A stretch of 64,000 bases of DNA, from the NCBI GenBank assembly GCA_024655905.1, contig JANLFP010000001.1, positions 332,336-396,335 on the forward strand. The letters are read 5' to 3'. The notes beneath the pieces are model-generated. The model saw only the letters and a program-made list of their open reading frames with translations. It searched no databases and was not told the DNA's origin. Below are positions 1-64,000 of this stretch, piece after piece. The DNA is from Tepidanaerobacteraceae bacterium (lineage in GTDB: Bacteria; Bacillota; Thermosediminibacteria; Thermosediminibacterales; Tepidanaerobacteraceae). Position 1 is the stretch's first letter. Every line of letters begins with the position of its first letter. The position numbers were made by a program, and so were the translations under genes.

Positions 1-794
1 TCCTTGCTGGAGAGCCCAACGTTCACAACCTGGCTTTCACTTCTCAGCACTATGACGGGATAGCTGGCAGAAACCATTTCACCTTTTTTGTACAATATGT
101 CAACTACAGAGCCTTTTGCATCGGACTTGAGACTGGCATCATCCAAAAGGCTCCTGTTATGTTCATACTGCGCCCTGGCCTGCTCCGCCTGATTCAGCAG
201 CGTTTCCCTGTCTTCCGCTCTTGTTCCGTCTTTTGCCTGGTTGTAGGCTTCTTTGGCCTGCTGAAGTTCTGCTTCCTTAACATCCAGTTCCAGTTTCGCC
301 TTATCCAAATCATCTTTGGAGACAGCACCTCCATTGTAAAGGGCTTCAATCCTTTTATAGCTGGCAAGGGTATAATTGTAGGAATCCTGAGCTTTTTTCA
401 CATTCAGTTCAAGCTTTTTTATGTCCTCGGGATCGGCACCGTTCACAGCCTTACGGTATTGTGCAAGAGCCGCCTTCATCTGTGCTTCCGAAGCCTTCAG
501 CGAATATTCAAGGTCCTCTGTGTCCAGCGCCGCAAGAAGCTGGCCCGCTTCAACCTTATCGCCCTTCTTGACGAATACTTCCTTAAGCTTTCCCGAGCTT
601 TTGAAGGAAAGCCTGCGCATCTCTTCTGCTTCTATGATCCCCGTATATTGCAGCACGACTGCAGTGCTTTCCTTTTTAAGCTCCATAACCTTGACAGGCT
701 TTATCCTCTCCGGCGCTTCTGCAGGCCTCTTTGTGCATCCCGCGGTCATCGAAACAAGCAATATCAGCATTCCTGCCAGTTGTTTTCTGTTCAT
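1..794 (-). CDS. RND efflux periplasmic adaptor (HlyD/MFP family), partial
   Basis: The minus frame is open from an ATG at 794 to the left edge of the window, so the C-terminal part is missing. The roughly 264 visible residues start with a lipoprotein signal ending in TAGC (Cys about residue 20), followed by a biotinyl-lipoyl-like half domain (KLKEVFVKKGDKVEAGQLL) and a long alpha-helical hairpin rich in Glu, Lys and Ala (about 95-210). This is the usual membrane-fusion protein layout. Such proteins couple an inner-membrane pump to export; in a Gram-positive cell the lipid anchor would hold it on the outer face of the membrane. A strong GGGGAGGT ribosome binding site precedes the ATG. The TetR gene lies 181 bp upstream on the same strand. 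A pump gene is expected beyond the window edge. Confidence 0.88.
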   Translation of the reverse strand, partial: MNRKQLAGMLILLVSMTAGCTKRPAEAPERIKPVKVMELKKESTAVVLQYTGIIEAEEMRRLSFKSSGKLKEVFVKKGDKVEAGQLLAALDTEDLEYSLKASEAQMKAALAQYRKAVNGADPEDIKKLELNVKKAQDSYNYTLASYKRIEALYNGGAVSKDDLDKAKLELDVKEAELQQAKEAYNQAKDGTRAEDRETLLNQAEQARAQYEHNRSLLDDASLKSDAKGSVVDILYKKGEMVSASYPVIVLRSESQVVNVGLSSK

Positions 795-875
795 CCCGGT
801 TACCTCCCCGGCTCTCCCCAAACTGATTTTGAAAGTGGATATATCGCCTGTTTGTTATAAAATTATTCGCCGTAT

Positions 876-893
876 AATAAACTTATGTTTATT
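876..893. promoter_or_regulatory. Inverted repeat, candidate TetR operator
   Basis: A perfect 7-bp inverted repeat, AATAAAC-TTAT-GTTTATT, lies between the TetR gene and the efflux adaptor gene, about 82 bp before the adaptor start. Size and place fit a TetR-family operator. That the neighbouring regulator binds here is an inference. Confidence 0.4.
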
Positions 894-975
894 TTTATGT
901 CATGGAATACCCGAAGATTCAGCACATGCTGAAAAATGGTACATGTGTGTTTTTGGCAAATGATCCGTACAGTTT

Positions 976-1551
976 TTATATTGAATTTTGGAAGTAAAAA
1001 TTGATGAACTGTGAAATTGCCCTCCGCAACTGGCAACTGTCATCGTATCTCTTGTTTATCATGATGAGGCCTTCTATAAAGCCCGATGCTATTACATGAG
1101 AAATGAAAGGGTCGAGCCCCTTTGTAAAACCCTTTATCCCGGGCAGATACTCGTCATTCACGAATTTTTCCACCATATTTATTACTTCTTCCTTGACATT
1201 CTCATATCTTGTGCCTCTGCTGCCCTCGAAAAGTATTATCAGCTCCCTAAGGTTTTCCTTTCTTATAGCCAGTATGGTATCCGCCATATGCTCGAAAAAA
1301 CTTTTCCCCGGTCTGTTCATCATCAGGCCAATGTTATGCTTGACATACCGGATAAGCCTCGCATGGGTCTCAAATATTACTGCATTGAAAAGGTCTTCCT
1401 TATCCTTAAAATAGCGATAAAGGTTGCCCACAGTAATTCCAGCGTTTTTGGCAATAGCGCGCATAGAGGCATTGCAGAATCCCTTTTTCCAGAACTCATC
1501 AACTGCCGCGCGGCATATATTGTTTCTGACTTCTTCTTTTAAGGTTTGCAT
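976..1551 (-). CDS. TetR/AcrR family transcriptional regulator
   Basis: 191 residues, normal for TetR. The N-terminal 60 residues hold the helix-turn-helix, including GFCNASMRAIAKNAGITVG and the typical NLYRYFKDKEDLF recognition helix. The remainder is a helical ligand-binding domain with no recognisable specificity. ATG start at 1551 with AGGTG about 9 nt upstream. It is the first gene of a probable operon with the efflux adaptor, so it most likely represses its own pump genes until an inducer binds. The ligand cannot be told from sequence. Confidence 0.9.
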   Translation of the reverse strand: MQTLKEEVRNNICRAAVDEFWKKGFCNASMRAIAKNAGITVGNLYRYFKDKEDLFNAVIFETHARLIRYVKHNIGLMMNRPGKSFFEHMADTILAIRKENLRELIILFEGSRGTRYENVKEEVINMVEKFVNDEYLPGIKGFTKGLDPFISHVIASGFIEGLIMINKRYDDSCQLRRAISQFINFYFQNSI

Positions 1552-1802
1552 ATAATGAACACCTGCTTATTATTGTCCTGCCATAAATATATTGCCAAAT
1601 CTCCCGTTTGTCAATCCCTAAAGACGTTCCATTATTTTCCACGCATCGCCGCATTTATTTCTACTCGGCAGTGTGCCTGCTGGGAGCCTTTGTCATCCAT
1701 GGTGCGGTGGGAATCATAAATGATGTTAAGCAATCTCTGTTCCTTCATTGCATGAAGCACTTTGAGGCATATATTGCGGCCGTGATGTTGAAATGTTCAT
1801 AT
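1552..1802. other. Intergenic stretch without a convincing gene
   Basis: About 250 bp between the TetR start and the nrdG terminator. Short open frames exist on both strands but none has a ribosome binding site with a recognisable product. It should hold the promoter for the TetR-efflux operon; no clear -35/-10 pair stands out. Confidence 0.5.
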
Positions 1803-1843
1803 TGAAAAGAAAGCCCCGTTTTCGAGTCATGAAAATGGGGCTT
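1803..1843 (-). terminator. Terminator of nrdDG
   Basis: Stem AAGCCCC..TTTTC / GAAAA..GGGGCTT (about 13 bp with one mismatch) lies just after the nrdG stop and is followed on the minus strand by a T-rich run (TTTCTTTTC). Confidence 0.85.
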
Positions 1844-1859
1844 CTAAAATTCCGCATGT

Positions 1860-2630
1860 TCAGCTTCTTATCAAAACCTCTTCAAAATGCTTTGCAACAA
1901 CGGCGCTCGCTTCTTTTAAAAATGTCACGCCGCAGGGTTTTGTACCGCAGAAATCTTCGTCCAAAACCCCGGGCGAGTACTTATATCCCTGAAGCACATA
2001 TCTTTTTGCCCCGGAAAGCCACCGGCCTATTTCTTCAATATCATGGAGTTCAAGAATTTTCTCGTGCACGGTGGTCCTGAACTCGTAATCGATTTTCCCG
2101 CCGAAAGCTCCATGGAGCATAATGATATCGACGCTTTTTTGAACATTCAATATGTCTTTTTCATCAGGCGCAAACAGGCTGTACCTGTAAATCGGAGCCT
2201 TGACGTCCATGGCCACGTAGTCTGCAAGCCCCTGTTCAAGAATATCCCTCAGAACCCCGGGCCTTGAACCGTTGGTGTCCAGTTTTACTTTAAAGCCCAG
2301 AGCTTTTATCGCAGCCGCAAAATTTTTCAAATCCGGCCAGAGCGTCGGTTCTCCGCCGGTTATGCATATGCCGTCTATCAATTTTTTCTTGGCCGCCAGA
2401 TAACCGATTACTTCCCCTTGCGCATAGCGTCCCGGGGCATTCTGCATTTCAAAAGACGCGTTTAATTCCTCGCCCTCATATGCTGGGTTATATGGAAAAC
2501 CGCTCTCGCTTCTTATGATCGAGCTGTTATGGCAATAGGGGCAGCGGAAATTGCATCCCCAAACGAAAACTGTTGCGGCCACGCATCCGGGATAGTCGGC
2601 TAATGACACGGGCATGAAGTCGCAAATCAT
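1860..2630 (-). CDS. nrdG: Anaerobic ribonucleoside-triphosphate reductase activating enzyme
   Basis: A radical SAM enzyme that makes the glycyl radical on NrdD using S-adenosylmethionine and a [4Fe-4S] cluster. The cluster motif CNFRCPYC is at residues 26-33 (Cys 26, 30, 33), followed by a SAM-binding GGEP motif near residue 97. At 256 residues it is of the longer NrdG type, more like pyruvate formate-lyase activases than the short enterobacterial form. The ATG overlaps the end of nrdD by 4 bp, so the two are translationally coupled, and a terminator follows. Confidence 0.92.
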   Translation of the reverse strand: MICDFMPVSLADYPGCVAATVFVWGCNFRCPYCHNSSIIRSESGFPYNPAYEGEELNASFEMQNAPGRYAQGEVIGYLAAKKKLIDGICITGGEPTLWPDLKNFAAAIKALGFKVKLDTNGSRPGVLRDILEQGLADYVAMDVKAPIYRYSLFAPDEKDILNVQKSVDIIMLHGAFGGKIDYEFRTTVHEKILELHDIEEIGRWLSGAKRYVLQGYKYSPGVLDEDFCGTKPCGVTFLKEASAVVAKHFEEVLIRS

Positions 2631-4702
2631 ACAGCATATTCCTTCCTGTCGGAGAATTCCTGCTTTTTACCCTTATTCCAGCACTGCACCGGCCGGTAGT
2701 AACCAACTACTCTGCTGTAAACCTCGCACGGTTTTGCGCAGTGCGGGCAGGTAAAATGCTCCCCGTCTATATAGCCGTGGTCTTCGCACACGGAAAAGGT
2801 GGGGGTTACGGTGTAGTAGGGCAGGCGGAAATTTTCCGCTATTTTCCTCACCAGCGATTTGCATGCGGCGGCGTCGCTTATCCTCTCCCCGACAAAACCG
2901 TGGAATACCGTTCCTCCCGTATATCTGCACTGAAGCTCTTCCTGATGTTCCAGAGCCGCGTAAATATCATCCGTGAAATCCACCGGCAGCTGGGTCGAAT
3001 TCGTATAATAAGGTTCCCCGTTGCCGCACGTTATGATATCTTTGAACATCTCCTTATCTTTTTTGGCCAGCCTGTAGGATGCTCCCTCGGCGGGTGTGGC
3101 CTCCAGATTGTATAAAATCCCGGTCTCCTGTTGATACTGTTCCATTTTTTTCCTCATGAAGTCAAGCACGGCCAAGGCGAATCTCTTACCTTCAGCTTCC
3201 GCTATGCCGCACTTTTTGAAGTTTAATAGCGATTCATTCATGCCGACGAGGCCGATGGTGTTGAAGTGATTCTGCCAGTAGGCGCCGAATCTTTTGTATA
3301 TGTCCCTCAGATAAAATCTGGCGTAAGGGTACAAGCCTTCCCCGGTCATTTTCTCAAGAATCTTCCTCTTGATTTCAAGGCTTGTCCTGGCAATATCCAT
3401 AAGTGCCCCGAGCCTTTCGAAAAACTCGTCTTCCGACTTTGATAAATAACCTATCCTGGGCATGTTTATGGTCACAACCCCGATGGAGCCGGTGAGGGGA
3501 TTGGCACCAAAAAGGCCGCCCCCGCGCTTCCTGAGCTCCCGGTTGTCCAGCCGCAGCCGGCAGCACATTGACCTGACATCCTCGGGCTTCATGTCGCTGT
3601 TTACGAAATTTGAAAAATAGGGAAGACCGTATTTTGCAGTCATCTCCATTATTCTGTCTACAACCGGGCTGTCCCAGTCGAAATCCCTGGTGATATTGTA
3701 GGTGGGGATTGGAAATGTAAATATGCGGCCGTTGGCGTCCCCTTCCATCATGACCTCCGCAAAGGCCATATTGAGCATGTCCATCTCCTTCTGAAATTCC
3801 CCGTAAGTTTTATCCATGAACCTTCCGCCTATTATCACCGGTTCCTTTGCCATCATCTGGGGGACCATCAGGTCCATTGTTATATTCACGAAAGGCGTCT
3901 GAAATCCGACCCTGGTGGGCACGTTCAGATTGAATATGAATTCCTGAATCCCCTGTCTTACCTCTGCGTAACTCAGTCCGTCGTAATAAATAAATGGCGC
4001 AAGATATGTGTCAAAGTTGCTGAGGGCCTGAGCACCGGCTGCCTCGCCCTGCAAAGTATAAAAGAAATTGACTATCTGCCCAAGAGCGGTCCTGAAATGC
4101 TTCGGCGGCCTGCTTGCCACCTTGCCCTCCACGCCGGTGAAGCCGGAAAGGAGCAGGTCCCTGAGGTCCCATCCGCAGCAGTATACCGACAACAGCCCCA
4201 AATCATGAATATGAAAGTCGCCTCTTACATGGGCCTCTCTTACCTCTTCCGGATATATCTTGTTCAGCCAATATTTGGATATAACCGCGGTGGATATATG
4301 GTTGTTCAGTCCCTGAAGCGAAAAACCCATATTGCTGTTCTCGTTTATTCTCCAGTCGGATTTGCCTATGTACTGATCAATGGTGTCTTCTATATCGAGG
4401 AATACTTTTCTGAATTCCCTCATGTCCTGATGCTGTTTCCGGTACAAAATATAGGCCTTTGCCGTTCTGGCATGTCCTCTTTCTATCAATACCTTTTCGA
4501 CTATATCCTGCACATTTTCCACGGTAGGGGTAGCGTCTTTATACTTCTGTTCCAATATGCCTACAACTTCGTCGGCCAGCTTTGCGGCTATTTCCCTGTC
4601 ATTGCCGCCCACAGCCCTGGCGGCTTTGAATATGGCGCTTTCTATTTTCTCCTTGTCAAATTTCTGAGTATGGCCGTCTCTTTTGATTATAAATGAAATC
4701 AT
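2627..4702 (-). CDS. nrdD: Anaerobic (class III) ribonucleoside-triphosphate reductase
   Basis: Reduces ribonucleoside triphosphates to deoxyribonucleotides without oxygen. The 691 residues start with an ATP-cone allosteric domain (about 3-92). The catalytic barrel follows, and the C-terminal glycyl-radical loop is RVVGYYRP with the radical Gly at about residue 667. Cysteines just before and after it (about 652, 655, 659, 674) probably bind the structural zinc. Operon with nrdG (4-bp overlap). The promoter region carries two NrdR boxes, so the operon is expected to be repressed when dNTP/ATP is plentiful. Confidence 0.95.
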   Translation of the reverse strand: MISFIIKRDGHTQKFDKEKIESAIFKAARAVGGNDREIAAKLADEVVGILEQKYKDATPTVENVQDIVEKVLIERGHARTAKAYILYRKQHQDMREFRKVFLDIEDTIDQYIGKSDWRINENSNMGFSLQGLNNHISTAVISKYWLNKIYPEEVREAHVRGDFHIHDLGLLSVYCCGWDLRDLLLSGFTGVEGKVASRPPKHFRTALGQIVNFFYTLQGEAAGAQALSNFDTYLAPFIYYDGLSYAEVRQGIQEFIFNLNVPTRVGFQTPFVNITMDLMVPQMMAKEPVIIGGRFMDKTYGEFQKEMDMLNMAFAEVMMEGDANGRIFTFPIPTYNITRDFDWDSPVVDRIMEMTAKYGLPYFSNFVNSDMKPEDVRSMCCRLRLDNRELRKRGGGLFGANPLTGSIGVVTINMPRIGYLSKSEDEFFERLGALMDIARTSLEIKRKILEKMTGEGLYPYARFYLRDIYKRFGAYWQNHFNTIGLVGMNESLLNFKKCGIAEAEGKRFALAVLDFMRKKMEQYQQETGILYNLEATPAEGASYRLAKKDKEMFKDIITCGNGEPYYTNSTQLPVDFTDDIYAALEHQEELQCRYTGGTVFHGFVGERISDAAACKSLVRKIAENFRLPYYTVTPTFSVCEDHGYIDGEHFTCPHCAKPCEVYSRVVGYYRPVQCWNKGKKQEFSDRKEYAV

Positions 4703-4709
4703 GCAGATA

Positions 4710-4756
4710 CCCCCATATATTGTGTGTAATTCCTACATATATACTATATATTTGGT
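4710..4756 (-). promoter_or_regulatory. Tandem NrdR boxes
   Basis: Two sites match the 16-bp NrdR consensus acaCwATATaTwGtgt at 13 of 16 positions each by eye: 4710-4725 (contains ATATATTGTGT) and 4741-4756 (contains CTATATATTT). Their starts are exactly 31 bp apart, three helical turns, which is the known NrdR spacing. The upstream box overlaps the -10 element. The regulator gene nrdR itself is not in the window. Confidence 0.8.
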
Positions 4757-4771
4757 TTGATGCAATTGCAA
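4743..4771 (-). promoter_or_regulatory. Promoter of nrdDG
   Basis: On the minus strand a -35 TTGCAA (4766-4771) and a -10 TATAGT (4743-4748) are 17 bp apart, about 40 bp before the nrdD start. NrdR box overlap makes repression by blocking polymerase likely. Confidence 0.65.
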
Positions 4772-4923
4772 TATTGCATTCAGAGATTTTTTTGAGATTA
4801 TCGTTATATTTTCTTGTCGCTGTTAACTATTGCTTTAATATCGACGGCTTTCAAAAAAATTATGATTGAGTCACAAATTACAGCACACTAAATAAGCCGA
4901 GGCATGGCCCATGCAGGGTACTC

Positions 4924-4952
4924 CAAAAAAAGCAAGCAGGGGACCCCTGCTT
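4924..4952 (-). terminator. Terminator of the molybdenum cofactor operon
   Basis: A perfect GC-rich palindrome, AAGCAGGGG-A-CCCCTGCTT (4934-4952), follows the mogA stop and is trailed on the minus strand by seven T (4924-4930). Confidence 0.85.
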
Positions 4953-4967
4953 TATATTATACGGCTA

Positions 4968-5462
4968 TTATTTTCCGCAGTCCTGCACCTGTCCTTTTAA
5001 TACCTCCACCGCATGTGTCAGGGCCGGAAGGATTATCTCCAGGTTTTCCCTGACTGCTCTAGGGCTTCCTGGAAGGTTTATGATAAGGGTTTTGCCGCGG
5101 ATGCCGGCCCGAGCCCTGGACAGCATGGCATGGGGAGTCTTTTCCAGGCTCCTTTGCCGCATGGCTTCAGGTATCCCGGGGACTTCCCTCTCTATCACTG
5201 CCAGGGTGGCTTCCGGGGTGTTGTCCCGCGGTGAAAAGCCAGTGCCGCCGGTAGTGAATATGATATCAGCGCCCTTTTCGCACATTTTAAGCATGGACTC
5301 TTTCAGCGCCTCAAGGTCATCCGGCACTATGCTGTAATCCACCACCTGCCCGCCAATTGCATTCACCATTTCTTCTATGACTTTGCCGCTCACATCTTCC
5401 CGCTCGCCTTTGGCTCCCCTGTCGCTAGCCGTGATGATGGCAATTTTAATCATTGAAATCAC
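4968..5462 (-). CDS. mog: Molybdopterin adenylyltransferase (MogA/MoaB family)
   Basis: Adenylylates molybdopterin so that MoeA can insert metal. The 164 residues show the family signatures: a start strand with SDRGAKGEREDVSG, then TTGGTGFSPRDNTPEAT around residues 70-86, and NLPGSPRAV near 130. Length fits single-domain MogA/MoaB. Last gene of the cofactor operon, just before a strong terminator and 14 bp behind the MOSC gene. Whether it is strictly MogA or MoaB cannot be settled by eye; the family call is safe. Confidence 0.9.
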   Translation of the reverse strand: MISMIKIAIITASDRGAKGEREDVSGKVIEEMVNAIGGQVVDYSIVPDDLEALKESMLKMCEKGADIIFTTGGTGFSPRDNTPEATLAVIEREVPGIPEAMRQRSLEKTPHAMLSRARAGIRGKTLIINLPGSPRAVRENLEIILPALTHAVEVLKGQVQDCGK

Positions 5463-5476
5463 CTCGATCCAATTTT

Positions 5477-5917
5477 TTATACATATTCTGCCGCAACATC
5501 TATATTGTCCCCTGCAGAGACTTTCCCGCCCTGCAGCACCTTGGCGAAGATGCCTTCCCTGGGCATGACGCAGTCGCCTGCTTGCTCATATATGGCGCAT
5601 CGGGAATGACAGGTTTTCCCTATCTGGGTCACTTCCAGCAGAGCTTCACCGGCTTTGAGCTTTGTGCCCACCGGCAGGCTTACGAGGTCAATCCCTTCGG
5701 TGGTGATGTTTTCAGCAAAATCGCCAGGACCAACTTTCAAGCCTTTGTTTATCATTTTTTCTATGCTCTCCATGGCCAGAAGGCTTACCTGGCGGTGCCA
5801 GTCGCCCCCGTGAGCATCCCCTTCCACGCCGAAATTTTCAACAAGCCTTGCAGAACCTATATTTACCTTGCGCTCGCCTTTTTTATCGCTCCTGCACACA
5901 GCAATGATTCTCCCCAT
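5477..5917 (-). CDS. MOSC domain protein
   Basis: MOSC domains bind molybdenum cofactor or related sulfur carriers. This 146-residue stand-alone form carries the conserved Cys in HSRCAIY near the C-terminus, AGDCVMPREGIF after it, and GVEGDAHGGDWHRQVSLL in the front half. The start at 5917 (MGRIIAVC) is preferred over an ATG 18 nt upstream because GGAGGTG sits 7 nt before it. Sits in the cofactor operon next to mog; in Clostridia such genes are usual there. A role in cofactor sulfuration is an inference. Confidence 0.85.
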   Translation of the reverse strand: MGRIIAVCRSDKKGERKVNIGSARLVENFGVEGDAHGGDWHRQVSLLAMESIEKMINKGLKVGPGDFAENITTEGIDLVSLPVGTKLKAGEALLEVTQIGKTCHSRCAIYEQAGDCVMPREGIFAKVLQGGKVSAGDNIDVAAEYV

Positions 5918-5956
5918 AACAAACACCTCCAACATTTTTTTGTTCCCATGTCACGC

Positions 5957-6029
5957 ATGTCACGGGGACGGTTCTCTTGACATGAGGCGCTTTCAACGCC
6001 CCATGTCAAGAGAACCGTCCCCGTGACAT
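5957..6029. repeat. Long palindromic repeat, copy 1
   Basis: Perfect 28-bp arms (5957-5984 and 6002-6029) flank a 17-nt centre that itself folds (GGCG/CGCC), giving a nearly continuous hairpin. The core GGGGACGGTTC..TTGAC is shared with copies at 7489 and 58189. The right arm encodes the last residues of MoaC. Not a normal terminator: there is no T run. Confidence 0.9.
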
Positions 6030-6491
6030 AAAAGTGCCGCTTTTCCCACCACTTTTTTCTGCGAGGTATATATCCTTGATCACCATGCCGCGGTCCACCG
6101 CCTTGCACATATCGTACACGGTAAGGCATGCAGCCGACACCGCCGTAAGCGCTTCCATCTCCACCCCGGTCTTTCCGACGGTTGTCACACGGGCTTCGAC
6201 TCCTATGATGCTTTTTTCTTCATCAATATTGAATTTAATATCTATGCCGGTGAGCAAAATATTATGGCACATGGGTATTATGCGTGACGTTTCTTTTGCT
6301 GCCATAATTCCCGCCACCTGTGCCACTGCCAGCACATCTCCTTTTTTCGCCCTGCCCTCCACTATCATTTTAAGTGTCTCGGGTTTCATTTCTATAAACC
6401 CCCGGGCCACCGCCACCCTTTCGGTATCCGGTTTTTCCCCGACATTCACCATGCGTGCTCTGCCCTCTTCATTAAAATGCGTAAATTCCAC
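6006..6491 (-). CDS. moaC: Cyclic pyranopterin monophosphate synthase accessory protein MoaC
   Basis: Acts with MoaA in the first step of molybdenum cofactor synthesis, turning the MoaA product into cyclic pyranopterin monophosphate. 161 residues with the conserved CHNILLTG (residues 75-82), [20 protein letters not shown] and the C-terminal KSGGKSG. Three bases separate it from moaA. The final residues (about SRGRFS) and stop codon are written by the right arm of the palindromic repeat at 5957-6029, so the repeat appears to have landed exactly at the gene end without harming the catalytic part. Confidence 0.95.
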
Positions 6492-6494
6492 AAT

Positions 6495-7466
6495 CTAACC
6501 CCCAATCTGCCACATGCTTCGAAGATGCGCGGCATTTGTTTCAGATACCATATGGTGACATACGGGCTTTTTCAGAAGGGCCTCCCTGAAAATTCGCCGC
6601 AATTCTTCATCCCCTCTTCTTTCCCGCAGTGCGGTTTTTACATCTATTTCCATATCGGATTCCAGACAAGGCTTCAATTTACCGTCAGCAGTAAGACGCA
6701 CGCGGTTGCATGCATCGCAGAAGTGGCGGCTGATAGGAGTTATAAACCCCACGGCTCCTATCGCTCCCGGCACCCGATAATACACCGCCGGTCCCGCTCC
6801 GGCTGGGGCAGAAGTGGGCAGGAGCTCCTCCTTTATTGAATCTTTGATCTCTTCTGCGGATAAATAATGGCCCCTCCCCCATCCAGTTTCTCCCAGAGGC
6901 ATGAGCTCAATAAACCTTATATAAATGGGATAATTTCTGGTAAGATTTATAAAATCTCCGATTTCGTCATCATTGAACCCCCGGACCGCCACGCAGTTTA
7001 TCTTCACCGGCACGAGACCTGCATTGAGGGCTGCATCGATGCCGCGGAGCACATCCGCAAGCCTGCCCCTGCGGGTGATTCTGTGAAACCTTTCGGGCTT
7101 CAGGCTGTCGAGGCTTATGTTGACTCTGTCAAGGCCTGCCTTTTTTAAATCTGCCGCCACGGAGGAGAGCATGGAACCGTTGGTGGTCATGGAAATATCC
7201 TTTATACCCTCCACCTCATGAAGCTGCCGCACAAATTCCACCACGCCCTTTCTTGCCAGAGGCTCCCCGCCGGTCACCCTTATTTTTGAGATGCCCAGAG
7301 GCGCCACTGCCTTTACAAACTCGGTTATTTCCTCGAATCTTAGGATATCGGGATGCGATTTCGGCTCGACGCCTTCTTCCGGCATGCAATACAGGCAACG
7401 GAAATTGCATCTGTCCGTAACGGAAATTCTCAGGTAATTAATTTCTCTGCCGACGGCATCTTTCAT
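6495..7466 (-). CDS. moaA: GTP 3',8-cyclase
   Basis: Radical SAM enzyme that rearranges GTP at the start of molybdenum cofactor synthesis. The SAM cluster motif CNFRCLYC is at residues 20-27. A second [4Fe-4S] cluster is indicated by FCDACNRVRLT and the later KPCLES near residues 250-270. The C-terminus ends in the diagnostic Gly-Gly. At 323 residues it is the usual length. Upstream lies a palindromic repeat; downstream is moaC with a 3-bp gap. Confidence 0.96.
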   Translation of the reverse strand: MKDAVGREINYLRISVTDRCNFRCLYCMPEEGVEPKSHPDILRFEEITEFVKAVAPLGISKIRVTGGEPLARKGVVEFVRQLHEVEGIKDISMTTNGSMLSSVAADLKKAGLDRVNISLDSLKPERFHRITRRGRLADVLRGIDAALNAGLVPVKINCVAVRGFNDDEIGDFINLTRNYPIYIRFIELMPLGETGWGRGHYLSAEEIKDSIKEELLPTSAPAGAGPAVYYRVPGAIGAVGFITPISRHFCDACNRVRLTADGKLKPCLESDMEIDVKTALRERRGDEELRRIFREALLKKPVCHHMVSETNAAHLRSMWQIGG

Positions 7467-7488
7467 CTTCGACCCCCCTTATTATCTT

Positions 7489-7548
7489 TGAGTCAGGGGA
7501 CGGTTCCTTGACCCATCTTGCTGAGTCAAGGAACCGTCCCCTGACTCA
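7489..7548. repeat. Long palindromic repeat, copy 2
   Basis: Perfect 24-bp arms (7489-7512 and 7525-7548) around a 12-nt loop, between the moeA fusion gene and moaA. Shares the core GGGGACGGTTCCTTGAC with copies 1 and 3. Confidence 0.9.
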
Positions 7549-7568
7549 GGAATCGCCCCCAACTCAGC

Positions 7569-9494
7569 CTACGAATTATACACTATCCTGCCGGTGTCCC
7601 TGGTATCGTACCCTCCCAAGGCCCCGACCTTTTGCTTGAATTCTGCGGTATTTATGACCCACAGCATCTTTTGGACCGAGTCCAGATTGAAATATTCTTC
7701 CGGAATGGCTAAATCGTACTCTTCCGGCGACACCGGGATAAAGTGGAGCCCCAGGGCGCTGGCTGCCGCCATTATGCCAAGGCCCGCATCGGCGCTGCCC
7801 CCTGCCACCGCCGCAGCCACCGCCATATGGGTGTATTCCTCTCTATCATATCCCCGGACCTCATCGGGGGATATTCCCAGCTCTTTCAACTTCAAGTCTA
7901 AAAGCAATCTCGTGCCCGCTCCCTTCTGGCGGTTGATGAACAGCACATCTGACCTCTTCAAATCCTGAATGCCTTTTATGCCTTTTGGATTACCCCTTTG
8001 CACCATGAGGCCCTGCTGGCGTCGGACGAGATTAACCAGTACCATGCTTTTCTGCGGCAGATATCTTTTTACATAGGAAACATTATATTCTCCGGTATTG
8101 GGGTCCAGAAGGTGTATGCCCGCCATGTGGCATTCTCCGCGCTTCAGGGCCATGATGCCTCCCATGCTTCCCACATGGGCCGAAGATATATTCATCTCCT
8201 GATAATATTTTTTGACTTCCGTTGCCAAAAGATCAATGGTTATGTCATGGCTTCCTATGATGACTACGGTATTTTCAATTTCTTGCCTTTTTTTCAGAAG
8301 CTCCACTTCTACTCGTTCACCTGCTTCGAAGCCTTCCTTCAAAGCGGGTATCCTGACAATGCCGTCGGCCCGCACCAGAGACGTGATCACTCCGGCACCC
8401 CTCGAAAGAGGCGAAGCACAGATCCTGTCTCCAATGCGTCCCAGTTTAACCCTCAGAAATTCTTCGGTGCCTATGGCCGACACCACCCGCCGGGTCATGA
8501 CAGCATCCAGTTTTTCCGGTTCGGGCACAGGCACGCCCTGCATCATGCAAAGCATGGGCTTCGCAAAAAGTTCCATGGTGAGAGCCGCGGATACGGGATA
8601 ACCTGGTATGCCCAGGATCGGTTTTTCTCCGATTATCCCGAGCGCCACCGGCTTGCCCGGCCTTATGGCCACGCCGTGCACAATAAGGCTTCCCAATTCC
8701 GATATGCATTTTGAAGTATAGTCCTCTGACCCTGCCGAAGATCCGGCGTTTATTATGATTACATCAGATTTTTCCAGCGATTCCTTAACTTTCTCTTTTA
8801 TTTTTTCATAATCGTCCTCGACCTTCTCAGTTACCAGCGCTTTTGCTCCCCATTCTTCAACGAAGCCTGCCAGCATGGCTGAATTGGATTCTATGATATC
8901 GCCGGGCTTCAGCTCCGCTCCGGGAGCCACAAGTTCGGTACCAGTAGGTATGATGGCCACCACAGGTTTTCTTCGCACCGACACCTCCACGTGTCCCCCC
9001 GCCAAAAGCGCACTCAAGTCTTGTGGCCGCAGCCGGTGGCTTTCCGGCACGATGAGCTCCGTGGCCACTATATCCTCCCCGATGCTCCTTACGTTGTCCC
9101 AGGGCGAACAGGCTTTGATTATCTCAACTTCTCCATTTCCGACAGGATGGACTTCTTCAATCATTATCACCGAGTCAAATCCTTCGGGCAACGGGTCTCC
9201 GGTGTCCACATATTTAAAGTGAATCCCTTCTTTCAATCTCACGGGATTTTTTTCATCGGCTCCAAACGTGTGCTTTGCCGCAATCGCTATACCGTCCATG
9301 GCGGCCGCATGATAGTGCGGCGAGGAAATCTTTGCAAATACGGGCTCCGCCGTAATTCTGCCCAGTGCCCGTCGGACATCAATTGTCTCCGGGCTGCGTG
9401 GTGTTAAAGCCCCTGCTGACTGAAGGGTTTCAAAGAATATTTTTTTTGCTTCATCCAAAGGCATATTGTCCAGATAAACATCTCTTTTTTTCAT
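7569..9494 (-). CDS. moeA: MoeA molybdotransferase fused to a periplasmic-binding-like domain
   Basis: About 410 N-terminal residues form a MoeA unit (TGDPLPEGFDSVIMIEE, IPTGTELV, NAGSSAGSEDY and GIPGYPVSAA motifs), which inserts molybdate or tungstate into adenylylated molybdopterin. The last 200 or so residues are a LysR-substrate/PBP-like domain (MALKRGECHMAGIHLLDP, VQRGNPKGI, NRQKGAGTRLLLD, EEYTHMAVAAAVAGGSADAG) of the type that can bind oxyanions. The start at 9494 (MKKRDVYL) is chosen because AAAGGAG lies 8 nt upstream; a longer frame to 9659 would overlap moeA. Lies 13 bp behind the other moeA. Metal sensing by the fused domain is an inference. Confidence 0.92.
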   Translation of the reverse strand: MKKRDVYLDNMPLDEAKKIFFETLQSAGALTPRSPETIDVRRALGRITAEPVFAKISSPHYHAAAMDGIAIAAKHTFGADEKNPVRLKEGIHFKYVDTGDPLPEGFDSVIMIEEVHPVGNGEVEIIKACSPWDNVRSIGEDIVATELIVPESHRLRPQDLSALLAGGHVEVSVRRKPVVAIIPTGTELVAPGAELKPGDIIESNSAMLAGFVEEWGAKALVTEKVEDDYEKIKEKVKESLEKSDVIIINAGSSAGSEDYTSKCISELGSLIVHGVAIRPGKPVALGIIGEKPILGIPGYPVSAALTMELFAKPMLCMMQGVPVPEPEKLDAVMTRRVVSAIGTEEFLRVKLGRIGDRICASPLSRGAGVITSLVRADGIVRIPALKEGFEAGERVEVELLKKRQEIENTVVIIGSHDITIDLLATEVKKYYQEMNISSAHVGSMGGIMALKRGECHMAGIHLLDPNTGEYNVSYVKRYLPQKSMVLVNLVRRQQGLMVQRGNPKGIKGIQDLKRSDVLFINRQKGAGTRLLLDLKLKELGISPDEVRGYDREEYTHMAVAAAVAGGSADAGLGIMAAASALGLHFIPVSPEEYDLAIPEEYFNLDSVQKMLWVINTAEFKQKVGALGGYDTRDTGRIVYNS

Positions 9495-9507
9495 AAAAAT
9501 ACTCCTT

Positions 9508-10749
9508 TTAATATAGTTCCACTTCCACAAGTTCTCCTTCCGCCACTCCCTGTTTCTGTGACGGGATATGCGCCAGGCCGCAGGATTCCACCATGCCGGA
9601 AATAAGCCCGGACTTTCCCAGAACCGGCACCGCCCAGAGTTCTTCTCCCCTGCGCTCAAGCTTCACCCTGATGTAATCCTGTCTTCCGGCAGCAGATGGC
9701 ACATTCCTGGACATTCTTGCAAGTATCCTCGTCGTTCCGAAATCCTCATCTCTTCCCAGCATCATGGATATCATCGGTCTGACTATAATTTCAAAAATCA
9801 CCATGGCCGATACTGGATGCCCGGGAAGGCCAATGACGGGTTTTCCATCCACCACCGCCACCACCGTAGGCTTGCCTGGTTTTACAGGAAGACCGTGGGC
9901 CAGCACGCCGGGCTTTCCGAGATTCTCAATCACCTTTACCGTAAGATCGCGGGTTCCCACGGAGCTTCCGCCCGACAATACAACCGCATCGCTTTTCTCT
10001 AGAGCCAATTTTATTGCATCGTACAATTTCTGAAAATCATCCTTCACTATACCCAGGGGCATGGGCACACCCCCCCATCGGATAACCTGGCCGCAGATGG
10101 AATAGGTGTTGATATCCCTCACTTCCCCCGGCTTTATGGATTCTCCGGGAGGCTTTACTTCGTTTCCGGTAGAGATGACGCAAATCACCGGCGGCTTTAC
10201 TGCCTTAACTTCCCGAATACCGAGGGCTGCCAGGGCGCCAAGGTCCTGCGGCCTGAGGGTATGGCCCCTGCTAAGCACTATATCGCCCCTTTTCATGTCT
10301 TCGCCTATTGCCACCACATTTTCCCCCGGAGTCACCGGCCTTTCAACGCACAATGTGGTGTCATCCATCAGTTGTGCATATTCCAGCATAACGACGGCGT
10401 CAGAGCCCTCCGGCAGCATCCCTCCGGTCGGTATTTTTGCAGCTTCTCCAGTGGAAAGTTTTATGTTCGTCTTTTCTCCCATGGCTATTTCTCCCACCAG
10501 GGTCAAAAGAGCGGGCATTGCCTCGCTCGCCCCGAAGGTATCTCCTGCTTTCAGCGCAAATCCATCCACGGTGGAACGATTGAAACCAGGTATGTCTTCC
10601 GGCGAAAAAATATCTTCCGCCAGCACCCGATTGTAGGCCGAAAAGAGGTCAACGCTTTCGATTTTATGCTCGAAGCCCTGGAGGTGAGTTTTCAAAAGGC
10701 TTTTCGCCTGTTCTACTGTAACGGCGCTGAACAAAGGCAATCGACTCAT
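9508..10749 (-). CDS. moeA: Molybdopterin molybdenumtransferase MoeA
   Basis: 413 residues covering the three MoeA domains: an N-terminal region (FNRSTVDGFALKAGDTFG), PTGGMLPEGSDAVVMLEYA near residues 110-130, the MogA-like domain with STGNEV, LSGGSSVGTRDLT and GLPGHPVSAMV, and a C-terminal beta domain. It releases AMP and places the metal in the cofactor. First gene of the operon. Two MoeA proteins side by side often mark organisms using both molybdenum and tungsten enzymes; that is an inference here. Confidence 0.94.
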   Translation of the reverse strand: MSRLPLFSAVTVEQAKSLLKTHLQGFEHKIESVDLFSAYNRVLAEDIFSPEDIPGFNRSTVDGFALKAGDTFGASEAMPALLTLVGEIAMGEKTNIKLSTGEAAKIPTGGMLPEGSDAVVMLEYAQLMDDTTLCVERPVTPGENVVAIGEDMKRGDIVLSRGHTLRPQDLGALAALGIREVKAVKPPVICVISTGNEVKPPGESIKPGEVRDINTYSICGQVIRWGGVPMPLGIVKDDFQKLYDAIKLALEKSDAVVLSGGSSVGTRDLTVKVIENLGKPGVLAHGLPVKPGKPTVVAVVDGKPVIGLPGHPVSAMVIFEIIVRPMISMMLGRDEDFGTTRILARMSRNVPSAAGRQDYIRVKLERRGEELWAVPVLGKSGLISGMVESCGLAHIPSQKQGVAEGELVEVELY

Positions 10750-10799
10750 TCCTTTCAGGAAAAATGTCTTGATATCAATATTCTATATTTTTTTTAATT

Positions 10800-10826
10800 A
10801 TCCTTCTATTAGTCTGCGTGAAGGAT
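10800..10826. promoter_or_regulatory. Inverted repeat between divergent moeA and MFS genes
   Basis: ATCCTTC (10800-10806) and GAAGGAT (10820-10826) form a perfect 7-bp inverted repeat with a 13-nt centre in the 145-bp divergent region. It could be an operator or a weak hairpin; nothing more can be said. Confidence 0.3.
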
Positions 10827-10894
10827 TAAAATTTTTTATGTAGAATCCTTTAGCATCAAATCATACAAAAATCATTCCAACTGGAGGTATTATT

Positions 10895-12193
10895 TTGCCG
10901 CCCGAAAATAATAGTGAAAAACCTCAAAACGAGAAACGGATGCTTAGAGCGAACTTCAACGCCATAAGTTTTGACGCCATTTTTTTCAACACCGCTTCAG
11001 CCTTTTTGGACCCGGGAACGGTCATACCATCTTTTGTGAGCATGCTGACGGATTCCCCTGTGCTCATTGGCCTTACTACAACTATAAGAAACTGCGGATG
11101 GTTTTTGCCCCAGCTTCTTGTGGCCCACCGGGTTCAGGCACTGCCTTATAAGAAGCCTGTGGTGCTCTGGGCAGGAGCGAGCCTGAGGCTTTCGGCCTGC
11201 ATAATGGCGCTGTCCGCTCTGCTGGCCACCGAAAATCCGAAACTGGCACTGCTTTTGTTTTATTTCTTTTTTATAATATTGTCTTTTTCCGACGGAATTA
11301 CTGGGGTGCCGTGGATTGACATTTTTGCCAAATCCATCCCTCCTGAACGACGTGGAAAATATTACGCCTTGACTCAATTTTTGGGCGGAAGCCTTGCCTT
11401 CGGAGCGGGCATTATCATTAAAAAAATCCTCGACAGTAAACACCTTGCCTTCCCCAATAATTATTTTATCATATTCATGCTGGGATTTATCCTGCAGGTC
11501 ATGTCCTTTGCATCTTTTACCAGAGTAAAGGAAATTATGTCGGAAACGCAGCCTGCTCAGGAGAACCTCATGGAATTCCTGACCAGAATACCTCAATTAT
11601 TCAGGCAGGATGCCACATTGAGAAAGCTCATCCTTATAAATACCCTGGTGAGGTTTTTCTTTTTGCCCCTGCCCTTTTATGTGATATTTGCATCGGATAA
11701 GCTCGGGCTTTCCGGCGATATGGTGGGATATTTCGTGTCATCGCAGATGCTGGGATATATACTTGCCGGGGTGATTTTCGGCAGAATAAATGATTATATC
11801 GGCAGCAGAGCGGTTATTTTGATTACCGGTTTTGTTACCATGCTCCAGCCGGTTTTTGCCTTAATCAGCCAATTTCTACATGCAAATGGCTGTCCATTTA
11901 TTTTTCTTTACACTGCCATTTTTGCACTGATAGGTGCTACTTACAGCGGAGTGTGGGTGGGCATATTCAATTACCTTCTGAAAATCGCTCCGGAGGAAAA
12001 CAGGCCTTTATACATAGGGCTTTTGAACACGGTAACCGCTCCCACCACTTTTTTGCCGATAATAGGCGGCTTTTTGATAAATAAATTCGACTATGCATTT
12101 TTATTCGCAGCCTCATTCATCGCCGTTTTTGCGGGTTTTCTCGCATCCTTTGCGTTAAAAGAAGAATTCAAAGCCGTGCAAAAAAATCGATAA
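10895..12193 (+). CDS. MFS transporter
   Basis: 432 residues with about 12 hydrophobic segments after a polar N-terminal 20 residues; typical of major facilitator proteins. Substrate not recognised. TTG start at 10895 with GGAGG 7 nt upstream. The PPERRGKYYALTQFLGG and VILITGFV segments resemble the A-like loops of drug or sugar MFS members, but no subfamily is clear. Divergent from the molybdenum cofactor operon and followed by the liv promoter; no strong terminator is seen behind it. Confidence 0.8.
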   Translation: MPPENNSEKPQNEKRMLRANFNAISFDAIFFNTASAFLDPGTVIPSFVSMLTDSPVLIGLTTTIRNCGWFLPQLLVAHRVQALPYKKPVVLWAGASLRLSACIMALSALLATENPKLALLLFYFFFIILSFSDGITGVPWIDIFAKSIPPERRGKYYALTQFLGGSLAFGAGIIIKKILDSKHLAFPNNYFIIFMLGFILQVMSFASFTRVKEIMSETQPAQENLMEFLTRIPQLFRQDATLRKLILINTLVRFFFLPLPFYVIFASDKLGLSGDMVGYFVSSQMLGYILAGVIFGRINDYIGSRAVILITGFVTMLQPVFALISQFLHANGCPFIFLYTAIFALIGATYSGVWVGIFNYLLKIAPEENRPLYIGLLNTVTAPTTFLPIIGGFLINKFDYAFLFAASFIAVFAGFLASFALKEEFKAVQKNR

Positions 12194-12209
12194 ATCCCTG
12201 ACTTTGTTA

Positions 12210-12238
12210 GTGACATTTTATAAAAATTAGATTATAAT
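12210..12238 (+). promoter_or_regulatory. Promoter of the liv operon
   Basis: -35 GTGACA (12210-12215), 17-bp spacer, -10 TATAAT (12233-12238). It lies about 45 bp before the riboswitch aptamer, a normal leader distance. Confidence 0.75.
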
Positions 12239-12280
12239 ATAAGCAAAATTTTATTTGTGCAGGCATCTGCGGTAAAGTTT

Positions 12281-12390
12281 CAGGTGGGAGTGTACCTAGG
12301 GTTCCGGCGATGAGCGGCAGGTCCAAGCGGTACAGCAAATTTTTGTACACCGTGGGTATAAAAGACCCCAGCGGCAGGTTCCACCCGTGT
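12281..12390 (+). promoter_or_regulatory. ykkC-family riboswitch, probably the ppGpp-type variant
   Basis: The leader shows the hallmark ykkC block ACCTAGGGTTCCGG (from 12294), then GGTCCAAGCGGTAC, and later CCGTGGGTATAAAAGACCC and AGCGGCAGG. Helices can be drawn: an outer stem 12283-12289 with 12379-12385, GTACC 12292-12296 with GGTAC 12329-12333, and a P3-like stem CCG.GGGT / ACCC..CGG (about 12350-12373). The ykkC fold has variants for guanidine, ppGpp, PRPP and nucleotide diphosphates. The genes behind it import branched-chain amino acids, a known context of the ppGpp class, so that ligand is inferred. The expression platform is unclear. Confidence 0.82.
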
Positions 12391-12434
12391 TTTGTCATGG
12401 GCAAACCGCCGCTTTTATTTGCCGGAGGTGATGG

Positions 12435-12494
12435 ATGGTTATAGATTTTTCATTTTGTTTACAGAGGCAACGTATTAACTTTTCAAATTATTAA
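12435..12494 (+). CDS. Possible 19-residue leader ORF
   Basis: Between the aptamer and livK, GGAGG stands 6 nt before an ATG that opens a 19-codon frame (MVIDFSFCLQ...), whose TAA touches the livK ribosome binding site. It may be a translated leader coupled to livK or only a chance frame; the strong Shine-Dalgarno is the sole support. Confidence 0.25.
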   Translation: MVIDFSFCLQRQRINFSNY

Positions 12495-12507
12495 AAGGGG
12501 GATCTTT

Positions 12508-13698
12508 ATGTTTAAACTTTCAAAAACTTTGATTTTGCTCATTGTAATGGCATTAACGCTTCTTGCTCTGGCCGGATGCGGTCAGTCTCAATCAAGCAGT
12601 TCATCCGGCTCCTCAAGTTCAACGAGCTCTTCGAATTCTTCCGAACAGCCCAAGGGCGATGACGTCATCAAGATTGGCACCCTCGGACCGCTCACGGGAA
12701 ATACCGCCACTTACGGCATAAGCACAAAAAACGGTGTGGAAGTGGCAGTGGATGAAATAAACAAAGCGGGTGGAATCAACGGAAAGCAGGTCAAGCTGTT
12801 CTCCGAAGACACCAGGGGAGATCAGACCGAAGCTGCCAATGCCGTCACGAAGCTTATAGAGCAGGATAAGGTAATAGCCATCGTGGGCGGCGTATTGAGC
12901 TCCGAAACGATGACCGCCGGCCCCATCGGCAACGACGCCAAAGTTGTCATGATATCATCTTCCTCAACCGCTTCCGGAATCCCGGATATCGGAAAGTATA
13001 TTTTCAGAAATTGCCTTTCCGATGATGTCCAGGCCACTCAGCTGGCAGAATATGCGGCCAAGGATTTAGGGCTTAAAAAATTCGCCATAATTTACACCAA
13101 CAACGACTACGGCCTTTCCCTCAAAAACGCCTTTGAAAAGAAGGCCAAAGAAGTGGCGGAAGTGGTGGATATAGAAACATACAACGACGGAGAAAGCGAC
13201 TTTCGAGCACAGCTCACCAAGATAAAGGGATTTGGCCCCGATGCCCTCTATATAGCAGGCTACTATACCGAAGCCGCAAAAATTGCCCAACAGGCTCAGG
13301 AACAGGGTTTGAAAGCGCAGATCCTCGGCGCCGACGGATTCTATTCGCCCAAACTGGTTGAACTCGGAGGCAAATCCGTGGAAGGAGCAATATTCACTGC
13401 GGGCTTCTTTGCAGACGATCCCAGCGACAGCGTGCAGAACTTTGTAAAAGCATACAAGGAAAAATACAATAGCGAACCCGACATGTTTGCCGCCCAGGCC
13501 TACGACGCCGCAAAAATCCTTCTTACTGCCATCAAGAACGCCAACGGCGAAGGCGGCGAGGCACTGCAGGCAGAAATGGCGAAAACCAAAGATTTCCCTG
13601 GCATTACCGGGAATACATCCTTTGCCGAGAACGGCGATGCCGTAAAGGATATCATAATCCTCAAGGTCGAGAACGGCAAATTTACAAAGCTGCGTTAA
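12508..13698 (+). CDS. livK: Branched-chain amino acid ABC transporter substrate-binding lipoprotein
   Basis: Captures leucine, isoleucine, valine or a related amino acid outside the membrane for LivHMGF. The lipoprotein signal ends LALAGC (Cys 23) and is followed by a 25-residue Ser-rich linker. The mature part has the Leu/Ile/Val-binding fold (IKIGTLGPLTG, AVDEINKAGGINGKQV, TKLIEQDKVIAIVGG, IISSSSTASGI). 396 residues, normal length. Good RBS (AAAGGGGGATC). First gene of livKHMGF behind a ykkC-type riboswitch. Exact amino acid specificity is not readable. Confidence 0.93.
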   Translation: MFKLSKTLILLIVMALTLLALAGCGQSQSSSSSGSSSSTSSSNSSEQPKGDDVIKIGTLGPLTGNTATYGISTKNGVEVAVDEINKAGGINGKQVKLFSEDTRGDQTEAANAVTKLIEQDKVIAIVGGVLSSETMTAGPIGNDAKVVMISSSSTASGIPDIGKYIFRNCLSDDVQATQLAEYAAKDLGLKKFAIIYTNNDYGLSLKNAFEKKAKEVAEVVDIETYNDGESDFRAQLTKIKGFGPDALYIAGYYTEAAKIAQQAQEQGLKAQILGADGFYSPKLVELGGKSVEGAIFTAGFFADDPSDSVQNFVKAYKEKYNSEPDMFAAQAYDAAKILLTAIKNANGEGGEALQAEMAKTKDFPGITGNTSFAENGDAVKDIIILKVENGKFTKLR

Positions 13699-13719
13699 AA
13701 CGCGTTTTCCAAAAATCGG

Positions 13720-13746
13720 GTCAATGGACGCTCCGCGTCCATTGAC
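13720..13746 (+). terminator. Strong hairpin between livK and livH
   Basis: Perfect 12-bp stem (13720-13731 with 13735-13746) around a TCC loop, followed by TTTCCC. Such a hairpin could end a share of transcripts after livK or protect the livK mRNA end, giving more binding protein than membrane subunits. The short T run makes it a weak terminator. Confidence 0.6.
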
Positions 13747-13764
13747 TTTCCCATTTAGAAAGGA

Positions 13765-14658
13765 ATGGATACTCACATGTTCTTTCAGCAGTTTTTCGCA
13801 CAAGTTATGAACGGTTTGACGCTTGGAAGCACATACGCTCTCATCGCTCTCGGATACACCATGGTATACGGAATACTGGAACTCATAAATTTCGCTCATA
13901 GCGAGATATATATGACCGGCGCCTTTGTGGGCCTCATCATGGTTACAGTATACAAACTTCCGTTTGCAGCGGCGCTCCTTGCGGGGATGGCCGGTTCCTG
14001 CATTTTAGGAGTGATTATTGAAAAGATTGCTTACAGGCCTTTAAGAAAGGCAACCCGAATAGCACCGCTCATCAGTGCCATAGGGGTGTCCATTTTTTTG
14101 CAGAATGCGGCTCTGCTGGTTTTCGGCCCCCAGGCCAGGGCATTTCCTGCCAATTTCAGTGCTGCAGCTTTAAATTTTGGCTTTGTGCAGATTTCATCCC
14201 TGCAGCTTTTAATTCTTGTGATTTCCGTTTTGCTGATGATAGGCCTGCATCTCTTGATTCACAGGACAAAAATCGGGCAGGCAATGAGGGCTACAGCTCA
14301 GGATAAGGAAACGGCCCAGCTCATGGGCATAAGGATTGACAGGGTCATCTCTTTTACATTTGCAATAGGGTCGGCTCTGGGCGGTGCCGCGGGCGTATTG
14401 GTGGGAGTATACTTCAATTCCGCTGACCCCATGATGGGTTTTTTCCCCGGCCTCAAAGGCTTCGTAGCGGCTGTGCTGGGAGGTATAGGCAACATCCCCG
14501 GAGCCATGGTCGGCGGGTTGATTCTTGGATTGGCCGAGGTTTTCGGAGCAGTATACATGTCCCAGTATAAGGATGCCATAGCATTTGCCGTGCTGATACT
14601 CATTTTGCTGTTTAAGCCCACCGGTCTCATGGGCCGAAGGATTCAGGAGAAAGTGTAG
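13765..14658 (+). CDS. livH: Branched-chain amino acid ABC transporter permease LivH
   Basis: Inner-membrane channel subunit, 297 residues, about 8 hydrophobic segments, with the family start NGLTLGSTYALIALGYTMVYG and the cytoplasmic coupling region MRATAQDKETAQLMGI. The first ATG (13765) abuts the AAAGGA ribosome binding site; the second, at 13777, is an equally possible start. Pairs with LivM; stop codon touches the livM start. Confidence 0.93.
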   Translation: MDTHMFFQQFFAQVMNGLTLGSTYALIALGYTMVYGILELINFAHSEIYMTGAFVGLIMVTVYKLPFAAALLAGMAGSCILGVIIEKIAYRPLRKATRIAPLISAIGVSIFLQNAALLVFGPQARAFPANFSAAALNFGFVQISSLQLLILVISVLLMIGLHLLIHRTKIGQAMRATAQDKETAQLMGIRIDRVISFTFAIGSALGGAAGVLVGVYFNSADPMMGFFPGLKGFVAAVLGGIGNIPGAMVGGLILGLAEVFGAVYMSQYKDAIAFAVLILILLFKPTGLMGRRIQEKV

Positions 14659-15537
14659 GTGAAGCGGATGAATTATTATTTGCAGGTATTAACAGTCATA
14701 GGAATAAACATTATCCTCGCCGTAAGCCTCAATCTTGTATCGGGTTTCACCGGGCAGCTTTCCCTCGGGCATGCCACCTTCATGGGCATCGGCGCATATA
14801 CGGCCACACTGCTGGCCTTAAAGCTTCATGTTCCCTTTATTCCATCCTTGATTTTTGGAGCCGCCATGGCCGCATTTTTCGGCTTCATAATAGGAGTTCC
14901 AACGCTGAGGCTTAAGGGCGACTACCTGGCCATCGCCACGCTGGGATTCGGCGAAATCATGAAGAATATCCTCTTAAACCTGAAAATCACGGGCGGTCCC
15001 ATGGGACTCCGCGGCATTCCCAAAGTCACCAATATCTATATAGTGGCGGCAGCAGTTGTAGTAGTGATTTTTACTCTGAACAGGATTATGATTTCCCGGG
15101 TGGGCAAATCCTTCATAGCCATCAGGGAAGATGAACTGGCGGCCGAAGCTATGGGGATTAATACAACGAACTACAAGATTCTGGCATTTACCATCGGCGC
15201 CTTTTATGCGGGCATAGCAGGAGGCCTTTTTGCCTTCCTCTTCCGTTATATTAATCCCAATAATTTCGGTTTTATGAAATCCATAGAGATCCTTTGCATG
15301 GTGGTGCTCGGAGGCATGGGCAATACCGCCGGAGCCATTCTAGGCGCCGCTTTGCTTACGGTGCTGCCGGAGTTTCTGAGATCCGTTTCACCGCTGATTT
15401 CCCAATACCGCATGGTATTTTACGGTCTTTTGCTGGTAGTTATGATGATAGTAAGACCCCAGGGGCTTTTGAGCAATACATCTTTTTATTTCCGCCGAAT
15501 TTCTGTTGAAAAAAACGCCGGGAAAGGAGGGCGATGA
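14659..15537 (+). CDS. livM: Branched-chain amino acid ABC transporter permease LivM
   Basis: Second channel subunit, 292 residues, hydrophobic throughout, with NLVSGFTGQLSLGHATFMGIGAY near the N-terminus and the coupling loop AIREDELAAEAMGIN. GTG start at 14659 directly after the livH stop; an ATG three codons on is the alternative. Overlaps livG by 4 bp, so translation is coupled. Confidence 0.93.
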   Translation: MKRMNYYLQVLTVIGINIILAVSLNLVSGFTGQLSLGHATFMGIGAYTATLLALKLHVPFIPSLIFGAAMAAFFGFIIGVPTLRLKGDYLAIATLGFGEIMKNILLNLKITGGPMGLRGIPKVTNIYIVAAAVVVVIFTLNRIMISRVGKSFIAIREDELAAEAMGINTTNYKILAFTIGAFYAGIAGGLFAFLFRYINPNNFGFMKSIEILCMVVLGGMGNTAGAILGAALLTVLPEFLRSVSPLISQYRMVFYGLLLVVMMIVRPQGLLSNTSFYFRRISVEKNAGKGGR

Positions 15538-16322
15538 GCATGGCGCTTTTAGAAGGAAAAAATCTCACAATGATTTTCGGAGGTCTGGCGGCTCTAGATT
15601 CCGTCGATATAAACATAGAAAAGGGAGAGGTATTGAGCCTTATTGGTCCCAACGGAGCTGGCAAAACAACCCTATTCAACCTTATCACGGGCGTTTATTC
15701 GCCCACAAAAGGCTCCATCAGCTTCAAGCAAAAGGAGATTAAAAACCTGAAGCCCTATGACATCACCAGAATGGGCATTGCCCGCACCTTTCAGAACATC
15801 AGGCTCTTCGGGGAAATGAGCGTGCTGGACAACGTCATCATAGGGCAGCACTGCCGCACCCGCACCGGCGTATTCGGGGCCATTCTCAGAACATCCGCCG
15901 TTAAAAGCGAGGAAAAAAAGGTGCGCGACAGGGCAATGGAAATATTGAATTTCGTGGGCCTCGACAGGGAGGCGGAAGAAAAGGCGAAAAACCTCCCCTA
16001 CGGCAAGCAGCGCCGCCTGGAACTGGCGCGGGCTCTGGCCACTGACCCGGACCTCATGCTGCTGGATGAACCCGCCGCCGGCATGAACCCTCAGGAGACC
16101 AATGAACTCATAGGACTTATCGATAGACTGAACGACATGGGAAAAACCGTGCTCCTCATCGAGCATGACATGAAACTGGTAATGGGCATATCCCAGAGGA
16201 TAATGGTGCTGGACTACGGCAAAAAAATAGCCGATGGGCCCCCGGAAAAGATCCGCAACGATGAAAAGGTCATAAGGGCCTACCTGGGCGAAAGGTCCCG
16301 CAAGGAGGTCCGGGCATGTTAA
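15534..16322 (+). CDS. livG: Branched-chain amino acid ABC transporter ATPase LivG
   Basis: 262 residues with Walker A GPNGAGKTT (about 38-46), the family insert GMARTFQNIRLF-type stretch (GIARTFQNIRLFGEMSV), signature YGKQRRLELARAL, Walker B LMLLDEPAAGMNPQE and switch His in IEHDM. Drives transport with LivF at the cytoplasmic face. AAAGGAGG lies before the ATG. Overlaps livF by 7 bp. Confidence 0.95.
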   Translation: MSMALLEGKNLTMIFGGLAALDSVDINIEKGEVLSLIGPNGAGKTTLFNLITGVYSPTKGSISFKQKEIKNLKPYDITRMGIARTFQNIRLFGEMSVLDNVIIGQHCRTRTGVFGAILRTSAVKSEEKKVRDRAMEILNFVGLDREAEEKAKNLPYGKQRRLELARALATDPDLMLLDEPAAGMNPQETNELIGLIDRLNDMGKTVLLIEHDMKLVMGISQRIMVLDYGKKIADGPPEKIRNDEKVIRAYLGERSRKEVRAC

Positions 16323-17020
16323 AACTGGAAAACGTTGTGACGCACTATGGAAACATACAGGCATTGAAAGGCATTTCCCTGGAAATAAGCCGCGGTGAGA
16401 TAGCAACGGTTATCGGAGCCAACGGAGCAGGAAAGACAACTACTTTGAAGGCCATATGCGGCCTGGTCGGCGTTACTTCGGGAAAGATTTTTTTTGAGGA
16501 AAAAGACATAACGGGCAAGCCAACCCCGGATATCGTGAGCTCGGGCATTGCCATGGTGCCGGAGGGCCGGCGCATTTTCCCCCGCATGTCGGTGCTGGAA
16601 AACCTTCAGCTGGGCGCATACCTGAATAATGACAAAAATGATGTGCGCAAAGACATGGAGAGGGTCTTTGAGCTTTTTCCCATATTAAAGCAGCGTCTGA
16701 AACAGGTGGCCGGCACCCTGTCGGGCGGAGAGCAGCAGATGCTGGCCATAGGAAGGGCGCTTATGGCAAAGCCCAGGCTTTTGCTCCTGGATGAACCTTC
16801 CATGGGCCTGGCACCAATGATCGTTTCGAGCATATTCGATATCATCACAGAGATAAATCAGAGCGGCACCACCATCCTCCTGGTAGAGCAAAACGCCCAG
16901 ATGGCGCTTTCCATCGCGCATAAGGGCTATGTGCTCGAAACAGGCAGGATCGTCATGGAAGATACGGCAGAAAATCTCCTGCACAATGAACAGGTAAAAA
17001 AGGCTTATCTGGGGGAGTAG
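16316..17020 (+). CDS. livF: Branched-chain amino acid ABC transporter ATPase LivF
   Basis: 234 residues with Walker A GANGAGKTT, the LivF-type PEGRRIFPRMSVLENL, signature LSGGEQQMLAIGRALM, Walker B LLLDEPSMGLAP and switch VEQNA. Last gene of the operon; AAGGAGG in the livG end serves its ATG. A strong terminator follows at 17068. Confidence 0.95.
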   Translation: MLKLENVVTHYGNIQALKGISLEISRGEIATVIGANGAGKTTTLKAICGLVGVTSGKIFFEEKDITGKPTPDIVSSGIAMVPEGRRIFPRMSVLENLQLGAYLNNDKNDVRKDMERVFELFPILKQRLKQVAGTLSGGEQQMLAIGRALMAKPRLLLLDEPSMGLAPMIVSSIFDIITEINQSGTTILLVEQNAQMALSIAHKGYVLETGRIVMEDTAENLLHNEQVKKAYLGE

Positions 17021-17022
17021 TC

Positions 17023-17061
17023 TTCGAGGTTCGAAATTCGAGATTGGAGGTTCGAGATTTT
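17023..17061. repeat. Short degenerate tandem repeat
   Basis: Five near-copies of the 9-mer TTCGAGATT (TTCGAGGTT, TTCGAAATT, TTCGAGATT and relatives) follow one another directly after the livF stop. Function unknown; it could be a small satellite. Confidence 0.55.
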
Positions 17062-17067
17062 TCAAGC

Positions 17068-17102
17068 GGCGGAGAAACATCTTCGCCCTTTTTTATTTTT
17101 TT
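17068..17102 (+). terminator. Terminator of the liv operon
   Basis: Stem GGCGGAG-AAACAT-CTTCGCC (one G-T pair) followed by C and a long T run interrupted by one A. Confidence 0.88.
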
Positions 17103-17173
17103 AATTTTCCATGGGTAAAATTTCATAATTGCTCGCGCCGCTTTCTCGGCCATGAATGTTCTGGCAAAGGGAG

Positions 17174-18163
17174 TCATTTTGCTGTTGAAGATGGCCCGGC
17201 ACCGCAGCTCTTTGCAGATTCTTGCGGCAAGTCCTGTGCTTCATGGGTGTTCACCGGCAATTCAGCATCCCGCCTAAGAGCCCGGCAAGCAGGCATGCGT
17301 GGTTTACGGCTCTCTGACGGCAGTAGTTCCGTAATCATGACTCCCAGGAAAATGAGCGAAAAGCCAGCAATAGTCCTTACGGTCAGTGTCTCTCCCCAAA
17401 GCAGGAAGGAAAATAGCCCCGCAAACACCGACTCCATTCCCATTATGACTGCAGCGTGGGTGGAAGTTGTATATTTCTGTGCCGTGTTCTGGATGGCAAA
17501 GGCTCCTGCAGTGCAAAAAATTACTGCATATAGCAGGGCGGCCCAGATATGAAAGTCCATTCCTGCCGGGACGGGTTCCATCACAAGGCCCACTGCCATG
17601 GTCAGCACCCCGGTGATTCCCGTCTGAAGGACGGCGATGTTGATGGGGTCCGCCTTTTTTACGTACTGTTCGGTATAAATTATCTGAAGGGCGAAAAATA
17701 CGGCGCACACCAATGTAAGGGCATCGCCGGAATTTATGGTGAGGTCCCGGTTAATGGAAGTAATCCCGAGCCCTGCAAAGGTAATAACGGCCCCAATTAC
17801 CTGGGACCATCCCGGGAACTGCCCGGTTAAGAACAGAGCCATAAACGGCACAAGCACCACATACACGCTTGTGATGAATCCGGATTTGGCCGGCGTTGTA
17901 TAAAGAAGTCCCAAGGTCTGTGTCACAAATCCTCCAAAAAGGCACAGACCGATGACTATTCCGCCTTTTAATTCATCATGCGTAACGTTTTTTATATGCC
18001 GGCGGAAAACCGCAGCAAGAATCAGCGAAGCCAGGATGAACCTGATGCCAAGATACATATAGGGCGTTATTTCATTCAATGCATCCTTCATTATAACGAA
18101 ATTGAGGCCCCATCCCATCGTAACCAGCAAAAGGGCCCCATCTGCCATAAGGCTCTTTTTCAA
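17174..18163 (-). CDS. EamA/DMT family transporter
   Basis: Ten predicted membrane spans over two EamA repeats, with the usual N-terminal GWGLNFVIMKDALN and a second repeat starting near GDALTLVCAVFFALQ. Such proteins export metabolites or amino acids; substrate unknown. 329 residues: the last 45 or so form a polar tail with Cys and Pro (about SESRKPRM to the end) that most relatives lack. The TTG start at 18163 has GGAGGAG upstream. It sits where the toxin partner of the broken antitoxin at 18182-18424 would be expected, so it may have come in by a deletion or rearrangement. Confidence 0.85.
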   Translation of the reverse strand: MKKSLMADGALLLVTMGWGLNFVIMKDALNEITPYMYLGIRFILASLILAAVFRRHIKNVTHDELKGGIVIGLCLFGGFVTQTLGLLYTTPAKSGFITSVYVVLVPFMALFLTGQFPGWSQVIGAVITFAGLGITSINRDLTINSGDALTLVCAVFFALQIIYTEQYVKKADPINIAVLQTGITGVLTMAVGLVMEPVPAGMDFHIWAALLYAVIFCTAGAFAIQNTAQKYTTSTHAAVIMGMESVFAGLFSFLLWGETLTVRTIAGFSLIFLGVMITELLPSESRKPRMPACRALRRDAELPVNTHEAQDLPQESAKSCGAGPSSTAK

Positions 18164-18181
18164 AATTATCTCCTCCGGATA

Positions 18182-18424
18182 TTATCGTTCATGAAGATCC
18201 TCTCTTTGCCAATTTTTTTTACCGCGGGTATGTAACTCAAAACCTGTTTCTAATACAGATAAATGATGCTTTTTAGCCTTTTCATAAGAATTCTCTTTTT
18301 ACGCTATTTCTTCCAAAGTCTTTGTCAAAAGAGCTGATATAGACATCTGCTTTTCTATGGCTATATGCTTAATTTTTCTTAAAAGTTCTTTGGGAATAGA
18401 CAGAGTAATGTTCTGATACTGCAT
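18182..18424 (-). pseudogene. Ribbon-helix-helix antitoxin gene with an in-frame stop
   Basis: ATG at 18424 with AGAGGTG upstream opens MQYQNITLSIPKELLRKIKH, a typical RHH/CopG DNA-binding start. A TAA at codon 42 (18299-18301) interrupts the frame, after which it continues to a TAA at 18182 with a VapB-like end (YEKAKKHHLSVLETGF and QREDLHER). Removing the stop would give a normal 80-residue antitoxin. The terminal GAACGATAA overlaps an ATGAACGAT that looks like the first codons of a lost VapC, ended after eight codons. It is most simply a decayed VapB whose toxin gene is gone. Confidence 0.8.
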
Positions 18425-18443
18425 TTTTATCACCTCTGATTCT

Positions 18444-18472
18444 ATAATATCACGCATTCACGTGTGATGCAA
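18444..18472 (-). promoter_or_regulatory. Promoter and operator of the broken antitoxin
   Basis: -35 TTGCAT (18467-18472) and -10 TATTAT (18444-18449) are 17 bp apart on the minus strand. Between them lies the inverted repeat ATCACGC-6-GTGTGAT (18449-18468, one mismatch), placed as for autoregulation by an RHH antitoxin. Confidence 0.6.
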
Positions 18473-18594
18473 TAATTGCAAAAAAGGTGGGTGGTTTGCG
18501 TCAACCTCAGCCCTGCTTTACACCCTCCCTATAAAATTTCTCCTTAATCCCCCGGCCCATCACGCTTGCGATTATATTAGTTTAACGTTTTTTC

Positions 18595-20013
18595 CTATTT
18601 ATTTTGCAGACTGTTTAAATACTTCAGCATTACTTCCCGCACGATGGGCCCCGCATTGGCTCCGCCACCGCCGGCATTTTCCACCACCGCCGCCACGGCA
18701 ATCTTGGGATCTTCCGCCGGCGCAAAACCAACAAACCACGCATGGGTCTTGCCGTGCGGGTTCTCCGCACTTCCGGTTTTGCCCGCCACCGTTATGCCGT
18801 TTATATTCGCCGGTTTGCCGGTGCCGCTTTTCACCACATCCACCATCAGTGCTTTGATTTTGTCAGCAACGGTTTTTTCCAGCACAATTCTCGGGGCTTC
18901 GGCTTTATGCATTGATTTTTCCAAACCGAGGGGGGTAACTATTTTTTGAATAACATATGGCGTCACCAGCCTTCCGCCGCTCGCTATCACCAAAGCTACC
19001 CGAGCCATTTGAAGCGGTGTTGCCAGAATCTTCCCCTGCCCGATGGAATCCTCAGCCAATTCCACATCTCCGCCCAGTGAAGGAGGCCTGGGCATTGTGC
19101 TTGTTGCAACGGGTATGTCCGTATCAAGATTTGCATTAAACCCAAAGGCCTCGGCCATCGAGAAAAGATTGTCCGCCCCCGCTTCCTGCCCTATCTGTAT
19201 GAACACCGTATTGCTCGAATATCTGAAGGCTGTATTCAAATCATAGTCGCCGGGCCATAGGTTTTCATAATCTCTTATTATTCTGCCGTTGATTTTTACA
19301 TATCCCGGCGTGTAATATATTTTCTTCTCTATTTCCGGATGGCTGCAAAGCGCTGCTGCCAGGGTTATTATTTTAAATGCGGAGCCAGGCGGGTAAAGGC
19401 CCTGTGTAGCCCGATTTATCAGTGGTTTATCAGGATTATTCAGCAAGCCGTCCCATTTGTTTTGAAGATTCGAAGCGTCATACCCCGGAGAACTCACTAA
19501 AGCCAAAACCGCTCCGGTATTGGGGTCCAGCGCCGCCAGCGCCCCCCTCCTTCCCCTGAACAGACTGTAGGCAGTACTCTGCAATTGTGAATCGATGGTA
19601 AGATAAACATCATTTCCCCTGTCCGCCACACCCAGTATCTTCTGCCTGAGAAGGACCATGGGATCCTTCTCGGTCACTCCCAATAGTTCTCCGTTTAAAG
19701 CGTCTTCCAGACCGGCGCGGCCGAACCTCCTATCGGAATACCCTATCAGAGGACCGAAAGCTTCTCCTCCGGGATAAATCCTTTTTTTAACATTTCCTTC
19801 TATGACTGTATCCGCCAGGGGCCTTCCCCTTGCGTCATAGATGGTTCCTCTTAAAACCTTGTCTTCCTGTTCCCACAACCTTCTGTTGTATGAACTCTGT
19901 ATCAGCCTGTCCCTCTCATAAGCCGTAAAATATGAAAGATATATTATAAGAGAAACAAAGAGCCCGCAAAATATTCCAAAAATAATCTTTGTATTTTTTT
20001 TGAGTCTATCCAT
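18595..20013 (-). CDS. Peptidoglycan D,D-transpeptidase (PbpA/FtsI-type PBP)
   Basis: 472 residues: short cytoplasmic tail, one membrane anchor (about 10-30), a small PBP dimerisation domain and the transpeptidase domain. The active-site motifs are GSAFK (SxxK, around 208), SSN (SxN, around 267) and KTGS (around 418). It cross-links peptidoglycan outside the membrane. Its short N-terminal module matches the PbpA class that pairs with a RodA/FtsW; the gene overlaps the upstream rodA-like gene by 8 bp. The trio FHA-RodA-PbpA resembles the actinobacterial division locus but without a visible kinase. Confidence 0.92.
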   Translation of the reverse strand: MDRLKKNTKIIFGIFCGLFVSLIIYLSYFTAYERDRLIQSSYNRRLWEQEDKVLRGTIYDARGRPLADTVIEGNVKKRIYPGGEAFGPLIGYSDRRFGRAGLEDALNGELLGVTEKDPMVLLRQKILGVADRGNDVYLTIDSQLQSTAYSLFRGRRGALAALDPNTGAVLALVSSPGYDASNLQNKWDGLLNNPDKPLINRATQGLYPPGSAFKIITLAAALCSHPEIEKKIYYTPGYVKINGRIIRDYENLWPGDYDLNTAFRYSSNTVFIQIGQEAGADNLFSMAEAFGFNANLDTDIPVATSTMPRPPSLGGDVELAEDSIGQGKILATPLQMARVALVIASGGRLVTPYVIQKIVTPLGLEKSMHKAEAPRIVLEKTVADKIKALMVDVVKSGTGKPANINGITVAGKTGSAENPHGKTHAWFVGFAPAEDPKIAVAAVVENAGGGGANAGPIVREVMLKYLNSLQNK

Positions 20014-21229
20014 CGTCTTCTTCTCCTCTCCCGCTTTGCCGAATGCCGTTCAAAATTCCGAGGGAAATGAAACTCATGACCATTGAGCTTCCTCCGTAGC
20101 TCATAAAAGGCAGGGTTACTCCCGTCATGGGAATAAGCTTTATTACCCCGCCTATAATGGTGAATATCTGAAGGCCGAACATGGTGGCAATGCCCAGTGC
20201 TGCCAGAGCTAAGAAACTTTCTTTTGCGGAAAGGGATATTTTGATGCCGCGGTATACCAGAAGGAAATAAACCACAATCAGCGCTGCGGCTCCCATGAAG
20301 CCAAATTCCTCGGAAAATCCCGAAAAAATGAAGTCCGTTGCAACCGCCGGAATGTATTCCGGATGGCCCATGCCAAGGCCGGTCCCGAAAAAGCCTCCCT
20401 GGGCAATGGCAAAGAGGGACTGAACTATTTGATATCCCCTGCCCGGCACATCCTGCCACGGATTGAGCCATGCCTCTACTCTGATTCTAACATGGCCGAA
20501 AAGATAGTATCCGAAAACCGCAGCTGTTCCCGCAGCCGCGAGACCAGCCGCAGCAATATCCATTCTGGAAGTGGCGGCAAAAACAATAGCGAGAGCGGTC
20601 ATGTAAAAAAGCATTGCTCCGCCAAGGTCCCTTGCCATCATGAGAAGAATTGTCACCGCCAGGATTTCTCCTGAAAGCCTCAAAATGCTTTCTATCTTTC
20701 CGCTCCTTAATTTTTCGGCAAGAAAAAGCACAAATGTTATCTTGGCCAGCTCGGATGGCTGGAATGAATAATTCGCCAGCTGTATCCAGCTTCTCGACCC
20801 GCCCCTTTCCACCCCGAACAAGAGAGGCATCGCCAGCAGCACTAAAGTGGCCGCTAAAAAAAAATACGGATTTATCTTGACTTTAACCCAATATTTGATG
20901 ATTGCCGAACTTAAAATATATGCCAGCACTCCCAAGGCATACCAGTTTATCTGCTTTGAAAATGCAGCCGGATTTATTCTGTAGAGCATGATTAGCCCCA
21001 ATTGCGATATAAAGCTTGATAGTATAAAAAGAGCGGGGTCCTGGCCGTAAAGAATATGGTTGGTCAGAAAGTAGCCTGCAAACATGATGGTGGAAAAAGC
21101 TATGGCGCCGTATAAAGGTGCGGGAGAGAAGGGCACGGTTTTTAGGGAAAGTAGGAAAAAAGCAATAAAACCTATCAGAGCGGTGGCACTAATTGTCTTG
21201 TTATAAATGGCCTCCATTTTTAATTCCAC
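20006..21229 (-). CDS. SEDS glycosyltransferase (FtsW/RodA/SpoVE family)
   Basis: 407 residues, around ten membrane spans, with family motifs GGSRSWIQLANYSFQPSELAK, the ARDLGGAMLF segment and a C-terminal GVTLPFMSYGGSSM. Polymerises peptidoglycan strands from lipid II together with a PBP. GTG start at 21229 (GAGGAGGG 6 nt upstream), overlapping the FHA gene by 29 bp. FtsW versus RodA cannot be split by eye. Confidence 0.93.
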   Translation of the reverse strand: MELKMEAIYNKTISATALIGFIAFFLLSLKTVPFSPAPLYGAIAFSTIMFAGYFLTNHILYGQDPALFILSSFISQLGLIMLYRINPAAFSKQINWYALGVLAYILSSAIIKYWVKVKINPYFFLAATLVLLAMPLLFGVERGGSRSWIQLANYSFQPSELAKITFVLFLAEKLRSGKIESILRLSGEILAVTILLMMARDLGGAMLFYMTALAIVFAATSRMDIAAAGLAAAGTAAVFGYYLFGHVRIRVEAWLNPWQDVPGRGYQIVQSLFAIAQGGFFGTGLGMGHPEYIPAVATDFIFSGFSEEFGFMGAAALIVVYFLLVYRGIKISLSAKESFLALAALGIATMFGLQIFTIIGGVIKLIPMTGVTLPFMSYGGSSMVMSFISLGILNGIRQSGRGEEDDG

Positions 21230-21644
21230 GGTTTTCCCTCCTCAAAAACTTAAATTTTCTGTCTCCCAGCACCACTTCATCATTCTCACGCAGTTTGAAA
21301 GGCTTTTTTATCTTTTTGCCGTTCACAAAAGTGCCATTGGTACTGTTCAGGTCCTGAATCAGCATATTCCGGCCCCTCTTGGTTATAAGAGCGTGCTTGC
21401 TGGAGAGAAACGGGTCTTCTATCACAATGTCGGAATCCGATGCCCTTCCCACTGTATTTACGGGAAACAGAGGATATTCCCTTCCATCTTCGTCCAGCAG
21501 GCAATACCCCGTTTCCCCCGGGTGCTGTTTATCCATCAGCAAGTCAACAACCATAATTTTTAAAAAATTATATAAAAAATAATAAATAATCCCTATAATA
21601 GCAAACTTTCCCACCTGAGCAATGAGCCCGTACATAAAAACCAC
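21201..21644 (-). CDS. Membrane-anchored FHA domain protein
   Basis: 147 residues. A membrane segment (about 8-35) is followed by an FHA domain with GRASDSDIVIEDPFLSSKHA and NSTNGTFVNGKKI, the residues that bind phosphothreonine peptides. First gene of the FHA-RodA-PBP operon. FHA proteins in such loci dock a Ser/Thr kinase target; the kinase is not in the window. Confidence 0.9.
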   Translation of the reverse strand: MVFMYGLIAQVGKFAIIGIIYYFLYNFLKIMVVDLLMDKQHPGETGYCLLDEDGREYPLFPVNTVGRASDSDIVIEDPFLSSKHALITKRGRNMLIQDLNSTNGTFVNGKKIKKPFKLRENDEVVLGDRKFKFLRRENRGIKNGGHL

Positions 21645-21763
21645 CTCTATTATATTATATCACAAATAATAAATGGTAATCTTTTGCCAGCCCCGTTCCT
21701 TAAACTTACAGTATAAAAAAAGCCCAAAATCCTTATTATAAAACTATGAAGGAGGGAAAATAA

Positions 21764-22261
21764 ATGAAAAGATTTTTTTCTTCTCTTATTATATTGCTTG
21801 CGATTGTTTCTTTCGCCTTCGGCGGCTGTTCGATCAGCCGAAAGCCAGCGCCCAAACCCGCTCCCCCCACCAGAGTGACCCCGTCTCCCACGGCTCCTGC
21901 TCCAAAACCCGCCGCTCCGGCTGCCCATACTCTCGCCTCTAAACTGGCCTCTGCAGCCGAAAAAGTTGAAGGGGTAAAATCGGCCACCGTAGTTGTATCC
22001 GGATCCACGGCTTTCGTAGGCCTGGAGATAAAGCCAGGCGTGGAAGCCAAAAAAACAGAGGAAATAAAAACAAAAGCCGCGGATGCGGTGAAGAACGCGG
22101 ATACCCGTATAAAAGCCGTTAACGTCACCACAGACCCCAATCTTATAACAAGATTGAAAAAGATTGCAGAAGGCATCCGCTCCGGAAAACCCATTTCGAG
22201 CTTTACGAAAGAGCTTGCAGAAATTACACGGCGAATGCTGCCCAAAGGAAAAACAAAATGA
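21764..22261 (+). CDS. YhcN/YlaJ-type sporulation lipoprotein
   Basis: 165 residues: lipoprotein signal ending in FGGC (Cys about 22), a Pro/Ala/Lys-rich linker, then a small domain (VEGVKSATVVVSGSTAFVGLEI) with the family pattern of YhcN/YlaJ spore lipoproteins. Relatives sit in the spore inner membrane. ATG with AGGAGGG before it. A terminator follows. Divergent from the FHA operon. Confidence 0.78.
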   Translation: MKRFFSSLIILLAIVSFAFGGCSISRKPAPKPAPPTRVTPSPTAPAPKPAAPAAHTLASKLASAAEKVEGVKSATVVVSGSTAFVGLEIKPGVEAKKTEEIKTKAADAVKNADTRIKAVNVTTDPNLITRLKKIAEGIRSGKPISSFTKELAEITRRMLPKGKTK

Positions 22262-22270
22262 GATAAAACC

Positions 22271-22298
22271 AAATCCTGCGCCAAAACGCAGGATTTTT
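22271..22298. terminator. Bidirectional terminator
   Basis: Stem AAATCCTGCG-CCAAAA-CGCAGGATTT followed by T on the plus strand and by a T-rich stretch on the minus strand. Lies between convergent genes. Confidence 0.85.
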
Positions 22299-22320
22299 GT
22301 CGGTCTTGCATTTTTTCGCT

Positions 22321-22809
22321 TCATTTAGATTTATCCGCCAATTTCCGGAGTGCATCCTGATCCAATCTGAAAATCGTCCACTCATCCAGGGGTATTGCGC
22401 CCAGGGATTTATAGAAGTCTATGGAATGCTTGTTCCAATCCAAAACCATCCATTCCATGCGGCTGCATTTTCGCTCCTCAGCAAGATTGGCCAGAAAAGC
22501 AAAAATCTTTTTGCCAAATCCCCTGCCGCGGTACTCCGGCCTTATGTATATATCTTCAAGGTATAATCCCCGCTTGCCGAGGAAAGTTGAAAAGTTGTGG
22601 AAGAAAAGGGCATAACCCACGGGTTTATTATCATACTCCGCAATTATGACTTCAGCATCTTTTCTGTCAAACAAAGATTCCCGAAGTATATCCTCATCCG
22701 CCTTCAATTCATTGAGCATCCTTTCGTATTCGGCCAGTTCCCTGATTAATTGAAGGATCAGTCCCGTATCCTTTTCCTCGGCAAATCGAATATTAAAATT
22801 TTGATGCAC
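22321..22809 (-). CDS. GNAT family N-acetyltransferase
   Basis: 162 residues with the acetyl-CoA loop PEYRGRGFGKKIF (about 94-106) and a spermidine/thialysine acetyltransferase-like body (LYLEDIYIRPEYRG, MEWMVLDWNKHSIDFYKSLGA). The family transfers acetyl to small amines; a diamine or thialysine acceptor is plausible but not proven. ATG has AAAGGAGG upstream. Convergent with the YhcN-like gene. Confidence 0.85.
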   Translation of the reverse strand: MHQNFNIRFAEEKDTGLILQLIRELAEYERMLNELKADEDILRESLFDRKDAEVIIAEYDNKPVGYALFFHNFSTFLGKRGLYLEDIYIRPEYRGRGFGKKIFAFLANLAEERKCSRMEWMVLDWNKHSIDFYKSLGAIPLDEWTIFRLDQDALRKLADKSK

Positions 22810-22858
22810 AGAAACATGCCTCCTTTCTTAAACAAAACTCTTTTCATTTTTAATATGG

Positions 22859-23929
22859 TTATAGCAACAGCTCCAAAAATTTTACAGTCATGGGATTTAT
22901 CAGGCGGGGATGGGACAAAATCCTGTAAAGCCTCAGCACGTGCGCATAAGATAAAATTTTATCCACCTGTTCCAGTGTTCGCCTTCTCCATGCCCCTGCC
23001 ATCATGTTCTCAAAGCCAAGCCTCCGGCAGAGCAATTTCTTAAGATGAGTCTCATATATTGATGGGTCTTCCGATATTGCTCTTGCCGCAGCCATCCCGC
23101 TCAGCACCGCCATGTCTATTCCGCCGCCGTGCAGCGGTGATGTTAGCCCGGCTGCATCCCCAACCAGAAGAATGTTGTCATACACCAGCTTTTCCGGCAT
23201 CCTCGTAGGACAGATTCCGCCAAGAACTTTTCTAATTATATAATTTTCGTTATCAAGTCTTTCTTTTTTCAGAACATCGTCCAGCATTTTTCGCAATTCC
23301 GCCCTGGAGTTGGGATTAAAATCACCTATGCCTACGTTGGCCGTCTGGCGGCCGCTTTCATCCAATCCCTTCGGAAAAATCCAGTAATAACCCCAGAAAT
23401 CCGGCAGAAATCCGGCTTTAATGCTGTTTTTCATATGTGAAAAGTCGCCTTCAATCAGGTATTGCACCGTTTTTCCGGCATTCTGCCTGTAAAAACCGGA
23501 AAAACCCATCAATCTGGAAGTCACGGAAGGCGCGCCGGACGCATCTATTACAAAATCGAATTTTGATTTTAAGTTTTTCAGGTCTTCGGGCAAAACCGGT
23601 GAGTTTTCAATGATTCTGACCCCTTTTTGAATGGCTATTCTGGCTAGCTCTTTCTGCCATGTGCTCCTGTCTATCATCCACAGGTTCAGGGATCGGGCAT
23701 CGAATGTATATATAGAACAGGCTTCAAAGATTAGTGCCTCCACTTTGAACCTGACACCTGCACAGGGCTTGCCCAGGAGTTTCAATACATCAAAAAAGCC
23801 TTCTGCGCATCGGATATTTTCGCCGATTTTCCCTTTTTCCATTAGGGTTGCATCATTGCCTTTCTCTGCTGCCCCTGCCGCTGCAAAAAGACCGCCGGGC
23901 CCGCCACCGATAACAAGAACTTTCGCCAT
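22859..23929 (-). CDS. FAD-dependent oxidoreductase, geranylgeranyl reductase family
   Basis: 356 residues with an N-terminal Rossmann dinucleotide motif GGGPGGLFAAAGAAEKG (8-24) and the family hallmark GDAAGLTSPLHGGGIDMA near residue 260. Such enzymes reduce isoprenoid chains or related lipids; others are monooxygenase-like. The substrate here is unknown. Preceded by a 40-codon membrane ORF in the same operon. Confidence 0.85.
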   Translation of the reverse strand: MAKVLVIGGGPGGLFAAAGAAEKGNDATLMEKGKIGENIRCAEGFFDVLKLLGKPCAGVRFKVEALIFEACSIYTFDARSLNLWMIDRSTWQKELARIAIQKGVRIIENSPVLPEDLKNLKSKFDFVIDASGAPSVTSRLMGFSGFYRQNAGKTVQYLIEGDFSHMKNSIKAGFLPDFWGYYWIFPKGLDESGRQTANVGIGDFNPNSRAELRKMLDDVLKKERLDNENYIIRKVLGGICPTRMPEKLVYDNILLVGDAAGLTSPLHGGGIDMAVLSGMAAARAISEDPSIYETHLKKLLCRRLGFENMMAGAWRRRTLEQVDKILSYAHVLRLYRILSHPRLINPMTVKFLELLL

Positions 23930-23941
23930 GCTTTCACCCCG

Positions 23942-24064
23942 CTACCTCAATTTGTTCATAAAAAGCATCAATAAATTTCTTATGATATGAAATATCCCCA
24001 TGCCTGCTATTACTAAAATCGAAACAATGAACAGATCCACCAGCCATCCAAAGGTTATGTTCAC
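23942..24064 (-). CDS. Small single-span membrane protein
   Basis: GTG start at 24064 with GGAGG 8 nt upstream gives 40 residues. A hydrophobic stretch (about 8-28) is flanked by polar ends (MNITFGWLVDLF and MNKLR). The stop is 13 nt before the oxidoreductase start, so the two are probably cotranscribed. Too short for family recognition; a partner or anchor of the reductase is one possibility. Confidence 0.6.
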   Translation of the reverse strand: MNITFGWLVDLFIVSILVIAGMGIFHIIRNLLMLFMNKLR

Positions 24065-24087
24065 GATAACCGCCTCCCGATGAAAAA

Positions 24088-24975
24088 TTATTTAAGCCAT
24101 TTGTCAATCCTTTGTTTTTGCGTCAGCACGCCTGCAAAAACATCACCTTTATTTCTCAATCTATCGGGCATGGTTTTTATGTTGAACCGTTCGGGCCTCA
24201 CGCCTTCCTCCAGCTCCTCCCATGTCACCGGGCAGGATACCGGCGCGCCTTTTCTTGGCCGGGGGCTGTACGGAGCAATGATGGTCTTCCCCTTTATGTT
24301 TTGAAGATAGTCAAGATAGACCCTGCCCTCCCTTTTATCCACATTTCTGACGGTGGTAGCCGTTTCTGGAAATGTCTTCTCCAGTACCCGGCAAAAAAAG
24401 CCGGTGAAGATCCGCACATCCTCATAGGTATAAACCGGTTCCAGCGGAACATAAACCTGCAGCCCCGTGGCTCCCGAGGTTTTGGCAAAGCCTTTAAGGC
24501 CGGAAAGGTCCAAAAGTTTTTTCAGAGCCAGGGCGAGCTGGCGGGCATCCTCAAAATCCGTTTTTTCCATGGGATCAAAGTCAAAGACCGCAAAATCCGG
24601 TATGCCCGGCGCGCTTTTTCTGGAAAGCCAGGGATGAATTTCAATGCTCGCCTGATTTGCAGCCCAAATCAGGCTGTCTTTGTCATTTATCACAGCGTAT
24701 CTAATAATTTTATCTTTATCGGAAACATTTTCAAAGTCATCGAGCCATTCCGGCGCATATGCGGGCATATTCTTCTGGTAAAAGGCTTTCCCGTATATGC
24801 CGTCGGGATACCTTGTGAATACGGCGGGCCGGTCTTTCAGATGGGGCAGGATGTAAGGGGAAACTTTTTCCATATAATCTATGAAATCTGCTTTCGTAAA
24901 ACCGTCATCCGGCCACAGCACTTTGGAAAGATTCGTCAGCTTCACTTTTCGATTTTCCACATATACCTGGGGCAA
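24088..24975 (-). CDS. ligD: LigD-type primase-polymerase
   Basis: 295 residues covering only the polymerase module of LigD: WPDDGFTKADFIDYMEKVSPYILPHLKDRP at the start, the metal-binding DFD pair in AVFDFDP (around 155) and the GLQVYVPLEP and later IAPYSPRPRKGAPVS blocks. It adds (ribo)nucleotides at double-strand breaks during end joining. The ligase module is a separate gene, divergent, and Ku lies beyond. No phosphoesterase module is seen. Confidence 0.93.
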   Translation of the reverse strand: MPQVYVENRKVKLTNLSKVLWPDDGFTKADFIDYMEKVSPYILPHLKDRPAVFTRYPDGIYGKAFYQKNMPAYAPEWLDDFENVSDKDKIIRYAVINDKDSLIWAANQASIEIHPWLSRKSAPGIPDFAVFDFDPMEKTDFEDARQLALALKKLLDLSGLKGFAKTSGATGLQVYVPLEPVYTYEDVRIFTGFFCRVLEKTFPETATTVRNVDKREGRVYLDYLQNIKGKTIIAPYSPRPRKGAPVSCPVTWEELEEGVRPERFNIKTMPDRLRNKGDVFAGVLTQKQRIDKWLK

Positions 24976-25069
24976 TATTTTTCACCCGCCTAATATTATA
25001 TTTGGCTTTATTTTTGCAGTTTCCTCTTTTTGGAGAAAAAAATCTGGACATAATAGTACCGGTGATGTT

Positions 25070-25996
25070 ATGATTGAGCTTTATTCGCCTTTTTATCCCA
25101 TGGAACCCGAAATTTTCCCCCGGCCCTTTGATGACCCCGACTTCGGTTTCCAGGTAAAATGGGACGGCACCAGAATCCTGGCCCATGTCGGCGGGGAAGT
25201 TAAACTCTTCAACAGAAAAAGGAATCCGAAAACCCTGCAGTACCCCGAAATCGCTGAACGCCTTGCCGGCGCTTTTAAAGGCCGGAGCGCGGTGCTGGAT
25301 GGCGAAATAATCACGCTGTCCGACGGAAAACCCTCCTTTCAGAGGCTCATGCGGCGGGACCGGGCATCCGATCCCGCTGCCGTAAAATTTCTGATGGAGA
25401 AAATCCCTGTCACATATGTGGTATTCGATATCCTTTTATTGGACGGAAAAGATTTGACCGAGCTTGCTTTCGAAGAAAGAGACGGGATTCTCAGGTCATT
25501 GATTCCACCCATAGATTCTATAGTAGCTGTCGACACTTTCGCCACGGGCACCACCCTTTTCAACGCGGTAAAGCAGCATGGGCTGGAAGGCATCGTCGCA
25601 AAAAAGCTTGACAGCCGCTACGAAATAGGTAAAAAAAGCAATAAATGGCTCAAAATAAAAAACAGGCGGCTTATGGACGCCCTGATAGGCGGCTATCTTG
25701 CCGAAGGCCGTGAAATCCGCTCACTTCTGCTGGGAATTTTCCAGGATGAGGATTTCATCTATATTGGAAGGGCCGGAAGTGGCCTTAAAACCCGGGAAAG
25801 GCGGGAGCTTTGCGATTATCTTTCAAAGCTCCAAGTGGCGGACTGCCCTTTTAAAAACATGTCACCCCCGGCCGTCAAGGAAAAGCCCTGCTGGGTCGAG
25901 CCCCAACTGGAAGTTCAAGTGGAATATCTAGACTTCACCGATGAAGGCTGCCTTAGGCATCCTGTAATTAAGGGCATTAATTGGAAGTCATATTAG
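25070..25996 (+). CDS. ligD: ATP-dependent DNA ligase (LigD-type)
   Basis: 308 residues from the ATG at 25070 (GGTG just upstream; an open frame continues further upstream but overlaps the polymerase start). The nucleotidyl-lysine motif is FQVKWDGTR, followed by LDGEI, then GLEGIVAKKLDSRYEIGK and WLKIK, then an OB-fold domain. It seals breaks bridged by Ku. Divergent from the polymerase gene with about 94 bp between starts. Confidence 0.92.
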   Translation: MIELYSPFYPMEPEIFPRPFDDPDFGFQVKWDGTRILAHVGGEVKLFNRKRNPKTLQYPEIAERLAGAFKGRSAVLDGEIITLSDGKPSFQRLMRRDRASDPAAVKFLMEKIPVTYVVFDILLLDGKDLTELAFEERDGILRSLIPPIDSIVAVDTFATGTTLFNAVKQHGLEGIVAKKLDSRYEIGKKSNKWLKIKNRRLMDALIGGYLAEGREIRSLLLGIFQDEDFIYIGRAGSGLKTRERRELCDYLSKLQVADCPFKNMSPPAVKEKPCWVEPQLEVQVEYLDFTDEGCLRHPVIKGINWKSY

Positions 25997-26090
25997 ACTG
26001 ACAAGAATGCGAAGGCAACGCATAGCTGCACCGTCGCGGGCATTTTGTTTATTATACTCAAATCCTGCTTCAGTATGTTGAAAATTGTTT

Positions 26091-26918
26091 TTAAACCGCT
26101 TTTTTCTTCCCGCGCCCACCTTTGCCTCCGGCTTTTTTAGTTTCCTGCTTCTCCTTTTCCGCCAAAGCAAGGCTCGCCTTCAGGGCTTCCATCAAATCCA
26201 CCACTTTTTCTTCTCCGGCCGCCGGAATAACAATTTCTTCACCCTCCACTTTCGCCTTTATGATTTCAAGAAGGGCTTTCCGATATTCGTCAGTGTATTT
26301 TTCGGGACTGAATCTGGCCGAAAGCGAACTCACCAGCTGCACGGCCATTTTAACTTCATTTTCGTGAAGTTTTACATCGGAAGATACGGGTATTTCCGCC
26401 ACATTCCTCACTTCTTCGGGATAGAACATTGTATCCATAACCAGATGATTTTCTCCGTATGGCCGAAGACACGCCAGGCTCTGTTTGGACCTTATTACTA
26501 CCTTTGCCACAGCTATTTTTCCCGCTTCTTCCATTGCCCTCTTCAAAAGAATATATGCTTTCTTGCCGGTTTCCTCCGGCCCAAGAAAATATGAATGGTC
26601 GAAATATACAGGGTCTATGTCCCTTAAATCCACAAAGTCCACGATGTCGATGGTGCGGTTGGCCTCATCGGGGATGCTTTCCAGGTCCCTGTCATCGATA
26701 ATTGCAAATTTGCCCTTTTCATATTCATAACCCCGCACTATTTCATCATCTTCCACTTTCCTGCCGCAGGCAGGGCAAACCTTTTCGTATTTGATGGGCG
26801 TTTTGCATTCTTTGTGAATCTGCCTGAAGCTGATGTTCATTTTTTCTGTGGCGGCATACATTTTCACGGGAACATTAACCAGACCGAAACTTATGGAACC
26901 GCGCCATAGGGCTCTCAT
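26091..26918 (-). CDS. ku: Ku protein, non-homologous end joining
   Basis: Homodimeric ring that holds broken DNA ends and recruits LigD. 275 residues from ATG 26918 (AAAGGGGTGG upstream), chosen over an ATG 69 nt earlier because MRALWRGSISFGLVNVPVK is the canonical start. The core motifs (HKECKTPIKYEKVCPACG, FVDLRDIDPVYFDHSYFLGP) are intact, followed by a Lys/Gly-rich C-terminal tail that ends in KAV and often aids DNA binding. Confidence 0.95.
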   Translation of the reverse strand: MRALWRGSISFGLVNVPVKMYAATEKMNISFRQIHKECKTPIKYEKVCPACGRKVEDDEIVRGYEYEKGKFAIIDDRDLESIPDEANRTIDIVDFVDLRDIDPVYFDHSYFLGPEETGKKAYILLKRAMEEAGKIAVAKVVIRSKQSLACLRPYGENHLVMDTMFYPEEVRNVAEIPVSSDVKLHENEVKMAVQLVSSLSARFSPEKYTDEYRKALLEIIKAKVEGEEIVIPAAGEEKVVDLMEALKASLALAEKEKQETKKAGGKGGRGKKKAV

Positions 26919-27029
26919 CAAACCACCCCTTTCATTTTTAATATTCCATGCAAAAAGATGTATTAAACATGGCATTTTTTCCAGCAATTTTATATAATAA
27001 ACTTTGCATTAGGTGACACAATAATACTA

Positions 27030-27099
27030 CCTGCCGATGGTTAGCGAGGTGCCAAAATCTAAACCGGTATCGATAGTTAACCGTTCGGCAGGCTTTTTA
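27030..27099 (+). ncRNA. Structured RNA candidate with terminator-like stem
   Basis: CCTGCCGA (27030-27037) pairs with TCGGCAGG (27085-27092), and inside it GGTTA (27039-27043) pairs with TAACC (27078-27082), leaving a 34-nt multi-part loop. CTTTTTAT follows. No protein gene on this strand lies upstream, and the purK promoter begins after it, so the hairpin would terminate an independent short transcript starting after the Ku gene. It does not match a riboswitch class I recognise. Confidence 0.4.
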
Positions 27100-27101
27100 T
27101 G

Positions 27102-27129
27102 TTGACAAAAAATCTCAACACTGTATTAT
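27102..27129 (+). promoter_or_regulatory. Promoter of purK
   Basis: -35 TTGACA (27102-27107), 16-bp spacer, -10 TATTAT (27124-27129), about 135 bp before the purK start. The remaining leader (27130-27264) contains a perfect GCCTGCGCAGGC palindrome (27193-27204) of unknown role; no PurR-type box was recognised. Confidence 0.6.
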
Positions 27130-27264
27130 TAATATAGAGAGCAGTTAAGCCTATATTAACCATTATTTGTCAATTATTTTCTCTTTTCTCGTGCCTGCGC
27201 AGGCTGCGCGACATGTTTAATTTTTAACTATTCATCAAAATGGTGCATTAATTTGTTTGCGGGG

Positions 27265-28413
27265 ATGGATAAATTGAAAAACATAGCGTATTTGAAGATT
27301 GGCATCATCGGCGGAGGGCAGCTGGGAAAGATGATGGCCCTGGAAGCAAAGAAGCTGGGATTTTTCGTGTCTGTGCTGGACCCCACCCCGGGATGTCCAG
27401 CATCCCAGGTGGGCTGCGAGCAGATTGTGGCGGATTTTTACGACGCCCAAAAAATAAGGGAACTTGTGACAAAAAGCGATATTTCCACTTACGAAATCGA
27501 ACACATCAATACCAACGTTTTAAAAGATTTGGCAAAAGAAGGCTATACCGTGCATCCTTCGCCGGAAGTGCTGGAGATAATAAAAGACAAGTCTTTGCAA
27601 AAGAAGATGTTAATCAGGAATAACATACCTACCGCCAGGTGGAAAATGGTTGAAAAAAATCTGGTTTCTGAAATCGCCGATTTCGGCCTGCCGGCTGTCC
27701 AGAAATCCTGCCGGGGCGGCTATGACGGCAGGGGCGTCCTGGTGCTGCGCACAGAAGAGGATATAAAAGGCGCTTTAAAATGCGATTCTTTCCTGGAGGA
27801 ACTGGTGGATATCGACAGGGAACTTGCGGTAATGGTCGCACGAAGCACCAGAGGTGAAATAAAATGGTATCCCGTGGTGGAGATGGCTTTCGATGAAAGG
27901 GCCAACATATGCGACACGGTAATAGCTCCTGCAAGAGTTGACCCTAAAATTTGCCAAACCGCGTCAGAAATTGCCGTAAGCTGCGTGGAGGCCCTTGGCG
28001 GCACGGGCATCTTCGGCATAGAAATGTTCCTTACAAAAGCTGGTAAGGTTCTGGTAAACGAAATCGCCCCGAGGCCCCACAACTCCGGCCATTACACCAT
28101 AGAGGCCTGCGCCACTTCCCAGTTCGAGCAGCATATCAGGGCAATCGCGGGCTTGCCTCTGGGCTCTGCCGAACTTTTCTTCCCAGCGGTGATGGTGAAC
28201 ATCCTAGGGGAAGAAGGGTATGAAGGGAGGCCCCTCTATGAGGGCATCGAAGATGTGCTCGCTATCCCCGGCGCCAGCGTACATATTTACGGCAAGAAAA
28301 CCACGAAGCCTTTCAGAAAAATGGGACACGTCACCATTGTGGATAGGGATATAAACAGGGCGCTTGAAAGGGCTGAAATCGCAAAACGCAAGTTAAAGGT
28401 GAAATCAGGCTAA
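27265..28413 (+). CDS. purK: N5-carboxyaminoimidazole ribonucleotide synthase
   Basis: ATP-grasp enzyme that carboxylates AIR with bicarbonate in purine synthesis. KIGIIGGGQLGKMM at the start, LPAVQKSCRGGYDGRGV and NEIAPRPHNSGHYTIEACATSQFEQH are conserved ATP-grasp and family blocks. About 380 residues. The start is uncertain: ATG 27265 lacks a spaced ribosome binding site, and TTG codons at 27274 or just before KIGII are alternatives. purE follows after 157 bp. The other pur genes are not adjacent. Confidence 0.9.
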   Translation: MDKLKNIAYLKIGIIGGGQLGKMMALEAKKLGFFVSVLDPTPGCPASQVGCEQIVADFYDAQKIRELVTKSDISTYEIEHINTNVLKDLAKEGYTVHPSPEVLEIIKDKSLQKKMLIRNNIPTARWKMVEKNLVSEIADFGLPAVQKSCRGGYDGRGVLVLRTEEDIKGALKCDSFLEELVDIDRELAVMVARSTRGEIKWYPVVEMAFDERANICDTVIAPARVDPKICQTASEIAVSCVEALGGTGIFGIEMFLTKAGKVLVNEIAPRPHNSGHYTIEACATSQFEQHIRAIAGLPLGSAELFFPAVMVNILGEEGYEGRPLYEGIEDVLAIPGASVHIYGKKTTKPFRKMGHVTIVDRDINRALERAEIAKRKLKVKSG

Positions 28414-28570
28414 GAGGCCAAGCGCCGGAGGTCGGAACTCAAATGAAGGAGCGGGCTTTGGCCGTTCTTCAAACAAAAGGGATTTGTCCCACATTCTCAA
28501 GCACGTTCCCGGAACCTCAGGAATCAAAAGATAATATTTTATGGATTTAAATTCGGGGGAGGATATGTTA

Positions 28571-29092
28571 ATGAACTCAAACACTGTTCTCGCAGGCATC
28601 ATAATGGGCAGCGATTCGGACCTTCCGGTTTTAAAGGAAGCAGCAATGGTACTAGAGGAATTCGGCATAAATTATGAAATCACCATCGTCTCCGCCCACA
28701 GGACACCCGGGAGGATGTTTGATTATGCGGAAAACGCCGAAAAACGCGGCCTTGAAGTCATTATCGCCGGCGCCGGCGGGGCGGCTCACCTGCCGGGCAT
28801 GGTGGCGGCCATTTCAAACCTTCCTGTCATCGGCGTGCCCGTAAAGACGTCGGCTTTGAACGGGCTGGATTCCCTATTCTCCATAGTCCAAATGCCTGCC
28901 GGAATCCCCGTGGCTACGGTGGCCATAAACAATGCTAAAAACGCCGGGCTCCTTGCGGCTCAGATTCTTTCCATAAAATATCCCGACATAAGGGAAAAAG
29001 TAAAAAAGTACCGGCAAAACATGAAATCCGAAGTGGAAAGGAAAGCGGAAAGGCTTGAGTCAATCGGATACAAAGGCTATCTCAATTCGTAA
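28571..29092 (+). CDS. purE: N5-carboxyaminoimidazole ribonucleotide mutase
   Basis: Moves the carboxyl group made by PurK to give CAIR. 173 residues from ATG 28571 (GGGGAGG 8 nt upstream). Class I PurE motifs are [39 protein letters not shown] and [15 protein letters not shown]. The presence of PurK supports the mutase rather than the one-step carboxylase. Confidence 0.94.
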
Positions 29093-29117
29093 CAAAAATT
29101 GATGGGAGGAAATTATT

Positions 29118-30296
29118 TTGAAAGCAAACAAGATTAGAGACGGAGTGTACATGCTGGCAGCGGCGCACTGGGAAAGAAGGCTTTTCGATTCACTCATACC
29201 CTTGCCGGACGGAACCAGCTACAATGCCTATCTTGTGGAAGGTCAGGAAAAGACAGCCCTCATAGATACGGTAGACCCGATGAAAGCCGATTTTTTGATG
29301 GGACATCTGCAGGATGTCAAAAACATAGACTATATAATATCGAATCATGCGGAGCAGGATCACTCCGGATGCATTCCTCTGATGATTGAAAAATATCCGG
29401 ATGCCAAAGTCATTGCCACTCCAAAGGCTAAACCCATGCTCAAGGACCTGCTGCTTATTCCGGAAGAAAAAATCATTGCTGTAGAGGACGGCGAGACTCT
29501 TTCATTGGGGAAAAGGACCCTGCGCTTCATTCATGCCCCCTGGGTGCATTGGCCGGAGACCATGCTCACCTACCTGGAAGAGGATCATATACTTTTCCCG
29601 TGTGACTTCTTGGGTTCTCATTTAGCAACATCTGAAATGTTTGTCTCGGACGAATGCGTGGTCTATGAGGCAGCCAAGCGGTATTACGCGGAAATCATGA
29701 TGCCTTTCAGGACTGCCATCCAGAAGAATCTCGAGAAGATAAAAGATTTGAATATAGAAATCATAGCCCCCAGCCACGGCCCAGCGCACAATAAGCCCGA
29801 ATTTATATTGAAGGCATACAGCGAATGGGTATACGGCGAGCCCAAAAATATTGCCGTGATTCCCTATGTGTCCATGCACGGCAGTGTTAAGAAAATGGTG
29901 GAATACCTGGTGGAAGCACTGGCGGAAAAGGGCGTGAGCGTTGCCCCGCATGATCTCACCGCGACAGACGTGGGTCGACTGGCAATGGCACTGGTGGACG
30001 CCGCCACCGTAGTGATAGGAACACCTGCGGTGCTGGCGGGAGCCCATCCCGCCGCTGTATATGCCGCATACCTGGCAAATGCCCTTCGGCCCAAAACGAA
30101 ATTCATATCCATAGTAGGTTCCTACAGCTGGGGGAGCAAGGCAATAGATCAGATATCAGGCTTGCTGTCCGGCCTCAGAGCCGAGGTCATTCCGCCGGTG
30201 TTTATTAAAGGATTCCCGAAAGAAGCGGATTACAGAGCTCTGGATAGCCTTGCAGAAAACATCGCCCAAAAACACCGTGAAAGCAACTTAAAATAA
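29118..30296 (+). CDS. Flavodiiron protein (FprA family)
   Basis: Reduces oxygen or nitric oxide, protecting anaerobes. 392 residues: a metallo-beta-lactamase-fold domain holding the di-iron site (HAEQDH near 76-81, HAPWVHWPE, FPCDFLGSH, SHGPAH) and a C-terminal flavodoxin domain (about 250-390; YVSMHGSVKKM binds FMN). TTG start at 29118 with GGGAGG upstream. No extra rubredoxin domain. It follows purE by 25 bp and may share its transcript. Confidence 0.94.
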   Translation: MKANKIRDGVYMLAAAHWERRLFDSLIPLPDGTSYNAYLVEGQEKTALIDTVDPMKADFLMGHLQDVKNIDYIISNHAEQDHSGCIPLMIEKYPDAKVIATPKAKPMLKDLLLIPEEKIIAVEDGETLSLGKRTLRFIHAPWVHWPETMLTYLEEDHILFPCDFLGSHLATSEMFVSDECVVYEAAKRYYAEIMMPFRTAIQKNLEKIKDLNIEIIAPSHGPAHNKPEFILKAYSEWVYGEPKNIAVIPYVSMHGSVKKMVEYLVEALAEKGVSVAPHDLTATDVGRLAMALVDAATVVIGTPAVLAGAHPAAVYAAYLANALRPKTKFISIVGSYSWGSKAIDQISGLLSGLRAEVIPPVFIKGFPKEADYRALDSLAENIAQKHRESNLK

Positions 30297-30321
30297 AATG
30301 CCGAGAGGGAGAGGTTTTTGC

Positions 30322-30954
30322 TTGAAACTTGCTTTTTTTGTGGATTTCGACGGCACCATCACTAAGGAGGACACATGCGAGGCCATGGTTAAAGCCTTCG
30401 CAAAGGGAGACTGGAAAAGCCTCGATAAAAAATGGCAGGAAGGCAAGCTTTCCACCGAAGAATGCGCCCGTCAAACCTTCGAAATGTTCGATGCGGATGA
30501 AGAATCCGTGAAAAACTTTTTGCGGGAGAACATGGAAATAGACGATTATTTCGTTCAATTCGCGAACCTTTGCAGGCAGAGCGGCCACAGCCTTTACATC
30601 TTGAGCGACGGATACGATTTCAACATTAGGGTTGTGTTTGAAAAATTCGGCATAACAAATATTCCTTATTTTGCCAATGAACTCGTCATTTCCGGCCGAA
30701 GCTTTGATATCCGCTGCCCTTACCACTCCAAATCCTGTTCACAATGCGGCGTGTGCAAAACCGATTTAATGCTGAAGCTCAAGCCTGAAGGCGCGCTTGC
30801 CGTATACATAGGAGACGGGTACTCAGACATATGCCCTGCGAAATCCGCGGACGTGGTATTTGCCAAGGGGACTTTGCTTATGCTGTGCCGAAAAAATAAA
30901 ATCCCTGCGAGGGAATTCAGGGATTTTTCGGATATAATAAGGGAATATTTTTAA
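30322..30954 (+). CDS. HAD family phosphatase (MtnX/SerB-like)
   Basis: About 210 residues. Motif I is FFVDFDGTIT (nucleophile Asp with acid/base Asp two residues on), motif II sits in LYILSDGYDF, and motif IV is IGDGYSDICPA. It also carries CPYHSKSCSQCGVCK, a Cys-rich stretch typical of the MtnX-like subgroup. MtnX relatives dephosphorylate a methionine-salvage intermediate; that substrate is only possible here. The TTG at 30322 is preferred (GGGAGAGG 7 nt upstream) over an ATG at 30298 that has none. Confidence 0.8.
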   Translation: MKLAFFVDFDGTITKEDTCEAMVKAFAKGDWKSLDKKWQEGKLSTEECARQTFEMFDADEESVKNFLRENMEIDDYFVQFANLCRQSGHSLYILSDGYDFNIRVVFEKFGITNIPYFANELVISGRSFDIRCPYHSKSCSQCGVCKTDLMLKLKPEGALAVYIGDGYSDICPAKSADVVFAKGTLLMLCRKNKIPAREFRDFSDIIREYF

Positions 30955-31066
30955 TCATCAAGCCTCATATTTTTTCGATATATATGCCGCTTCCTGCGGA
31001 ATTATTTTGCTAGCATTCCCGCCGAAGCTAATAAAATTCCTTTTTATTCGTGGGTTATGAAATCTA

Positions 31067-32149
31067 TCATGGGCTATTTAATACCATCTTTCCAACATAC
31101 TCGGACGTCATTAAGCTCAGCATAGCTCCATAATTCATGCCAAACTCCACGATATCCCCCACTTTTATTTCAGGGCGCCCAGTTACATCTATAATCGTAT
31201 GGTCGCTGCTCGCGCCAAGGATTTCAATGGACTCATCCAGAGGCCTGAGCCCTTCTATACGGCAGTCCTGCTTTCCAAGCGCCACGATAGCTCTCCTCAT
31301 AGGACCTTTGTTTTCGAATACCGGCACATTGCCGAAAGCGTCCCGGCCTATTTCTCCTATGGGGTATGACGGTTTGACCTTAACTTCTATTACTTCGGTT
31401 TTGAGCTTCATCGTACCCTGCAAGGTTCCCGGCACTTTCCGGAAATTGGTCACGTCGGTGCCCAATAGGATGGCTTCTCCTATCCTAAATTGATTTATTC
31501 CCGGCGCAAGCTCGCCTTTTTCGAGCAAAGCCAGAGTGGCCGTATTTCCACCCGACAGGGTTTTTACTTTGATTCCATACCTTTTTTCAATGTCACCGGC
31601 CAGATCCACCAGTACTTTGGTATTTTCATAACTCGGCAGAATTCCGCCATAACAGCCTACATTTGTTCCCAGTCCCTCGAATTCTATACCGGGGAGGCCA
31701 ATAATTTGTCCTACCACATCCAATACATCTTCCGGCATAACCCCCTCCCGCAGATCTCCCACATCTACCATTAAAATGACCTTGTGGGTTCTGCCGATCG
31801 CTCGAGTTTCTTCTGACAGCGCCTTAATTACATTCACTTCAGAGTTAAGGCTTCCATCCGCCAGGCGCACCGCATCCCGCACTTCCGAGAGCATTGGAAT
31901 GCGTATAAGATATATGGGAATCTCAAAGCCTGATTCTCTCAGTGCCTTTATATTATGAAGGCGAGAATCTCCAAGTTTCTTTACTCCCCCTTCCAGCATG
32001 GCCTTTACTACCGGGTAAAAGGCGCAAACTCCTTTTGTGACGCCCATTACTTCAATGCCGTTATTCCCACAGTAATCCACCAGATAACGTGCATTATGTC
32101 GAATTTTATTAATGTCAATTTCCACGCAAGGATATCTCACAAAATCCAC
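31067..32149 (-). CDS. Alanine/ornithine racemase family PLP enzyme
   Basis: 360 residues. PLP-binding Lys39 in MGVTKGV, N-terminal PCVEIDINKIRHNARYL, and a racemase beta-domain (GPMRRAIVALGKQD, HTIIDVTG, GDIVEFGMNYGAMLSLM). The sequence resembles ornithine racemase (Orr) of amino acid-fermenting Clostridia more than biosynthetic alanine racemase, which lacks the GGNTATLALLEKGE form. If so it feeds L-ornithine into D-ornithine breakdown; no other ornithine genes are in the window. The gene upstream is a damaged sigma-54-type regulator, its likely former activator. Confidence 0.8.
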   Translation of the reverse strand: MDFVRYPCVEIDINKIRHNARYLVDYCGNNGIEVMGVTKGVCAFYPVVKAMLEGGVKKLGDSRLHNIKALRESGFEIPIYLIRIPMLSEVRDAVRLADGSLNSEVNVIKALSEETRAIGRTHKVILMVDVGDLREGVMPEDVLDVVGQIIGLPGIEFEGLGTNVGCYGGILPSYENTKVLVDLAGDIEKRYGIKVKTLSGGNTATLALLEKGELAPGINQFRIGEAILLGTDVTNFRKVPGTLQGTMKLKTEVIEVKVKPSYPIGEIGRDAFGNVPVFENKGPMRRAIVALGKQDCRIEGLRPLDESIEILGASSDHTIIDVTGRPEIKVGDIVEFGMNYGAMLSLMTSEYVGKMVLNSP

Positions 32150-32212
32150 CTCCTGGATTAGCTTCGAAACCTGTATGAATCATATTGCAAAATTCGTTCC
32201 AGTAAAACAAAT

Positions 32213-32776
32213 TTACATGGTAAGCCCGTATTTTTTCATCTTATACTGCAGGGTCTGGCGTTTAATTCTCAATTTTTCAGCCGCTTTGGTTATATTCCCG
32301 CTGTATGCTTTTAAAGTCTTGAGTATAATCTCCCTCTCTATGCTGTCTATTACCCGGTCCAGAGGGGAATCCGCGATATCCATAGAGCCAATATTGAAAC
32401 CATAGTTATTAATAGGTATATCACCAGAAAAGACCTCTTCTCTTATCTCACTATCGAAGTTTTTAGATATATCACTTTTTTGATTATATTGCTCAGAAAT
32501 ATAAAAAGGGAGGTGATCCATATCAATATAATTTTCATCGCCTATCATATTCATTGAACCTTCAAGAGCATTTTCCAGTTCTCTAATGTTCCCCGGCCAT
32601 TCATAATCCATGAACATTTTCATAACCCGGTCTAAATTTGCAGGGTCCAGCCTTTCCAGCCTGCCCATGGCGGCATTGTAAAACACCGTATTCCCATCAG
32701 CATCCACAATGTGAATGCCGACGTCCAGAGCATCAAGGATTTCCTGAAAAAAGCCTTCCAGCAATCCGACAGCCAT
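32213..32776 (-). pseudogene. Sigma-54-type regulator missing its AAA+ core
   Basis: 187 residues. The N-terminal 52 or so are a PAS start (LDALDVGIHIVDADGNTVFYNAAMGRLE). At about residue 53 the sequence jumps straight to the end of an AAA+ activator domain (MKMFMDYEWPGNIRELENALEG), then a Fis-type helix-turn-helix (YSGNITKAAEKLRIKRQTLQYKMKKYG). The Walker A/B, GAFTGA loop and roughly 250-300 residues are absent, but the frame is kept. The remnant could still bind DNA yet not open sigma-54 promoters. It lies 63 bp upstream of the racemase on the same strand. A natural in-frame deletion or an assembly collapse could cause it. Confidence 0.75.
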
Positions 32777-33064
32777 TAATGTCCCCTCTTTTTAAAGATT
32801 TTGTTAATTATTAAATTTTGTCTGTAATTTGATTTGCGATATATTTGTTTTTATATACATTATAAAATATTTTTTAATTGCAGTCGAGTTACCGCTATCG
32901 AAGAAGCCCTGCGTTTTTCCGCATCCGGATACTTCTTTTCATGCAAAAACTTGACTGCCGCTATCGGTGTCGATATAATTCGGGTAAGGAACGTGTTGCT
33001 TCCGAATGGCAATTTGTTGCCGCAATACCGCAAAAAGTACAGCAAATTTCAGGGAGGATTTTAA
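32777..33064. other. Intergenic leader upstream of niaR
   Basis: 288 bp between the divergent regulator remnant and niaR. A near-repeat of CCGCTATCG occurs twice (about 32892 and 32958). A hairpin-prone stretch (AAGAAG..CTTCTT enclosing TGCG..CGCA) spans about 32904-32939. An open frame here (32834-33064) lacks a recognisable product. No riboswitch class recognised. Confidence 0.4.
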
Positions 33065-33574
33065 ATGAACGCCGAGGAAAGAAGGGCAAAAATCATCGAT
33101 CTTCTGAAGGCCGGAAAAAGGCCGCTTTCCGGCAGCGAGCTTGCCGGGTTGTTTAAGGTCACCCGCCAGGTGATCGTGCAGGATATCGCCATTCTCCGGG
33201 CTGCCGGAAACGATATCACCGCCACATCCCAAGGGTATATAATGACCCAACCGTACGAGTTTTGCTCCAAAAAAATTGCAGTCAGGCACGATGAGCGCAG
33301 GACCCGGGAGGAACTCCTCACATTCGTGGAGTGCGGCTGCAGGGTAATGGATGTGATAGTGGAGCATCCTCTGTATGGGGAGCTCCGCGGAATTTTAATG
33401 CTCCGGGATTCCGGCGACGTGGAGGAATTCATGAAAAAGGTGGAAAAGAGCAATGCTGCACTGCTTTCCATGTTGACGAAAGGGGTGCACCTCCATACGG
33501 TGGAAGCACTAAACGGCGATTCAATAAAAAAAGCTGAACAGGCGCTCAGGGAAAAGGGAATTTTGCTGGAATAA
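33065..33574 (+). CDS. niaR: Niacin-responsive transcriptional repressor NiaR
   Basis: 169 residues: an N-terminal HTH_11 winged helix (ELAGLFKVTRQVIVQDIAILRAAG) and a C-terminal 3H domain named for conserved histidines, seen here in VRHDER, VEHPLYGELRG and GVHLHTVEA. NiaR represses NAD-precursor genes when nicotinate is bound. GGGAGG 9 nt before ATG. The niacin transporter gene niaX follows behind a palindromic operator. Confidence 0.92.
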   Translation: MNAEERRAKIIDLLKAGKRPLSGSELAGLFKVTRQVIVQDIAILRAAGNDITATSQGYIMTQPYEFCSKKIAVRHDERRTREELLTFVECGCRVMDVIVEHPLYGELRGILMLRDSGDVEEFMKKVEKSNAALLSMLTKGVHLHTVEALNGDSIKKAEQALREKGILLE

Positions 33575-33581
33575 ATTTTTA

Positions 33582-33611
33582 TTGACTATACAGCTGTATA
33601 TGCAGTATAAT
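33582..33611 (+). promoter_or_regulatory. niaX promoter with palindromic NiaR operator
   Basis: -35 TTGACT (33582-33587), 18-bp spacer, -10 TATAAT (33606-33611). The perfect palindrome TATACAGCTGTATA (33587-33600) fills the spacer, the ideal place for a repressor. Its form resembles known NiaR sites in Firmicutes; binding is an inference. Confidence 0.75.
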
Positions 33612-33629
33612 TGGAATTGAAATAGGTTA

Positions 33630-33747
33630 GGGTACACGCCTCCTCTTCTGGGGTATGTGTCTGAAGTAGTCGTAGGAGTACCCCCAATAATGCTGTGGGA
33701 GGCGGAGGAGTGTCCCTTCCTTAAATCTTCGGGAAAGGAAGATCTTT
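33630..33747 (+). promoter_or_regulatory. Structured leader of niaX
   Basis: A 118-nt leader with nested pairing. GCCTCC plus ACAC (33634-33643) can pair with GGAGGC plus GTGT (33698-33713). GGGGTA (33650-33655) pairs with TACCCC (33679-33684). Near the start codon ATCTTC (33725-33730) pairs with GAAGAT (33738-33743), putting part of the AAAGGAAG ribosome binding site in a hairpin. It matches no riboswitch I know. Confidence 0.4.
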
Positions 33748-34245
33748 ATGACTGCAAAAAATCTTTCCATCGGCGCTCTGCTTACAGCTTTTTCCATTAT
33801 CATCCCTATTTCCTTCGGCGCCTACCTCAAAATCTACATACCTCCCTTCTCCGCGACCCTGGCATCCCACGTGCCCACCATGCTGGCGTTCCTGGTAAGC
33901 CCGGCGGTGGCGGCAATGGTGGGGCTGGGTTCCGCCCTGGGATTCCTTATCATGCTGGGACCGGTCATAGCGGCCCGTGCCGCGGTTCATGCGGTCTTCG
34001 GTCTGGTGGGAGCCATGCTCGTCAGAAAGGGGCTTTCCTTTGAAAAAGCCCTGATATTGACCGCACCTGTCCACGCCCTGGGAGAAGCCCTGATAGTCAT
34101 GCCATTCGGATTCAATCTGTATACAGCCTTTGTGGTGGTGGGCATCGGCACGCTGATCCATCACTTTCTCGACAGCGTCATCTCGGTTATACTGGTAAAA
34201 ACCGCGCTCAGGAGTTTCTTCAATCAGGAAAAAATCCATACTTAA
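33748..34245 (+). CDS. niaX: Niacin ECF transporter S component
   Basis: 165 residues, five or six hydrophobic segments and no ATPase. The start SIGALLTAFSIIIPISFG and overall size match ECF S components. Position directly behind niaR and its operator points to niacin. It would use a shared ECF energising module (EcfA1A2T) encoded elsewhere. Confidence 0.8.
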   Translation: MTAKNLSIGALLTAFSIIIPISFGAYLKIYIPPFSATLASHVPTMLAFLVSPAVAAMVGLGSALGFLIMLGPVIAARAAVHAVFGLVGAMLVRKGLSFEKALILTAPVHALGEALIVMPFGFNLYTAFVVVGIGTLIHHFLDSVISVILVKTALRSFFNQEKIHT

Positions 34246-34258
34246 CATGAAAGCGTAA

Positions 34259-34293
34259 AAAATGCTTCGTGTTCACGAAGCATTTTCGTTTTT
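34259..34293. terminator. Bidirectional terminator
   Basis: Perfect 13-bp stem (34259-34271 with 34274-34286) with T runs on both sides. It ends niaX on the plus strand, and the last codons and stop of the diguanylate cyclase lie inside it on the minus strand. Confidence 0.88.
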
Positions 34294-35166
34294 AAAGCTC
34301 ACCGCTCTGTTTTTGCCTTCCTTTTTTGCCTCCAGCAAAGCCATGTCCGCAATTTTCACGAGTTCATCACCGTTATCCGCATCTTCAGGATATGAGGCAT
34401 AGCCTATGGAAATGGAAAGCCGCGAATCCCGGGAAGCTTCACACAGCCGGGTCGCTACCTCCTGCGCAGCTTTTTTGTCGGTGTCGGGGAGAATTACGCA
34501 AAACTCATCGCCGCCGTATCGGGCCACAATGTCGCTCTGCCTCACACAGGTGTGCAATGTTTCGGCAAGATTCTGCAGTTCTTCATCACCTGTGGGATGG
34601 CCCAGCGTATCATTAATTTCTTTGAAATTATCTCCATCAATCATAAGAAAAGATACGGAATAACCTTTTCTGCTCGCCCTTGAAATTTCGTCATGAAGGC
34701 GCTGTTGAATATATCTTCTATTGTAAAGACCGGTGAGAGGATCTATGAGAGCCAGTTCCATCAACCGTTCATTGAGTGCTTTGAGTCTTCTCTCTTTTTC
34801 CCGAAGTCTTTCTGTCAAGTAACCGATTGACATCGATATGCCCGCTATGACAAACAAGAAGGAGAACATCTGGCCAAAATCCACAGGGAATTTTTTATCC
34901 GCTATTATGCCTTTTATCTCTATAATAATAAAAATCAGGTCGCACAGGGTTCCGCTCAATATGGCACCGCGAAATCCATCGTAATATGAAAAAATGATTA
35001 CCGGAATAATGTACAAATTCCATATTTCATCGATAAAAATATCAGGGAAATAATTTTCTCTTGCTATGGGGATAAATATGCAAAAGGCTATAATCATCCA
35101 GTATCGGTAAGGTATCTTTTTGAAGGACTCCATCATCGATGCCTGTTTCATCGCATTTGCCGCCAT
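34273..35166 (-). CDS. Membrane diguanylate cyclase
   Basis: 297 residues: about five membrane spans in the first 125 residues, a short coiled linker (LREKERRLKALNERL) and a complete GGDEF domain with the active-site RYGGDEFCVILPD and a DPLTGLYNRRY start. It makes cyclic di-GMP. No EAL domain. An RxxD inhibitory site is not obvious. Confidence 0.92.
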   Translation of the reverse strand: MAANAMKQASMMESFKKIPYRYWMIIAFCIFIPIARENYFPDIFIDEIWNLYIIPVIIFSYYDGFRGAILSGTLCDLIFIIIEIKGIIADKKFPVDFGQMFSFLFVIAGISMSIGYLTERLREKERRLKALNERLMELALIDPLTGLYNRRYIQQRLHDEISRASRKGYSVSFLMIDGDNFKEINDTLGHPTGDEELQNLAETLHTCVRQSDIVARYGGDEFCVILPDTDKKAAQEVATRLCEASRDSRLSISIGYASYPEDADNGDELVKIADMALLEAKKEGKNRAVSFKNENAS

Positions 35167-35260
35167 TTTCCCATCTCCCCATTGGTTTTATGTTAAATAT
35201 TATAACATATTATTTTTTATGACGCGCATATTTGATTAAGATTCATTTATTTTTAACGTA

Positions 35261-35317
35261 TTCTTAAGATTTTCTTTAGATTTTGCTCACAGCTTCCTGA
35301 CACTTGCCGGTTATAAT
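35261..35317 (+). promoter_or_regulatory. Spy-like gene promoter with tandem 11-bp repeats
   Basis: Two adjacent direct repeats, TTCTTAAGATT (35261-35271) and TTCTTTAGATT (35272-35282), lie just upstream of the position where a -35 should be. The -10 TATAAT (35312-35317) is good but the -35 is poor (ACAGCT). Repeats with 11-bp periodicity beside a weak -35 are the mark of activation by an OmpR/PhoB-type regulator; one such regulator is encoded at 36777. Confidence 0.6.
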
Positions 35318-35371
35318 AAAATCAAACGGAAGGTTAAGACCTTCACAAAAAAATTAAAGGAGCGGTGGTAA

Positions 35372-35905
35372 ATGTTTAAAAAAGCATTGATTTTCGGAGT
35401 GGTTGGCTTCCTTGTGCTGGGCATAGCCGCAGTTGCCTTCGCGGCCCCCGGCGGCAGGTGGGGAGGCGGTTTCGGCCAGGCAGCGGCCGGCAATACGAAC
35501 TGGGCACCTCCCGTTACACAGCTGGGTCTTTCCGACGAGCAATATGCAAAACTGAGGGAAATTCAGAATCAGGCTTTCGAAAAGCTGCAGGCCTTAAGGG
35601 ATGAAATGGCAAAGAAGATGCTGGAGCTAAAAAATCTTTACCTGCAAAAGGACCCCGATAAAAATGCCATTGAAGCAAAACAAAAGGAACTTTCCGAACT
35701 CAGGGATAAGATGTTGCAGCTCCGGCAGGACAATATCAATGAAGCCAATAAGGTACTTACACAAGAACAGCTCGATAAACTGAACAGTCTCAGAGGAAAC
35801 GGTTTCGGCAGAGGTGCCGGATTCGGCCCCGGGGCATGCCACGATCTTGGCGGAGGTTTCGGCTGGGGCATGATGGGCGGCTACGGCTCCGGAGTAAATC
35901 AGTAA
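35372..35905 (+). CDS. Spy/CpxP-like envelope protein
   Basis: 177 residues with a secretion signal (VAFAAPGG, cleavage likely after AFA), then a helical region (residues about 50-135) with the LTXXQ-type repeat LSDEQYAKL and LTQEQLDKLNSL, and a Gly/Phe-rich tail ending near GYGSGVNQ with His/Cys (GACHDLGG). Spy/CpxP/ZraP relatives are envelope chaperones or metal sensors; here the Gly-rich tail and single CH pair suggest possible metal binding. ATG behind AAAGGAG. Confidence 0.75.
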   Translation: MFKKALIFGVVGFLVLGIAAVAFAAPGGRWGGGFGQAAAGNTNWAPPVTQLGLSDEQYAKLREIQNQAFEKLQALRDEMAKKMLELKNLYLQKDPDKNAIEAKQKELSELRDKMLQLRQDNINEANKVLTQEQLDKLNSLRGNGFGRGAGFGPGACHDLGGGFGWGMMGGYGSGVNQ

Positions 35906-35916
35906 TTTGGATATCC

Positions 35917-35939
35917 GGTCGGCTTTGCCGCCTTTTTTT
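35917..35939 (+). terminator. Terminator of the Spy-like gene
   Basis: Stem GG(T)CGGC-TTT-GCCGCC with a bulged T, followed by seven T. Confidence 0.8.
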
Positions 35940-35986
35940 AGTTTGGGGTCAGGCTTGAAAAATTCACTTATTTTATATTATTTTTA

Positions 35987-36015
35987 TTGAATTTTTCTTG
36001 AGATAATATTATACT
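35987..36015 (+). promoter_or_regulatory. Promoter of the RHH/PIN pair
   Basis: -35 TTGAAT (35987-35992), 17-bp spacer, -10 TATACT (36010-36015). The palindrome ATAATATTAT (36003-36012) overlaps the -10 and may be the antitoxin operator. Confidence 0.6.
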
Positions 36016-36042
36016 CTTGGTAATACAAGGAGTTGCAGTATC

Positions 36043-36351
36043 ATGCCTGACGGTGCAAGCCCCAAAAAGACCAAAATGACAGCCATACGTCTGCCTGTCT
36101 CTGTAATTGATAAAATAGATCGGTTATTCGGCAAGGGTAATCGTTCGAGATTTATTTATGAAGCGATTGAAAAGGAATTAAAAAGGAGAAAAAGGCTGCT
36201 GTTTATAGAAGAGGACGCAAATCTTATTTCTGACGACATGAAAGATTCTATAGAATATGTAAACGAGATGCGAAAATTCGATGTCGAGCGTTTCGAATTG
36301 TTGTATAATGCAAATGATCAAAAATCAGGGCAGGGAGAAGTTCATGAGTAA
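36043..36351 (+). CDS. Ribbon-helix-helix antitoxin
   Basis: 102 residues. The central part (MTAIRLPVSVIDKIDRLFGKGNRSRFIYEAIEKEL region, residues about 11-46) is a ribbon-helix-helix DNA-binding fold; the C-terminal 50 residues, acidic and helical, should bind the toxin. AAGGAG precedes the ATG. Overlaps the PIN-domain gene by 8 bp, the classical antitoxin-toxin arrangement. Confidence 0.82.
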   Translation: MPDGASPKKTKMTAIRLPVSVIDKIDRLFGKGNRSRFIYEAIEKELKRRKRLLFIEEDANLISDDMKDSIEYVNEMRKFDVERFELLYNANDQKSGQGEVHE

Positions 36352-36754
36352 GTCACGGATAAAGGGTTTTCTCCTGGATACCGATTTTTTAATTGATTTA
36401 AACAGGGGAAAAAGTAATATTTGCAAAAAGAGAGCTTCAAAATTACTATTTCAAATAAATGATTCAGATCTCTTCATCTCGAATGTTGCCGTTATTGAAT
36501 TTTTGTCGGGTATATCCGAGGAAAAGCAGGAAAATGCCTCAAATATTTTATTTGATCTTTTCGTATGTATTTATCCTACTTATGAAGAATCTTGCTTTGC
36601 AGGAAGGCTTCAGCAAGAATTTTTCAAAAAAGGAATTCCTCTGTCTGTTTCAGATGTATTAAATGCGTCCCTTTGCATAAATCGCAATTTATATATTGTT
36701 ACGAGAAATATTAAGCATTATCCGTTTAAAAACATTAATATTGTGAGCTGGTAA
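36344..36754 (+). CDS. PIN-domain toxin (VapC-like)
   Basis: 136 residues from ATG 36344 (GGGAGAAG upstream, inside the antitoxin gene). PIN nuclease acids: Asp12/Asp14 in LLDTDFLIDL, Glu in NVAVIEFLSG, Asp in SVSDVLNASLC, and a C-terminal TRNIKHYP. VapC toxins cut specific RNAs such as tRNAs. Base composition is more A/T-rich than the flanking genes, in keeping with horizontal gain. Confidence 0.85.
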   Translation: MSKSRIKGFLLDTDFLIDLNRGKSNICKKRASKLLFQINDSDLFISNVAVIEFLSGISEEKQENASNILFDLFVCIYPTYEESCFAGRLQQEFFKKGIPLSVSDVLNASLCINRNLYIVTRNIKHYPFKNINIVSW

Positions 36755-36776
36755 ATTTTTTATTTGGAGAGTCCTT

Positions 36777-37487
36777 ATGAGCAAATACAAGATTTTAGTG
36801 GTGGATGATGAGATTAAAATCCTGAATTTGATAAAAAACTATCTTGAAAATGAAGGGTTTGAGGTGATTACCGCAGATGACGGCAAAAAGGCAATGGAGC
36901 TTTTTTGCGCCGAAAAGCCCGATCTGGTTGTGCTGGATATCATGATGCCCGAAATCGGCGGCTATGATATATGCAGGAAAATATGCTCTTCCTCGGCCAC
37001 CCCAGTCATAATGCTCACGGCAAAGTCGGAAGAAGTGGACAAAATCCTGGGCCTGGAACTGGGAGCCGATGACTATATAACGAAGCCCTTCAGTTTAAGG
37101 GAACTGGCGGCCAGAATTCGGGTGGTGCTTCGGAGGCTCAAAAGGCAGGGATCGCAGCAGGATTCAGGCCAGGATAAGGAGGATATACTGGAATATCTGG
37201 GGCTTAAGCTGGACCTCAGGAAAAAAACCGCCTTCCTTGACGGCAGACCCCTTTCTCTCACCCCGACCGAGTTCAAGATTCTGGCCATGCTTATGGGCAG
37301 CCCCGGCGTGGTTTTCTCCAGGCTGCAGATACTGGAGGAGATCCTCGGAGAGTATTACGAAGGATATGAAAGGTCTCTCGATACCCACATGAGCAATTTA
37401 CGAAAGAAACTTGAAGACGACCCGGCGAACCCGCGCTACATAAAGACCGTGTACGGCATGGGTTATAAAATTGGAGGCAGGCCATGA
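36777..37487 (+). CDS. OmpR/PhoB-type response regulator
   Basis: 236 residues. Receiver domain with DD at 10-11, phospho-acceptor Asp54 (VVLDIMMPE), Thr in MLTAKSEE and Lys in TKPFS. C-terminal winged helix with LTPTEFKILAMLM and RSLDTHMSNLRKKLEDDP. GGAGAG before the ATG. Overlaps its sensor kinase by 4 bp. The Spy-like gene upstream has boxes suited to this class. Confidence 0.94.
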   Translation: MSKYKILVVDDEIKILNLIKNYLENEGFEVITADDGKKAMELFCAEKPDLVVLDIMMPEIGGYDICRKICSSSATPVIMLTAKSEEVDKILGLELGADDYITKPFSLRELAARIRVVLRRLKRQGSQQDSGQDKEDILEYLGLKLDLRKKTAFLDGRPLSLTPTEFKILAMLMGSPGVVFSRLQILEEILGEYYEGYERSLDTHMSNLRKKLEDDPANPRYIKTVYGMGYKIGGRP

Positions 37488-38908
37488 GGAAAAGTGGAAT
37501 AGGATACCGCATAACCGCTGCCCTGGTGGTAACTGCGCTCCTTACCGCTGTTTTATCCATACTGCTGCTTTTTATGTTTACCGAAAAGGCATTCAACGAT
37601 TATATAAAGCGAAACAGGATGGAGCAGGCATGGGAAATCAGCAGGATTCTTGGAGACATATACGACCGGAACGGCTGGGAAGGGATAAAGTCCTGGGTTG
37701 AAGGGGAAGATGCTTTCAGGCAGAACCATAAATGGCAGATGGGAACCGGCAGAATTCCCATGGGCATGGGGTTTTTCTGGGGCCGCGGCATGAAGCCGCT
37801 GGCGGATATAATCCGGAGACAGATTACGGTTACCGATACGGCCGGAAATATTATTGCGTCTACTGAAGATATCTATGAAAAGACAACCATTTCAAAGCCG
37901 CTATGGGATATGAGGGTGCCAATTTTTTCCCAGAAGTATCATATCGGATATCTCATCGTATGGACGCCGATAAGGCCGGATGAAAGAAACCTTGAATCCA
38001 TTTTTTCCAGCACCATATCCAGGTATTCTTTTCTTGCGGTGTTTTTCGGGCTTGTCATTGCCCTGGGGGCCGGGTTTCTCATTTCCAGACAGCTTACGAG
38101 ACCAATCAAGAAGCTTTCCGATACTGTAAGGCTTTTTACTATGGGTGAAAGGGACGTTCGCCTTCCCGTTACGGGCGACGACGAGCTGGGCCGGCTCACA
38201 GCGGATTTCAACGAAATGGCAGACAGCATTAAAAAAAACGAGGAACTGCGCAAAAATCTCACTGCGGACGTGGCGCACGAGTTGCGGACACCTCTTTCCA
38301 TACTCAGGGGAACCCTGGAATCCATCCAGGCCGGGGTGCTTTCTCCTTCTCCCGAGGTCGTGCTGTCTATGCAGGATGAAATAATCCGCATGTCGCGCCT
38401 GGTAAAAGATTTATCGGACCTTAGCAGGGCGGAAGCCGGCAGCCTGGAGCTGAACCGGCAGGAAATATCCCCCGCAGAGCTCAAAGAAAAATTTTCCTAC
38501 TTCAAAACGGAAGCCGATTTCAAGGGAATAGACTTTATTGTAGACATACCTACTGATCTGCCTAAAATTTCCGTCGATGTAGTCCGCATTACCCAGGTCA
38601 TATCCAATCTGCTCACCAACGCCCTTCGGCATACATCTGCGGGAAAGATAGAGCTTTCAGCGCGAAGCTCGAAAGAAGGGGTGATTTTTTCCGTAAAGGA
38701 CACGGGAAGCGGTATAAAACGCGAAGACCTTCCCCATATTTTCGACAGATTCTACCGGGCGGAAAAATCCCGCTCCCGAGCCACAGGCGGCATGGGCCTT
38801 GGGCTTGCTATAGCCCGAAGCCTGGTGGAAACCCATGGCGGAAGGATATGGGTGGAAAGCGAAGAAGGAAAAGGCGCCGAGTTCAAATTTATTATTCCGG
38901 CAATTTAG
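37484..38908 (+). CDS. Sensor histidine kinase
   Basis: 474 residues: membrane spans near 10-35 and 180-205 enclosing an extracellular sensor of about 140 residues (with the odd Gly/Met-rich GRIPMGMGFFWGRGMK), a HAMP region, HisKA with His265 in DVAHELRTPLS, and a HATPase domain with N, G1 (DTGSGI) and G2 (GMGLGLAIA) boxes. It likely phosphorylates the adjacent regulator in answer to envelope stress or metal; the signal is unknown. Confidence 0.93.
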   Translation: MRKSGIGYRITAALVVTALLTAVLSILLLFMFTEKAFNDYIKRNRMEQAWEISRILGDIYDRNGWEGIKSWVEGEDAFRQNHKWQMGTGRIPMGMGFFWGRGMKPLADIIRRQITVTDTAGNIIASTEDIYEKTTISKPLWDMRVPIFSQKYHIGYLIVWTPIRPDERNLESIFSSTISRYSFLAVFFGLVIALGAGFLISRQLTRPIKKLSDTVRLFTMGERDVRLPVTGDDELGRLTADFNEMADSIKKNEELRKNLTADVAHELRTPLSILRGTLESIQAGVLSPSPEVVLSMQDEIIRMSRLVKDLSDLSRAEAGSLELNRQEISPAELKEKFSYFKTEADFKGIDFIVDIPTDLPKISVDVVRITQVISNLLTNALRHTSAGKIELSARSSKEGVIFSVKDTGSGIKREDLPHIFDRFYRAEKSRSRATGGMGLGLAIARSLVETHGGRIWVESEEGKGAEFKFIIPAI

Positions 38909-38946
38909 AACTGAACCTGCCGGCCTTTTTTATTCTAGCCGGCAGG
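38897..38946 (+). terminator. Terminator of the two-component operon
   Basis: CCGGCA (38897-38902) pairs with TGCCGG (38918-38923) followed by CC and six T. A second pairing, CCTGCCGGC (38916-38924) with GCCGGCAGG (38938-38946), overlaps it. Confidence 0.75.
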
Positions 38947-38988
38947 TTTGGGAAAATTTTTAAGAAAATGTGGAAAAAGTATGGAATT

Positions 38989-39420
38989 TTAAAGCGACGC
39001 TATTTCATCGCTTCCGTACAGCTTTATGCCCGCTGATTTCAGGGCCTCCACGGCCTTCCGGGGGTCTTCCACGCGAAACAATATGAGGGCTTTATCTTCA
39101 CTGCGCTTGATGAATGAGTAAAGGTACTCCACGCTCACTCCTGCCTGCCGCAGCACCTGAAGGGCATTGTTCAGGCCTCCCGGCCTGTCGGCCACTTCCA
39201 CCGCCAGCACATCGGTGGTGCTCACCGGAAATCCCGCCTCTTTTATGGCATCAACGGCTTCTTTCGGCTTGTTCACTATCATGCGGAGAATGCCGAACTG
39301 GGTTGTATCGGCAATGGATATGGCGCTAATGTCTATGTTTTTTTCCGAAAGAACCCTTGTGATTTCCGAAAGCCTTCCGGGTTTGTTTTCAAGAAACACC
39401 GATATCTGCTTTACAAACAT
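38989..39420 (-). CDS. Tandem ACT domain protein
   Basis: 143 residues in two ACT domains (about 1-68: KQISVFLENKPGRLSEITRVLSE; about 70-140: DRPGGLNNALQVLRQAGVSVEYLYSF). ACT domains bind amino acids and act as sensors. It follows paaK in the ior operon, as in many Clostridia and archaea, so it may tune flux in response to an aromatic amino acid; that role is an inference. RBS AGGG before ATG. Confidence 0.85.
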   Translation of the reverse strand: MFVKQISVFLENKPGRLSEITRVLSEKNIDISAISIADTTQFGILRMIVNKPKEAVDAIKEAGFPVSTTDVLAVEVADRPGGLNNALQVLRQAGVSVEYLYSFIKRSEDKALILFRVEDPRKAVEALKSAGIKLYGSDEIASL

Positions 39421-39496
39421 GTCAAACCCTCCATTCTATTTTTTTGCTCGTGTTTCATCGGCAAGCTTATTTTGCCCGACTCCATACCGGATTCTC

Positions 39497-40795
39497 TCAC
39501 ATTTTTCTTTTGTCTATGACCCTCTTTGCTTTGCCTTCGCTGCGCTCTATGGTATGTGGCTCCACCAGTTTTACGTTCACACTTATGCCCAGGGTAGTAT
39601 AGATATCCGAAGCAATCTTTTGCCTTACATCCTCCAGCTTTCTCACTTCATCGGCGAAAAGCTTTTCCGATACCTCCACCCATACCTCCAGAGAATCCAG
39701 GTTATCCACTCGGTCCACGATTAGCAGGTAATGCGGCTCCGTCTCGCCGGCGGCCATAAGCACGCTTTCTATCTGGGACGGGAACACGTTGACACCCCTG
39801 ATTATGAGCATGTCGTCGGTCCTGCCCAAAAGTTTTTCTATCCTGGCATGGGTTCTGCCGCAGGCGCACGGCTCATAATTTATGGAAGTTATATCTCTGG
39901 TCCTGTAGCGGATCACAGGAAGCCCTTCTTTATCGATGGTGGTTATTACGAGTTCGCCCTTTTCTCCCGGCGGCAAAGGTTCTTCGGTGACCGGATCGAT
40001 GATTTCGGGTATGAAGTAATCCTCAAATATATGCAGCCCCTCCTGCTCGCCGCATTCGCATGCCACGCCGGGGCCTATTACTTCGCTCAAGCCGTATATG
40101 TCCAGGGCTTTTATGCCCAGTTTTGCCTGTATTTCATTTCTCATGTTCTCAGTCCAGGGTTCCGCTCCGAATATGCCGGTCTTCAGAGAAAGTTCGCTTC
40201 TGTCTATCCCCATCTCATTCATGGTTTCGGCGATATAAAGCGCGTAGGACGGAGTGCAGGCCAGTATTTCCGTTTTCAGATCCTTCATGAGCATCACCTG
40301 ACGGCGCGTGTTTCCGCCGGAAGTCGGTATAACAACAGCACCTAGCTTTTCGGCGCCGTAATGGAAACCCAGGCCGCCGGTGAAAAGACCATAGCCGTAA
40401 GACACCTGCACCACAGAATCCCTGCGGCCGCCGCCCATGACCAGACAGCGGGCCACCAGTTCGGCCCAGTTGGATATGTCCCGGCGTGTGTACCCTACTA
40501 CGGTGGGCTTGCCGGTTGTTCCGGAGGATGCGTGAATCCTTATTATTTCACTTAAAGGCGATGCAAACAGGCCGGTTGGATAGTTGTCCCTCAAATCCTG
40601 CTTGGTGGTAAAGGGAAGTATCCTCAAATCCTCGAGGCTTTTTATGTCTTCCGGCAGCAGACCCCTCTGCTGCATTTTATGCCTGTAGCTTTCCACGTTG
40701 TGATAAACCCTGTCGACCGTTTCCTTAAGCTTATGAAGCTGGTGCGCCTCAATCTCTTCTCTTGGCATGCATTCACGGGTCTTATTCCAGTACAA
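39497..40795 (-). CDS. paaK: Phenylacetate-CoA ligase
   Basis: 432 residues from TTG 40795 (GGGAGG 8 nt upstream); an earlier ATG would extend the protein into iorB and give an odd N-terminus, while [16 protein letters not shown] is the normal family start. ATP/AMP-binding [35 protein letters not shown] and [11 protein letters not shown] motifs. Links aryl acids to CoA, or works backwards to gain ATP from aryl-CoA made by IorAB. Operon with iorAB and the ACT gene. Confidence 0.94.
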
Positions 40796-40832
40796 TTTAT
40801 CGACCTCCCTTTTAATATTGCCGGCGAAGTTT

Positions 40833-41411
40833 TTATCCCTGAAGAAATTCATAACCTCTGCTGAAAGCCTCCGTGTTGATTTCAACGGTATTTTGAGGCA
40901 CGGTTTCTCTTATTACCTTCAGCCAGAGTTCTTTTTCAAAGTCCAGCCTGCTGGCCAGCACACCCAGAAGCACCATATTCACCGACCTTGGGCTTCCGCA
41001 ATCCGATGCGATTTTTGATGCGTCCACCATATGGGTGGTTGCCGCCCCGGACAGAATCCCGTCTATGTCTTCAGGATATTTCTGCAATCCCAGTGTCACG
41101 GGAATCGGGGGTATTTGCCGGGCATTGGCGATTATCATGCCCCCTTTTTTCAAATATCCTGCCCATCTCAGAGCCTCAAGCTTTTCAAAGGCCAGTATGA
41201 AATCTGCCTGCCCGATTCCCACCAGAGGGGAATACACTCTTTTGCCGAATCTGACATGGGTTACCACGCTGCCGCCCCTTTGAGCCATTCCGTGGACCTC
41301 CGAAACCTTTACGTCAAAACCGCTGTAAAGCGCCACTTCTCCCAGAATGCGGCTTGAAAGCAGAGTCCCCTGACCTCCGACTCCAACTATGAGTATACCG
41401 GTATCAGCCAT
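40833..41411 (-). CDS. iorB: Indolepyruvate ferredoxin oxidoreductase, beta subunit
   Basis: 192 residues from ATG 41411 (AGGGGTG upstream). Begins [24 protein letters not shown], the gamma-like subunit fold of 2-oxoacid:ferredoxin oxidoreductases, with [15 protein letters not shown]. With IorA it oxidises aryl pyruvates to aryl-acetyl-CoA, CO2 and reduced ferredoxin. Overlaps iorA by 8 bp. Confidence 0.93.
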
Positions 41412-43176
41412 GCATATCACCCCTTGCTATGGATTCGGTGGGACATACCGCGGCACACAGGCCGCACCCTGCGCACATGGATTCATCGATGGAAACAACA
41501 TCCGTATTTGTTATAGCCGGACACCCCATCTCCAAACATGTTCCACACGCGATGCAGGTATCGGTATTTACATAATAGGGTGGATTTTTCGAGCGATTCC
41601 TTTTTAAAAGTGCGCATGGCCGGCGTGCGATGATAACCGAGGGTTCACGAGAGGAAATCTCTTCCCGGACGGCCCTTTCAAATTTCTCCAGGTCAAAGGG
41701 GTCTTCCACCCTGACGCGCCTTACTCCGACCACCTCGCACAGTTTTTCCAGATTGATTCGGTTCGCCGGTTCGCCTTTAATATTGAAACCCGTGGCCGGA
41801 TGTTCCTGATGGCCCGTCATGCCAGTTGTGGAATTGTCCAATATTATAACCGTTGCGGCGCCGTTATTATAAACCACATCTATGAGACCGGTGATTCCCG
41901 AATGAATAAAGGTGGAATCCCCAATCACTGCAACGGTTTTCACCGATGCATCTTCTCCCCTGGCTTTTTCCATGCCGTGGGCATTTCCTATGCTGGCACC
42001 CATGCATATGCAGGTATCCATGGAGGAAAGCGGCGGCAGGGCTCCCAGGGTGTAGCATCCGATGTCTCCGGTCACCGTCAGATTGAGCTTTTTGAGCACA
42101 TGGTACACTCCCCGGTGCGGACATCCCGGACAGAGCGCCGGCGGCCTGGAAGGAATCGACGAAGCTTTTACCTCTATGCTGTTTTCAAAAGCTAGGTTCA
42201 ATATTTCGTGTTTTACCCCGGCCGCCTTCAATCCCCGGGCCACCATTTCATAAGAAAGCTCTCCAATTTTAGGGAAATACTCTTTTCCGAAAACTTCTAC
42301 GCCCAGAGTTTTTATATAATCCTCGATAAATGTTTCAAGTTCCTCCACCACAAAAAGCCTTTCAACACTTACTGCAAAATTTTTTATCAATTCCTGAGGG
42401 AGCGGCCAAACCAGCCCCAGCTTAAAAAACGATGCTCCGGGGGCTGCTTCTTTTGCGTAATTATATGCTCCTCCTGCTGCGATTATTCCGATAGAACGGT
42501 CATTGTATTCGATTTTATTCAAATCGGCATTCTCAGAGTATTCCTGAAGCTTTTTTTCCCTTTCCACCAGTATGGCTCGCCTGGCCCGTGCCATGGCAGG
42601 CATCATCACGTATTTGTCGGCGTCCTTTTCATAACTCTTAAGCCCACAGTCCATCCTTTCGCCCGGTTCCACCAGGCTTCTGGAGTGGGAGACGCGGGTG
42701 GTCATCCTCAGCATGACGGGAGTATCGAATGCCTCGCTGATTTCAAAGGCAAGCTTTGTGAAATCTTTTGCCTCCTGACTGTCCGATGGCTCCAGCACTG
42801 GAATGTGGGCCGCCCGGCCGTAAAACCTGCTGTCCTGTTCATTCTGGGAGCTGTGCATCCCCGGGTCATCGGCCACCACTATTACCAAGCCGCCGTTTAT
42901 CCCGGTATAGGATGATGTAAAAAGCGGGTCTGCCGCCACGTTCAACCCCACGTGCTTCATGCAGGCCATGGCCCTGGCTCCGGCAATGGATGCCCCCAGA
43001 GCCACTTCCAGAGCCACCTTTTCGTTGGGAGCCCATTCGGTATATATGCCGTCATATTTGGATATGCTTTCGGTTATTTCGGTGCTGGGGGTTCCGGGAT
43101 AAGCCGATGCCACTTTCACTCCGGCCTCGTAAGCCCCCAGGGCTACGGCTTCGTTGCCCAGCAGCAATTTCTTCAA
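41404..43176 (-). CDS. iorA: Indolepyruvate ferredoxin oxidoreductase, alpha subunit
   Basis: 590 residues combining the pyrimidine- and pyrophosphate-binding TPP domains (SAYPGTPSTEITE near the start; ICMGASIGNAHG and GDSTFIHSGITGL around 400-440) with a C-terminal pair of [4Fe-4S] motifs, CIACGTCLEMGCP and CAGCGLCAAVCP. Oxidises indolepyruvate, phenylpyruvate and 4-hydroxyphenylpyruvate with ferredoxin. Central gene of the paaK-iorA-iorB-paaK-ACT operon. Confidence 0.95.
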   Translation of the reverse strand: MKKLLLGNEAVALGAYEAGVKVASAYPGTPSTEITESISKYDGIYTEWAPNEKVALEVALGASIAGARAMACMKHVGLNVAADPLFTSSYTGINGGLVIVVADDPGMHSSQNEQDSRFYGRAAHIPVLEPSDSQEAKDFTKLAFEISEAFDTPVMLRMTTRVSHSRSLVEPGERMDCGLKSYEKDADKYVMMPAMARARRAILVEREKKLQEYSENADLNKIEYNDRSIGIIAAGGAYNYAKEAAPGASFFKLGLVWPLPQELIKNFAVSVERLFVVEELETFIEDYIKTLGVEVFGKEYFPKIGELSYEMVARGLKAAGVKHEILNLAFENSIEVKASSIPSRPPALCPGCPHRGVYHVLKKLNLTVTGDIGCYTLGALPPLSSMDTCICMGASIGNAHGMEKARGEDASVKTVAVIGDSTFIHSGITGLIDVVYNNGAATVIILDNSTTGMTGHQEHPATGFNIKGEPANRINLEKLCEVVGVRRVRVEDPFDLEKFERAVREEISSREPSVIIARRPCALLKRNRSKNPPYYVNTDTCIACGTCLEMGCPAITNTDVVSIDESMCAGCGLCAAVCPTESIARGDMHG

Positions 43177-43265
43177 TATTAATCACCTCTGATTATAAAT
43201 TTTAATCTTTTACTGTTTTACCGGCATGGATTTATGATTATGATTCTCACAGGACCGCCATTCGA

Positions 43266-44558
43266 TTATTTCCGCAAATCCTTGACCCGCCTGGCCTTGC
43301 CCTCAAATCTCTCAAGGCTTCTCGGCTCAACAAGATTTACCTTTGCATCTATTTGAAGTACGGTCTTGAGCTTGTGGCGGATTTGAGCATTGAGTTCCTC
43401 CAGTTTCTGATACTTGTCCAGCATCTCTCCATCCACAAGTTCCACATTTACCGTGAGTTCATCTAGATAACCTTTTCTGGCCACCACAATCTCATAATGC
43501 GGCCCAACGCCCTTTATATTCATCAAAACGCTCTCTATCTGGGAAGGGAACACATTGACTCCCCGTATGATGAGCATGTCATCGCTCCGGCCTTCCACGC
43601 GCGACATCCTCATAAGTGTTCTGCCGCAGCGGCAGGGCTCCGGATTCAGGCTGGTGATATCCCTGGTCCTGTACCGCAGAAGTGGCAATGCTTCTTTAGT
43701 GAGGGTCGTTATGACAAGTTCCCCTTTTTCCCCGTAGTCCAGTTTGCGCCCTGTAGCCGGATCTATTATTTCCGCCAGAAAATGGTCTTCGGCAATGTGC
43801 ATGCCGTCTTTTTCCCAGCACTCTCCGGAAACCCCGGGACCTATAATTTCGCTCAAACCATAATTTTCTGTGGCTGTTATGCCCCATCGCTTCTCTATTT
43901 CATTCCGCATCTCTTTTGTGGAGCCTTCCGCTCCAAAAAGTCCCAGTCTTAGGCGGATATCATCCCGTTTTACTCCCATTTCTTCAGACACCTCCGCCAT
44001 GTACATGGCGTAAGAAGGGGTACTCACCAGCACGGTGGAGCCAAAATCCCGCATCAGGTTTATCTGTCTCTCTGTATTGCCGCTTGAAACGGGGACCACT
44101 GCGGCGCCTATCCTCTCAAGTCCGTAATGAAGCCCCAGTGCGCCAGTAAAAAGCCCGTAGCCGAAGGAAATCTGTGCGATATCATGCTCGCGCGCCCCTG
44201 CCATGAAAGCTATGCGGGCCACCAGTTCCGACCATGTGTCCAGGTCTTTTCTGGTGTATCCCACCACAGTTGGCCTGCCGGTGGTGCCGGAGGAGGCGTG
44301 GATGCGGACCACGTCCTTCATCGGTACGGCAAACATCCCATATGGATAATTGTCTCGCAAATCATCCTTTGTGGTGAAGGGTATTTTTTCGATGTCTTTC
44401 AAAGAATTGATATCCCGAGGGGAAAGATTCATGCGGTCGAAAGCATGCCTGTAAAATGGAACTTTTTCGTAAGCATAATTTACAATGTATTTCAATCTTT
44501 CAATCTGAATGTTTTCTATTTCCTCTCTCGTCAATGCCTCATCTTTGGACCACAGCAT
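43266..44558 (-). CDS. paaK: Phenylacetate-CoA ligase, second copy
   Basis: 430 residues from ATG 44558 ([24 protein letters not shown] upstream), with the same motifs as the copy at 39497 ([37 protein letters not shown]). Clearly similar but not recent: many positions differ. First gene of the ior operon. Two aryl-CoA ligases could split phenylacetate, hydroxyphenylacetate and indoleacetate between them. Confidence 0.93.
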
Positions 44559-44768
44559 TTTGCTTTCCCCCTCTCTCCACAAAAACAGCACAAACGAATG
44601 TCAAGCCTTTCGGTTCATAAAAAGCGGCTGCAATGGCTTGCCCTCTTAAAAATAAAAGGCCCGAGGCCCTGCGGAAAAACTTTCCTACCATCCTGCCATC
44701 TCCCAATACAAAGTATTTGATTAAGATTATACAATATCGCGCAAAAAATATAAATACATATTGGAAAA

Positions 44769-46790
44769 TCAGGCAGAAAATCGCACAAGGTTTCTGCCTG
44801 CGGATTTAGCTTCGTATAGCATTGTATCTGCCCGCATGATAACGGTGTCAATGGTGTCCGACGATCTAAAGCCCGATACGCCGAAGCTGGCCGTAACATG
44901 CCCTATCTCCGGCAATTCCATGCCGCTCAAAAGCCGGCGCAGCTCATCGGCAAGGTTTGCCGCATCTTCCGCCGGCGTCTCGGGCAAAAGGATGATAAAT
45001 TCCTCGCCGCCCCAGCGTGCAAGGCAATCCGACTTGCGTATCCTTTTTTTTATAATTTCCGTCACTTGAACCAAAACCGCATCGCCTGCCGCGTGCCCGA
45101 AACGGTCATTTACACTCTTGAATCTATCCAGATCCAGCATTATTATAGAGAAGGAGCGCCCGGTCCGCCTTGCGCGCTCTATTTCTCTTTCCATCATCCG
45201 CATGAAAAAGCGCCGATTGTAAACGCCTGTCAGCGGATCGGTTATGGAAAGCTGATAAAGTTTTTCTTCCGTTCTTTTCCTTTCGCTGATATCCCTTATT
45301 ATTCCTACCGAATGCCATTCATTCTCCACTTTAACTCTGGAAAGGGAAAGTTCCACTTCAATTTCGCAGCCATCCTTGCGGACTGCTGTCAATTCCAGGG
45401 TTTTCCCGTCATACCCGTCCTTGCTTCCGGTTCTATGCTTTGCAAAGGAATTTTTGTACGCATCATGCATTTGGGCTGGCACAATAAATTTATGCAGCTG
45501 CTTCCCCATTATCTCTTCCCGGGAATAGCCAAAAAGCTGCTCCGCAGCCGGGTTCCAAAAAATCACATTCCCCTGACCGTCTACCATCACTATGGCATCC
45601 CGGGCGGATTCCATAATTGCTCTCAGGGTGGCTTCCTTTTTTGCAAGTTCCGCTTCCATGGTCCTGCGGTCTGTGATATCTATGGCAAGGACCATGTATA
45701 CTTTTTCACCCGTGTATTCCATAAGCTGCAGATGGTTTTCAACGGGATATACGGAGCCGTCCCTTCGGCGGTGAACGGTGCAGTACGTCATCTGATCCTG
45801 CTTGCCTGCAGCCAGGGACGCTATAAGGTCCAGAAAACTCCGCCGGTTAAGTTCAGGGGTAATATCAAGCGGAGTCATTTTTTCCAGTTCCTCGGAGGTG
45901 TATCCCAGGTTTTCCCTGGCGCTGCGGTTAACCGTTACAAACTTTAGCGTATCGCATCTGAATATATATATCTCCACCAGAGAATTTTCCACAAGGTGCC
46001 GGAAAAGTTTTATTTCTTTCTCCGTTTGAACCCTCCTGGTTATATCGAAGACAATCAAATCGAGAAGAGTTTTACCGGCGTGATTTATAACCGCCGAATA
46101 GACTTCCACAAACTTCTCCCGGCCATCTGACATTCGGTGCGTGCAAATGCACGGGTTGCAGCTTTTCTTAAGGGCTTCGCTGTATTTTTTTGTAATGTCC
46201 GCGCCAAAAGTTGCATTGATTTCCTCCATGCTCATCTCCAGAAGCCTGTCCCTGGAGTATCCGTAAAAACGGCAGGCAGCTTCATTCGCTTCCACAATGC
46301 GTCCAGACTCCGGCTCTATCAGGAGCATAACCACTTCGTGAGCTTGAAACATGCGGTGAAAAAGTTCCTCGCTCCGCTTCACCCGCGAATTGGCTTCATG
46401 CAGCTTCAAAGCCATTTCCACGGCCGACAGCAGTGCATATTTGTCGGAATTTTTTATGACGTACCCGTAAGCAGTAACAGAGCATATCTTCTTCATTATT
46501 TCCTTGCTTGCATTGGCCGTTAGAAAAACAACCGGAATATCCGCAATCCTTTGAATCCGCTGTGCCGTTTCTATCCCATCCATTCCCTTGCCGAGCTCTA
46601 TATCCATCAAAATGAGATCCGGTCTCAGACCGCTGCGGATTTTTTCCAAAGCCTCTTCTCCCGTGCGCGCCGCATCTGACTTATAGCCATTTTTGACCAA
46701 TATGTCCGCCGTTATCTGGGCATTCAGCCTGCTGTCTTCCACAATCAAGATTTTTTTGTCAGAGTAAGGATTCAAACAATGCTCCTCCAA
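44769..46790 (-). CDS. Response regulator with PAS repeats and GGDEF domain
   Basis: 673 residues: receiver (Asp63 in LILMDIELGKG), three PAS modules (about 145-260, 260-375, 385-500) with the C-terminal one ending in VGIIRDISERKRTEEKL, then GGDEF (site RWGGEEFIILLPE, the active GGEEF form). Likely makes cyclic di-GMP on phosphorylation. No partner kinase next to it. A weak internal TATAAT precedes its start. Confidence 0.92.
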   Translation of the reverse strand: MEEHCLNPYSDKKILIVEDSRLNAQITADILVKNGYKSDAARTGEEALEKIRSGLRPDLILMDIELGKGMDGIETAQRIQRIADIPVVFLTANASKEIMKKICSVTAYGYVIKNSDKYALLSAVEMALKLHEANSRVKRSEELFHRMFQAHEVVMLLIEPESGRIVEANEAACRFYGYSRDRLLEMSMEEINATFGADITKKYSEALKKSCNPCICTHRMSDGREKFVEVYSAVINHAGKTLLDLIVFDITRRVQTEKEIKLFRHLVENSLVEIYIFRCDTLKFVTVNRSARENLGYTSEELEKMTPLDITPELNRRSFLDLIASLAAGKQDQMTYCTVHRRRDGSVYPVENHLQLMEYTGEKVYMVLAIDITDRRTMEAELAKKEATLRAIMESARDAIVMVDGQGNVIFWNPAAEQLFGYSREEIMGKQLHKFIVPAQMHDAYKNSFAKHRTGSKDGYDGKTLELTAVRKDGCEIEVELSLSRVKVENEWHSVGIIRDISERKRTEEKLYQLSITDPLTGVYNRRFFMRMMEREIERARRTGRSFSIIMLDLDRFKSVNDRFGHAAGDAVLVQVTEIIKKRIRKSDCLARWGGEEFIILLPETPAEDAANLADELRRLLSGMELPEIGHVTASFGVSGFRSSDTIDTVIMRADTMLYEAKSAGRNLVRFSA

Positions 46791-46948
46791 TCCCGAAATA
46801 CATTTTTACATGAAATTTATGATTTCACTGCAGAAAGTCAATTTTGGCGGTAGTGACGGCACCGGCTCGTTCGATAAAACACTCTAAAGTCTGGCCCTGC
46901 ATGTGTCTATATTATAGCATAAAGGTCACGATTTAAAAAGCACGTTTC

Positions 46949-47023
46949 AATCAAGTGGCTTCAAAAGCGCTTCGGCGGTGTTTTTCAGCGAACACTTGAT
47001 TATCATGTTTATTGTAGTATAAT
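46949..47023 (+). promoter_or_regulatory. Promoter of the MFS gene with an overlapping inverted repeat
   Basis: -35 TTGATT (46996-47001), 16-bp spacer, -10 TATAAT (47018-47023). AATCAAGTG (46949-46957) and CACTTGATT (46993-47001) are perfect inverted repeats, the second covering the -35, so a regulator binding both sites could act here. Confidence 0.5.
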
Positions 47024-47070
47024 AATAATATTCGTATGGCGAAAAGGACCAAACATAGGAGTTGACCAAA

Positions 47071-48297
47071 ATGAACAGTGAAATCATTTATCCCGGTGCA
47101 AAAATAAAACAAACTTATCTTGGCGATAAAGGATTGATTGTATTTCTGGCACTGTTGAGCGCTTTTGTGCCTTTATCCACCGACCTTTATCTCCCCGCTT
47201 TGCCCACCATGACAAAATACTTTCAAACACATAGTCATCTCACAAATCTTACACTTATTCTGTTCTTTGTATTTTTCAGTCTCGGCACCCTGATATGGGG
47301 GCCGCTGAGCGATAAATACGGGCGCAGGCCCATCCTTCTTGCTGGCCTTGTCGGTTACATCATTGCCAGTTTCCTGTGTTCAATTTCACTAAATGTATAC
47401 CAGCTTATTATATTCAGGATTCTGCAAGCTGCAGGAGGAAGCGTCTCCAGCGCTCTGGCTACAGCTATTGTAAAGGATGTGTATGAGGGCAGGAAACGCG
47501 AATCAACACTGGCTCTTGTGCAATCCATGGTGCTTATTTGCCCTGCCGTAGCACCTGTAATAGGTGCCCTTTTGCTGAAAATCACATCGTGGAGAGGAGT
47601 CTTTGTCACCCAAGCGCTTTTAGGAATGGCTGCGTTTGCTGCAGCTTTGGCTTTTCGGGAAACGCTTGAGGCAAGGAGCAGCGGCAGCCTCATTCATACC
47701 ATCGGTCGTCTCGGGGTGGTTCTCAAAAACCCCGGATTCACCTCGCTGCTTATCATTTTTTCCATGCTGAGCATAACTTTCATGGCATTCATTTCTTCTT
47801 CTTCGTACATATATCAGGATGTTTTTTTGTTGAGCAGCCAGGTCTACAGCTATTATTTTGCTTTTAATGCGGCAGGCATGCTGGTTGGCCCCCTGATTTA
47901 CCTGAGGCTTTCAGCCAGATTCAGAAGATTTTCTATCATTAACGCCTGCTTTGGGGTCATAATATTGAGCGGAATTTTGATATATACCCTGGGAAATTCG
48001 TGCCCCCAGGCATTCGCTATCATGCTTCTCCCCGCGACTATTGCCACAAGCTGCACCCGGCCGCCAAGTACATTTTTCATGCTGGAGCAGCAGAAGGAAG
48101 ATGCCGGTTCGGCATCTTCTCTCATGAGTTCCTTTGCGACGGTGATGGGAAGCGTCGGAATGGTTATAGTATCGTTCTTTCCCGGCAATCTGGTGAAGAT
48201 AGTGGGAGCGGTAAACATCATTTTTGGGATGATATGCGGATTGATGTGGCTCGCCGCTACAAAAAAACCGTTTCTGAGCAGGGTGAGAGAAATGTGA
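47071..48297 (+). CDS. Bcr/CflA family multidrug MFS transporter
   Basis: 408 residues, 12 membrane spans. Motifs of the Bcr/CflA group: PLSTDLYLPALPTMTKYF, WGPLSDKYGRRPILL (A motif) and RILQAAGGSVSSALATAIVKDVYEGRKR. The start at 47071 is used because AGGAG stands 9 nt upstream. Drug or small-molecule export is the family role; substrate unknown. Confidence 0.88.
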   Translation: MNSEIIYPGAKIKQTYLGDKGLIVFLALLSAFVPLSTDLYLPALPTMTKYFQTHSHLTNLTLILFFVFFSLGTLIWGPLSDKYGRRPILLAGLVGYIIASFLCSISLNVYQLIIFRILQAAGGSVSSALATAIVKDVYEGRKRESTLALVQSMVLICPAVAPVIGALLLKITSWRGVFVTQALLGMAAFAAALAFRETLEARSSGSLIHTIGRLGVVLKNPGFTSLLIIFSMLSITFMAFISSSSYIYQDVFLLSSQVYSYYFAFNAAGMLVGPLIYLRLSARFRRFSIINACFGVIILSGILIYTLGNSCPQAFAIMLLPATIATSCTRPPSTFFMLEQQKEDAGSASSLMSSFATVMGSVGMVIVSFFPGNLVKIVGAVNIIFGMICGLMWLAATKKPFLSRVREM

Positions 48298-48356
48298 TGC
48301 ATCGATACTATCAGATATAATTGCCTCTTACGATTTGATTCTGAGGTACAATCATA

Positions 48357-48385
48357 AAGCTCCCACCCAAAGGTAGGAGCTTTTT
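48357..48385. terminator. Terminator between convergent genes
   Basis: AAGCTCC (48357-48363) with GGAGCTT (48376-48382), inner ACC/GGT pairs, followed by T on both strands. Ends the MFS gene and the DUF917 operon. Confidence 0.85.
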
Positions 48386-48387
48386 AT

Positions 48388-49518
48388 TCATACCAGCTTT
48401 TCTACAGGAGTATAATCCTCATCGTATCCGAAATACTTCGGCCCAAAGGTTTCGATGCCCAGGTCGGTGCGCATTTTTTCATCTGCCGGGACCACCACAA
48501 TGCTTCCGCGGTATCCGTATTTTACTATATCGGTCCTTATGGGTTCTCCTGTTTCCGAATCCAGTATCAAAATCAGGTCAGGAGCAAGGCATTTGACTTT
48601 TCCGCTTATTTCAAGCCTCAGCCATTCGTTCTGGAAATCCACGAAAGCTTTTTCCCCTCTATATTCTTCAAGGCCTTCAAGGGTCAACCTTCCCATAGAG
48701 AACCCTTTAGTCTTTTCTGCTCCGAATTCGCGATTTATGTCTACAATCTTGCCCTTGAAAACCTTATATCCTCCGACTATCTTCACTATGTTTTCAATGG
48801 GGTCGTCATGGGTTTTCCTGCATTTGTAGACCGCCTTGCCCAGTTCCCAGCTCTTTGAAATGGAATTAAAGATGGCCGCTTCTTTAAGCTGCCTGCCGGT
48901 CATAGGGTACCCCGCAATCCAGGATATTCCACCGTAGGCCATGGCGGCATTTCTTATTATTCTTTCCGCCATAATGGCGCTTGCGGCATCCGCTACGGTT
49001 ACCGCCCCTTTTTCATTGGCCGCCGCCGTGGGAGACGGCATAATGCCATGGGTGTAAAAGGATGTCATCTGAAGCTCCGGAAAAGCCCTCCCCATGCCGT
49101 CCGCATCCACCACCGGGATACCGACAGCCCCGGCAACCGCCATCGGAACAGGGGTATTCACCCCTCCTGCCTCGGGGGGTATAATGGCCTGGATTTCTTT
49201 TCCCAGATACCTTTTCAAACTTTCCAGGCACCACAGGACTTCCTTACCGTTCGGGGGTTTTTCTGTCAAAACAACCGGTGCTCCAAGGCAACCGGCTATG
49301 GCTGCCAGGGCGTCATCCGGAAAATCTCTTGGGTCTATCAACACGATATCCTTTCTCTCTTTGACCACATTTAGAGCCCATAAAAATCCTATCTCGGGGT
49401 CTCCCCCGCCGCCGGTGGCAAGGATGGACGCTCCCAGAGTAATTTCTTTCAGGCCCTGTTCATCCACAACCCTGTAATTTTTTATGCCCCATCTTTTTAT
49501 AATGTCATACACGCTCAT
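48388..49518 (-). CDS. DUF917 family protein (copy B)
   Basis: 376 residues; start at 49518 (MSVYDIIKRWG) because AGGTGAT stands 7 nt upstream. The signature GASILATGGGGDPEIG (about 29-44) and LGAPVVLTEKPPNG define DUF917, a family linked to hydantoin and S-methylthiohydantoin chemistry (established context only). The reaction is not known here. It closely matches the DUF917 protein at 50866 and ends the operon. Confidence 0.88.
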   Translation of the reverse strand: MSVYDIIKRWGIKNYRVVDEQGLKEITLGASILATGGGGDPEIGFLWALNVVKERKDIVLIDPRDFPDDALAAIAGCLGAPVVLTEKPPNGKEVLWCLESLKRYLGKEIQAIIPPEAGGVNTPVPMAVAGAVGIPVVDADGMGRAFPELQMTSFYTHGIMPSPTAAANEKGAVTVADAASAIMAERIIRNAAMAYGGISWIAGYPMTGRQLKEAAIFNSISKSWELGKAVYKCRKTHDDPIENIVKIVGGYKVFKGKIVDINREFGAEKTKGFSMGRLTLEGLEEYRGEKAFVDFQNEWLRLEISGKVKCLAPDLILILDSETGEPIRTDIVKYGYRGSIVVVPADEKMRTDLGIETFGPKYFGYDEDYTPVEKLV

Positions 49519-49527
49519 ATTCATCAC

Positions 49528-50613
49528 CTATATCAGCTCTCGAGGAGCATTTGTTAGCAGTTCATACCCACCATCCGTCACAAGCACCATATCTTCTATC
49601 CGGGCCGCTCCAAGGCCTTCCACATATATGCCGGGTTCAATGGTAAATATCATTCCCGGTTCCAGCAAAATCTTGCTTCCAACATCCACTATCGGCATTT
49701 CATGAATGCTAAGGCCCAGGCCATGACCTGTAAGGTGGGGAAAATATTTACCAAACCCTTTTTGCGCAATATAATCTCTGGCGGCTTTATCGATATCCTC
49801 CGCAGCCACCCCCGGCTTCACGGCCTCTATGGCTTTCTGCTGAGCTTCATAGGCCACCCGAAAAAGGTGTTTTTGCTCGTCGGAAAAGCCCCCGGGGGAA
49901 AACGTCCTTGTGATATCGGAGCAATAACCCCTGTAGACACACCCCATGTCGAAAAGAACAAGTTCGCCTTTTTTGAGTTCTTTATCCGAAGAAAACCGCT
50001 GCGGGAGCCACGCGTTCTCCCCAGACATGACAAAAGGCTCAAAGGACAATCCTTCCGCCCCTTCTTTCATCATCACGTCCTGGGCAATTGCGGATACTTC
50101 GTATTCCTTAATTCCCTCTCTTATGCTCTCAATGGCTTTAATCATGGCTTTTTCCGCGATTTTTGCAGCAGCTCTTATGATTTCGATTTCTTCCGCGTCT
50201 TTAACCGTTCTGAATCTTAAAAGATCGTTTTCTATATTGCACAGTTCGGCATTCGTTACCTCTTTTATTAAATTCTCCCTTTCAACTGTAACGGTTGAAA
50301 ACTCAACGCCAACGCGCTTTATATTTCTGCCATGAAGCAGTTGTTGCAGCGGGTTTAAATAATTCGGGTCGTCCTCCGGAAACTTTCTAATATCTTTTAT
50401 CCAGCAATTCCTTTTTACCCTGTTGTAGTCTAGAACCGCCGTCAAAAGCACCACTTCGCCATTTTTTGATATAAAAAGGATGGAAAAGGATGCGGTATTA
50501 AACCGCATGCCTGTAAAATACCTCACATTGGCTCTATCCCCCAGAATCGCAGCATCCAGATCCTTTTCCTGCAAAAACTCGACTAATTTATCCACTCGCC
50601 TTATATAATTCAT
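49528..50613 (-). CDS. M24 family Xaa-Pro peptidase
   Basis: 361 residues: creatinase-like N-terminal domain, then the pita-bread fold with metal ligands Asp and Asp in LFDMGCVYRGYCSDITRTF, His in THLTGHGLGLSIHE, and Glu in FTIEPGIYVEG and ARIEDMV. Cleaves Xaa-Pro bonds, or in relatives opens creatine or other small amides. Being inside the DUF917 operon it may act on a small N-acyl or dipeptide product of that pathway; this is inferred. ATG at 50613. Confidence 0.92.
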   Translation of the reverse strand: MNYIRRVDKLVEFLQEKDLDAAILGDRANVRYFTGMRFNTASFSILFISKNGEVVLLTAVLDYNRVKRNCWIKDIRKFPEDDPNYLNPLQQLLHGRNIKRVGVEFSTVTVERENLIKEVTNAELCNIENDLLRFRTVKDAEEIEIIRAAAKIAEKAMIKAIESIREGIKEYEVSAIAQDVMMKEGAEGLSFEPFVMSGENAWLPQRFSSDKELKKGELVLFDMGCVYRGYCSDITRTFSPGGFSDEQKHLFRVAYEAQQKAIEAVKPGVAAEDIDKAARDYIAQKGFGKYFPHLTGHGLGLSIHEMPIVDVGSKILLEPGMIFTIEPGIYVEGLGAARIEDMVLVTDGGYELLTNAPRELI

Positions 50614-50614
50614 C

Positions 50615-50866
50615 TTATATCCCTTCTAACTCGCTTTCTTTTTCGGGATTTATCATGTATATCTTCTTGGGCACCCTGGATTCCAGGCTTGATTCCATTG
50701 GACCGGTAAGTTCTATCAACACCATGTCATTTGCAAGTTTTTCCAGAGATTCTTCCAATTCCGGCATGCCCGAAAGTGCTTCGACAACGGCTTTTCTCTC
50801 GCTGTAGGGATTTTCTTTCAGGAACTTTATGATGGCTTTTTCCGTTTCATTAAAGCTGGATGCCAT
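50615..50866 (-). CDS. Small unknown protein in the DUF917 operon
   Basis: 83 residues, ATG at 50866 overlapping the last base of the DUF917 gene before it. Starts MASSFNETEKAIIKFLKEN and looks like a small winged-helix or coiled partner (alternating charged and Leu/Val positions), ending acidic. No family recognised. Position between the two DUF917 genes and directly before the peptidase suggests a specific role in that enzyme set. Confidence 0.65.
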   Translation of the reverse strand: MASSFNETEKAIIKFLKENPYSERKAVVEALSGMPELEESLEKLANDMVLIELTGPMESSLESRVPKKIYMINPEKESELEGI

Positions 50867-52038
50867 TATTTCGCCACCTCCTTATTGAGTTCTTCTACAG
50901 GAACATAATCCATGTCGTATCCAAAATATCCGGGACCAAACAGCTGTATTCCCTTGGGCGTCCTCATCCTTTCATGGGCTGGAATGAGGATGATGGAGCC
51001 TCTATAGCCGTATTTCATGATGTCGGTGCGAATCGGCTCTCCCGTTTCGGAGTCCACTATGGCTATGAGATCCGGCGGAAGGCACCTCACCCTCCCGTCA
51101 ATCCTCAAGACGAGCCATTCATTTTGAAAGTCGATTTCCGCCACGCTTCCCTTATATTCGTCAAGCCCCTCCATTTTTATTCTGCCAAGGCTGAAGCCTT
51201 TTGTCGACTCTCCGCCGAACTCCCTGGAAATGTCCACTATCTTGCCCTTGAACACCTTCATCCCGGTCACGTTTCTCGTAGCCTTCAGGCTGTCGAGCAT
51301 TTCCTTCACGGGGTCCAGGTGCTTTTCTCTCGCCCTGTAAACGGCTTTGCCCAGTTCCCACGCAATGCTCTGGGAATTTAAAATAGAAGCTTCCTTGACC
51401 TGTTTTCCCGTCATGGGGTATGTCGCAATCCAGGAAATGCCGCCGTAGGCCATGGCGACACGCCTTGCGATATTTTCGGCCATTTTGTTGTCATCGCCGG
51501 TATCGATCACAGTTACATTGCCCCTGTCGTCGCAGGAAACCGTAGGGGAGGCATTTACTCCGTTTGTAACCCATGAAGTCATCTGGAGCTCTGGAAACGC
51601 CCTGTTCATGCCGTCTACGTCGATCACGGGGACCTCAAATTCTCCCGCAGCCGCATAAGCGACGGTGGAATTCACTCCTCCGCATTCAATCGGAATCGTC
51701 GCCCCGAGTTTCTTTCCCCAGTACTGTTCCAGTTTTCTTATGGCATTATTCAACACATCATATGAAGGCGGCTTTTCGGTAAGCACCACGGGCGCGCCCA
51801 GGCAGGCGGGGCTCGCAACGAGAATATCGTCGGGTATGTCCATTGGATCAATCATAACCACGGTCTTTCCTTCATCCAGCACTTTATACGCCCATAGAAG
51901 CCCTATCTCGGGGTCTCCTCCGCCGCCCGTAGCAAGGATTGACGCTCCAAGAGTGATTTCTTTTACTGCCTGCTTGTCTATGATTTTATAGTTTTTAATT
52001 CCCCATTTTTCCAGTGTCTCGAAGACTTTGTTCGACAT
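50866..52038 (-). CDS. DUF917 family protein (copy A)
   Basis: 390 residues with the DUF917 signature GASILATGGGGDPEIG and the following DDILVASPACLGAPVVLTEKP. By eye more than half its residues match copy B, so the pair arose by duplication or joint gain. Sits 15 bp behind hyuA. With HyuA present but no HyuB, these proteins may replace or partner a hydantoinase subunit; inference. Confidence 0.88.
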   Translation of the reverse strand: MSNKVFETLEKWGIKNYKIIDKQAVKEITLGASILATGGGGDPEIGLLWAYKVLDEGKTVVMIDPMDIPDDILVASPACLGAPVVLTEKPPSYDVLNNAIRKLEQYWGKKLGATIPIECGGVNSTVAYAAAGEFEVPVIDVDGMNRAFPELQMTSWVTNGVNASPTVSCDDRGNVTVIDTGDDNKMAENIARRVAMAYGGISWIATYPMTGKQVKEASILNSQSIAWELGKAVYRAREKHLDPVKEMLDSLKATRNVTGMKVFKGKIVDISREFGGESTKGFSLGRIKMEGLDEYKGSVAEIDFQNEWLVLRIDGRVRCLPPDLIAIVDSETGEPIRTDIMKYGYRGSIILIPAHERMRTPKGIQLFGPGYFGYDMDYVPVEELNKEVAK

Positions 52039-52053
52039 ATGCTTTCCGCCTCC

Positions 52054-53649
52054 TTATTCGAATATTTTCCCTTTTACTCTGATTCGTATCTTTTCGCGTT
52101 TTCCGGGCATGTAGGCAAAAGGAATCTCTTCCACATCCAGCACTTCTACGGTATCGCGAATCGCTCCAGCTTTTTCCGCTTCGTCTTTTGCCTTTTCGAT
52201 TACTTTATTTATAGCGGCGTCCCTGTCCTCAATCTCCAAATCAGCCACGCCTTCGGCATATGCTCCGATTTCGGCAATGGTTGTGCCTATAGCGCCGCAA
52301 ACCTCAAAGTGAGGCGGCATTACCACTTCGGATATGCCTTCAAGGTTCTCCCTGGGCACCACAAGCGCACCGCCGCCCACAAAAATGGCCTTGACGTTGC
52401 CGGCCACCGTCTTCATCTGGTCTACGGCTACTTCCAGCGTATTCTTTATCATTTTATACGCCGCTTCTACAAGGTCTTTGTCTAAAGCTTTAACCTTATC
52501 GATGTGAGGCGCAAAGTCCGTGTCAAAGATATCGAGCTTTTTATCAAGGATTCCCCTGGCCACTGCGATATCATGGGTGGTAATTATCGGACCGCCGAAA
52601 GACTTGCCCAATCTGACCAGGTTATATCCGACGCTCTCGGGGCCATGGGCTATAACCTCGTTGCCCTTGGTTTTCACTATTGTTCCGCCGCCAAGAGCTA
52701 TGGACATAAGGTCTGGGCATCTGATGTTTGTCTTTACTCCTCCGATAGTTACCGTTATTGAAGATTCTCTCGGGAATCCGTTTACTATATACGCGACATC
52801 CGTCGAAGTCCCGCCTATGTCTACCACAACACCATTATCAATACCGGAAAGATAAACCGCACCTCTGACACTGGCCGCAGGTCCCGACGCCACTGTGAAA
52901 ATCGGGTAATTCACCGCATAATCCGCCGACATGACCGTCCCGTCATTCTGAACTATGAAAAGAGGAGCCTCGATGCCGCGTTCCTTTGCGGCTTTTTTAA
53001 GGGCTTCCACAGCCCTTCTCATCACCGTTATGACCGATGCGTTCAAAATGGTGGAGTTTTCCCTCTCCAGGAGAGATATGGAAGCAATATGGTTTGAAAG
53101 GGTAATCGGTATGTCTCCCAGTTCTTCTCTTATTATTTCCGCTGTTCTTTCTTCCTGGTCCGGTATCATCGGCGAAAAGACGCCGGTTATGGCTATGGAG
53201 TCAACTTTCCCCTTGATTTTCGCACATGCGCTCCTGATCGCTTCTTCATCGAGGGGAACCACATCTCTTCCATCGTATTCTTTTCCGCCACGCACTATGA
53301 ATATATTTTCCGCTCCACCGATGGCCGCTTTCAAATCCTCCGGCCATCCTGTAAGAGGGGGGATAGCAGTCGTCGCCGGTGCTCCCAGCCTGAAAATGCC
53401 GACTTTATTCAGATTTTTCCTTTCGATAATCGCATTGGTGGTATGGGTTGTTCCCAGCGATACCAGGCTTATTTCTGATACTTCGGCTTTTTTGGTTCTC
53501 AGCAAAACATCCAGAGCATTTATGATTCCCGTGGTAACATCATCGGTAGTGAGTGCTTTTGCCTTTGCCAGAACCTCTTTGCCCCTGAGCATTACGCCGT
53601 CGGTAAAAGTCCCGCCCACATCGAATCCGATTCTTACATCTTTTGCCAT
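52054..53649 (-). CDS. hyuA: Hydantoinase/oxoprolinase family protein (HyuA)
   Basis: 531 residues with the actin-like ATPase signatures DVGGTFTDGVML (near the start) and VDIGGTSTDVAYIVNGFP (about 263-280). HyuA proteins hydrolyse ATP to open hydantoins, 5-oxoproline or related cyclic amides, usually with HyuB. No hyuB is present. The family's longer C-terminal part is absent, as in the shorter HyuA class. Second gene after the racemase (13-bp gap). Confidence 0.9.
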   Translation of the reverse strand: MAKDVRIGFDVGGTFTDGVMLRGKEVLAKAKALTTDDVTTGIINALDVLLRTKKAEVSEISLVSLGTTHTTNAIIERKNLNKVGIFRLGAPATTAIPPLTGWPEDLKAAIGGAENIFIVRGGKEYDGRDVVPLDEEAIRSACAKIKGKVDSIAITGVFSPMIPDQEERTAEIIREELGDIPITLSNHIASISLLERENSTILNASVITVMRRAVEALKKAAKERGIEAPLFIVQNDGTVMSADYAVNYPIFTVASGPAASVRGAVYLSGIDNGVVVDIGGTSTDVAYIVNGFPRESSITVTIGGVKTNIRCPDLMSIALGGGTIVKTKGNEVIAHGPESVGYNLVRLGKSFGGPIITTHDIAVARGILDKKLDIFDTDFAPHIDKVKALDKDLVEAAYKMIKNTLEVAVDQMKTVAGNVKAIFVGGGALVVPRENLEGISEVVMPPHFEVCGAIGTTIAEIGAYAEGVADLEIEDRDAAINKVIEKAKDEAEKAGAIRDTVEVLDVEEIPFAYMPGKREKIRIRVKGKIFE

Positions 53650-53662
53650 ATGTTCTTCCTCC

Positions 53663-54436
53663 TCACTTGTGCCATAGTCCTTTAATATCGTATTGCTTTT
53701 CCAGTTCCCACTCTTCTATTTCAAAAAGAGGCGGCGTTTCGAAGCCGTATTTCTTGCTGTGAAGCCATCCGAATCTGTCTTTCAGTTCCACAAGAAATTC
53801 CGCATATTTTAAGGGCCCGATAATGGCGTCAACCACCGGAACATTTACGTATTCCTGAAGCTCTTTATAGAATCCAAACTGTATCGTGCATCCCAGTATT
53901 ATGGCTTCTGCCCCGTCCTTTTCCACCGCTTCCTTTGCCGCATCTTTAAGCTTTTGTATTGTGACTTTCTCATCGGCATGAAAATCGTAAACTCCAAGAC
54001 CCAGGGATTTGAATGACGCCAGTTTGTCTTTAAAGCCGTTTAATACCACATTGTCCATCATCTGCGGAATCCATTTGTCCCTTCCAACAATGACAGAAAA
54101 TTTGTGCCCCAGAGTCGCCGCAATATGCATGCAAGCTTCGGCCGGAGCCGTGACAACCATTTTTTCCACTATTTCTCTTGCGTCGTGAAGCCCCGGATCA
54201 TAAAAACAGCCGATTACGGATGCATCATAGCCATCCTTTTCGGCCTGTTTTATTAAATGCAGCGTTTCGGGGATTACAAGCGCTTCATAATACCTGTACT
54301 CAAGGTGTTTGGGTCCCCTCTTTAAAGAAACCACATCCACCTGTGTTTGAGGCTGTTTGATTTCATCAAGCGCGTCTTTAATAGGCTTATCGAAGATATC
54401 AGTGCCGACCGGATTAATCCACAAAATTTTAGACAT
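53663..54436 (-). CDS. Asp/Glu/hydantoin racemase family protein
   Basis: 257 residues from ATG 54436 (GGAGG about 10 nt upstream; an earlier in-frame start is less well supported). The two expected catalytic cysteines are in SVIGCFYDPGLHDARE (first) and IILGCTIQFGF (second), as in hydantoin racemase. Would equilibrate hydantoin enantiomers or a related acid before ring opening. First gene of the DUF917 operon. Confidence 0.85.
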   Translation of the reverse strand: MSKILWINPVGTDIFDKPIKDALDEIKQPQTQVDVVSLKRGPKHLEYRYYEALVIPETLHLIKQAEKDGYDASVIGCFYDPGLHDAREIVEKMVVTAPAEACMHIAATLGHKFSVIVGRDKWIPQMMDNVVLNGFKDKLASFKSLGLGVYDFHADEKVTIQKLKDAAKEAVEKDGAEAIILGCTIQFGFYKELQEYVNVPVVDAIIGPLKYAEFLVELKDRFGWLHSKKYGFETPPLFEIEEWELEKQYDIKGLWHK

Positions 54437-54560
54437 AATGCAAATACCTCCTTCCAAGAAATTTAATAGTTTTATTATAATTTTTTCAACGCGCTAAAAG
54501 CCATATCCTTGGGCAACAAAAAAATAAGGATTTTTTGTCGCAAGAGGATAACAAGAATAA

Positions 54561-54605
54561 CAGGCTGCCCGCGGCACAAACACAATCATGCGCGATGGCA
54601 GCCTG
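54561..54605 (-). terminator. Hairpin behind pucR
   Basis: CAGGCTGCC (54561-54569) and GGCAGCCTG (54597-54605) form a perfect 9-bp stem with a long loop, 60 bp after the pucR stop. Either strand is trailed by a short T-rich stretch. It would separate pucR from the racemase operon. Confidence 0.45.
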
Positions 54606-54664
54606 GCCTTTTGATAATTGTACTGATGGGATTTTTTCAATTGCTTCTGATTATAAAAACCATA

Positions 54665-56365
54665 TCAGGAAAGCATCTTCAACGCTTTTATGAGAATATG
54701 ATAATAAAGCCTTTTTTGTTCATCCTGGAGTATATCCTCACCGGTCAGTTCCCTGATTTTTTTTAGACGGTACTTTATCGTATTGGGATGGGTGTAGAGC
54801 TTTTTCGCAGTATCCTTTATGCTGCCGTTGCTGTCCAGAAAAACCTCCAGCGTTTCGATAAGATTGCTGTTTTTATTTAAGTCGTGCTCATATAGCCTGG
54901 AAAACCATCTATCCCTCAATATTTCCTCTTTTTTGTCCGGAATTGATATCAATTTATATATCCCGAGGTCATCATAAAAACTAATTTTCCCTCTGCCGAA
55001 CAGCTTATTCCCTATATCCTTTGCAAATATGGCTTCCCTATAAACTCTTTTTAATTCTTCAATATTTTCCATTGCGGAACTTACGCCCATCGACAATGAA
55101 ACATCGGGATTCCTCGCGGAAAATTCATTTGTCACTTTATAAAACAAATCATTCAATGTTTTTTTGTATAGCATTTCTCTCATATATTCAATTCTGGTAA
55201 ACCCTACGAGAAGTATGCCGGCGTCGCTTTTTGGGACAAATAGCAGAACCCTGCTCTTCATGTCTTTGCATGCTTCTTCAATGGCCTTTTTCAAGTCCCT
55301 TTTTATCTTTTGAATATGTTCTTCGCCTTTTTCATAATTGTCTCTGCAGTATTTTTCAAAATCGTCAATGTCAAAAATGACGACAAAATTTTTATCCAGG
55401 AGGTTCAAACCAAGGGTCCGGGCTCTTTTCTTCATAAGCTCATTCGATGTGTATGCATCATTTATTATGTCTTCAAAAAAGTCCGACTTAAGCCTTTGCT
55501 CCGTCTCCAGGATGGCCAGGTTCTTTAATGTGTCAATCTTTAAAGCTGTTATCGTGCTGGGAAATGCAATTTTATATAATTTATTATCAAATTCAGTCAT
55601 TTCGCCCTGTTTTATGACTATCAAATAGCAATCCGTGTCATCATTGATGTTTACGATCGAAATAGCCAAATTAAAGTCATTTTCCCAGGAGACTACGTGA
55701 GTCTGATCGGGTTTGCTTTTGCTTCTTCTTGAAACATTTGTCTCAATATGGCATTTTGCAAAGTCGCATATTTTTATCAAATTCTCTTCGATTAAACCGC
55801 CGCTTTTCCCTCTTAAAACCATATCAACAGGTTTAAAACTCTCGTCGAGAAAAAGCACGCTTTTATTTATAATCGAAGATAATTTGTCTATTATCTCGTG
55901 CACCCCTCCATTTGTCAACAATATGTTATTCATCAAATTGTTAATTTCCTGAGCTTTTTTGAGGGCCAGCTCCTCCCTGTTCAGCAAAGCTTCATATGTT
56001 TTTTTCATGATTAGGGAATAGGGCAATTTTCTGTCTATTAAAAATAAGGGAAAGTTAATTTCATCTGAAAGCTTTATTAAGCAATCCGGCACCTGAGCGA
56101 AAGTGTCATTCCCCGGATGTATAAAAATACATGCAGCTTCACCCCTGCTCAAACCTTTTATAAGATTGAGCCTTTCCTCAACGGTCTTGTACGGATATAG
56201 GGTTGTCAATACCATTTCTCCGCCCTGAAGCCATTCAAAACAATCGGGAATTTCTATAACGCTTACCGATTTTATAACCCTTGATTCCCCATTTCTTCCG
56301 CCAGCCCAATAAATGCCATCATCTTTTAAAATTTCATAAGCCTCTTTTACAGTTATGCCTTCCAT
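54665..56365 (-). CDS. pucR: PucR family transcriptional regulator
   Basis: 566 residues from ATG 56365 (GGAGGAG 7 nt upstream). N-terminal PucR ligand-binding region (residues 1-125), a middle degenerate GGDEF-like domain, and a C-terminal HTH_30 (SNGSIKDTAKKLYTHPNTIKYRLKKI). PucR types control purine, hydantoin and similar degradation, usually as activators. Divergent from the permease and upstream of the DUF917 operon, so it should govern both. Confidence 0.9.
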   Translation of the reverse strand: MEGITVKEAYEILKDDGIYWAGGRNGESRVIKSVSVIEIPDCFEWLQGGEMVLTTLYPYKTVEERLNLIKGLSRGEAACIFIHPGNDTFAQVPDCLIKLSDEINFPLFLIDRKLPYSLIMKKTYEALLNREELALKKAQEINNLMNNILLTNGGVHEIIDKLSSIINKSVLFLDESFKPVDMVLRGKSGGLIEENLIKICDFAKCHIETNVSRRSKSKPDQTHVVSWENDFNLAISIVNINDDTDCYLIVIKQGEMTEFDNKLYKIAFPSTITALKIDTLKNLAILETEQRLKSDFFEDIINDAYTSNELMKKRARTLGLNLLDKNFVVIFDIDDFEKYCRDNYEKGEEHIQKIKRDLKKAIEEACKDMKSRVLLFVPKSDAGILLVGFTRIEYMREMLYKKTLNDLFYKVTNEFSARNPDVSLSMGVSSAMENIEELKRVYREAIFAKDIGNKLFGRGKISFYDDLGIYKLISIPDKKEEILRDRWFSRLYEHDLNKNSNLIETLEVFLDSNGSIKDTAKKLYTHPNTIKYRLKKIRELTGEDILQDEQKRLYYHILIKALKMLS

Positions 56366-56477
56366 CAGAACTCCTCCATTGCCCGGCTTTGTCTTTTTAA
56401 AATAAAAATCCTGCATAAATTTGTTGGATGCCGCCAAGCCCTTTTCTGTCTCGCGAGCAGGAAAAGGGACGGTTTTA

Positions 56478-56505
56478 TTTAATATATTACACTTAATATA
56501 TTAAA
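56478..56505. promoter_or_regulatory. Perfect AT-rich palindrome, candidate PucR operator
   Basis: TTTAATATATTA-CACT-TAATATATTAAA, a perfect 12-bp inverted repeat, in the region between pucR (start 56365) and the permease (start 56643). Size and place suit a dimeric regulator of both genes. Confidence 0.55.
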
Positions 56506-56642
56506 TCAACCTTTTTACATTTTCATCGGTTTTATAAAAATTTTTAAAATATCAAATTATTTGGAGGTGATATGCACAATACAGCAAATCACGCACATGG
56601 TTTTTCTAATTCAGCTATTTATTTTGAAAGGAGTACAGTAGT

Positions 56643-57941
56643 ATGGAAAACAGCAAAAATCAAGTTAATTTTGAGGAGGAGTATTCTCAAAAGCCCATAC
56701 CGCAATCGATGCGCAAACACTGGTTTTATGCAGCCAGCGTATACATTGGAATGTGCGCGGTTCTTGCATGTAGCATGGCAGGCGGAGGCTTGATTTACGG
56801 CCTTACATTGCCGCAGGCCATTGTAGCCATGTTTTTAGGCCTTGTTGCCCTGGTCGCATTGTTTTACATCCCCCTCGGCAAAATCGGAGCTGAACAGGGT
56901 TTAAACACTTACCTCATAGGAGAATGCGCTTTTGGAAAAAGAGGAAGCGATATAGCAGCATCCTTTATTGTCACTGTCATACCTTGCATAGCCTGGTACG
57001 GCATTGAGGTTTCAATAGCCACTCAGGCAATGGCGGCTGTAATTCCCATGAGCAAAATGGCTTTCAATATCGTAACGCTATTGTTCGGCATCATATTTGC
57101 GATTCCCGCAATGTACGGCATTTTGTCCATGGCATGGCTGAACTGGATAAGTCTTCCCATTATGATTTACATTATTATATTTGGCGTCGGCAAAGCAATA
57201 ATGGGAACGGGAGCGGGCAGCTTGTGGACATACAGCCCGCAGCAAAATATGGGACTGATGTGGGGCATTAACATGCAGATCGGCATGATTGCTGTTGGAT
57301 GCTCTTTCGTCGCAGATTATACGAGATGGATAAAAAACAAGTGGAGCGATATAACGTATTCTGGCATTGTGGGTCTTTTTCCGGCTACTTCAGTCCTTAC
57401 AATCGCAGGTATGATTATGGCCCTTTCGGCAACAAAACTCGGTGTAAAGGAACCATGGAACATTGTAGAGGTCATGATGAAACTTGGCATGCCGGCTATG
57501 GCCCTCGTATTTGTCTTTTTGCTTCAGTGGACCACATGCATCACATCTGCATACAGCTAGGGCCTGGCGCTGAAAAAGGCATTTGGAGGCAGCAGGTTCT
57601 ATCTTACGCTTTTTTCCGCTCTCATAGGCACCGCATTTGCCATATCGGGCATTGTAAGCCATTTCCTCGGCTTTGTATCCATACTCGCTTCCTGGGTAAC
57701 ACCTGTTGCCGGAGTGATAATCGCCGAATACTTTTTTGTTTCCAGGAAAAGATTCGTTCGAAGGGAAGGCATATACTGGCCGGGTTTGATTTCCGCATTA
57801 ATCGGCGGGTTCATATCGTGGAAAGTCAAATTTTTCATACCGGCTATAAATGGACTTATCATAGGCGGACTGTTATACTATATCTATCATAGAGCTTTGG
57901 GTCTGTTTGTTCCGACTGAACCTGTTGTTGAAGTGAAATAA
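56643..57941 (+). pseudogene. NCS1 cytosine/hydantoin-type permease interrupted by a TAG
   Basis: Coding for about 432 residues if read through; 12 membrane spans with NCS1-type signatures (SMRKHWFYAASVYIG, EQGLNTYLIGECAFG, IPCIAWYGIEVSI). A TAG at 57558-57560 ends the protein at TTCITSAYS after 305 residues; the downstream frame (GLALKKAFGG...) continues with permease-like sequence for about 126 codons to a proper stop. AAAGGAG before the ATG. Would import a nucleobase, hydantoin or allantoin-like ring, matching its PucR/HyuA neighbours. May be a decay, a sequencing error, or a suppressed codon. Confidence 0.85.
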
Positions 57942-57974
57942 TTTCTTGAACAATTGATGACCGGCAAGTTTTAA

Positions 57975-58006
57975 TTTATCTATTCCAAAACATAGATAAA
58001 TATTTT
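57975..58006 (+). terminator. Terminator of the permease gene
   Basis: TTTATCTAT (57975-57983) with ATAGATAAA (57992-58000), then TATTTTC. Confidence 0.7.
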
Positions 58007-58188
58007 CATCATCTGATGGTATTGAGTTTTTCATGCAGCAAGCATCGAAAAGAACATCCACACATGCAAAACGGGGCTCGGAATGACCGTTTATGGGCAC
58101 CATGAGCAAAAAAAGCCTGCCATAAACAATTCTACTGCAGACGTATTTCTGATTTGGGTCGCTGTCAAAGTGGTCAAGAAGACTCGTT

Positions 58189-58227
58189 TGAGTCAGGGGA
58201 AGAGTCAAGGAACCGTCCCCTGACTCA
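58189..58227. repeat. Palindromic repeat copy 3, partly deleted
   Basis: The right arm is complete (58202-58227) but the left arm keeps only TGAGTCAGGGGA (58189-58200), leaving a 12-bp stem. It shares the core of copies 1 and 2. It supplies the last residues (SQGTVP) and stop of the lipoprotein gene beside it. Confidence 0.85.
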
Positions 58228-59119
58228 TTTCTATGGATTTAATAGCATCCTGCATGTTTTTTTCCGCTATCTGGGCCTTTATTTTTATAAGATTGGGGTC
58301 TCTTTCTTTTATTGCCTGCCCCAATTCCTTCAATGAATATTCCACTTTGCTGACGGTGGCAATATCTTTTATCTGAGGTTTTACTGTTTCCCACACCCCC
58401 AGAGCATCGTTTATGGCTTTTTCGGCCTCAGCATCCTCTCCGGCAAGTGCCCTGTATGCAGCGTTTCTCAGATTGCACAGCACTTTTTTGGCATCCGGGG
58501 GGGATTTGGTTTTGAACAGTTTTTCAAACGACACCGTTTTTTCATAAAGGTCATTGGCCGCAAGCAACCCGTGATACAGTTCCTTTCTGGTGAGGGTTAT
58601 CGTCAGTTCATTGAGCTTACTGCTGAAAGCATCCACCATTTCCAAAGCCGCTCCGTTCTTTACGGCCTCTGGCTGGAAACTGTTCCATTGGGTGTGTATC
58701 TGTGTTATTTCCTTTTCAAACTTTGCCCAGTCGGGTTCTGGACTCTGCCCGCTCTGACCCTGGCCTCCTTGCTGTCCCTGACTTTTCTGACCACCTTGCT
58801 GTTCTTTCCCCTGCTGGCTGCTCTGAGATTTACTCTGTTCTCCCTGCTTTTGTTCACTTTCCGGGGGTTTTGCCTGAGTCGGGGGTTTTGGGGGCGGCGC
58901 CTGCCTTTTCAAGTATTCCTTCTCGAACTCTTTTACTAGATTATCCACACTGTTTTGAAGTTTTTTCAGGTTCAAAGATTCCTGCTTCTCATTTTCGGAA
59001 GGCTTTGCAGGAGACTTGGCTGGCTTTTTGGAACAGCTTTGCGCAAACGCAGCAAGCAATATCACGGCAGTTAGCAAGACAATAAAGAAAAACACTCCCG
59101 GTTTTTTACAGGCTTTCAT
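58205..59119 (-). CDS. Lipoprotein with Gln/Gly/Ser-rich linker
   Basis: 304 residues. Lipoprotein signal ending FAQSC (Cys about 29), a Gln/Gly/Ser/Pro-rich stretch (about 70-130) and a helical C-terminal domain with repeated NLRNAAYRALAGEDAEAE-type helices. No family recognised with confidence. The final residues and stop come from the palindromic repeat at 58189, so the end of this gene may be a recent change. RBS AGAGGTG before ATG. Confidence 0.75.
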   Translation of the reverse strand: MKACKKPGVFFFIVLLTAVILLAAFAQSCSKKPAKSPAKPSENEKQESLNLKKLQNSVDNLVKEFEKEYLKRQAPPPKPPTQAKPPESEQKQGEQSKSQSSQQGKEQQGGQKSQGQQGGQGQSGQSPEPDWAKFEKEITQIHTQWNSFQPEAVKNGAALEMVDAFSSKLNELTITLTRKELYHGLLAANDLYEKTVSFEKLFKTKSPPDAKKVLCNLRNAAYRALAGEDAEAEKAINDALGVWETVKPQIKDIATVSKVEYSLKELGQAIKERDPNLIKIKAQIAEKNMQDAIKSIEMSQGTVP

Positions 59120-59295
59120 GATATCACCTCTAAAAATTTCCTGGGAGTATTTTTCCCCCGCCGTACCATCTTTATCCGCATGTTTTTGCTTAAATCATTG
59201 TATTATTCAGCTGCAGGAACCTAGGCCGCTGCTGGTGATGTCCAAATGACCTTCAGCAGGATAGTTACATTCTGCACTATAATCGTGATATAATT

Positions 59296-59724
59296 TTATG
59301 AATCTACCAAAGCGAATATAAGCTCTCCTTCCGCAACCACCTCGCCGCTTGCTCTGGCAATTGCTTTGCCTTTCCCGACAGGCCCTTTGACTCTGGTAAG
59401 CTCCACTTCCAGAGTGAGGCAATCTCCAGGTACCACCTGCCTTTTGAATTTCATTTTTTCAATGCCCGCAAAAAGGGCAAGTTTGCCTCTGTTCGCCTCA
59501 GAGCTCAAAATGGCGCATGCTCCCACCTGGGCCAGTGCTTCCACGACGAGCACACCGGGCATAATGGGTCTGCCCGGAAAATGTCCCTGGAAATACGGCT
59601 CGTTTATTGAAACGTTTTTTATGCCTACCGCTCTTTTCCCTTCTTCCAGTTCAAGTATTCTATCCACCAGCAGAAAAGGATATCGGTGGGGAATTATTTT
59701 TTGAATATCCTCTATGTTCAGCAT
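59296..59724 (-). CDS. fabZ: 3-hydroxyacyl-ACP dehydratase FabZ
   Basis: 142 residues from ATG 59724 (AAAGGAAG upstream). Hot-dog fold with catalytic His in [13 protein letters not shown] and Glu in [11 protein letters not shown]-terminal [13 protein letters not shown]. Dehydrates the 3-hydroxyacyl chain in type II fatty acid synthesis. It lies behind flagellar genes, as often in Clostridia, not in a fab operon. Confidence 0.95.
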
Positions 59725-59825
59725 AATTGTTCTTCCTTTCTCAAAAAATTCCGGAGGCGAGCAATTACAGCGCCCCCGGAAAATTTCGTCGCAACCGTTC
59801 ATCCTCAGAATAGTTATGTCTTGTT

Positions 59826-60143
59826 TTAAATGTATTTTGACAGCTGTTTGTATATTTGATCCGCAAGACCAAGCCCTCCGCCTTTAGAAAGCTCCTCTGC
59901 CAGAGCTTCGTCGTGCATGGACTGGATTATGTCATATGAGACGCCCTGCTCTAAAAAGCCTTCTTTTGGAACCGTATCGCGCATTTTTTGCAAAAGATAG
60001 TATACAAATATGGATTCAAACTGCTCACATGCTTTTTTCAACTGTCGTTTATTTTCCCACGAGGCCGAAGCTTTACCGGATAGGCAAGATACGCTTTCAT
60101 CAAATGGCTCCACGTTAAAATTTGCTGCATTGATTATATCCAT
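59826..60143 (-). CDS. Flagellar rod-assembly protein, FlgJ N-terminal-like
   Basis: 105 residues with the rod-binding domain of FlgJ ([24 protein letters not shown], then [14 protein letters not shown]) and no peptidoglycan hydrolase domain. Works with flagellar rod proteins. 14 bp behind flgG. Confidence 0.88.
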
Positions 60144-60157
60144 CGCGGAGCACCCCT

Positions 60158-60964
60158 CTACTGCCTGAGGTTGTTGGCCTCTCCCAGCATCTCGTCGGAT
60201 GTCTGGATGGCCTTTGTATTAATCTCATATGCCCTCTGGGCTGTGATGAGGTTCACCATTTCTTCCACCACCTGAACATTGGACATCTCCAGAAATCCCT
60301 GGAGAATGGAACCATACCCCGTATCTGAAGCGTCCTGCTTCACCTGATATTCCCCCGATGCCGCAGTCTGTTCGTACAGATTATCTCCGCATGCCAGCAG
60401 ACCTTCAGGATTCATGAACTTTGCCAGACCTATCTGTCCCAGTTCCTCAACTTCGCCGTCACCATTTTTTCCGGTTATGAGGCCATCTGCAGAAATACTG
60501 ATTTCGGTATATCCATCGGGTATGGTTATATGATCTTCATCGGCGCTTAATACGTAATAACCTTCGGATGTTACCAGATTTCTGTCGGTGCCGTCCAAAG
60601 ATATTTTAAATGCTCCATCCCGGGTAAATGCGAAAGTTCCGTCGGGCCTTTCAACCATAAAAAACCCATCTCCATCAATGGCCAGGTCGAATGTGTTCCC
60701 GGTTTCCTGCAAATTCCCTTCGGTAAATGTCCTGGTGGTAGCCGCAGGCCTTACGCCGTGTCCCACCTGCAGTCCCACGGGATTGCCCAATCCCTGCTGG
60801 TAAACATCGGGTCTTTTCAAAGTTTCATAGAGAAGATCCTTGAACTCCGCCCTGCTCTTTTTAAAGCCCGTAGTATTTACATTGGCCAGGTTGTTGGAAA
60901 TGACATCCATATTAAGCTGCTGCGCCTTCATCCCTGAACTGGCGCTCCATAATGCCCGCATCAT
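60158..60964 (-). CDS. flgG: Flagellar basal-body rod protein FlgG
   Basis: 268 residues; start MMRALWSASSGMKAQQLNMDVISNNLANVNTTGFKK is the rod-protein N-terminal helix and the end EMVNLITAQRAYEINTKAIQTSDEML the matching C-terminal helix. Full length. Forms the distal rod outside the membrane. Confidence 0.93.
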   Translation of the reverse strand: MMRALWSASSGMKAQQLNMDVISNNLANVNTTGFKKSRAEFKDLLYETLKRPDVYQQGLGNPVGLQVGHGVRPAATTRTFTEGNLQETGNTFDLAIDGDGFFMVERPDGTFAFTRDGAFKISLDGTDRNLVTSEGYYVLSADEDHITIPDGYTEISISADGLITGKNGDGEVEELGQIGLAKFMNPEGLLACGDNLYEQTAASGEYQVKQDASDTGYGSILQGFLEMSNVQVVEEMVNLITAQRAYEINTKAIQTSDEMLGEANNLRQ

Positions 60965-61057
60965 GGCGAAACCCTCCTAATTTTATGCAATTTTTTTCAC
61001 TGCATCAGTCAGTCCGCAGCGGAGGGCCCCTGCAATGCAGTCCGGCCCTGATTTGGA

Positions 61058-61825
61058 TTACAACCGCGCAATATCGTTTACTGCTCTTGATAAAGTATCG
61101 TCGTTCGCTTTTACGACCTTCTGATTTGCTTCATAGGCTCTGAAAGCCGTTATCATGTCCACCATTTCACCGATGGGATTGACATTGGAGCCCTCCAGAG
61201 CCCCCTGCTTAACTTCGCTGTTTGAAAAAACGGGTTGCTGATTAGTAGAATAAAGATTATCTCCCTCTTTCGACATCTGTCTCAAATCGGCAAAAGACAC
61301 TACCGCCAGCCTGTCCACAAAATTGCCGCCGGAGAATATTTCTCCGCGAGAATTGATAGAAAGGCCGCTTCCATCGGGAAGCTTTATGGGACCGTTCTGA
61401 CCCAGCACATAGTAGCCGTCGCTTGTGACGAGGTAGCCCTGCTCATTTCTTGTGAAGCTTCCGTCTCTGGTGTATCGTAATCCGGCCGGGGTTTGCACTT
61501 CAAAAAACCCATCCCCTGACAGCGCCAAATCCAGGGGATTTGATGTGTTTTCTATAGTGCCGCTGCTGAAGTCGGTGCTAATTTGGTCCATCATGGCCCC
61601 TGTTCCCAGAACGCCTATGAAGGGTCTTGGGTCAATCTTATCCCTCGGCGTTATTGCCGCCGGGTCGTCAATGCGATTTATGTTCATTTCGGGGAAAGCC
61701 CGGAATATGGCTCTGTCTTTTTTAAAGCTGACCGTGTTTATATTCGCCAGATTGTTTGAAATCACATCGGTTCTGGCCATCTCTGCCATCAATCCGGAAG
61801 CCGAAGTGTAAAGCCCTCTTATCAC
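61058..61825 (-). CDS. Flagellar basal-body rod protein FlgF/FlgG-like
   Basis: 255 residues with rod N- and C-terminal helices (MAEMARTDVISNNLANINTVSFKK; EMVDMITAFRAYEANQKVVKANDDTL) around a beta-rich centre. Similar to FlgG but shorter and more divergent, so FlgF-like is likely; the two cannot be separated firmly by eye. Directly upstream of flgG. Confidence 0.88.
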   Translation of the reverse strand: MIRGLYTSASGLMAEMARTDVISNNLANINTVSFKKDRAIFRAFPEMNINRIDDPAAITPRDKIDPRPFIGVLGTGAMMDQISTDFSSGTIENTSNPLDLALSGDGFFEVQTPAGLRYTRDGSFTRNEQGYLVTSDGYYVLGQNGPIKLPDGSGLSINSRGEIFSGGNFVDRLAVVSFADLRQMSKEGDNLYSTNQQPVFSNSEVKQGALEGSNVNPIGEMVDMITAFRAYEANQKVVKANDDTLSRAVNDIARL

Positions 61826-61849
61826 CTAATCACCTCCATTTCAAAATTT

Positions 61850-62848
61850 TCACTTGGTATATACGGTGTTGGGGCCCAGTATGTCCAGATTTTCAAGTGC
61901 CCTGCCCGCTCCAAGGGCCACACAGGAAATGGCGTCATCCGCCACGGTTACAGGTATGCCGGTATGATGGGAAATCAATTTGTCCAAACCCTTGAGAAGC
62001 GAGCCTCCTCCGGTCATGACAATGCCTCTTTCGCTGATATCCGAAGAAAGTTCCGGCGGGGTCTTTTCAAGCACTCCAAAAATGGCGCTGATTATCTGGT
62101 CAACAGGTTCCAGCAAAGCTTCGCGGGTTTGCCCGGCTGTAATGGTTATATTCTGCGGAAGCCCTGTTATCAGGCTTCTGCCTCTAACGTCTATGGTTGC
62201 TGAATCATCCCCTTCCGGGAACACATTTGCGACGCCTATTTTTACTTCTTCAGCCGTCCTTTCTCCTATCATTAAATTGAATTCTTTTTTTATGTATCGC
62301 ACAATGGCCTCATCGAACTTGTCTCCCGCCACGCGGATGGATTCGCCGCATACTATGCCGCCGAGAGAAAGCACGGCAATATCGGTGGTGCCGCCGCCTA
62401 CATCCACCACCATGCTTCCATAGGGTTTTGATATGTCTATTCCCGCACCGATGGCTGCCGCTACCGGTTCTTCAATCAGAAAGGTCTGACGGGAACCCGC
62501 GGCGGTGGCGGCTTCTATGACCGCCCTCTTTTCCACCGTGGTAATTACCGCTGGTACGCATATCATGATTCTGGGGCGGAAAATCCTGCGGGGAACCACT
62601 TTGTTCAAAAAATACTTGAGCATGAGTTCGGTGGTGGTGTAATCTGCTATGACCCCCTCCCTAAGAGGCCTTATGGCCACTATATTCCCCGGTGTTCTGC
62701 CTATCATCTTCCGTGCATCTTCACCTACAGCCAGCATCTTGCCGCTGTCTTTGTCCAGAGCCACCACGGAAGGCTCTTTCAATACTATTCCCTTGCCGCG
62801 AACATAAACCAGAACCGACGCTGTTCCGAGATCAATGCCTATATCCAT
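61850..62848 (-). CDS. mbl: MreB/Mbl actin-like cell-shape protein
   Basis: 332 residues from ATG 62848 (GGAGG is present but 13 nt away). DIGIDLGTASVLVYVRGKGIVL and VVDVGGGTTDIAVLSLGG are the actin phosphate loops, with IGRTPGNIVAIRPLREGVIADY after. Polymers guide cell-wall insertion. Neighbour spoIIID and the flagellar genes match the usual Mbl locus of Firmicutes; MreB is the alternative. Confidence 0.9.
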   Translation of the reverse strand: MDIGIDLGTASVLVYVRGKGIVLKEPSVVALDKDSGKMLAVGEDARKMIGRTPGNIVAIRPLREGVIADYTTTELMLKYFLNKVVPRRIFRPRIMICVPAVITTVEKRAVIEAATAAGSRQTFLIEEPVAAAIGAGIDISKPYGSMVVDVGGGTTDIAVLSLGGIVCGESIRVAGDKFDEAIVRYIKKEFNLMIGERTAEEVKIGVANVFPEGDDSATIDVRGRSLITGLPQNITITAGQTREALLEPVDQIISAIFGVLEKTPPELSSDISERGIVMTGGGSLLKGLDKLISHHTGIPVTVADDAISCVALGAGRALENLDILGPNTVYTK

Positions 62849-63002
62849 GAAAATTATGTTACCTCCTGTAATTTTAAAAAAGCTATTTAAAAAGCATTGC
62901 AAAAGCTATGCACCGAATTTTGCTTTCCCATGCATTTTTAACAGCAATTTACTATCTAATTCTACATTTTTTACAAAAATCCTCCTGCATTACGTAAAGT
63001 AA

Positions 63003-63251
63003 TTAAAGATTTAAATACTTTTTTTTAGTGGCCTTTCCTCCCCGGATGTGCCGCTCCGCTTTGTTGTATTCCAGGACTGCCTTGACCATCTTCGCTTTTT
63101 CGGGATTTATCTCCAAAAGCCTTTCTGTCATATCTTTATGGACAGTGCTCTTTGAAACGCCAAAAACTTTTGCAGCCTGCCTTACAGTGGCTTTGGTATC
63201 GATGATATATGCAGCGATACCCAGTATGCGTTCCCTCATATAGTCCTTCAC
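63003..63251 (-). CDS. spoIIID: Sporulation transcription factor SpoIIID
   Basis: 82 residues, GTG start at 63251 with GGAGGGG 8 nt upstream. Helix-turn-helix ATVRQAAKVFGVSKSTVHKDMTERL is almost canonical, followed by a basic C-terminal tail (IRGGKATKKKY). It turns on and off mother-cell genes during sporulation. Lies directly upstream of mbl as in other Firmicutes; a sigma-E promoter is expected in front but not clear by eye. Confidence 0.95.
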   Translation of the reverse strand: MKDYMRERILGIAAYIIDTKATVRQAAKVFGVSKSTVHKDMTERLLEINPEKAKMVKAVLEYNKAERHIRGGKATKKKYLNL

Positions 63252-63320
63252 GGCGAATCCCCTCCAAGCAGTTTTAGTAAATATATATGATGTTTGATGT
63301 TTTTATAGAAGACCAAAAAC

Positions 63321-63349
63321 AAAAGTGCGGCAATTTTTACCGCACTTTT
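63321..63349. terminator. Terminator behind the SpoIIQ-type gene
   Basis: AAAAGTGCGG (63321-63330) with CCGCACTTTT (63340-63349), T-rich on both sides. It separates the peptidase gene from spoIIID. Confidence 0.85.
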
Positions 63350-63354
63350 TAAAT

Positions 63355-64000
63355 TCAATTTATTTTGGGGAGGTACTGCTGCGGGTCAATGTTCTTCCCA
63401 CCTTTCAATACTTCAAAGTGCAGGTGGGGCGGGTCTTCTATTTCAAACGGCGCCGTCTTGCCAACCGCGCCTATGACCTGGCCTTTTTTGACCCTTGTGC
63501 CCTTCTGTACAATCGGATTCGGTGAAAGATTGCCGTATAGAGTCCTTATATCTCCGCCGTGGTCGATGACGACAACAACCCCGAGGCGGGGATCGCTGCT
63601 TCTAACCTCCAATACCATGCCTTCCATGGCAGCTTTTACGGGGGACCCTTCTTCAGCCGAAATATCAATGCCATAATGCGAATTCCACTGCTCGAGGGTT
63701 TTTGAATAAATGAGCCTTTCTACAGCGTAATCGGCAGTGATTTTGCCCACCGCCGGCATGGCCATGGTTGCAAGTGTCAGTTGATTTGCTGCCGGTACGG
63801 TTTTTATATCAGCCGTGTTGCCGTAAGATTTGTCTGAAACATTTTGCTGCAGCTGTTCTCTTTCGGTTGCGTCAACCCGATTGCTCTGATTTTTTTGTGT
63901 TCCTTCTTCTTCGATTCGGGTATTTCCCTTTGCTTGATTTTGGGATGCCTCAAGTTTTTTATCTGATTCGGGAAGGCTGTACTCCTCCTTTATCTTTTTT
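63355..64000 (-). CDS. spoIIQ: M23 peptidase, SpoIIQ-like, partial
   Basis: The minus frame is open to the right edge, so the start and N-terminal membrane anchor lie outside. The visible 214 residues hold a polar Gln/Asn/Glu-rich linker and a C-terminal LytM domain. Metal ligands are intact: HYGIDIS (HxxxD) and HLHFEV (HxH). In sporulation this protein sits in the forespore membrane and docks with SpoIIIAH; in B. subtilis the same domain is inactive but clostridial relatives keep the zinc site, as here. Neighbour of spoIIID. Confidence 0.88.
   Translation of the reverse strand, partial: KKIKEEYSLPESDKKLEASQNQAKGNTRIEEEGTQKNQSNRVDATEREQLQQNVSDKSYGNTADIKTVPAANQLTLATMAMPAVGKITADYAVERLIYSKTLEQWNSHYGIDISAEEGSPVKAAMEGMVLEVRSSDPRLGVVVVIDHGGDIRTLYGNLSPNPIVQKGTRVKKGQVIGAVGKTAPFEIEDPPHLHFEVLKGGKNIDPQQYLPKIN

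Follow-up and report, generated by a model that had tools for sequence, protein, structure and literature searches.

Results

A promoter and a structured leader precede a branched-chain amino acid importer operon

The window analysed here is a 64-kb stretch of the genome of a Tepidanaerobacteraceae bacterium. On its + strand lie five genes, livJHMGF, that encode a Liv-type ABC importer (leucine, isoleucine, valine), bearing out the first-pass annotation, which had placed a branched-chain amino acid importer here. For all five proteins the NCBIfam models of branched-chain amino acid transporters outscored those of urea transporters, yet the scores lay under the curated cut-offs. The start codon of livJ is reached after a promoter and a structured leader, whose elements are collected in Table 1. 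Elsewhere in the window (7569-10749, - strand), two adjoining open reading frames have, by eye, the look of MoeA-type molybdopterin enzymes.

Table 1. Features of the leader and operon, in window coordinates. Base numbering follows passages of PMC6031431.
Feature	Position	Strand	Evidence or detail
Sigma-70-type promoter	12210..12238	+	GTGACA - 17 nt - TATAAT, 11/12
ykkC subtype-2a (ppGpp-type) aptamer	12283..12385	+	R1 91.0 bits, E 8.8e-23; RF00442 42.1 bits, below cut-off; blind minimum-energy fold matches that of the aptamer
P0, 5' strand (pairs with 12380-12385)	12283..12288	+	Both-side changes in 3/6 pairs, nine liv-associated aptamers
A5/G6 equivalents, predicted contacts to the 5' pyrophosphate	12289..12290	+	Numbering by counting
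P1 (12291-12296 with 12329-12334) and inner helices	12291..12334	+	P1 pairs invariant among the nine
G48 and pyrimidine C49 equivalents (guanidine-I: A)	12327..12328	+	RF00442 alignment; PMC6031431
P2 hairpin	12335..12346	+	Both-side changes in 3/5 pairs
C75 A76 C77 C78 equivalents; C75 would pair with the ppGpp guanine	12348..12351	+	PMC6031431
Terminal P3/P4 hairpin (12354-12357 with 12365-12368), loop AUAAAAG	12354..12368	+	One A-U to G-C double change in 4/9
Position-96 equivalent	12369..12370	+	C12369 by count, A12370 by CGG anchor; G in neither register
A103 G104 G105 equivalents	12376..12378	+	PMC6031431
Intrinsic terminator hairpin, takes P0 3' strand	12370..12413	+	-23.5 kcal/mol
U-tract TTTTATTT	12413..12420	+	
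livJ/K substrate-binding lipoprotein (Peripla_BP_6)	12508..13698	+	
livH permease	13765..14658	+	
livM permease	14659..15537	+	
livG ATPase	15534..16322	+	
livF ATPase	16316..17020	+	

The leader contains a complete ykkC-type aptamer

The conserved blocks from which a ykkC RNA had been proposed were found on the + strand. At gathering thresholds, an Rfam scan of the whole window returned no matches. In a permissive scan of 12150-12520, the Guanidine-I model (RF00442) matched 12285-12376 over its full length (model positions 1-107) at 42.1 bits (E 2.2e-6), short of the family cut-off of 63. It was the sole ykkC-type Rfam family to match the leader in that scan, and the two further matches at E <= 10 resembled chance (E 4.4 and 5.5). 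R1, a covariance model described below, scored 12283-12385 at 91.0 bits (E 8.8e-23 in 294,745 bases). When this segment was folded alone and unconstrained, P0, P1, P2 and P4 all appeared in the minimum-energy structure. Positions 12283-12385 hold an entire subtype-2 aptamer of the ykkC type, with the ykkC core fold that belongs to subtype 2a. The extent first given to the element (12281-12390) does hold the aptamer; its bounds gave way to 12283-12385, with a terminator that lies directly 3' and overlaps it.

Covariation was analysed in nine liv-associated aptamers (alignment A3). Within the proposed P0, P1, inner helices, P2 and P4, 97.2% of cells were paired, a share that fell to 31-47% when partners were shifted by 1-3 columns. 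Both-side changes occurred in seven pairs, a number reached by 0 of 500 shuffles. P0, a further mark of subtype 2a, was 94.4% paired with double changes in half of its six pairs. The covariation supports P0, P2 and P4.

Diagnostic bases and gene context point to ppGpp

According to passages of PMC6031431, subtype 2 ykkC RNAs replace the A46 of guanidine-I aptamers with a pyrimidine (C49) and add the P0 helix, while >97% of PRPP aptamers have G at position 96, where ppGpp aptamers have A, C or U or lack the base, a marker that the same source cautions is register-dependent. We transferred this numbering to the window by counting; the distance from CACC (75-78) to A103 is 24 nucleotides both here and in typical purine-gene aptamers. 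Placed in this way, the window carries the equivalents of A5, G6, G48, C49, C75, A76, C77, C78, A103, G104 and G105. The A46/C49 position is the pyrimidine C12328, position 96 is not G (C12369 or A12370), and C12348, the C75 equivalent, would be available for ppGpp. The pattern by which related loci were found requires C at the diagnostic position, and therefore C there is no evidence in those loci, which are drawn from among the matches listed and form no census.

By count, position 96 was G in 26 of 26 purL-associated aptamers; among the nine liv-associated aptamers it was C in seven, T in one and G in one (L136), and with the CGG anchor it was G in none of the nine. The G of L136, an aptamer belonging to a more distant livJ, counts against the ppGpp reading. 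Three aptamers of the ilvD group and one of the ilvE group show G when the position is counted and A when it is set by the CGG anchor. Since linkers in the glutamate-synthase group and in certain ilv groups vary in length, both shorter and longer, counting does not locate position 96 there. The marker is therefore clean for the window and register-dependent for part of the group.

The five genes downstream supply the amino-acid gene context of subtype 2a, which, in passages of PMC5912903 and PMC10687018, precedes genes for branched-chain amino acid metabolism, glutamate synthase and transporters; the earlier statement that ppGpp sensors are known before branched-chain amino acid genes is likewise published there.

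Class-specific covariance models separate ppGpp-type from PRPP-type aptamers

A regular expression matched 139 places in 155 loci, the loci being among the matches listed. The aptamers kept comprised 48 PRPP-like, 51 ppGpp-like and nine liv-associated sequences, with duplicates, long sequences and unparsed ones (e.g. L114) dropped; among the ppGpp-like set, L144 and the second L150 aptamer are of the PRPP type as judged by gene or base 96, and both stood outside R1 training. R1 was built from 19 aptamers at ilv or glutamate-synthase loci (alignment A1), and R3 from 20 purine-type aptamers (alignment A2) with the canonical structure. Every liv-associated sequence and every sequence from the window's own genome was excluded from training. 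R2, a PRPP model with an RNAalifold structure, was set aside because that structure was not the ykkC fold, and R3 was built on the same A2.

In a search of 38 sources with both models, the held-out aptamers were sorted without error. R1 exceeded R3 for all 21 on the ppGpp side (the eight other liv-associated aptamers and 13 further loci), and R3 exceeded R1 at 13 of 13 PRPP-side loci, of which L059, L086, L101, L105, L135, L019 (formate-THF ligase), L022 and L047 had purine genes confirmed by family or cluster and the remaining five took their label from the aptamer sequence. With both models, three guanidine-I loci stayed below 48 bits, compared with 75.9-86 under RF00442. The window scored 77.7 bits under R3, 13.3 bits below R1, a margin that is only small and is exceeded by most ilv aptamers.

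These results bear directly on whether the RNA could instead be a PRPP riboswitch (subtype 2b). The two classes share the fold, P0 and most contact bases, and the R3 score reflects this; R1 nevertheless scores higher, neither register places at position 96 the G that every purL-associated aptamer has by count, and the downstream genes are not purine genes. We therefore reject this reading as very unlikely. The class models covered the ppGpp side, the PRPP side and guanidine-I, and the other subtype-2 classes (2c for (d)NDPs, the orphan 2d or an unrecognised variant), which would imply a different nucleotide ligand, were judged by bases and gene context. Here the guanine-pairing base C75 is retained, the genes are not the NUDIX/HAD hydrolases or EamA/TauE transporters named for 2c/2d in passages of PMC7266159, and the aptamer groups with those of ilv and glutamate-synthase loci, leaving such a class a slighter chance still. 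A guanidine-I riboswitch (subtype 1) shares the P1, P1a/b, P2 and P3 core and, as the only ykkC-type Rfam match, was the outcome that the first-pass annotation had named as contrary to its proposal. That match is formal only, since it falls below cut-off where true subtype-1 loci score well above it; given also the P0 helix, the C in place of A46 and no adjoining guanidine gene, we reject this reading as negligible in probability.

Taken together, C at the A46/C49 position, the presence of P0, the retained C75, the lack of G at position 96 and the higher R1 score support the ppGpp class that had been predicted, and the aptamer very probably detects ppGpp.

An overlapping terminator suggests an ON switch

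Folding revealed a terminator hairpin followed by a U-tract directly downstream of the aptamer. The hairpin was absent from the + strand list of a terminator scan, presumably because of its internal loop. The free minimum-energy fold turns to the terminator once 12412 has been transcribed (-50.1 kcal/mol, compared with -40.4 kcal/mol with the aptamer held). In the predicted folds, 12377-12385 belong both to the terminator and to P0 with the ligand site, and the 5' arm of the hairpin (12370-12389) includes G104/G105 and the P0 3' strand, so that bound ligand and terminator would be mutually exclusive and ligand binding should switch livJHMGF on. An ON mechanism of this kind, with a terminator competing against the ligand-bound aptamer, is described for ppGpp riboswitches in passages of PMC10687018.

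According to this model, in the absence of ppGpp P0 would be labile, the hairpin would form and transcription would end at the U-tract. During amino-acid starvation a RelA/SpoT enzyme would produce (p)ppGpp; the genome encodes one RelA/SpoT-domain protein, in a 736-codon frame. The binding site would lie between P0 and P3/P4: C12348 would pair with the guanine of the ligand, and A12289, G12290, G12327, C12350 and G12377-12378 would hold the pyrophosphates. Bound ppGpp would lock P0 and occupy the 5' arm of the terminator, and hence the importer would be made. From the terminator geometry and the published relatives, we infer that ppGpp switches the importer on in response to starvation, and we consider it highly probable that the leader is a subtype-2a ykkC riboswitch for ppGpp that controls livJHMGF as an ON switch acting at transcription termination.

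The aptamer is linked to livJ in most genomes of the window's family that have an orthologue

R1 aptamers were found in 23 of 26 genomes of the class. A livJ orthologue (at least 73% identity) was present in 16 genomes, and in 12 of these an aptamer lies directly upstream; all 12 belong to the window's family. The four operons lacking it come from three sister-family genomes and from a single member of the window's own family (L194), so the link between aptamer and liv operon is not universal. In the three sister-family leaders a pattern search found neither the promoter block nor an aptamer. In the L194 leader (genome G012) the aptamer is lost, whereas the promoter remains, as does a terminator-like hairpin whose two arms carry matching changes. 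With filters off, none of the four leaders gave an R1 match at E < 2, and Rfam gave no riboswitch and no T-box; a match to a miRNA family (E 0.0089) was judged to be chance. No plasmid record matched the window's leader in a distant blastn search.

The decay in L194 raises the question of whether the window's aptamer, too, was once functional and has lost switching, a reading with next to no probability, as its contact bases, helices and terminator are all intact and the helices covary among relatives.

The window's own genome holds three R1 aptamers in total. One of the others precedes a gene for a glutamate-synthase-type class-II glutamine amidotransferase, a name that we read from its place beside Glu_synthase genes in relatives. 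The third (L003, G000:C22) is a ppGpp-type aptamer (1499-1611) followed by a T-box (1641-1882; 80 bits, E 9.5e-18, below the family cut-off of 93) before ilvB. This leader resembles the ppGpp/T-box(Leu) tandems already tabulated in PMC9481103 (Table 2), whereas the window's leader has the ppGpp aptamer only. The livJ link, the two further aptamers with their genes and the RelA/SpoT-domain protein all speak for the ppGpp reading.

Several further observations were made among the related loci. Between terminator and livJ, a stretch like ATATTTACGAATTG(A/C)GTT is conserved in L197, L198, L194, L202 and L200 and is not conserved in the window's leader. At L058, L068 and L075, ppGpp-type aptamers precede a cluster of ~440-460 aa proteins, of which the L058 member matches phenylacetate--CoA ligase; this context was not found named in the literature passages. 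ABC-transporter ATPase genes follow a separate group of ykkC RNAs with C49 (CACTTTTAGG...GGACGAGTCTC) at L042, L048, L051 and related loci.

A possible CodY operator in the promoter spacer

The promoter block TTAGTGAC-N12-TTAGATTATAAT (or its TAGTGAC form) occurs in 12 of 13 livJ-orthologue leaders examined. Within the window's promoter spacer (12214-12228) lies a CodY-box-like dyad with three mismatches to the consensus. A similar dyad recurs, with variation, in related leaders, and the genome encodes CodY. None of 5000 column permutations gave as good a box on the promoter spacers, a null that is lenient, because shuffling splits T and A runs of a kind that ordinary promoters may contain. 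Single CodY-like sites in the window number 10 against a mean of 6.5, a count equalled or exceeded in 15 of 100 shuffles and so at chance level. With a lenient null and chance-level single sites, the box remains a lead. It is conceivable, though on balance doubtful, that the liv leader is a two-layer starvation switch in which the T4-N3-A4 dyad operator would derepress when GTP and isoleucine drop and the ppGpp aptamer would then pass the transcripts.

Discussion

The RNA described here is an ordinary sensor of a known type, and its general biology is already known and brings little surprise. Its P0-P4 architecture, contact bases, branched-chain amino acid context and predicted ON-type terminator overlapping the closing helix are like those of the ppGpp riboswitches in passages of PMC6031431, PMC10687018 and PMC10112252; we see no difference of substance, and a Liv-type importer operon falls under the branched-chain amino acid transport of PMC10687018. 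Passages of the literature on ppGpp riboswitches with ABC transporters or livJ contained no description of this operon, and the livJ motif of PMC11109978, mostly from Streptomyces, is a separate candidate. RNAs of this sort are overlooked when library models are run at their default cut-offs, as the empty Rfam result for the window illustrates.

If the two-layer arrangement were true, the L194 genome, with promoter and terminator kept and the aptamer lost, would provide a natural test of the second layer. With the ppGpp riboswitch proposed here, the ppGpp-riboswitch regulon gains an importer operon that is well supported, and within one genome the synthesis of branched-chain amino acids (ilvB), their import (liv) and a glutamate-synthase-type gene would share the same RNA sensor.

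Follow-up and report, generated by a model that had tools for sequence, protein, structure and literature searches.

Gene content and order of the locus

The window, a stretch of 64,000 nucleotides from a Tepidanaerobacteraceae genome, carries a compact minus-strand operon of six genes, arranged head to tail in the order racemase, HyuA, DUF917-A, an 83-aa protein, M24 metallopeptidase and DUF917-B (Table 1). From racemase to DUF917-B, the first two spacings are 13 bp and 15 bp; the genes of DUF917-A and the 83-aa protein then overlap by 1 nt, and the last two junctions measure 1 bp and 0 bp, so that no gap exceeds 15 bp. The gene for a PucR-type regulator lies upstream on the same strand at a distance of ~0.2 kb, and an NCS1-type permease gene is divergent. 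Profile searches and coordinates confirmed this gene content, the near-contact order and the positions of regulator and permease, all of which had been proposed in a sequence-only reading of this DNA. The operon gene order is kept in Tepidanaerobacteraceae and their relatives, in Bacillus, Desulfosporosinus and Acetomicrobium, and hence does not reflect chance.

Table 1 Features of the HyuA-DUF917 locus, with coordinates given as positions in the window
Feature	Coordinates	Strand	Evidence
DUF917-B, 379 aa	48388..49527	-	PF06032 (176 bits), PF20906 (209 bits)
M24 metallopeptidase, prolidase/YpdF-like	49528..50613	-	PF00557 (250 bits), PF01321 (76 bits)
83-aa conserved protein	50615..50866	-	Conserved in 12 relatives
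DUF917-A (S-Me-THD_N and S-Me-THD_C), 390 aa	50866..52038	-	PF06032 (166 bits), PF20906 (218 bits)
Short HyuA, 531 aa, ASKHA-type ATPase subunit	52054..53649	-	PF05378 (139 bits), PF01968 (121 bits)
Asp/Glu/hydantoin racemase family protein, operon gene 1	53663..54436	-	PF01177 (116 bits)
PucR-type regulator	54665..56437	-	PF07905, PF17853, PF13556 (HTH_30)
NCS1-type (cytosine-permease-like) permease gene, divergent, interrupted	56643..57941	+	NCBIfam

The nearest PDB relatives of the racemase are a hydantoin racemase (3qvj), the epimerase OpaE (9qbx) and an allantoin racemase (5lfd), and neither catalytic cysteine, C77 or C183, varies among the nine sequences compared. As its start codon, ATG at 54436 is favoured over TTG at 54457. 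The M24 peptidase has all five metal ligands (D222, D233, H297, E326 and E340), invariant in 11 sequences; its top NCBIfam model is the Xaa-Pro dipeptidase PepQ, at 273 bits and thus under the cut-off of 630. The 83-aa protein gave no match in Pfam and NCBIfam profile searches and carries the motif ESRVPKK...NPE, invariant in 12 relatives; it is possibly a small winged-helix protein.

The permease deserves separate mention. Its assignment as NCS1-type and divergent stands, but the intact frame assumed for it in the sequence-only reading does not, for an in-frame TAG at 57558-57560 had been missed. The resulting 305-aa fragment scores 114 bits against PRK11017 (cut-off 326) and 74 bits against TIGR00800 (cut-off 353), and the intact permease of a relative (L010) likewise remains under these cut-offs, at 171 and 85 bits, respectively. 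No Pfam match was obtained, even with the TAG read through. Relatives L010, L012 and L023 have a sense codon, for Ser, at this site, and the permease of a close relative is interrupted by an independent TAG at a Trp position. Recoding of TAG was considered and rejected, as the two codons replace different amino acids. The earlier proposal that an NCS1 permease imports the ring is weakened, because the gene is broken both here and, independently, in the close relative, and MFS or ABC transporters take its place at other loci.

HyuA and the DUF917 proteins

The HyuA of the window has both phosphate motifs, DVGGTFTD and DIGGTSTD, intact and conserved in 51 short HyuA proteins. The C-terminal domain PF19278 gave no match in this protein nor in L075; the same model matched the long HyuA of the same genome, used as control, with 40 bits. 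The PGPACYG sequence, with the adenosine motif GxxPGP, of HyuB-linked HyuA is missing as well and is replaced by GPxSVGY...FGG. In fold, the protein matches the caprolactamase subunit CapA (6yra_A, Z 26.9 over 506 residues), and its top NCBIfam model is caprolactamase alpha, with acetone and acetophenone carboxylase subunits matching nearly as well. HyuB-linked HyuA proteins form one separate 100/100 group on the HyuA tree (branch 5.2). The DUF917-paired HyuA is a distinct short subfamily.

The absence of HyuB (PF02538), noted from the sequence alone, was borne out at the locus: the only copy of the genome is encoded on another contig (C31), adjoining a full-length HyuA. Compared with the ATP-dependent lactamases, hydantoinases and 5-oxoprolinases (HyuAB/CapAB/OplAB), the window operon is alike in the ASKHA-fold HyuA with both phosphate motifs and in the cyclic-amide context with racemase and regulator, but differs in that HyuB, PF19278 and PGPACYG are lacking and the partner is DUF917.

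Both DUF917 proteins contain the S-Me-THD_N and S-Me-THD_C domains. (S-methyl) thiohydantoin desulfurases, the characterised relatives of DUF917, hydrolyse a ring carbon of a hydantoin-like ring. The window proteins share PF06032 and PF20906 with them, align over most of their length and would have hydantoin-like ring chemistry in common; they differ in being a tandem-duplicated pair with HyuA and in scoring only 72-87 bits against the NCBIfam models for these enzymes (NF058529, NF058532), with cut-offs of 440-450. Our literature search found no functional description of DUF917 and no paper naming thiohydantoin desulfurase. The AF2 model of DUF917-A (pLDDT 89.5, pTM 0.89) had a single PDB match in the fold search, 2O3I, with Z 38.6 over 341 residues. 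Neither sequence nor Foldseek searches matched DUF917 to HyuB among the matches listed; DUF917 is not a HyuB homologue. DUF917-A and DUF917-B group together with 100/100 support, DUF917-B being a paralogue that a duplication in this lineage produced from DUF917-A. Degeneration of DUF917-B was considered and rejected, as both proteins retain the family-wide invariant polar residues.

Pairing of HyuA and DUF917 genes in bacteria and archaea

We surveyed 249 Bacillota genomes, counting as adjacent a HyuA gene beside a DUF917 gene on the same strand. Random placement of DUF917 relative to hyuA did not hold: 29 DUF917-adjacent HyuA genes were found in 26 genomes, where chance placement would give about 0.16. 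Every one of them encodes a short protein, of 517-585 aa apart from one contig-edge fragment, that lacks the C-terminal domain of HyuB-linked HyuA. Nor do these HyuA proteins need a hyuB elsewhere, for HyuB is wholly absent from 18 of the 26 genomes; where HyuB is present, it is partnered with other, longer HyuA genes. Among the 151 archaeal genomes, 11 HyuA genes were linked to DUF917 (516-538 aa) and 18 to HyuB (mostly 650-723 aa), and none to both. No fused HyuA-DUF917 reading frame occurred in the 249 Bacillota and 151 archaeal genomes, where the largest DUF917 frame measured 471 aa; such fusion proteins may exist in fungi.

The HyuA-DUF917 system is broader than the window operon. The pair occurs with either gene order and with different transporters, and Alphaproteobacteria and Lactobacillales carry it on plasmids as well. 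Its common form is a Bacillota cassette with a single DUF917 gene, NCS1-DUF917-HyuA, present in C. difficile (CDR20291_1615-1617), L. rhamnosus and on plasmids; this cassette has the same HyuA subfamily and DUF917 partner, but its one DUF917 gene lies upstream of HyuA, and both M24 and the 83-aa protein are missing. It is annotated in genomes, and its function was not described in the literature found. In C. difficile the permease, DUF917 and hydantoinase genes appear together, with similar changes, in an hcpR expression table (PMC12915319).

With its non-random placement near hyuA and no dependence on hyuB elsewhere, DUF917 is well supported, as a gene association, as the partner that replaces HyuB.

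Possible enzyme, substrate and role

The reading that we favour, at about even odds, is an ATP-dependent hydrolase of cyclic amides, formed by the short HyuA of the operon with DUF917 in place of HyuB. Complex formation, chemistry and substrate we infer as follows. HyuA would phosphorylate the ring amide in its iminol tautomer, or activate it via carboxyphosphate, in the manner of CapA and 5-oxoprolinase. DUF917 would then receive the activated imidate, add water at the C=N carbon and release the opened ring. The racemase may preset or correct the stereocentre, and the M24 peptidase would cut the linear product; its earlier-proposed role as finishing enzyme is plausible, given the five invariant metal ligands. 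A comparable split of work is described for CapAB, with phosphorylation in A and metal-aided hydrolysis in B (PMC8453981). The lack of fused reading frames and the low scores of both DUF917 proteins against the desulfurase models speak against the favoured reading.

Where M24 is present, ring opening most likely yields a dipeptide, which makes a 2,5-diketopiperazine the probable substrate, perhaps one with proline; a peptidase that cuts the opened product fits diketopiperazines better than hydantoins. By sequence, two loci (L009 and L015) have a proline racemase gene beside the operon, and a third (L021) has one at its edge; an M19 dipeptidase is present in the Bacillus loci. Other DUF917 genes of the same genome are found near an oligopeptide-type transporter. 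DUF917 and hydantoin racemases are enriched near cyclodipeptide-oxidase genes (PMC11055893); these clusters have both in common with the window operon, which differs in that no cyclodipeptide oxidase was recognised in it. The pair probably opens small cyclic amides, in the window operon perhaps cyclic dipeptides, as a food source. We tentatively suggest that short HyuA and DUF917 constitute an undescribed class of two-component ATP-dependent cyclic-amide hydrolases in bacteria and archaea, with a protein of unrelated fold in the place of HyuB, whose version with M24 and two DUF917 proteins may serve diketopiperazine degradation.

NCS1 permeases and PucR typically belong to the use of hydantoins, pyrimidines and purines, and together with the hydantoin and allantoin racemases as relatives of operon gene 1 they point to hydantoins or related ureido rings as substrates, M24 then having a side activity or acting on an N-carbamoyl product. 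A CN_hydrolase, of a family that includes carbamoylases, accompanies the HyuA-DUF917 pair instead of M24 in locus L028, which would suit hydantoins equally. We consider such a substrate rather unlikely for the window operon: no carbamoylase-type gene was found in it, M24 enzymes are peptidases and its ligands are intact, and proline racemase and M19 dipeptidase recur beside the M24-bearing version.

HyuA and DUF917 might also catalyse two separate, successive steps, DUF917 hydrolysing the ring or a substituent without ATP and HyuA acting on the product or precursor. The NCBIfam thiohydantoin and S-methyl thiohydantoin desulfurases are stand-alone enzymes by name, and 49 of the 79 Bacillota DUF917 genes do not adjoin HyuA, which suggests that some DUF917 proteins act without it. 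Moreover, when HyuA and DUF917-A were modelled by AF2 as one chain, with the intervening TAA read as Gly (the genes are in frame) and an alignment of 69 rows, plasmid-record rows left out, the domains were good but no confident interface was obtained (pTM 0.57, linker pLDDT <50), a result that does not disprove a complex. The earlier proposal of the DUF917 pair in the HyuB role is upheld as a gene association. To our knowledge, however, all characterised HyuA-type enzymes require a second subunit for turnover of the activated substrate; with HyuB missing from 18 of 26 genomes, another protein must perform its step. This, and the separate subfamily of DUF917-paired HyuA, make independent steps unlikely.

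The similarity of HyuA to acetone and acetophenone carboxylase subunits would allow an ATP-dependent carboxylase or other ligase-like enzyme, which is improbable given the caprolactamase model as best match and neighbours (racemase, peptidase, amino-acid racemases, dipeptidase, and an aminotransferase in L069 and L081) that suggest amide or amino-acid catabolism. Decay of the locus in this organism, with loss of its function, as the two permease TAG codons might imply, is improbable too, since all six operon genes are intact, with proteins 91-98% identical in close relatives, and the ATP motifs, the cysteines of the racemase and the M24 ligands remain in place.

Thiohydantoin desulfuration apart, the widespread DUF917 family has hardly any tested function. 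Many HyuA genes bear the annotation hydantoinase or oxoprolinase though the required partner is missing. If HyuA and DUF917 form one enzyme, both gaps would be explained, the annotation of many such genes would be corrected, and a catalytic subunit would have been replaced by a non-homologous protein. The pair would then also be a candidate route for the breakdown of cyclic dipeptides or hydantoins in anaerobes, in gut bacteria such as C. difficile and on plasmids.

Operon organisation and conservation of the locus

Gene coordinates and domain searches confirm the six-gene, near-contact operon of the sequence-only reading. The PucR gene lies upstream of it in the same orientation, and an NCS1-type permease is encoded divergently. 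Five of the six products have unambiguous domain assignments (Pfam, NCBIfam), DUF917 now being named S-Me-THD_N/S-Me-THD_C in Pfam; the 83-aa protein has no match in Pfam or NCBIfam. Its motif ESRVPKK(I/V)...NPE is nearly invariant in an alignment reaching from distant Firmicutes to Acetomicrobium.

Features of the window operon and of compared loci (L, locus; G, genome; C, contig; G000, source genome)
Feature	Location	Strand	Spacing
Six-gene operon	48388-54457	-	
Racemase to HyuA		-	gap 13 bp
HyuA to DUF917-A		-	gap 15 bp
DUF917-A to 83-aa gene		-	overlap 1 nt
83-aa gene to M24		-	gap 1 bp
M24 to DUF917-B		-	gap 0 bp
83-aa protein	50615-50866	-	
In-frame TAG, NCS1-type permease	57558-57560		
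L031, HyuA of third class	G000:C36:149000-166000		
L032, two further DUF917 genes	G000:C11:122000-140000		
L033, full-length HyuA–HyuB	G000:C31:74000-92000		
492-aa insert in L097 (close relative G001)	15661-17139		

Because the nearest loci come from Thermoanaerobacterales and Tepidanaerobacteraceae MAGs and from Thermovorax, the genome is best placed near Tepidanaerobacteraceae. The block HyuA–DUF917A–83 aa–M24–DUF917B, usually headed by a racemase gene, is kept in these groups as well as in Bacillus, Siminovitchia, Desulfosporosinus and Acetomicrobium. Bacillus, Thermovorax and Acetomicrobium also have a full-length HyuA–HyuB pair adjoining it, so the two enzyme types can work alongside each other in a single neighbourhood. 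In L097, a protein that by its sequence resembles an FMN-dependent glutamate-synthase-type enzyme is inserted between racemase and PucR.

The TAG in the window's permease frame occupies the position of a serine codon in intact relatives. A close relative (L008/L098) carries a separate TAG (codon 168 in L098) at a tryptophan position of the others. In the window and in this relative alike, the enzyme operon is intact. It thus looks as if this group has lost the permease at least twice while retaining the operon, unless both TAGs are assembly errors.

Pairing of short HyuA with DUF917

We surveyed 249 Bacillota genomes for DUF917, with HyuA (PF01968) and HyuB (PF02538) sought in these same genomes and placed by coordinates, and counted HyuA as adjacent when within 2.5 kb of DUF917 on the same strand. 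DUF917 occurs in 46 genomes (79 genes). The anticipated non-random placement beside hyuA was borne out by 29 adjacent HyuA genes in 26 genomes versus ~0.16 expected by chance. All were short (517-585 aa, plus one 283-aa contig-edge fragment); HyuA adjoining only HyuB measured 686-758 aa, bar fragments and one 1228-aa HyuA–HyuB fusion. The expected absence of hyuB from the entire genome held for 18 of these 26. Three short HyuA have both DUF917 and HyuB neighbours, and in the two of them with the window operon type (G148, G195) the neighbouring HyuB pairs with a long HyuA further upstream.

DUF917 was present in 31 of 151 archaeal genomes, where DUF917-linked HyuA (n=11) span 516-538 aa and HyuB-linked HyuA (n=18) 650-723 aa, with exceptions of 474 and 825 aa; no HyuA in these 151 genomes was linked to both. 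Since related genomes are not independent, the counts of neither survey amount to p-values. Recurrence of the pairing in a second domain of life, in both gene orders, argues against hitch-hiking. As 49 of the 79 Bacillota DUF917 genes lack an adjacent HyuA, the family as a whole is not tied to HyuA: the tie runs one way, from short HyuA to DUF917.

Further HyuA stand apart from both partners. A third class (~555-618 aa, e.g., L031) adjoins neither HyuB nor DUF917 and is present in over 20 DUF917-bearing genomes of the survey, and five HyuA of 654-679 aa (G093:C2, two in G116:C1, G078:C1 and G025:C1) have no detectable adjoining HyuB or DUF917.

Sequence comparison marks the DUF917-linked short HyuA as a distinct subfamily. 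In a maximum-likelihood tree of 70 HyuA, in which some long-branch rows are unreliable, the HyuB-linked proteins are set apart by a branch of length 5.2 that has full support. The alignment shows both phosphate motifs kept in short HyuA, the C-terminal domain missing, and GPxSVGY...FGG at the site of GPxSAGxxPGPACYG in HyuB-linked HyuA. PF19278 matches the genome's own long HyuA and neither short HyuA tested (window, L075). The predicted fold of the window HyuA nevertheless matches caprolactamase CapA (Z 26.9, rmsd 4.3, 506 residues).

DUF917 as a candidate for the HyuB role and the probable substrate

The only clear PDB relative of the DUF917-A AF2 model (pLDDT 89.5, pTM 0.89) is 2O3I, itself an uncharacterised DUF917 (Z 38.6, rmsd 2.5, 341 residues); DUF917 is thus a non-homologous candidate for the role of HyuB. 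E88, E118, D140, D142, R146 and E307 (DUF917-A numbering) are invariant family-wide and kept in both window copies, which form one 100/100 group on the tree and stem from a duplication within this lineage. The two further DUF917 genes of L032, without HyuA, are followed by a 345-aa protein without assignment and then by ABC transporter genes of the oligopeptide type (SBP_bac_5, oligo_HPY).

CapAB divides the work between its subunits: CapA phosphorylates the substrate (or activates it through carboxyphosphate), CapB hydrolyses the ring with the aid of metal, and a tunnel connects the two (PMC8453981). A HyuA that lacks HyuB must rely on a different site for the hydrolysis. NCBIfam names DUF917 relatives thiohydantoin desulfurase and S-methyl thiohydantoin desulfurase. 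These desulfurases exchange the sulfur at a ring C=N/C=S carbon for oxygen from water. The step proposed for DUF917, in which water attacks the carbon of an O-phospho-imidate, would be chemically near to this reaction. HyuA and DUF917-A share a reading frame in the window, which made it feasible to model them as a linked chain (AF2); the model has no confident interface (pTM 0.57) and in itself argues neither for nor against a complex.

Several neighbours bear on the substrate. The window M24 has intact metal ligands, its nearest models being prolidase and YpdF-type with scores below cut-offs, and could act as the finishing enzyme. Related loci contain proline racemase (L009, L015), M19 dipeptidase (Bacillus) or a class I/II aminotransferase adjoining the HyuA–DUF917 pair (L069, L081). 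SBP_bac_5 oligopeptide-type ABC transporters lie near the genome's other DUF917 genes and near its HyuAB (L033, which also has a divergent PucR-type regulator), and on a Mesorhizobium plasmid HyuA–DUF917 directly follows an ABC transporter of two permeases and two ATPases. DUF917 is also enriched near cyclodipeptide-oxidase genes (PMC11055893). Together, the M24, the related-locus enzymes, the peptide-type transporters and the cyclodipeptide-oxidase association favour diketopiperazines as the probable substrate class of the window system. Hydantoins are a possible alternative, consistent with the CN_hydrolase accompanying the pair in L028 and with the NCS1 and PucR partners, which are typical for nucleobase-like rings.

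NCS1–DUF917–HyuA is a common cassette form already annotated in public genomes. In L072-L077, L078 and L080 a second cassette is divergent from it, comprising a regulator (in L075 a sigma-54 activator), a remote DUF917 and a protein of ~426-475 aa with no family assignment; by BLAST, the L078 and L080 versions of this protein weakly resemble HyuA. A total of 129 plasmids carry DUF917 genes, some of them from insect symbionts; Sodalis, Arsenophonus, Lactiplantibacillus, Rhizobium and Parageobacillus are among the hosts. HyuA adjoins DUF917 in all four plasmid records examined. The NCS1–DUF917–HyuA genes of C. difficile appear in an expression table (PMC12915319), and the L. rhamnosus cassette in published expression or gene-content tables; no paper treating the HyuA–DUF917 pair as an enzyme was found in the open-licence literature. 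We rate the pair as a variant within the ATP-dependent lactamase/hydantoinase kind, in which DUF917 would replace HyuB.
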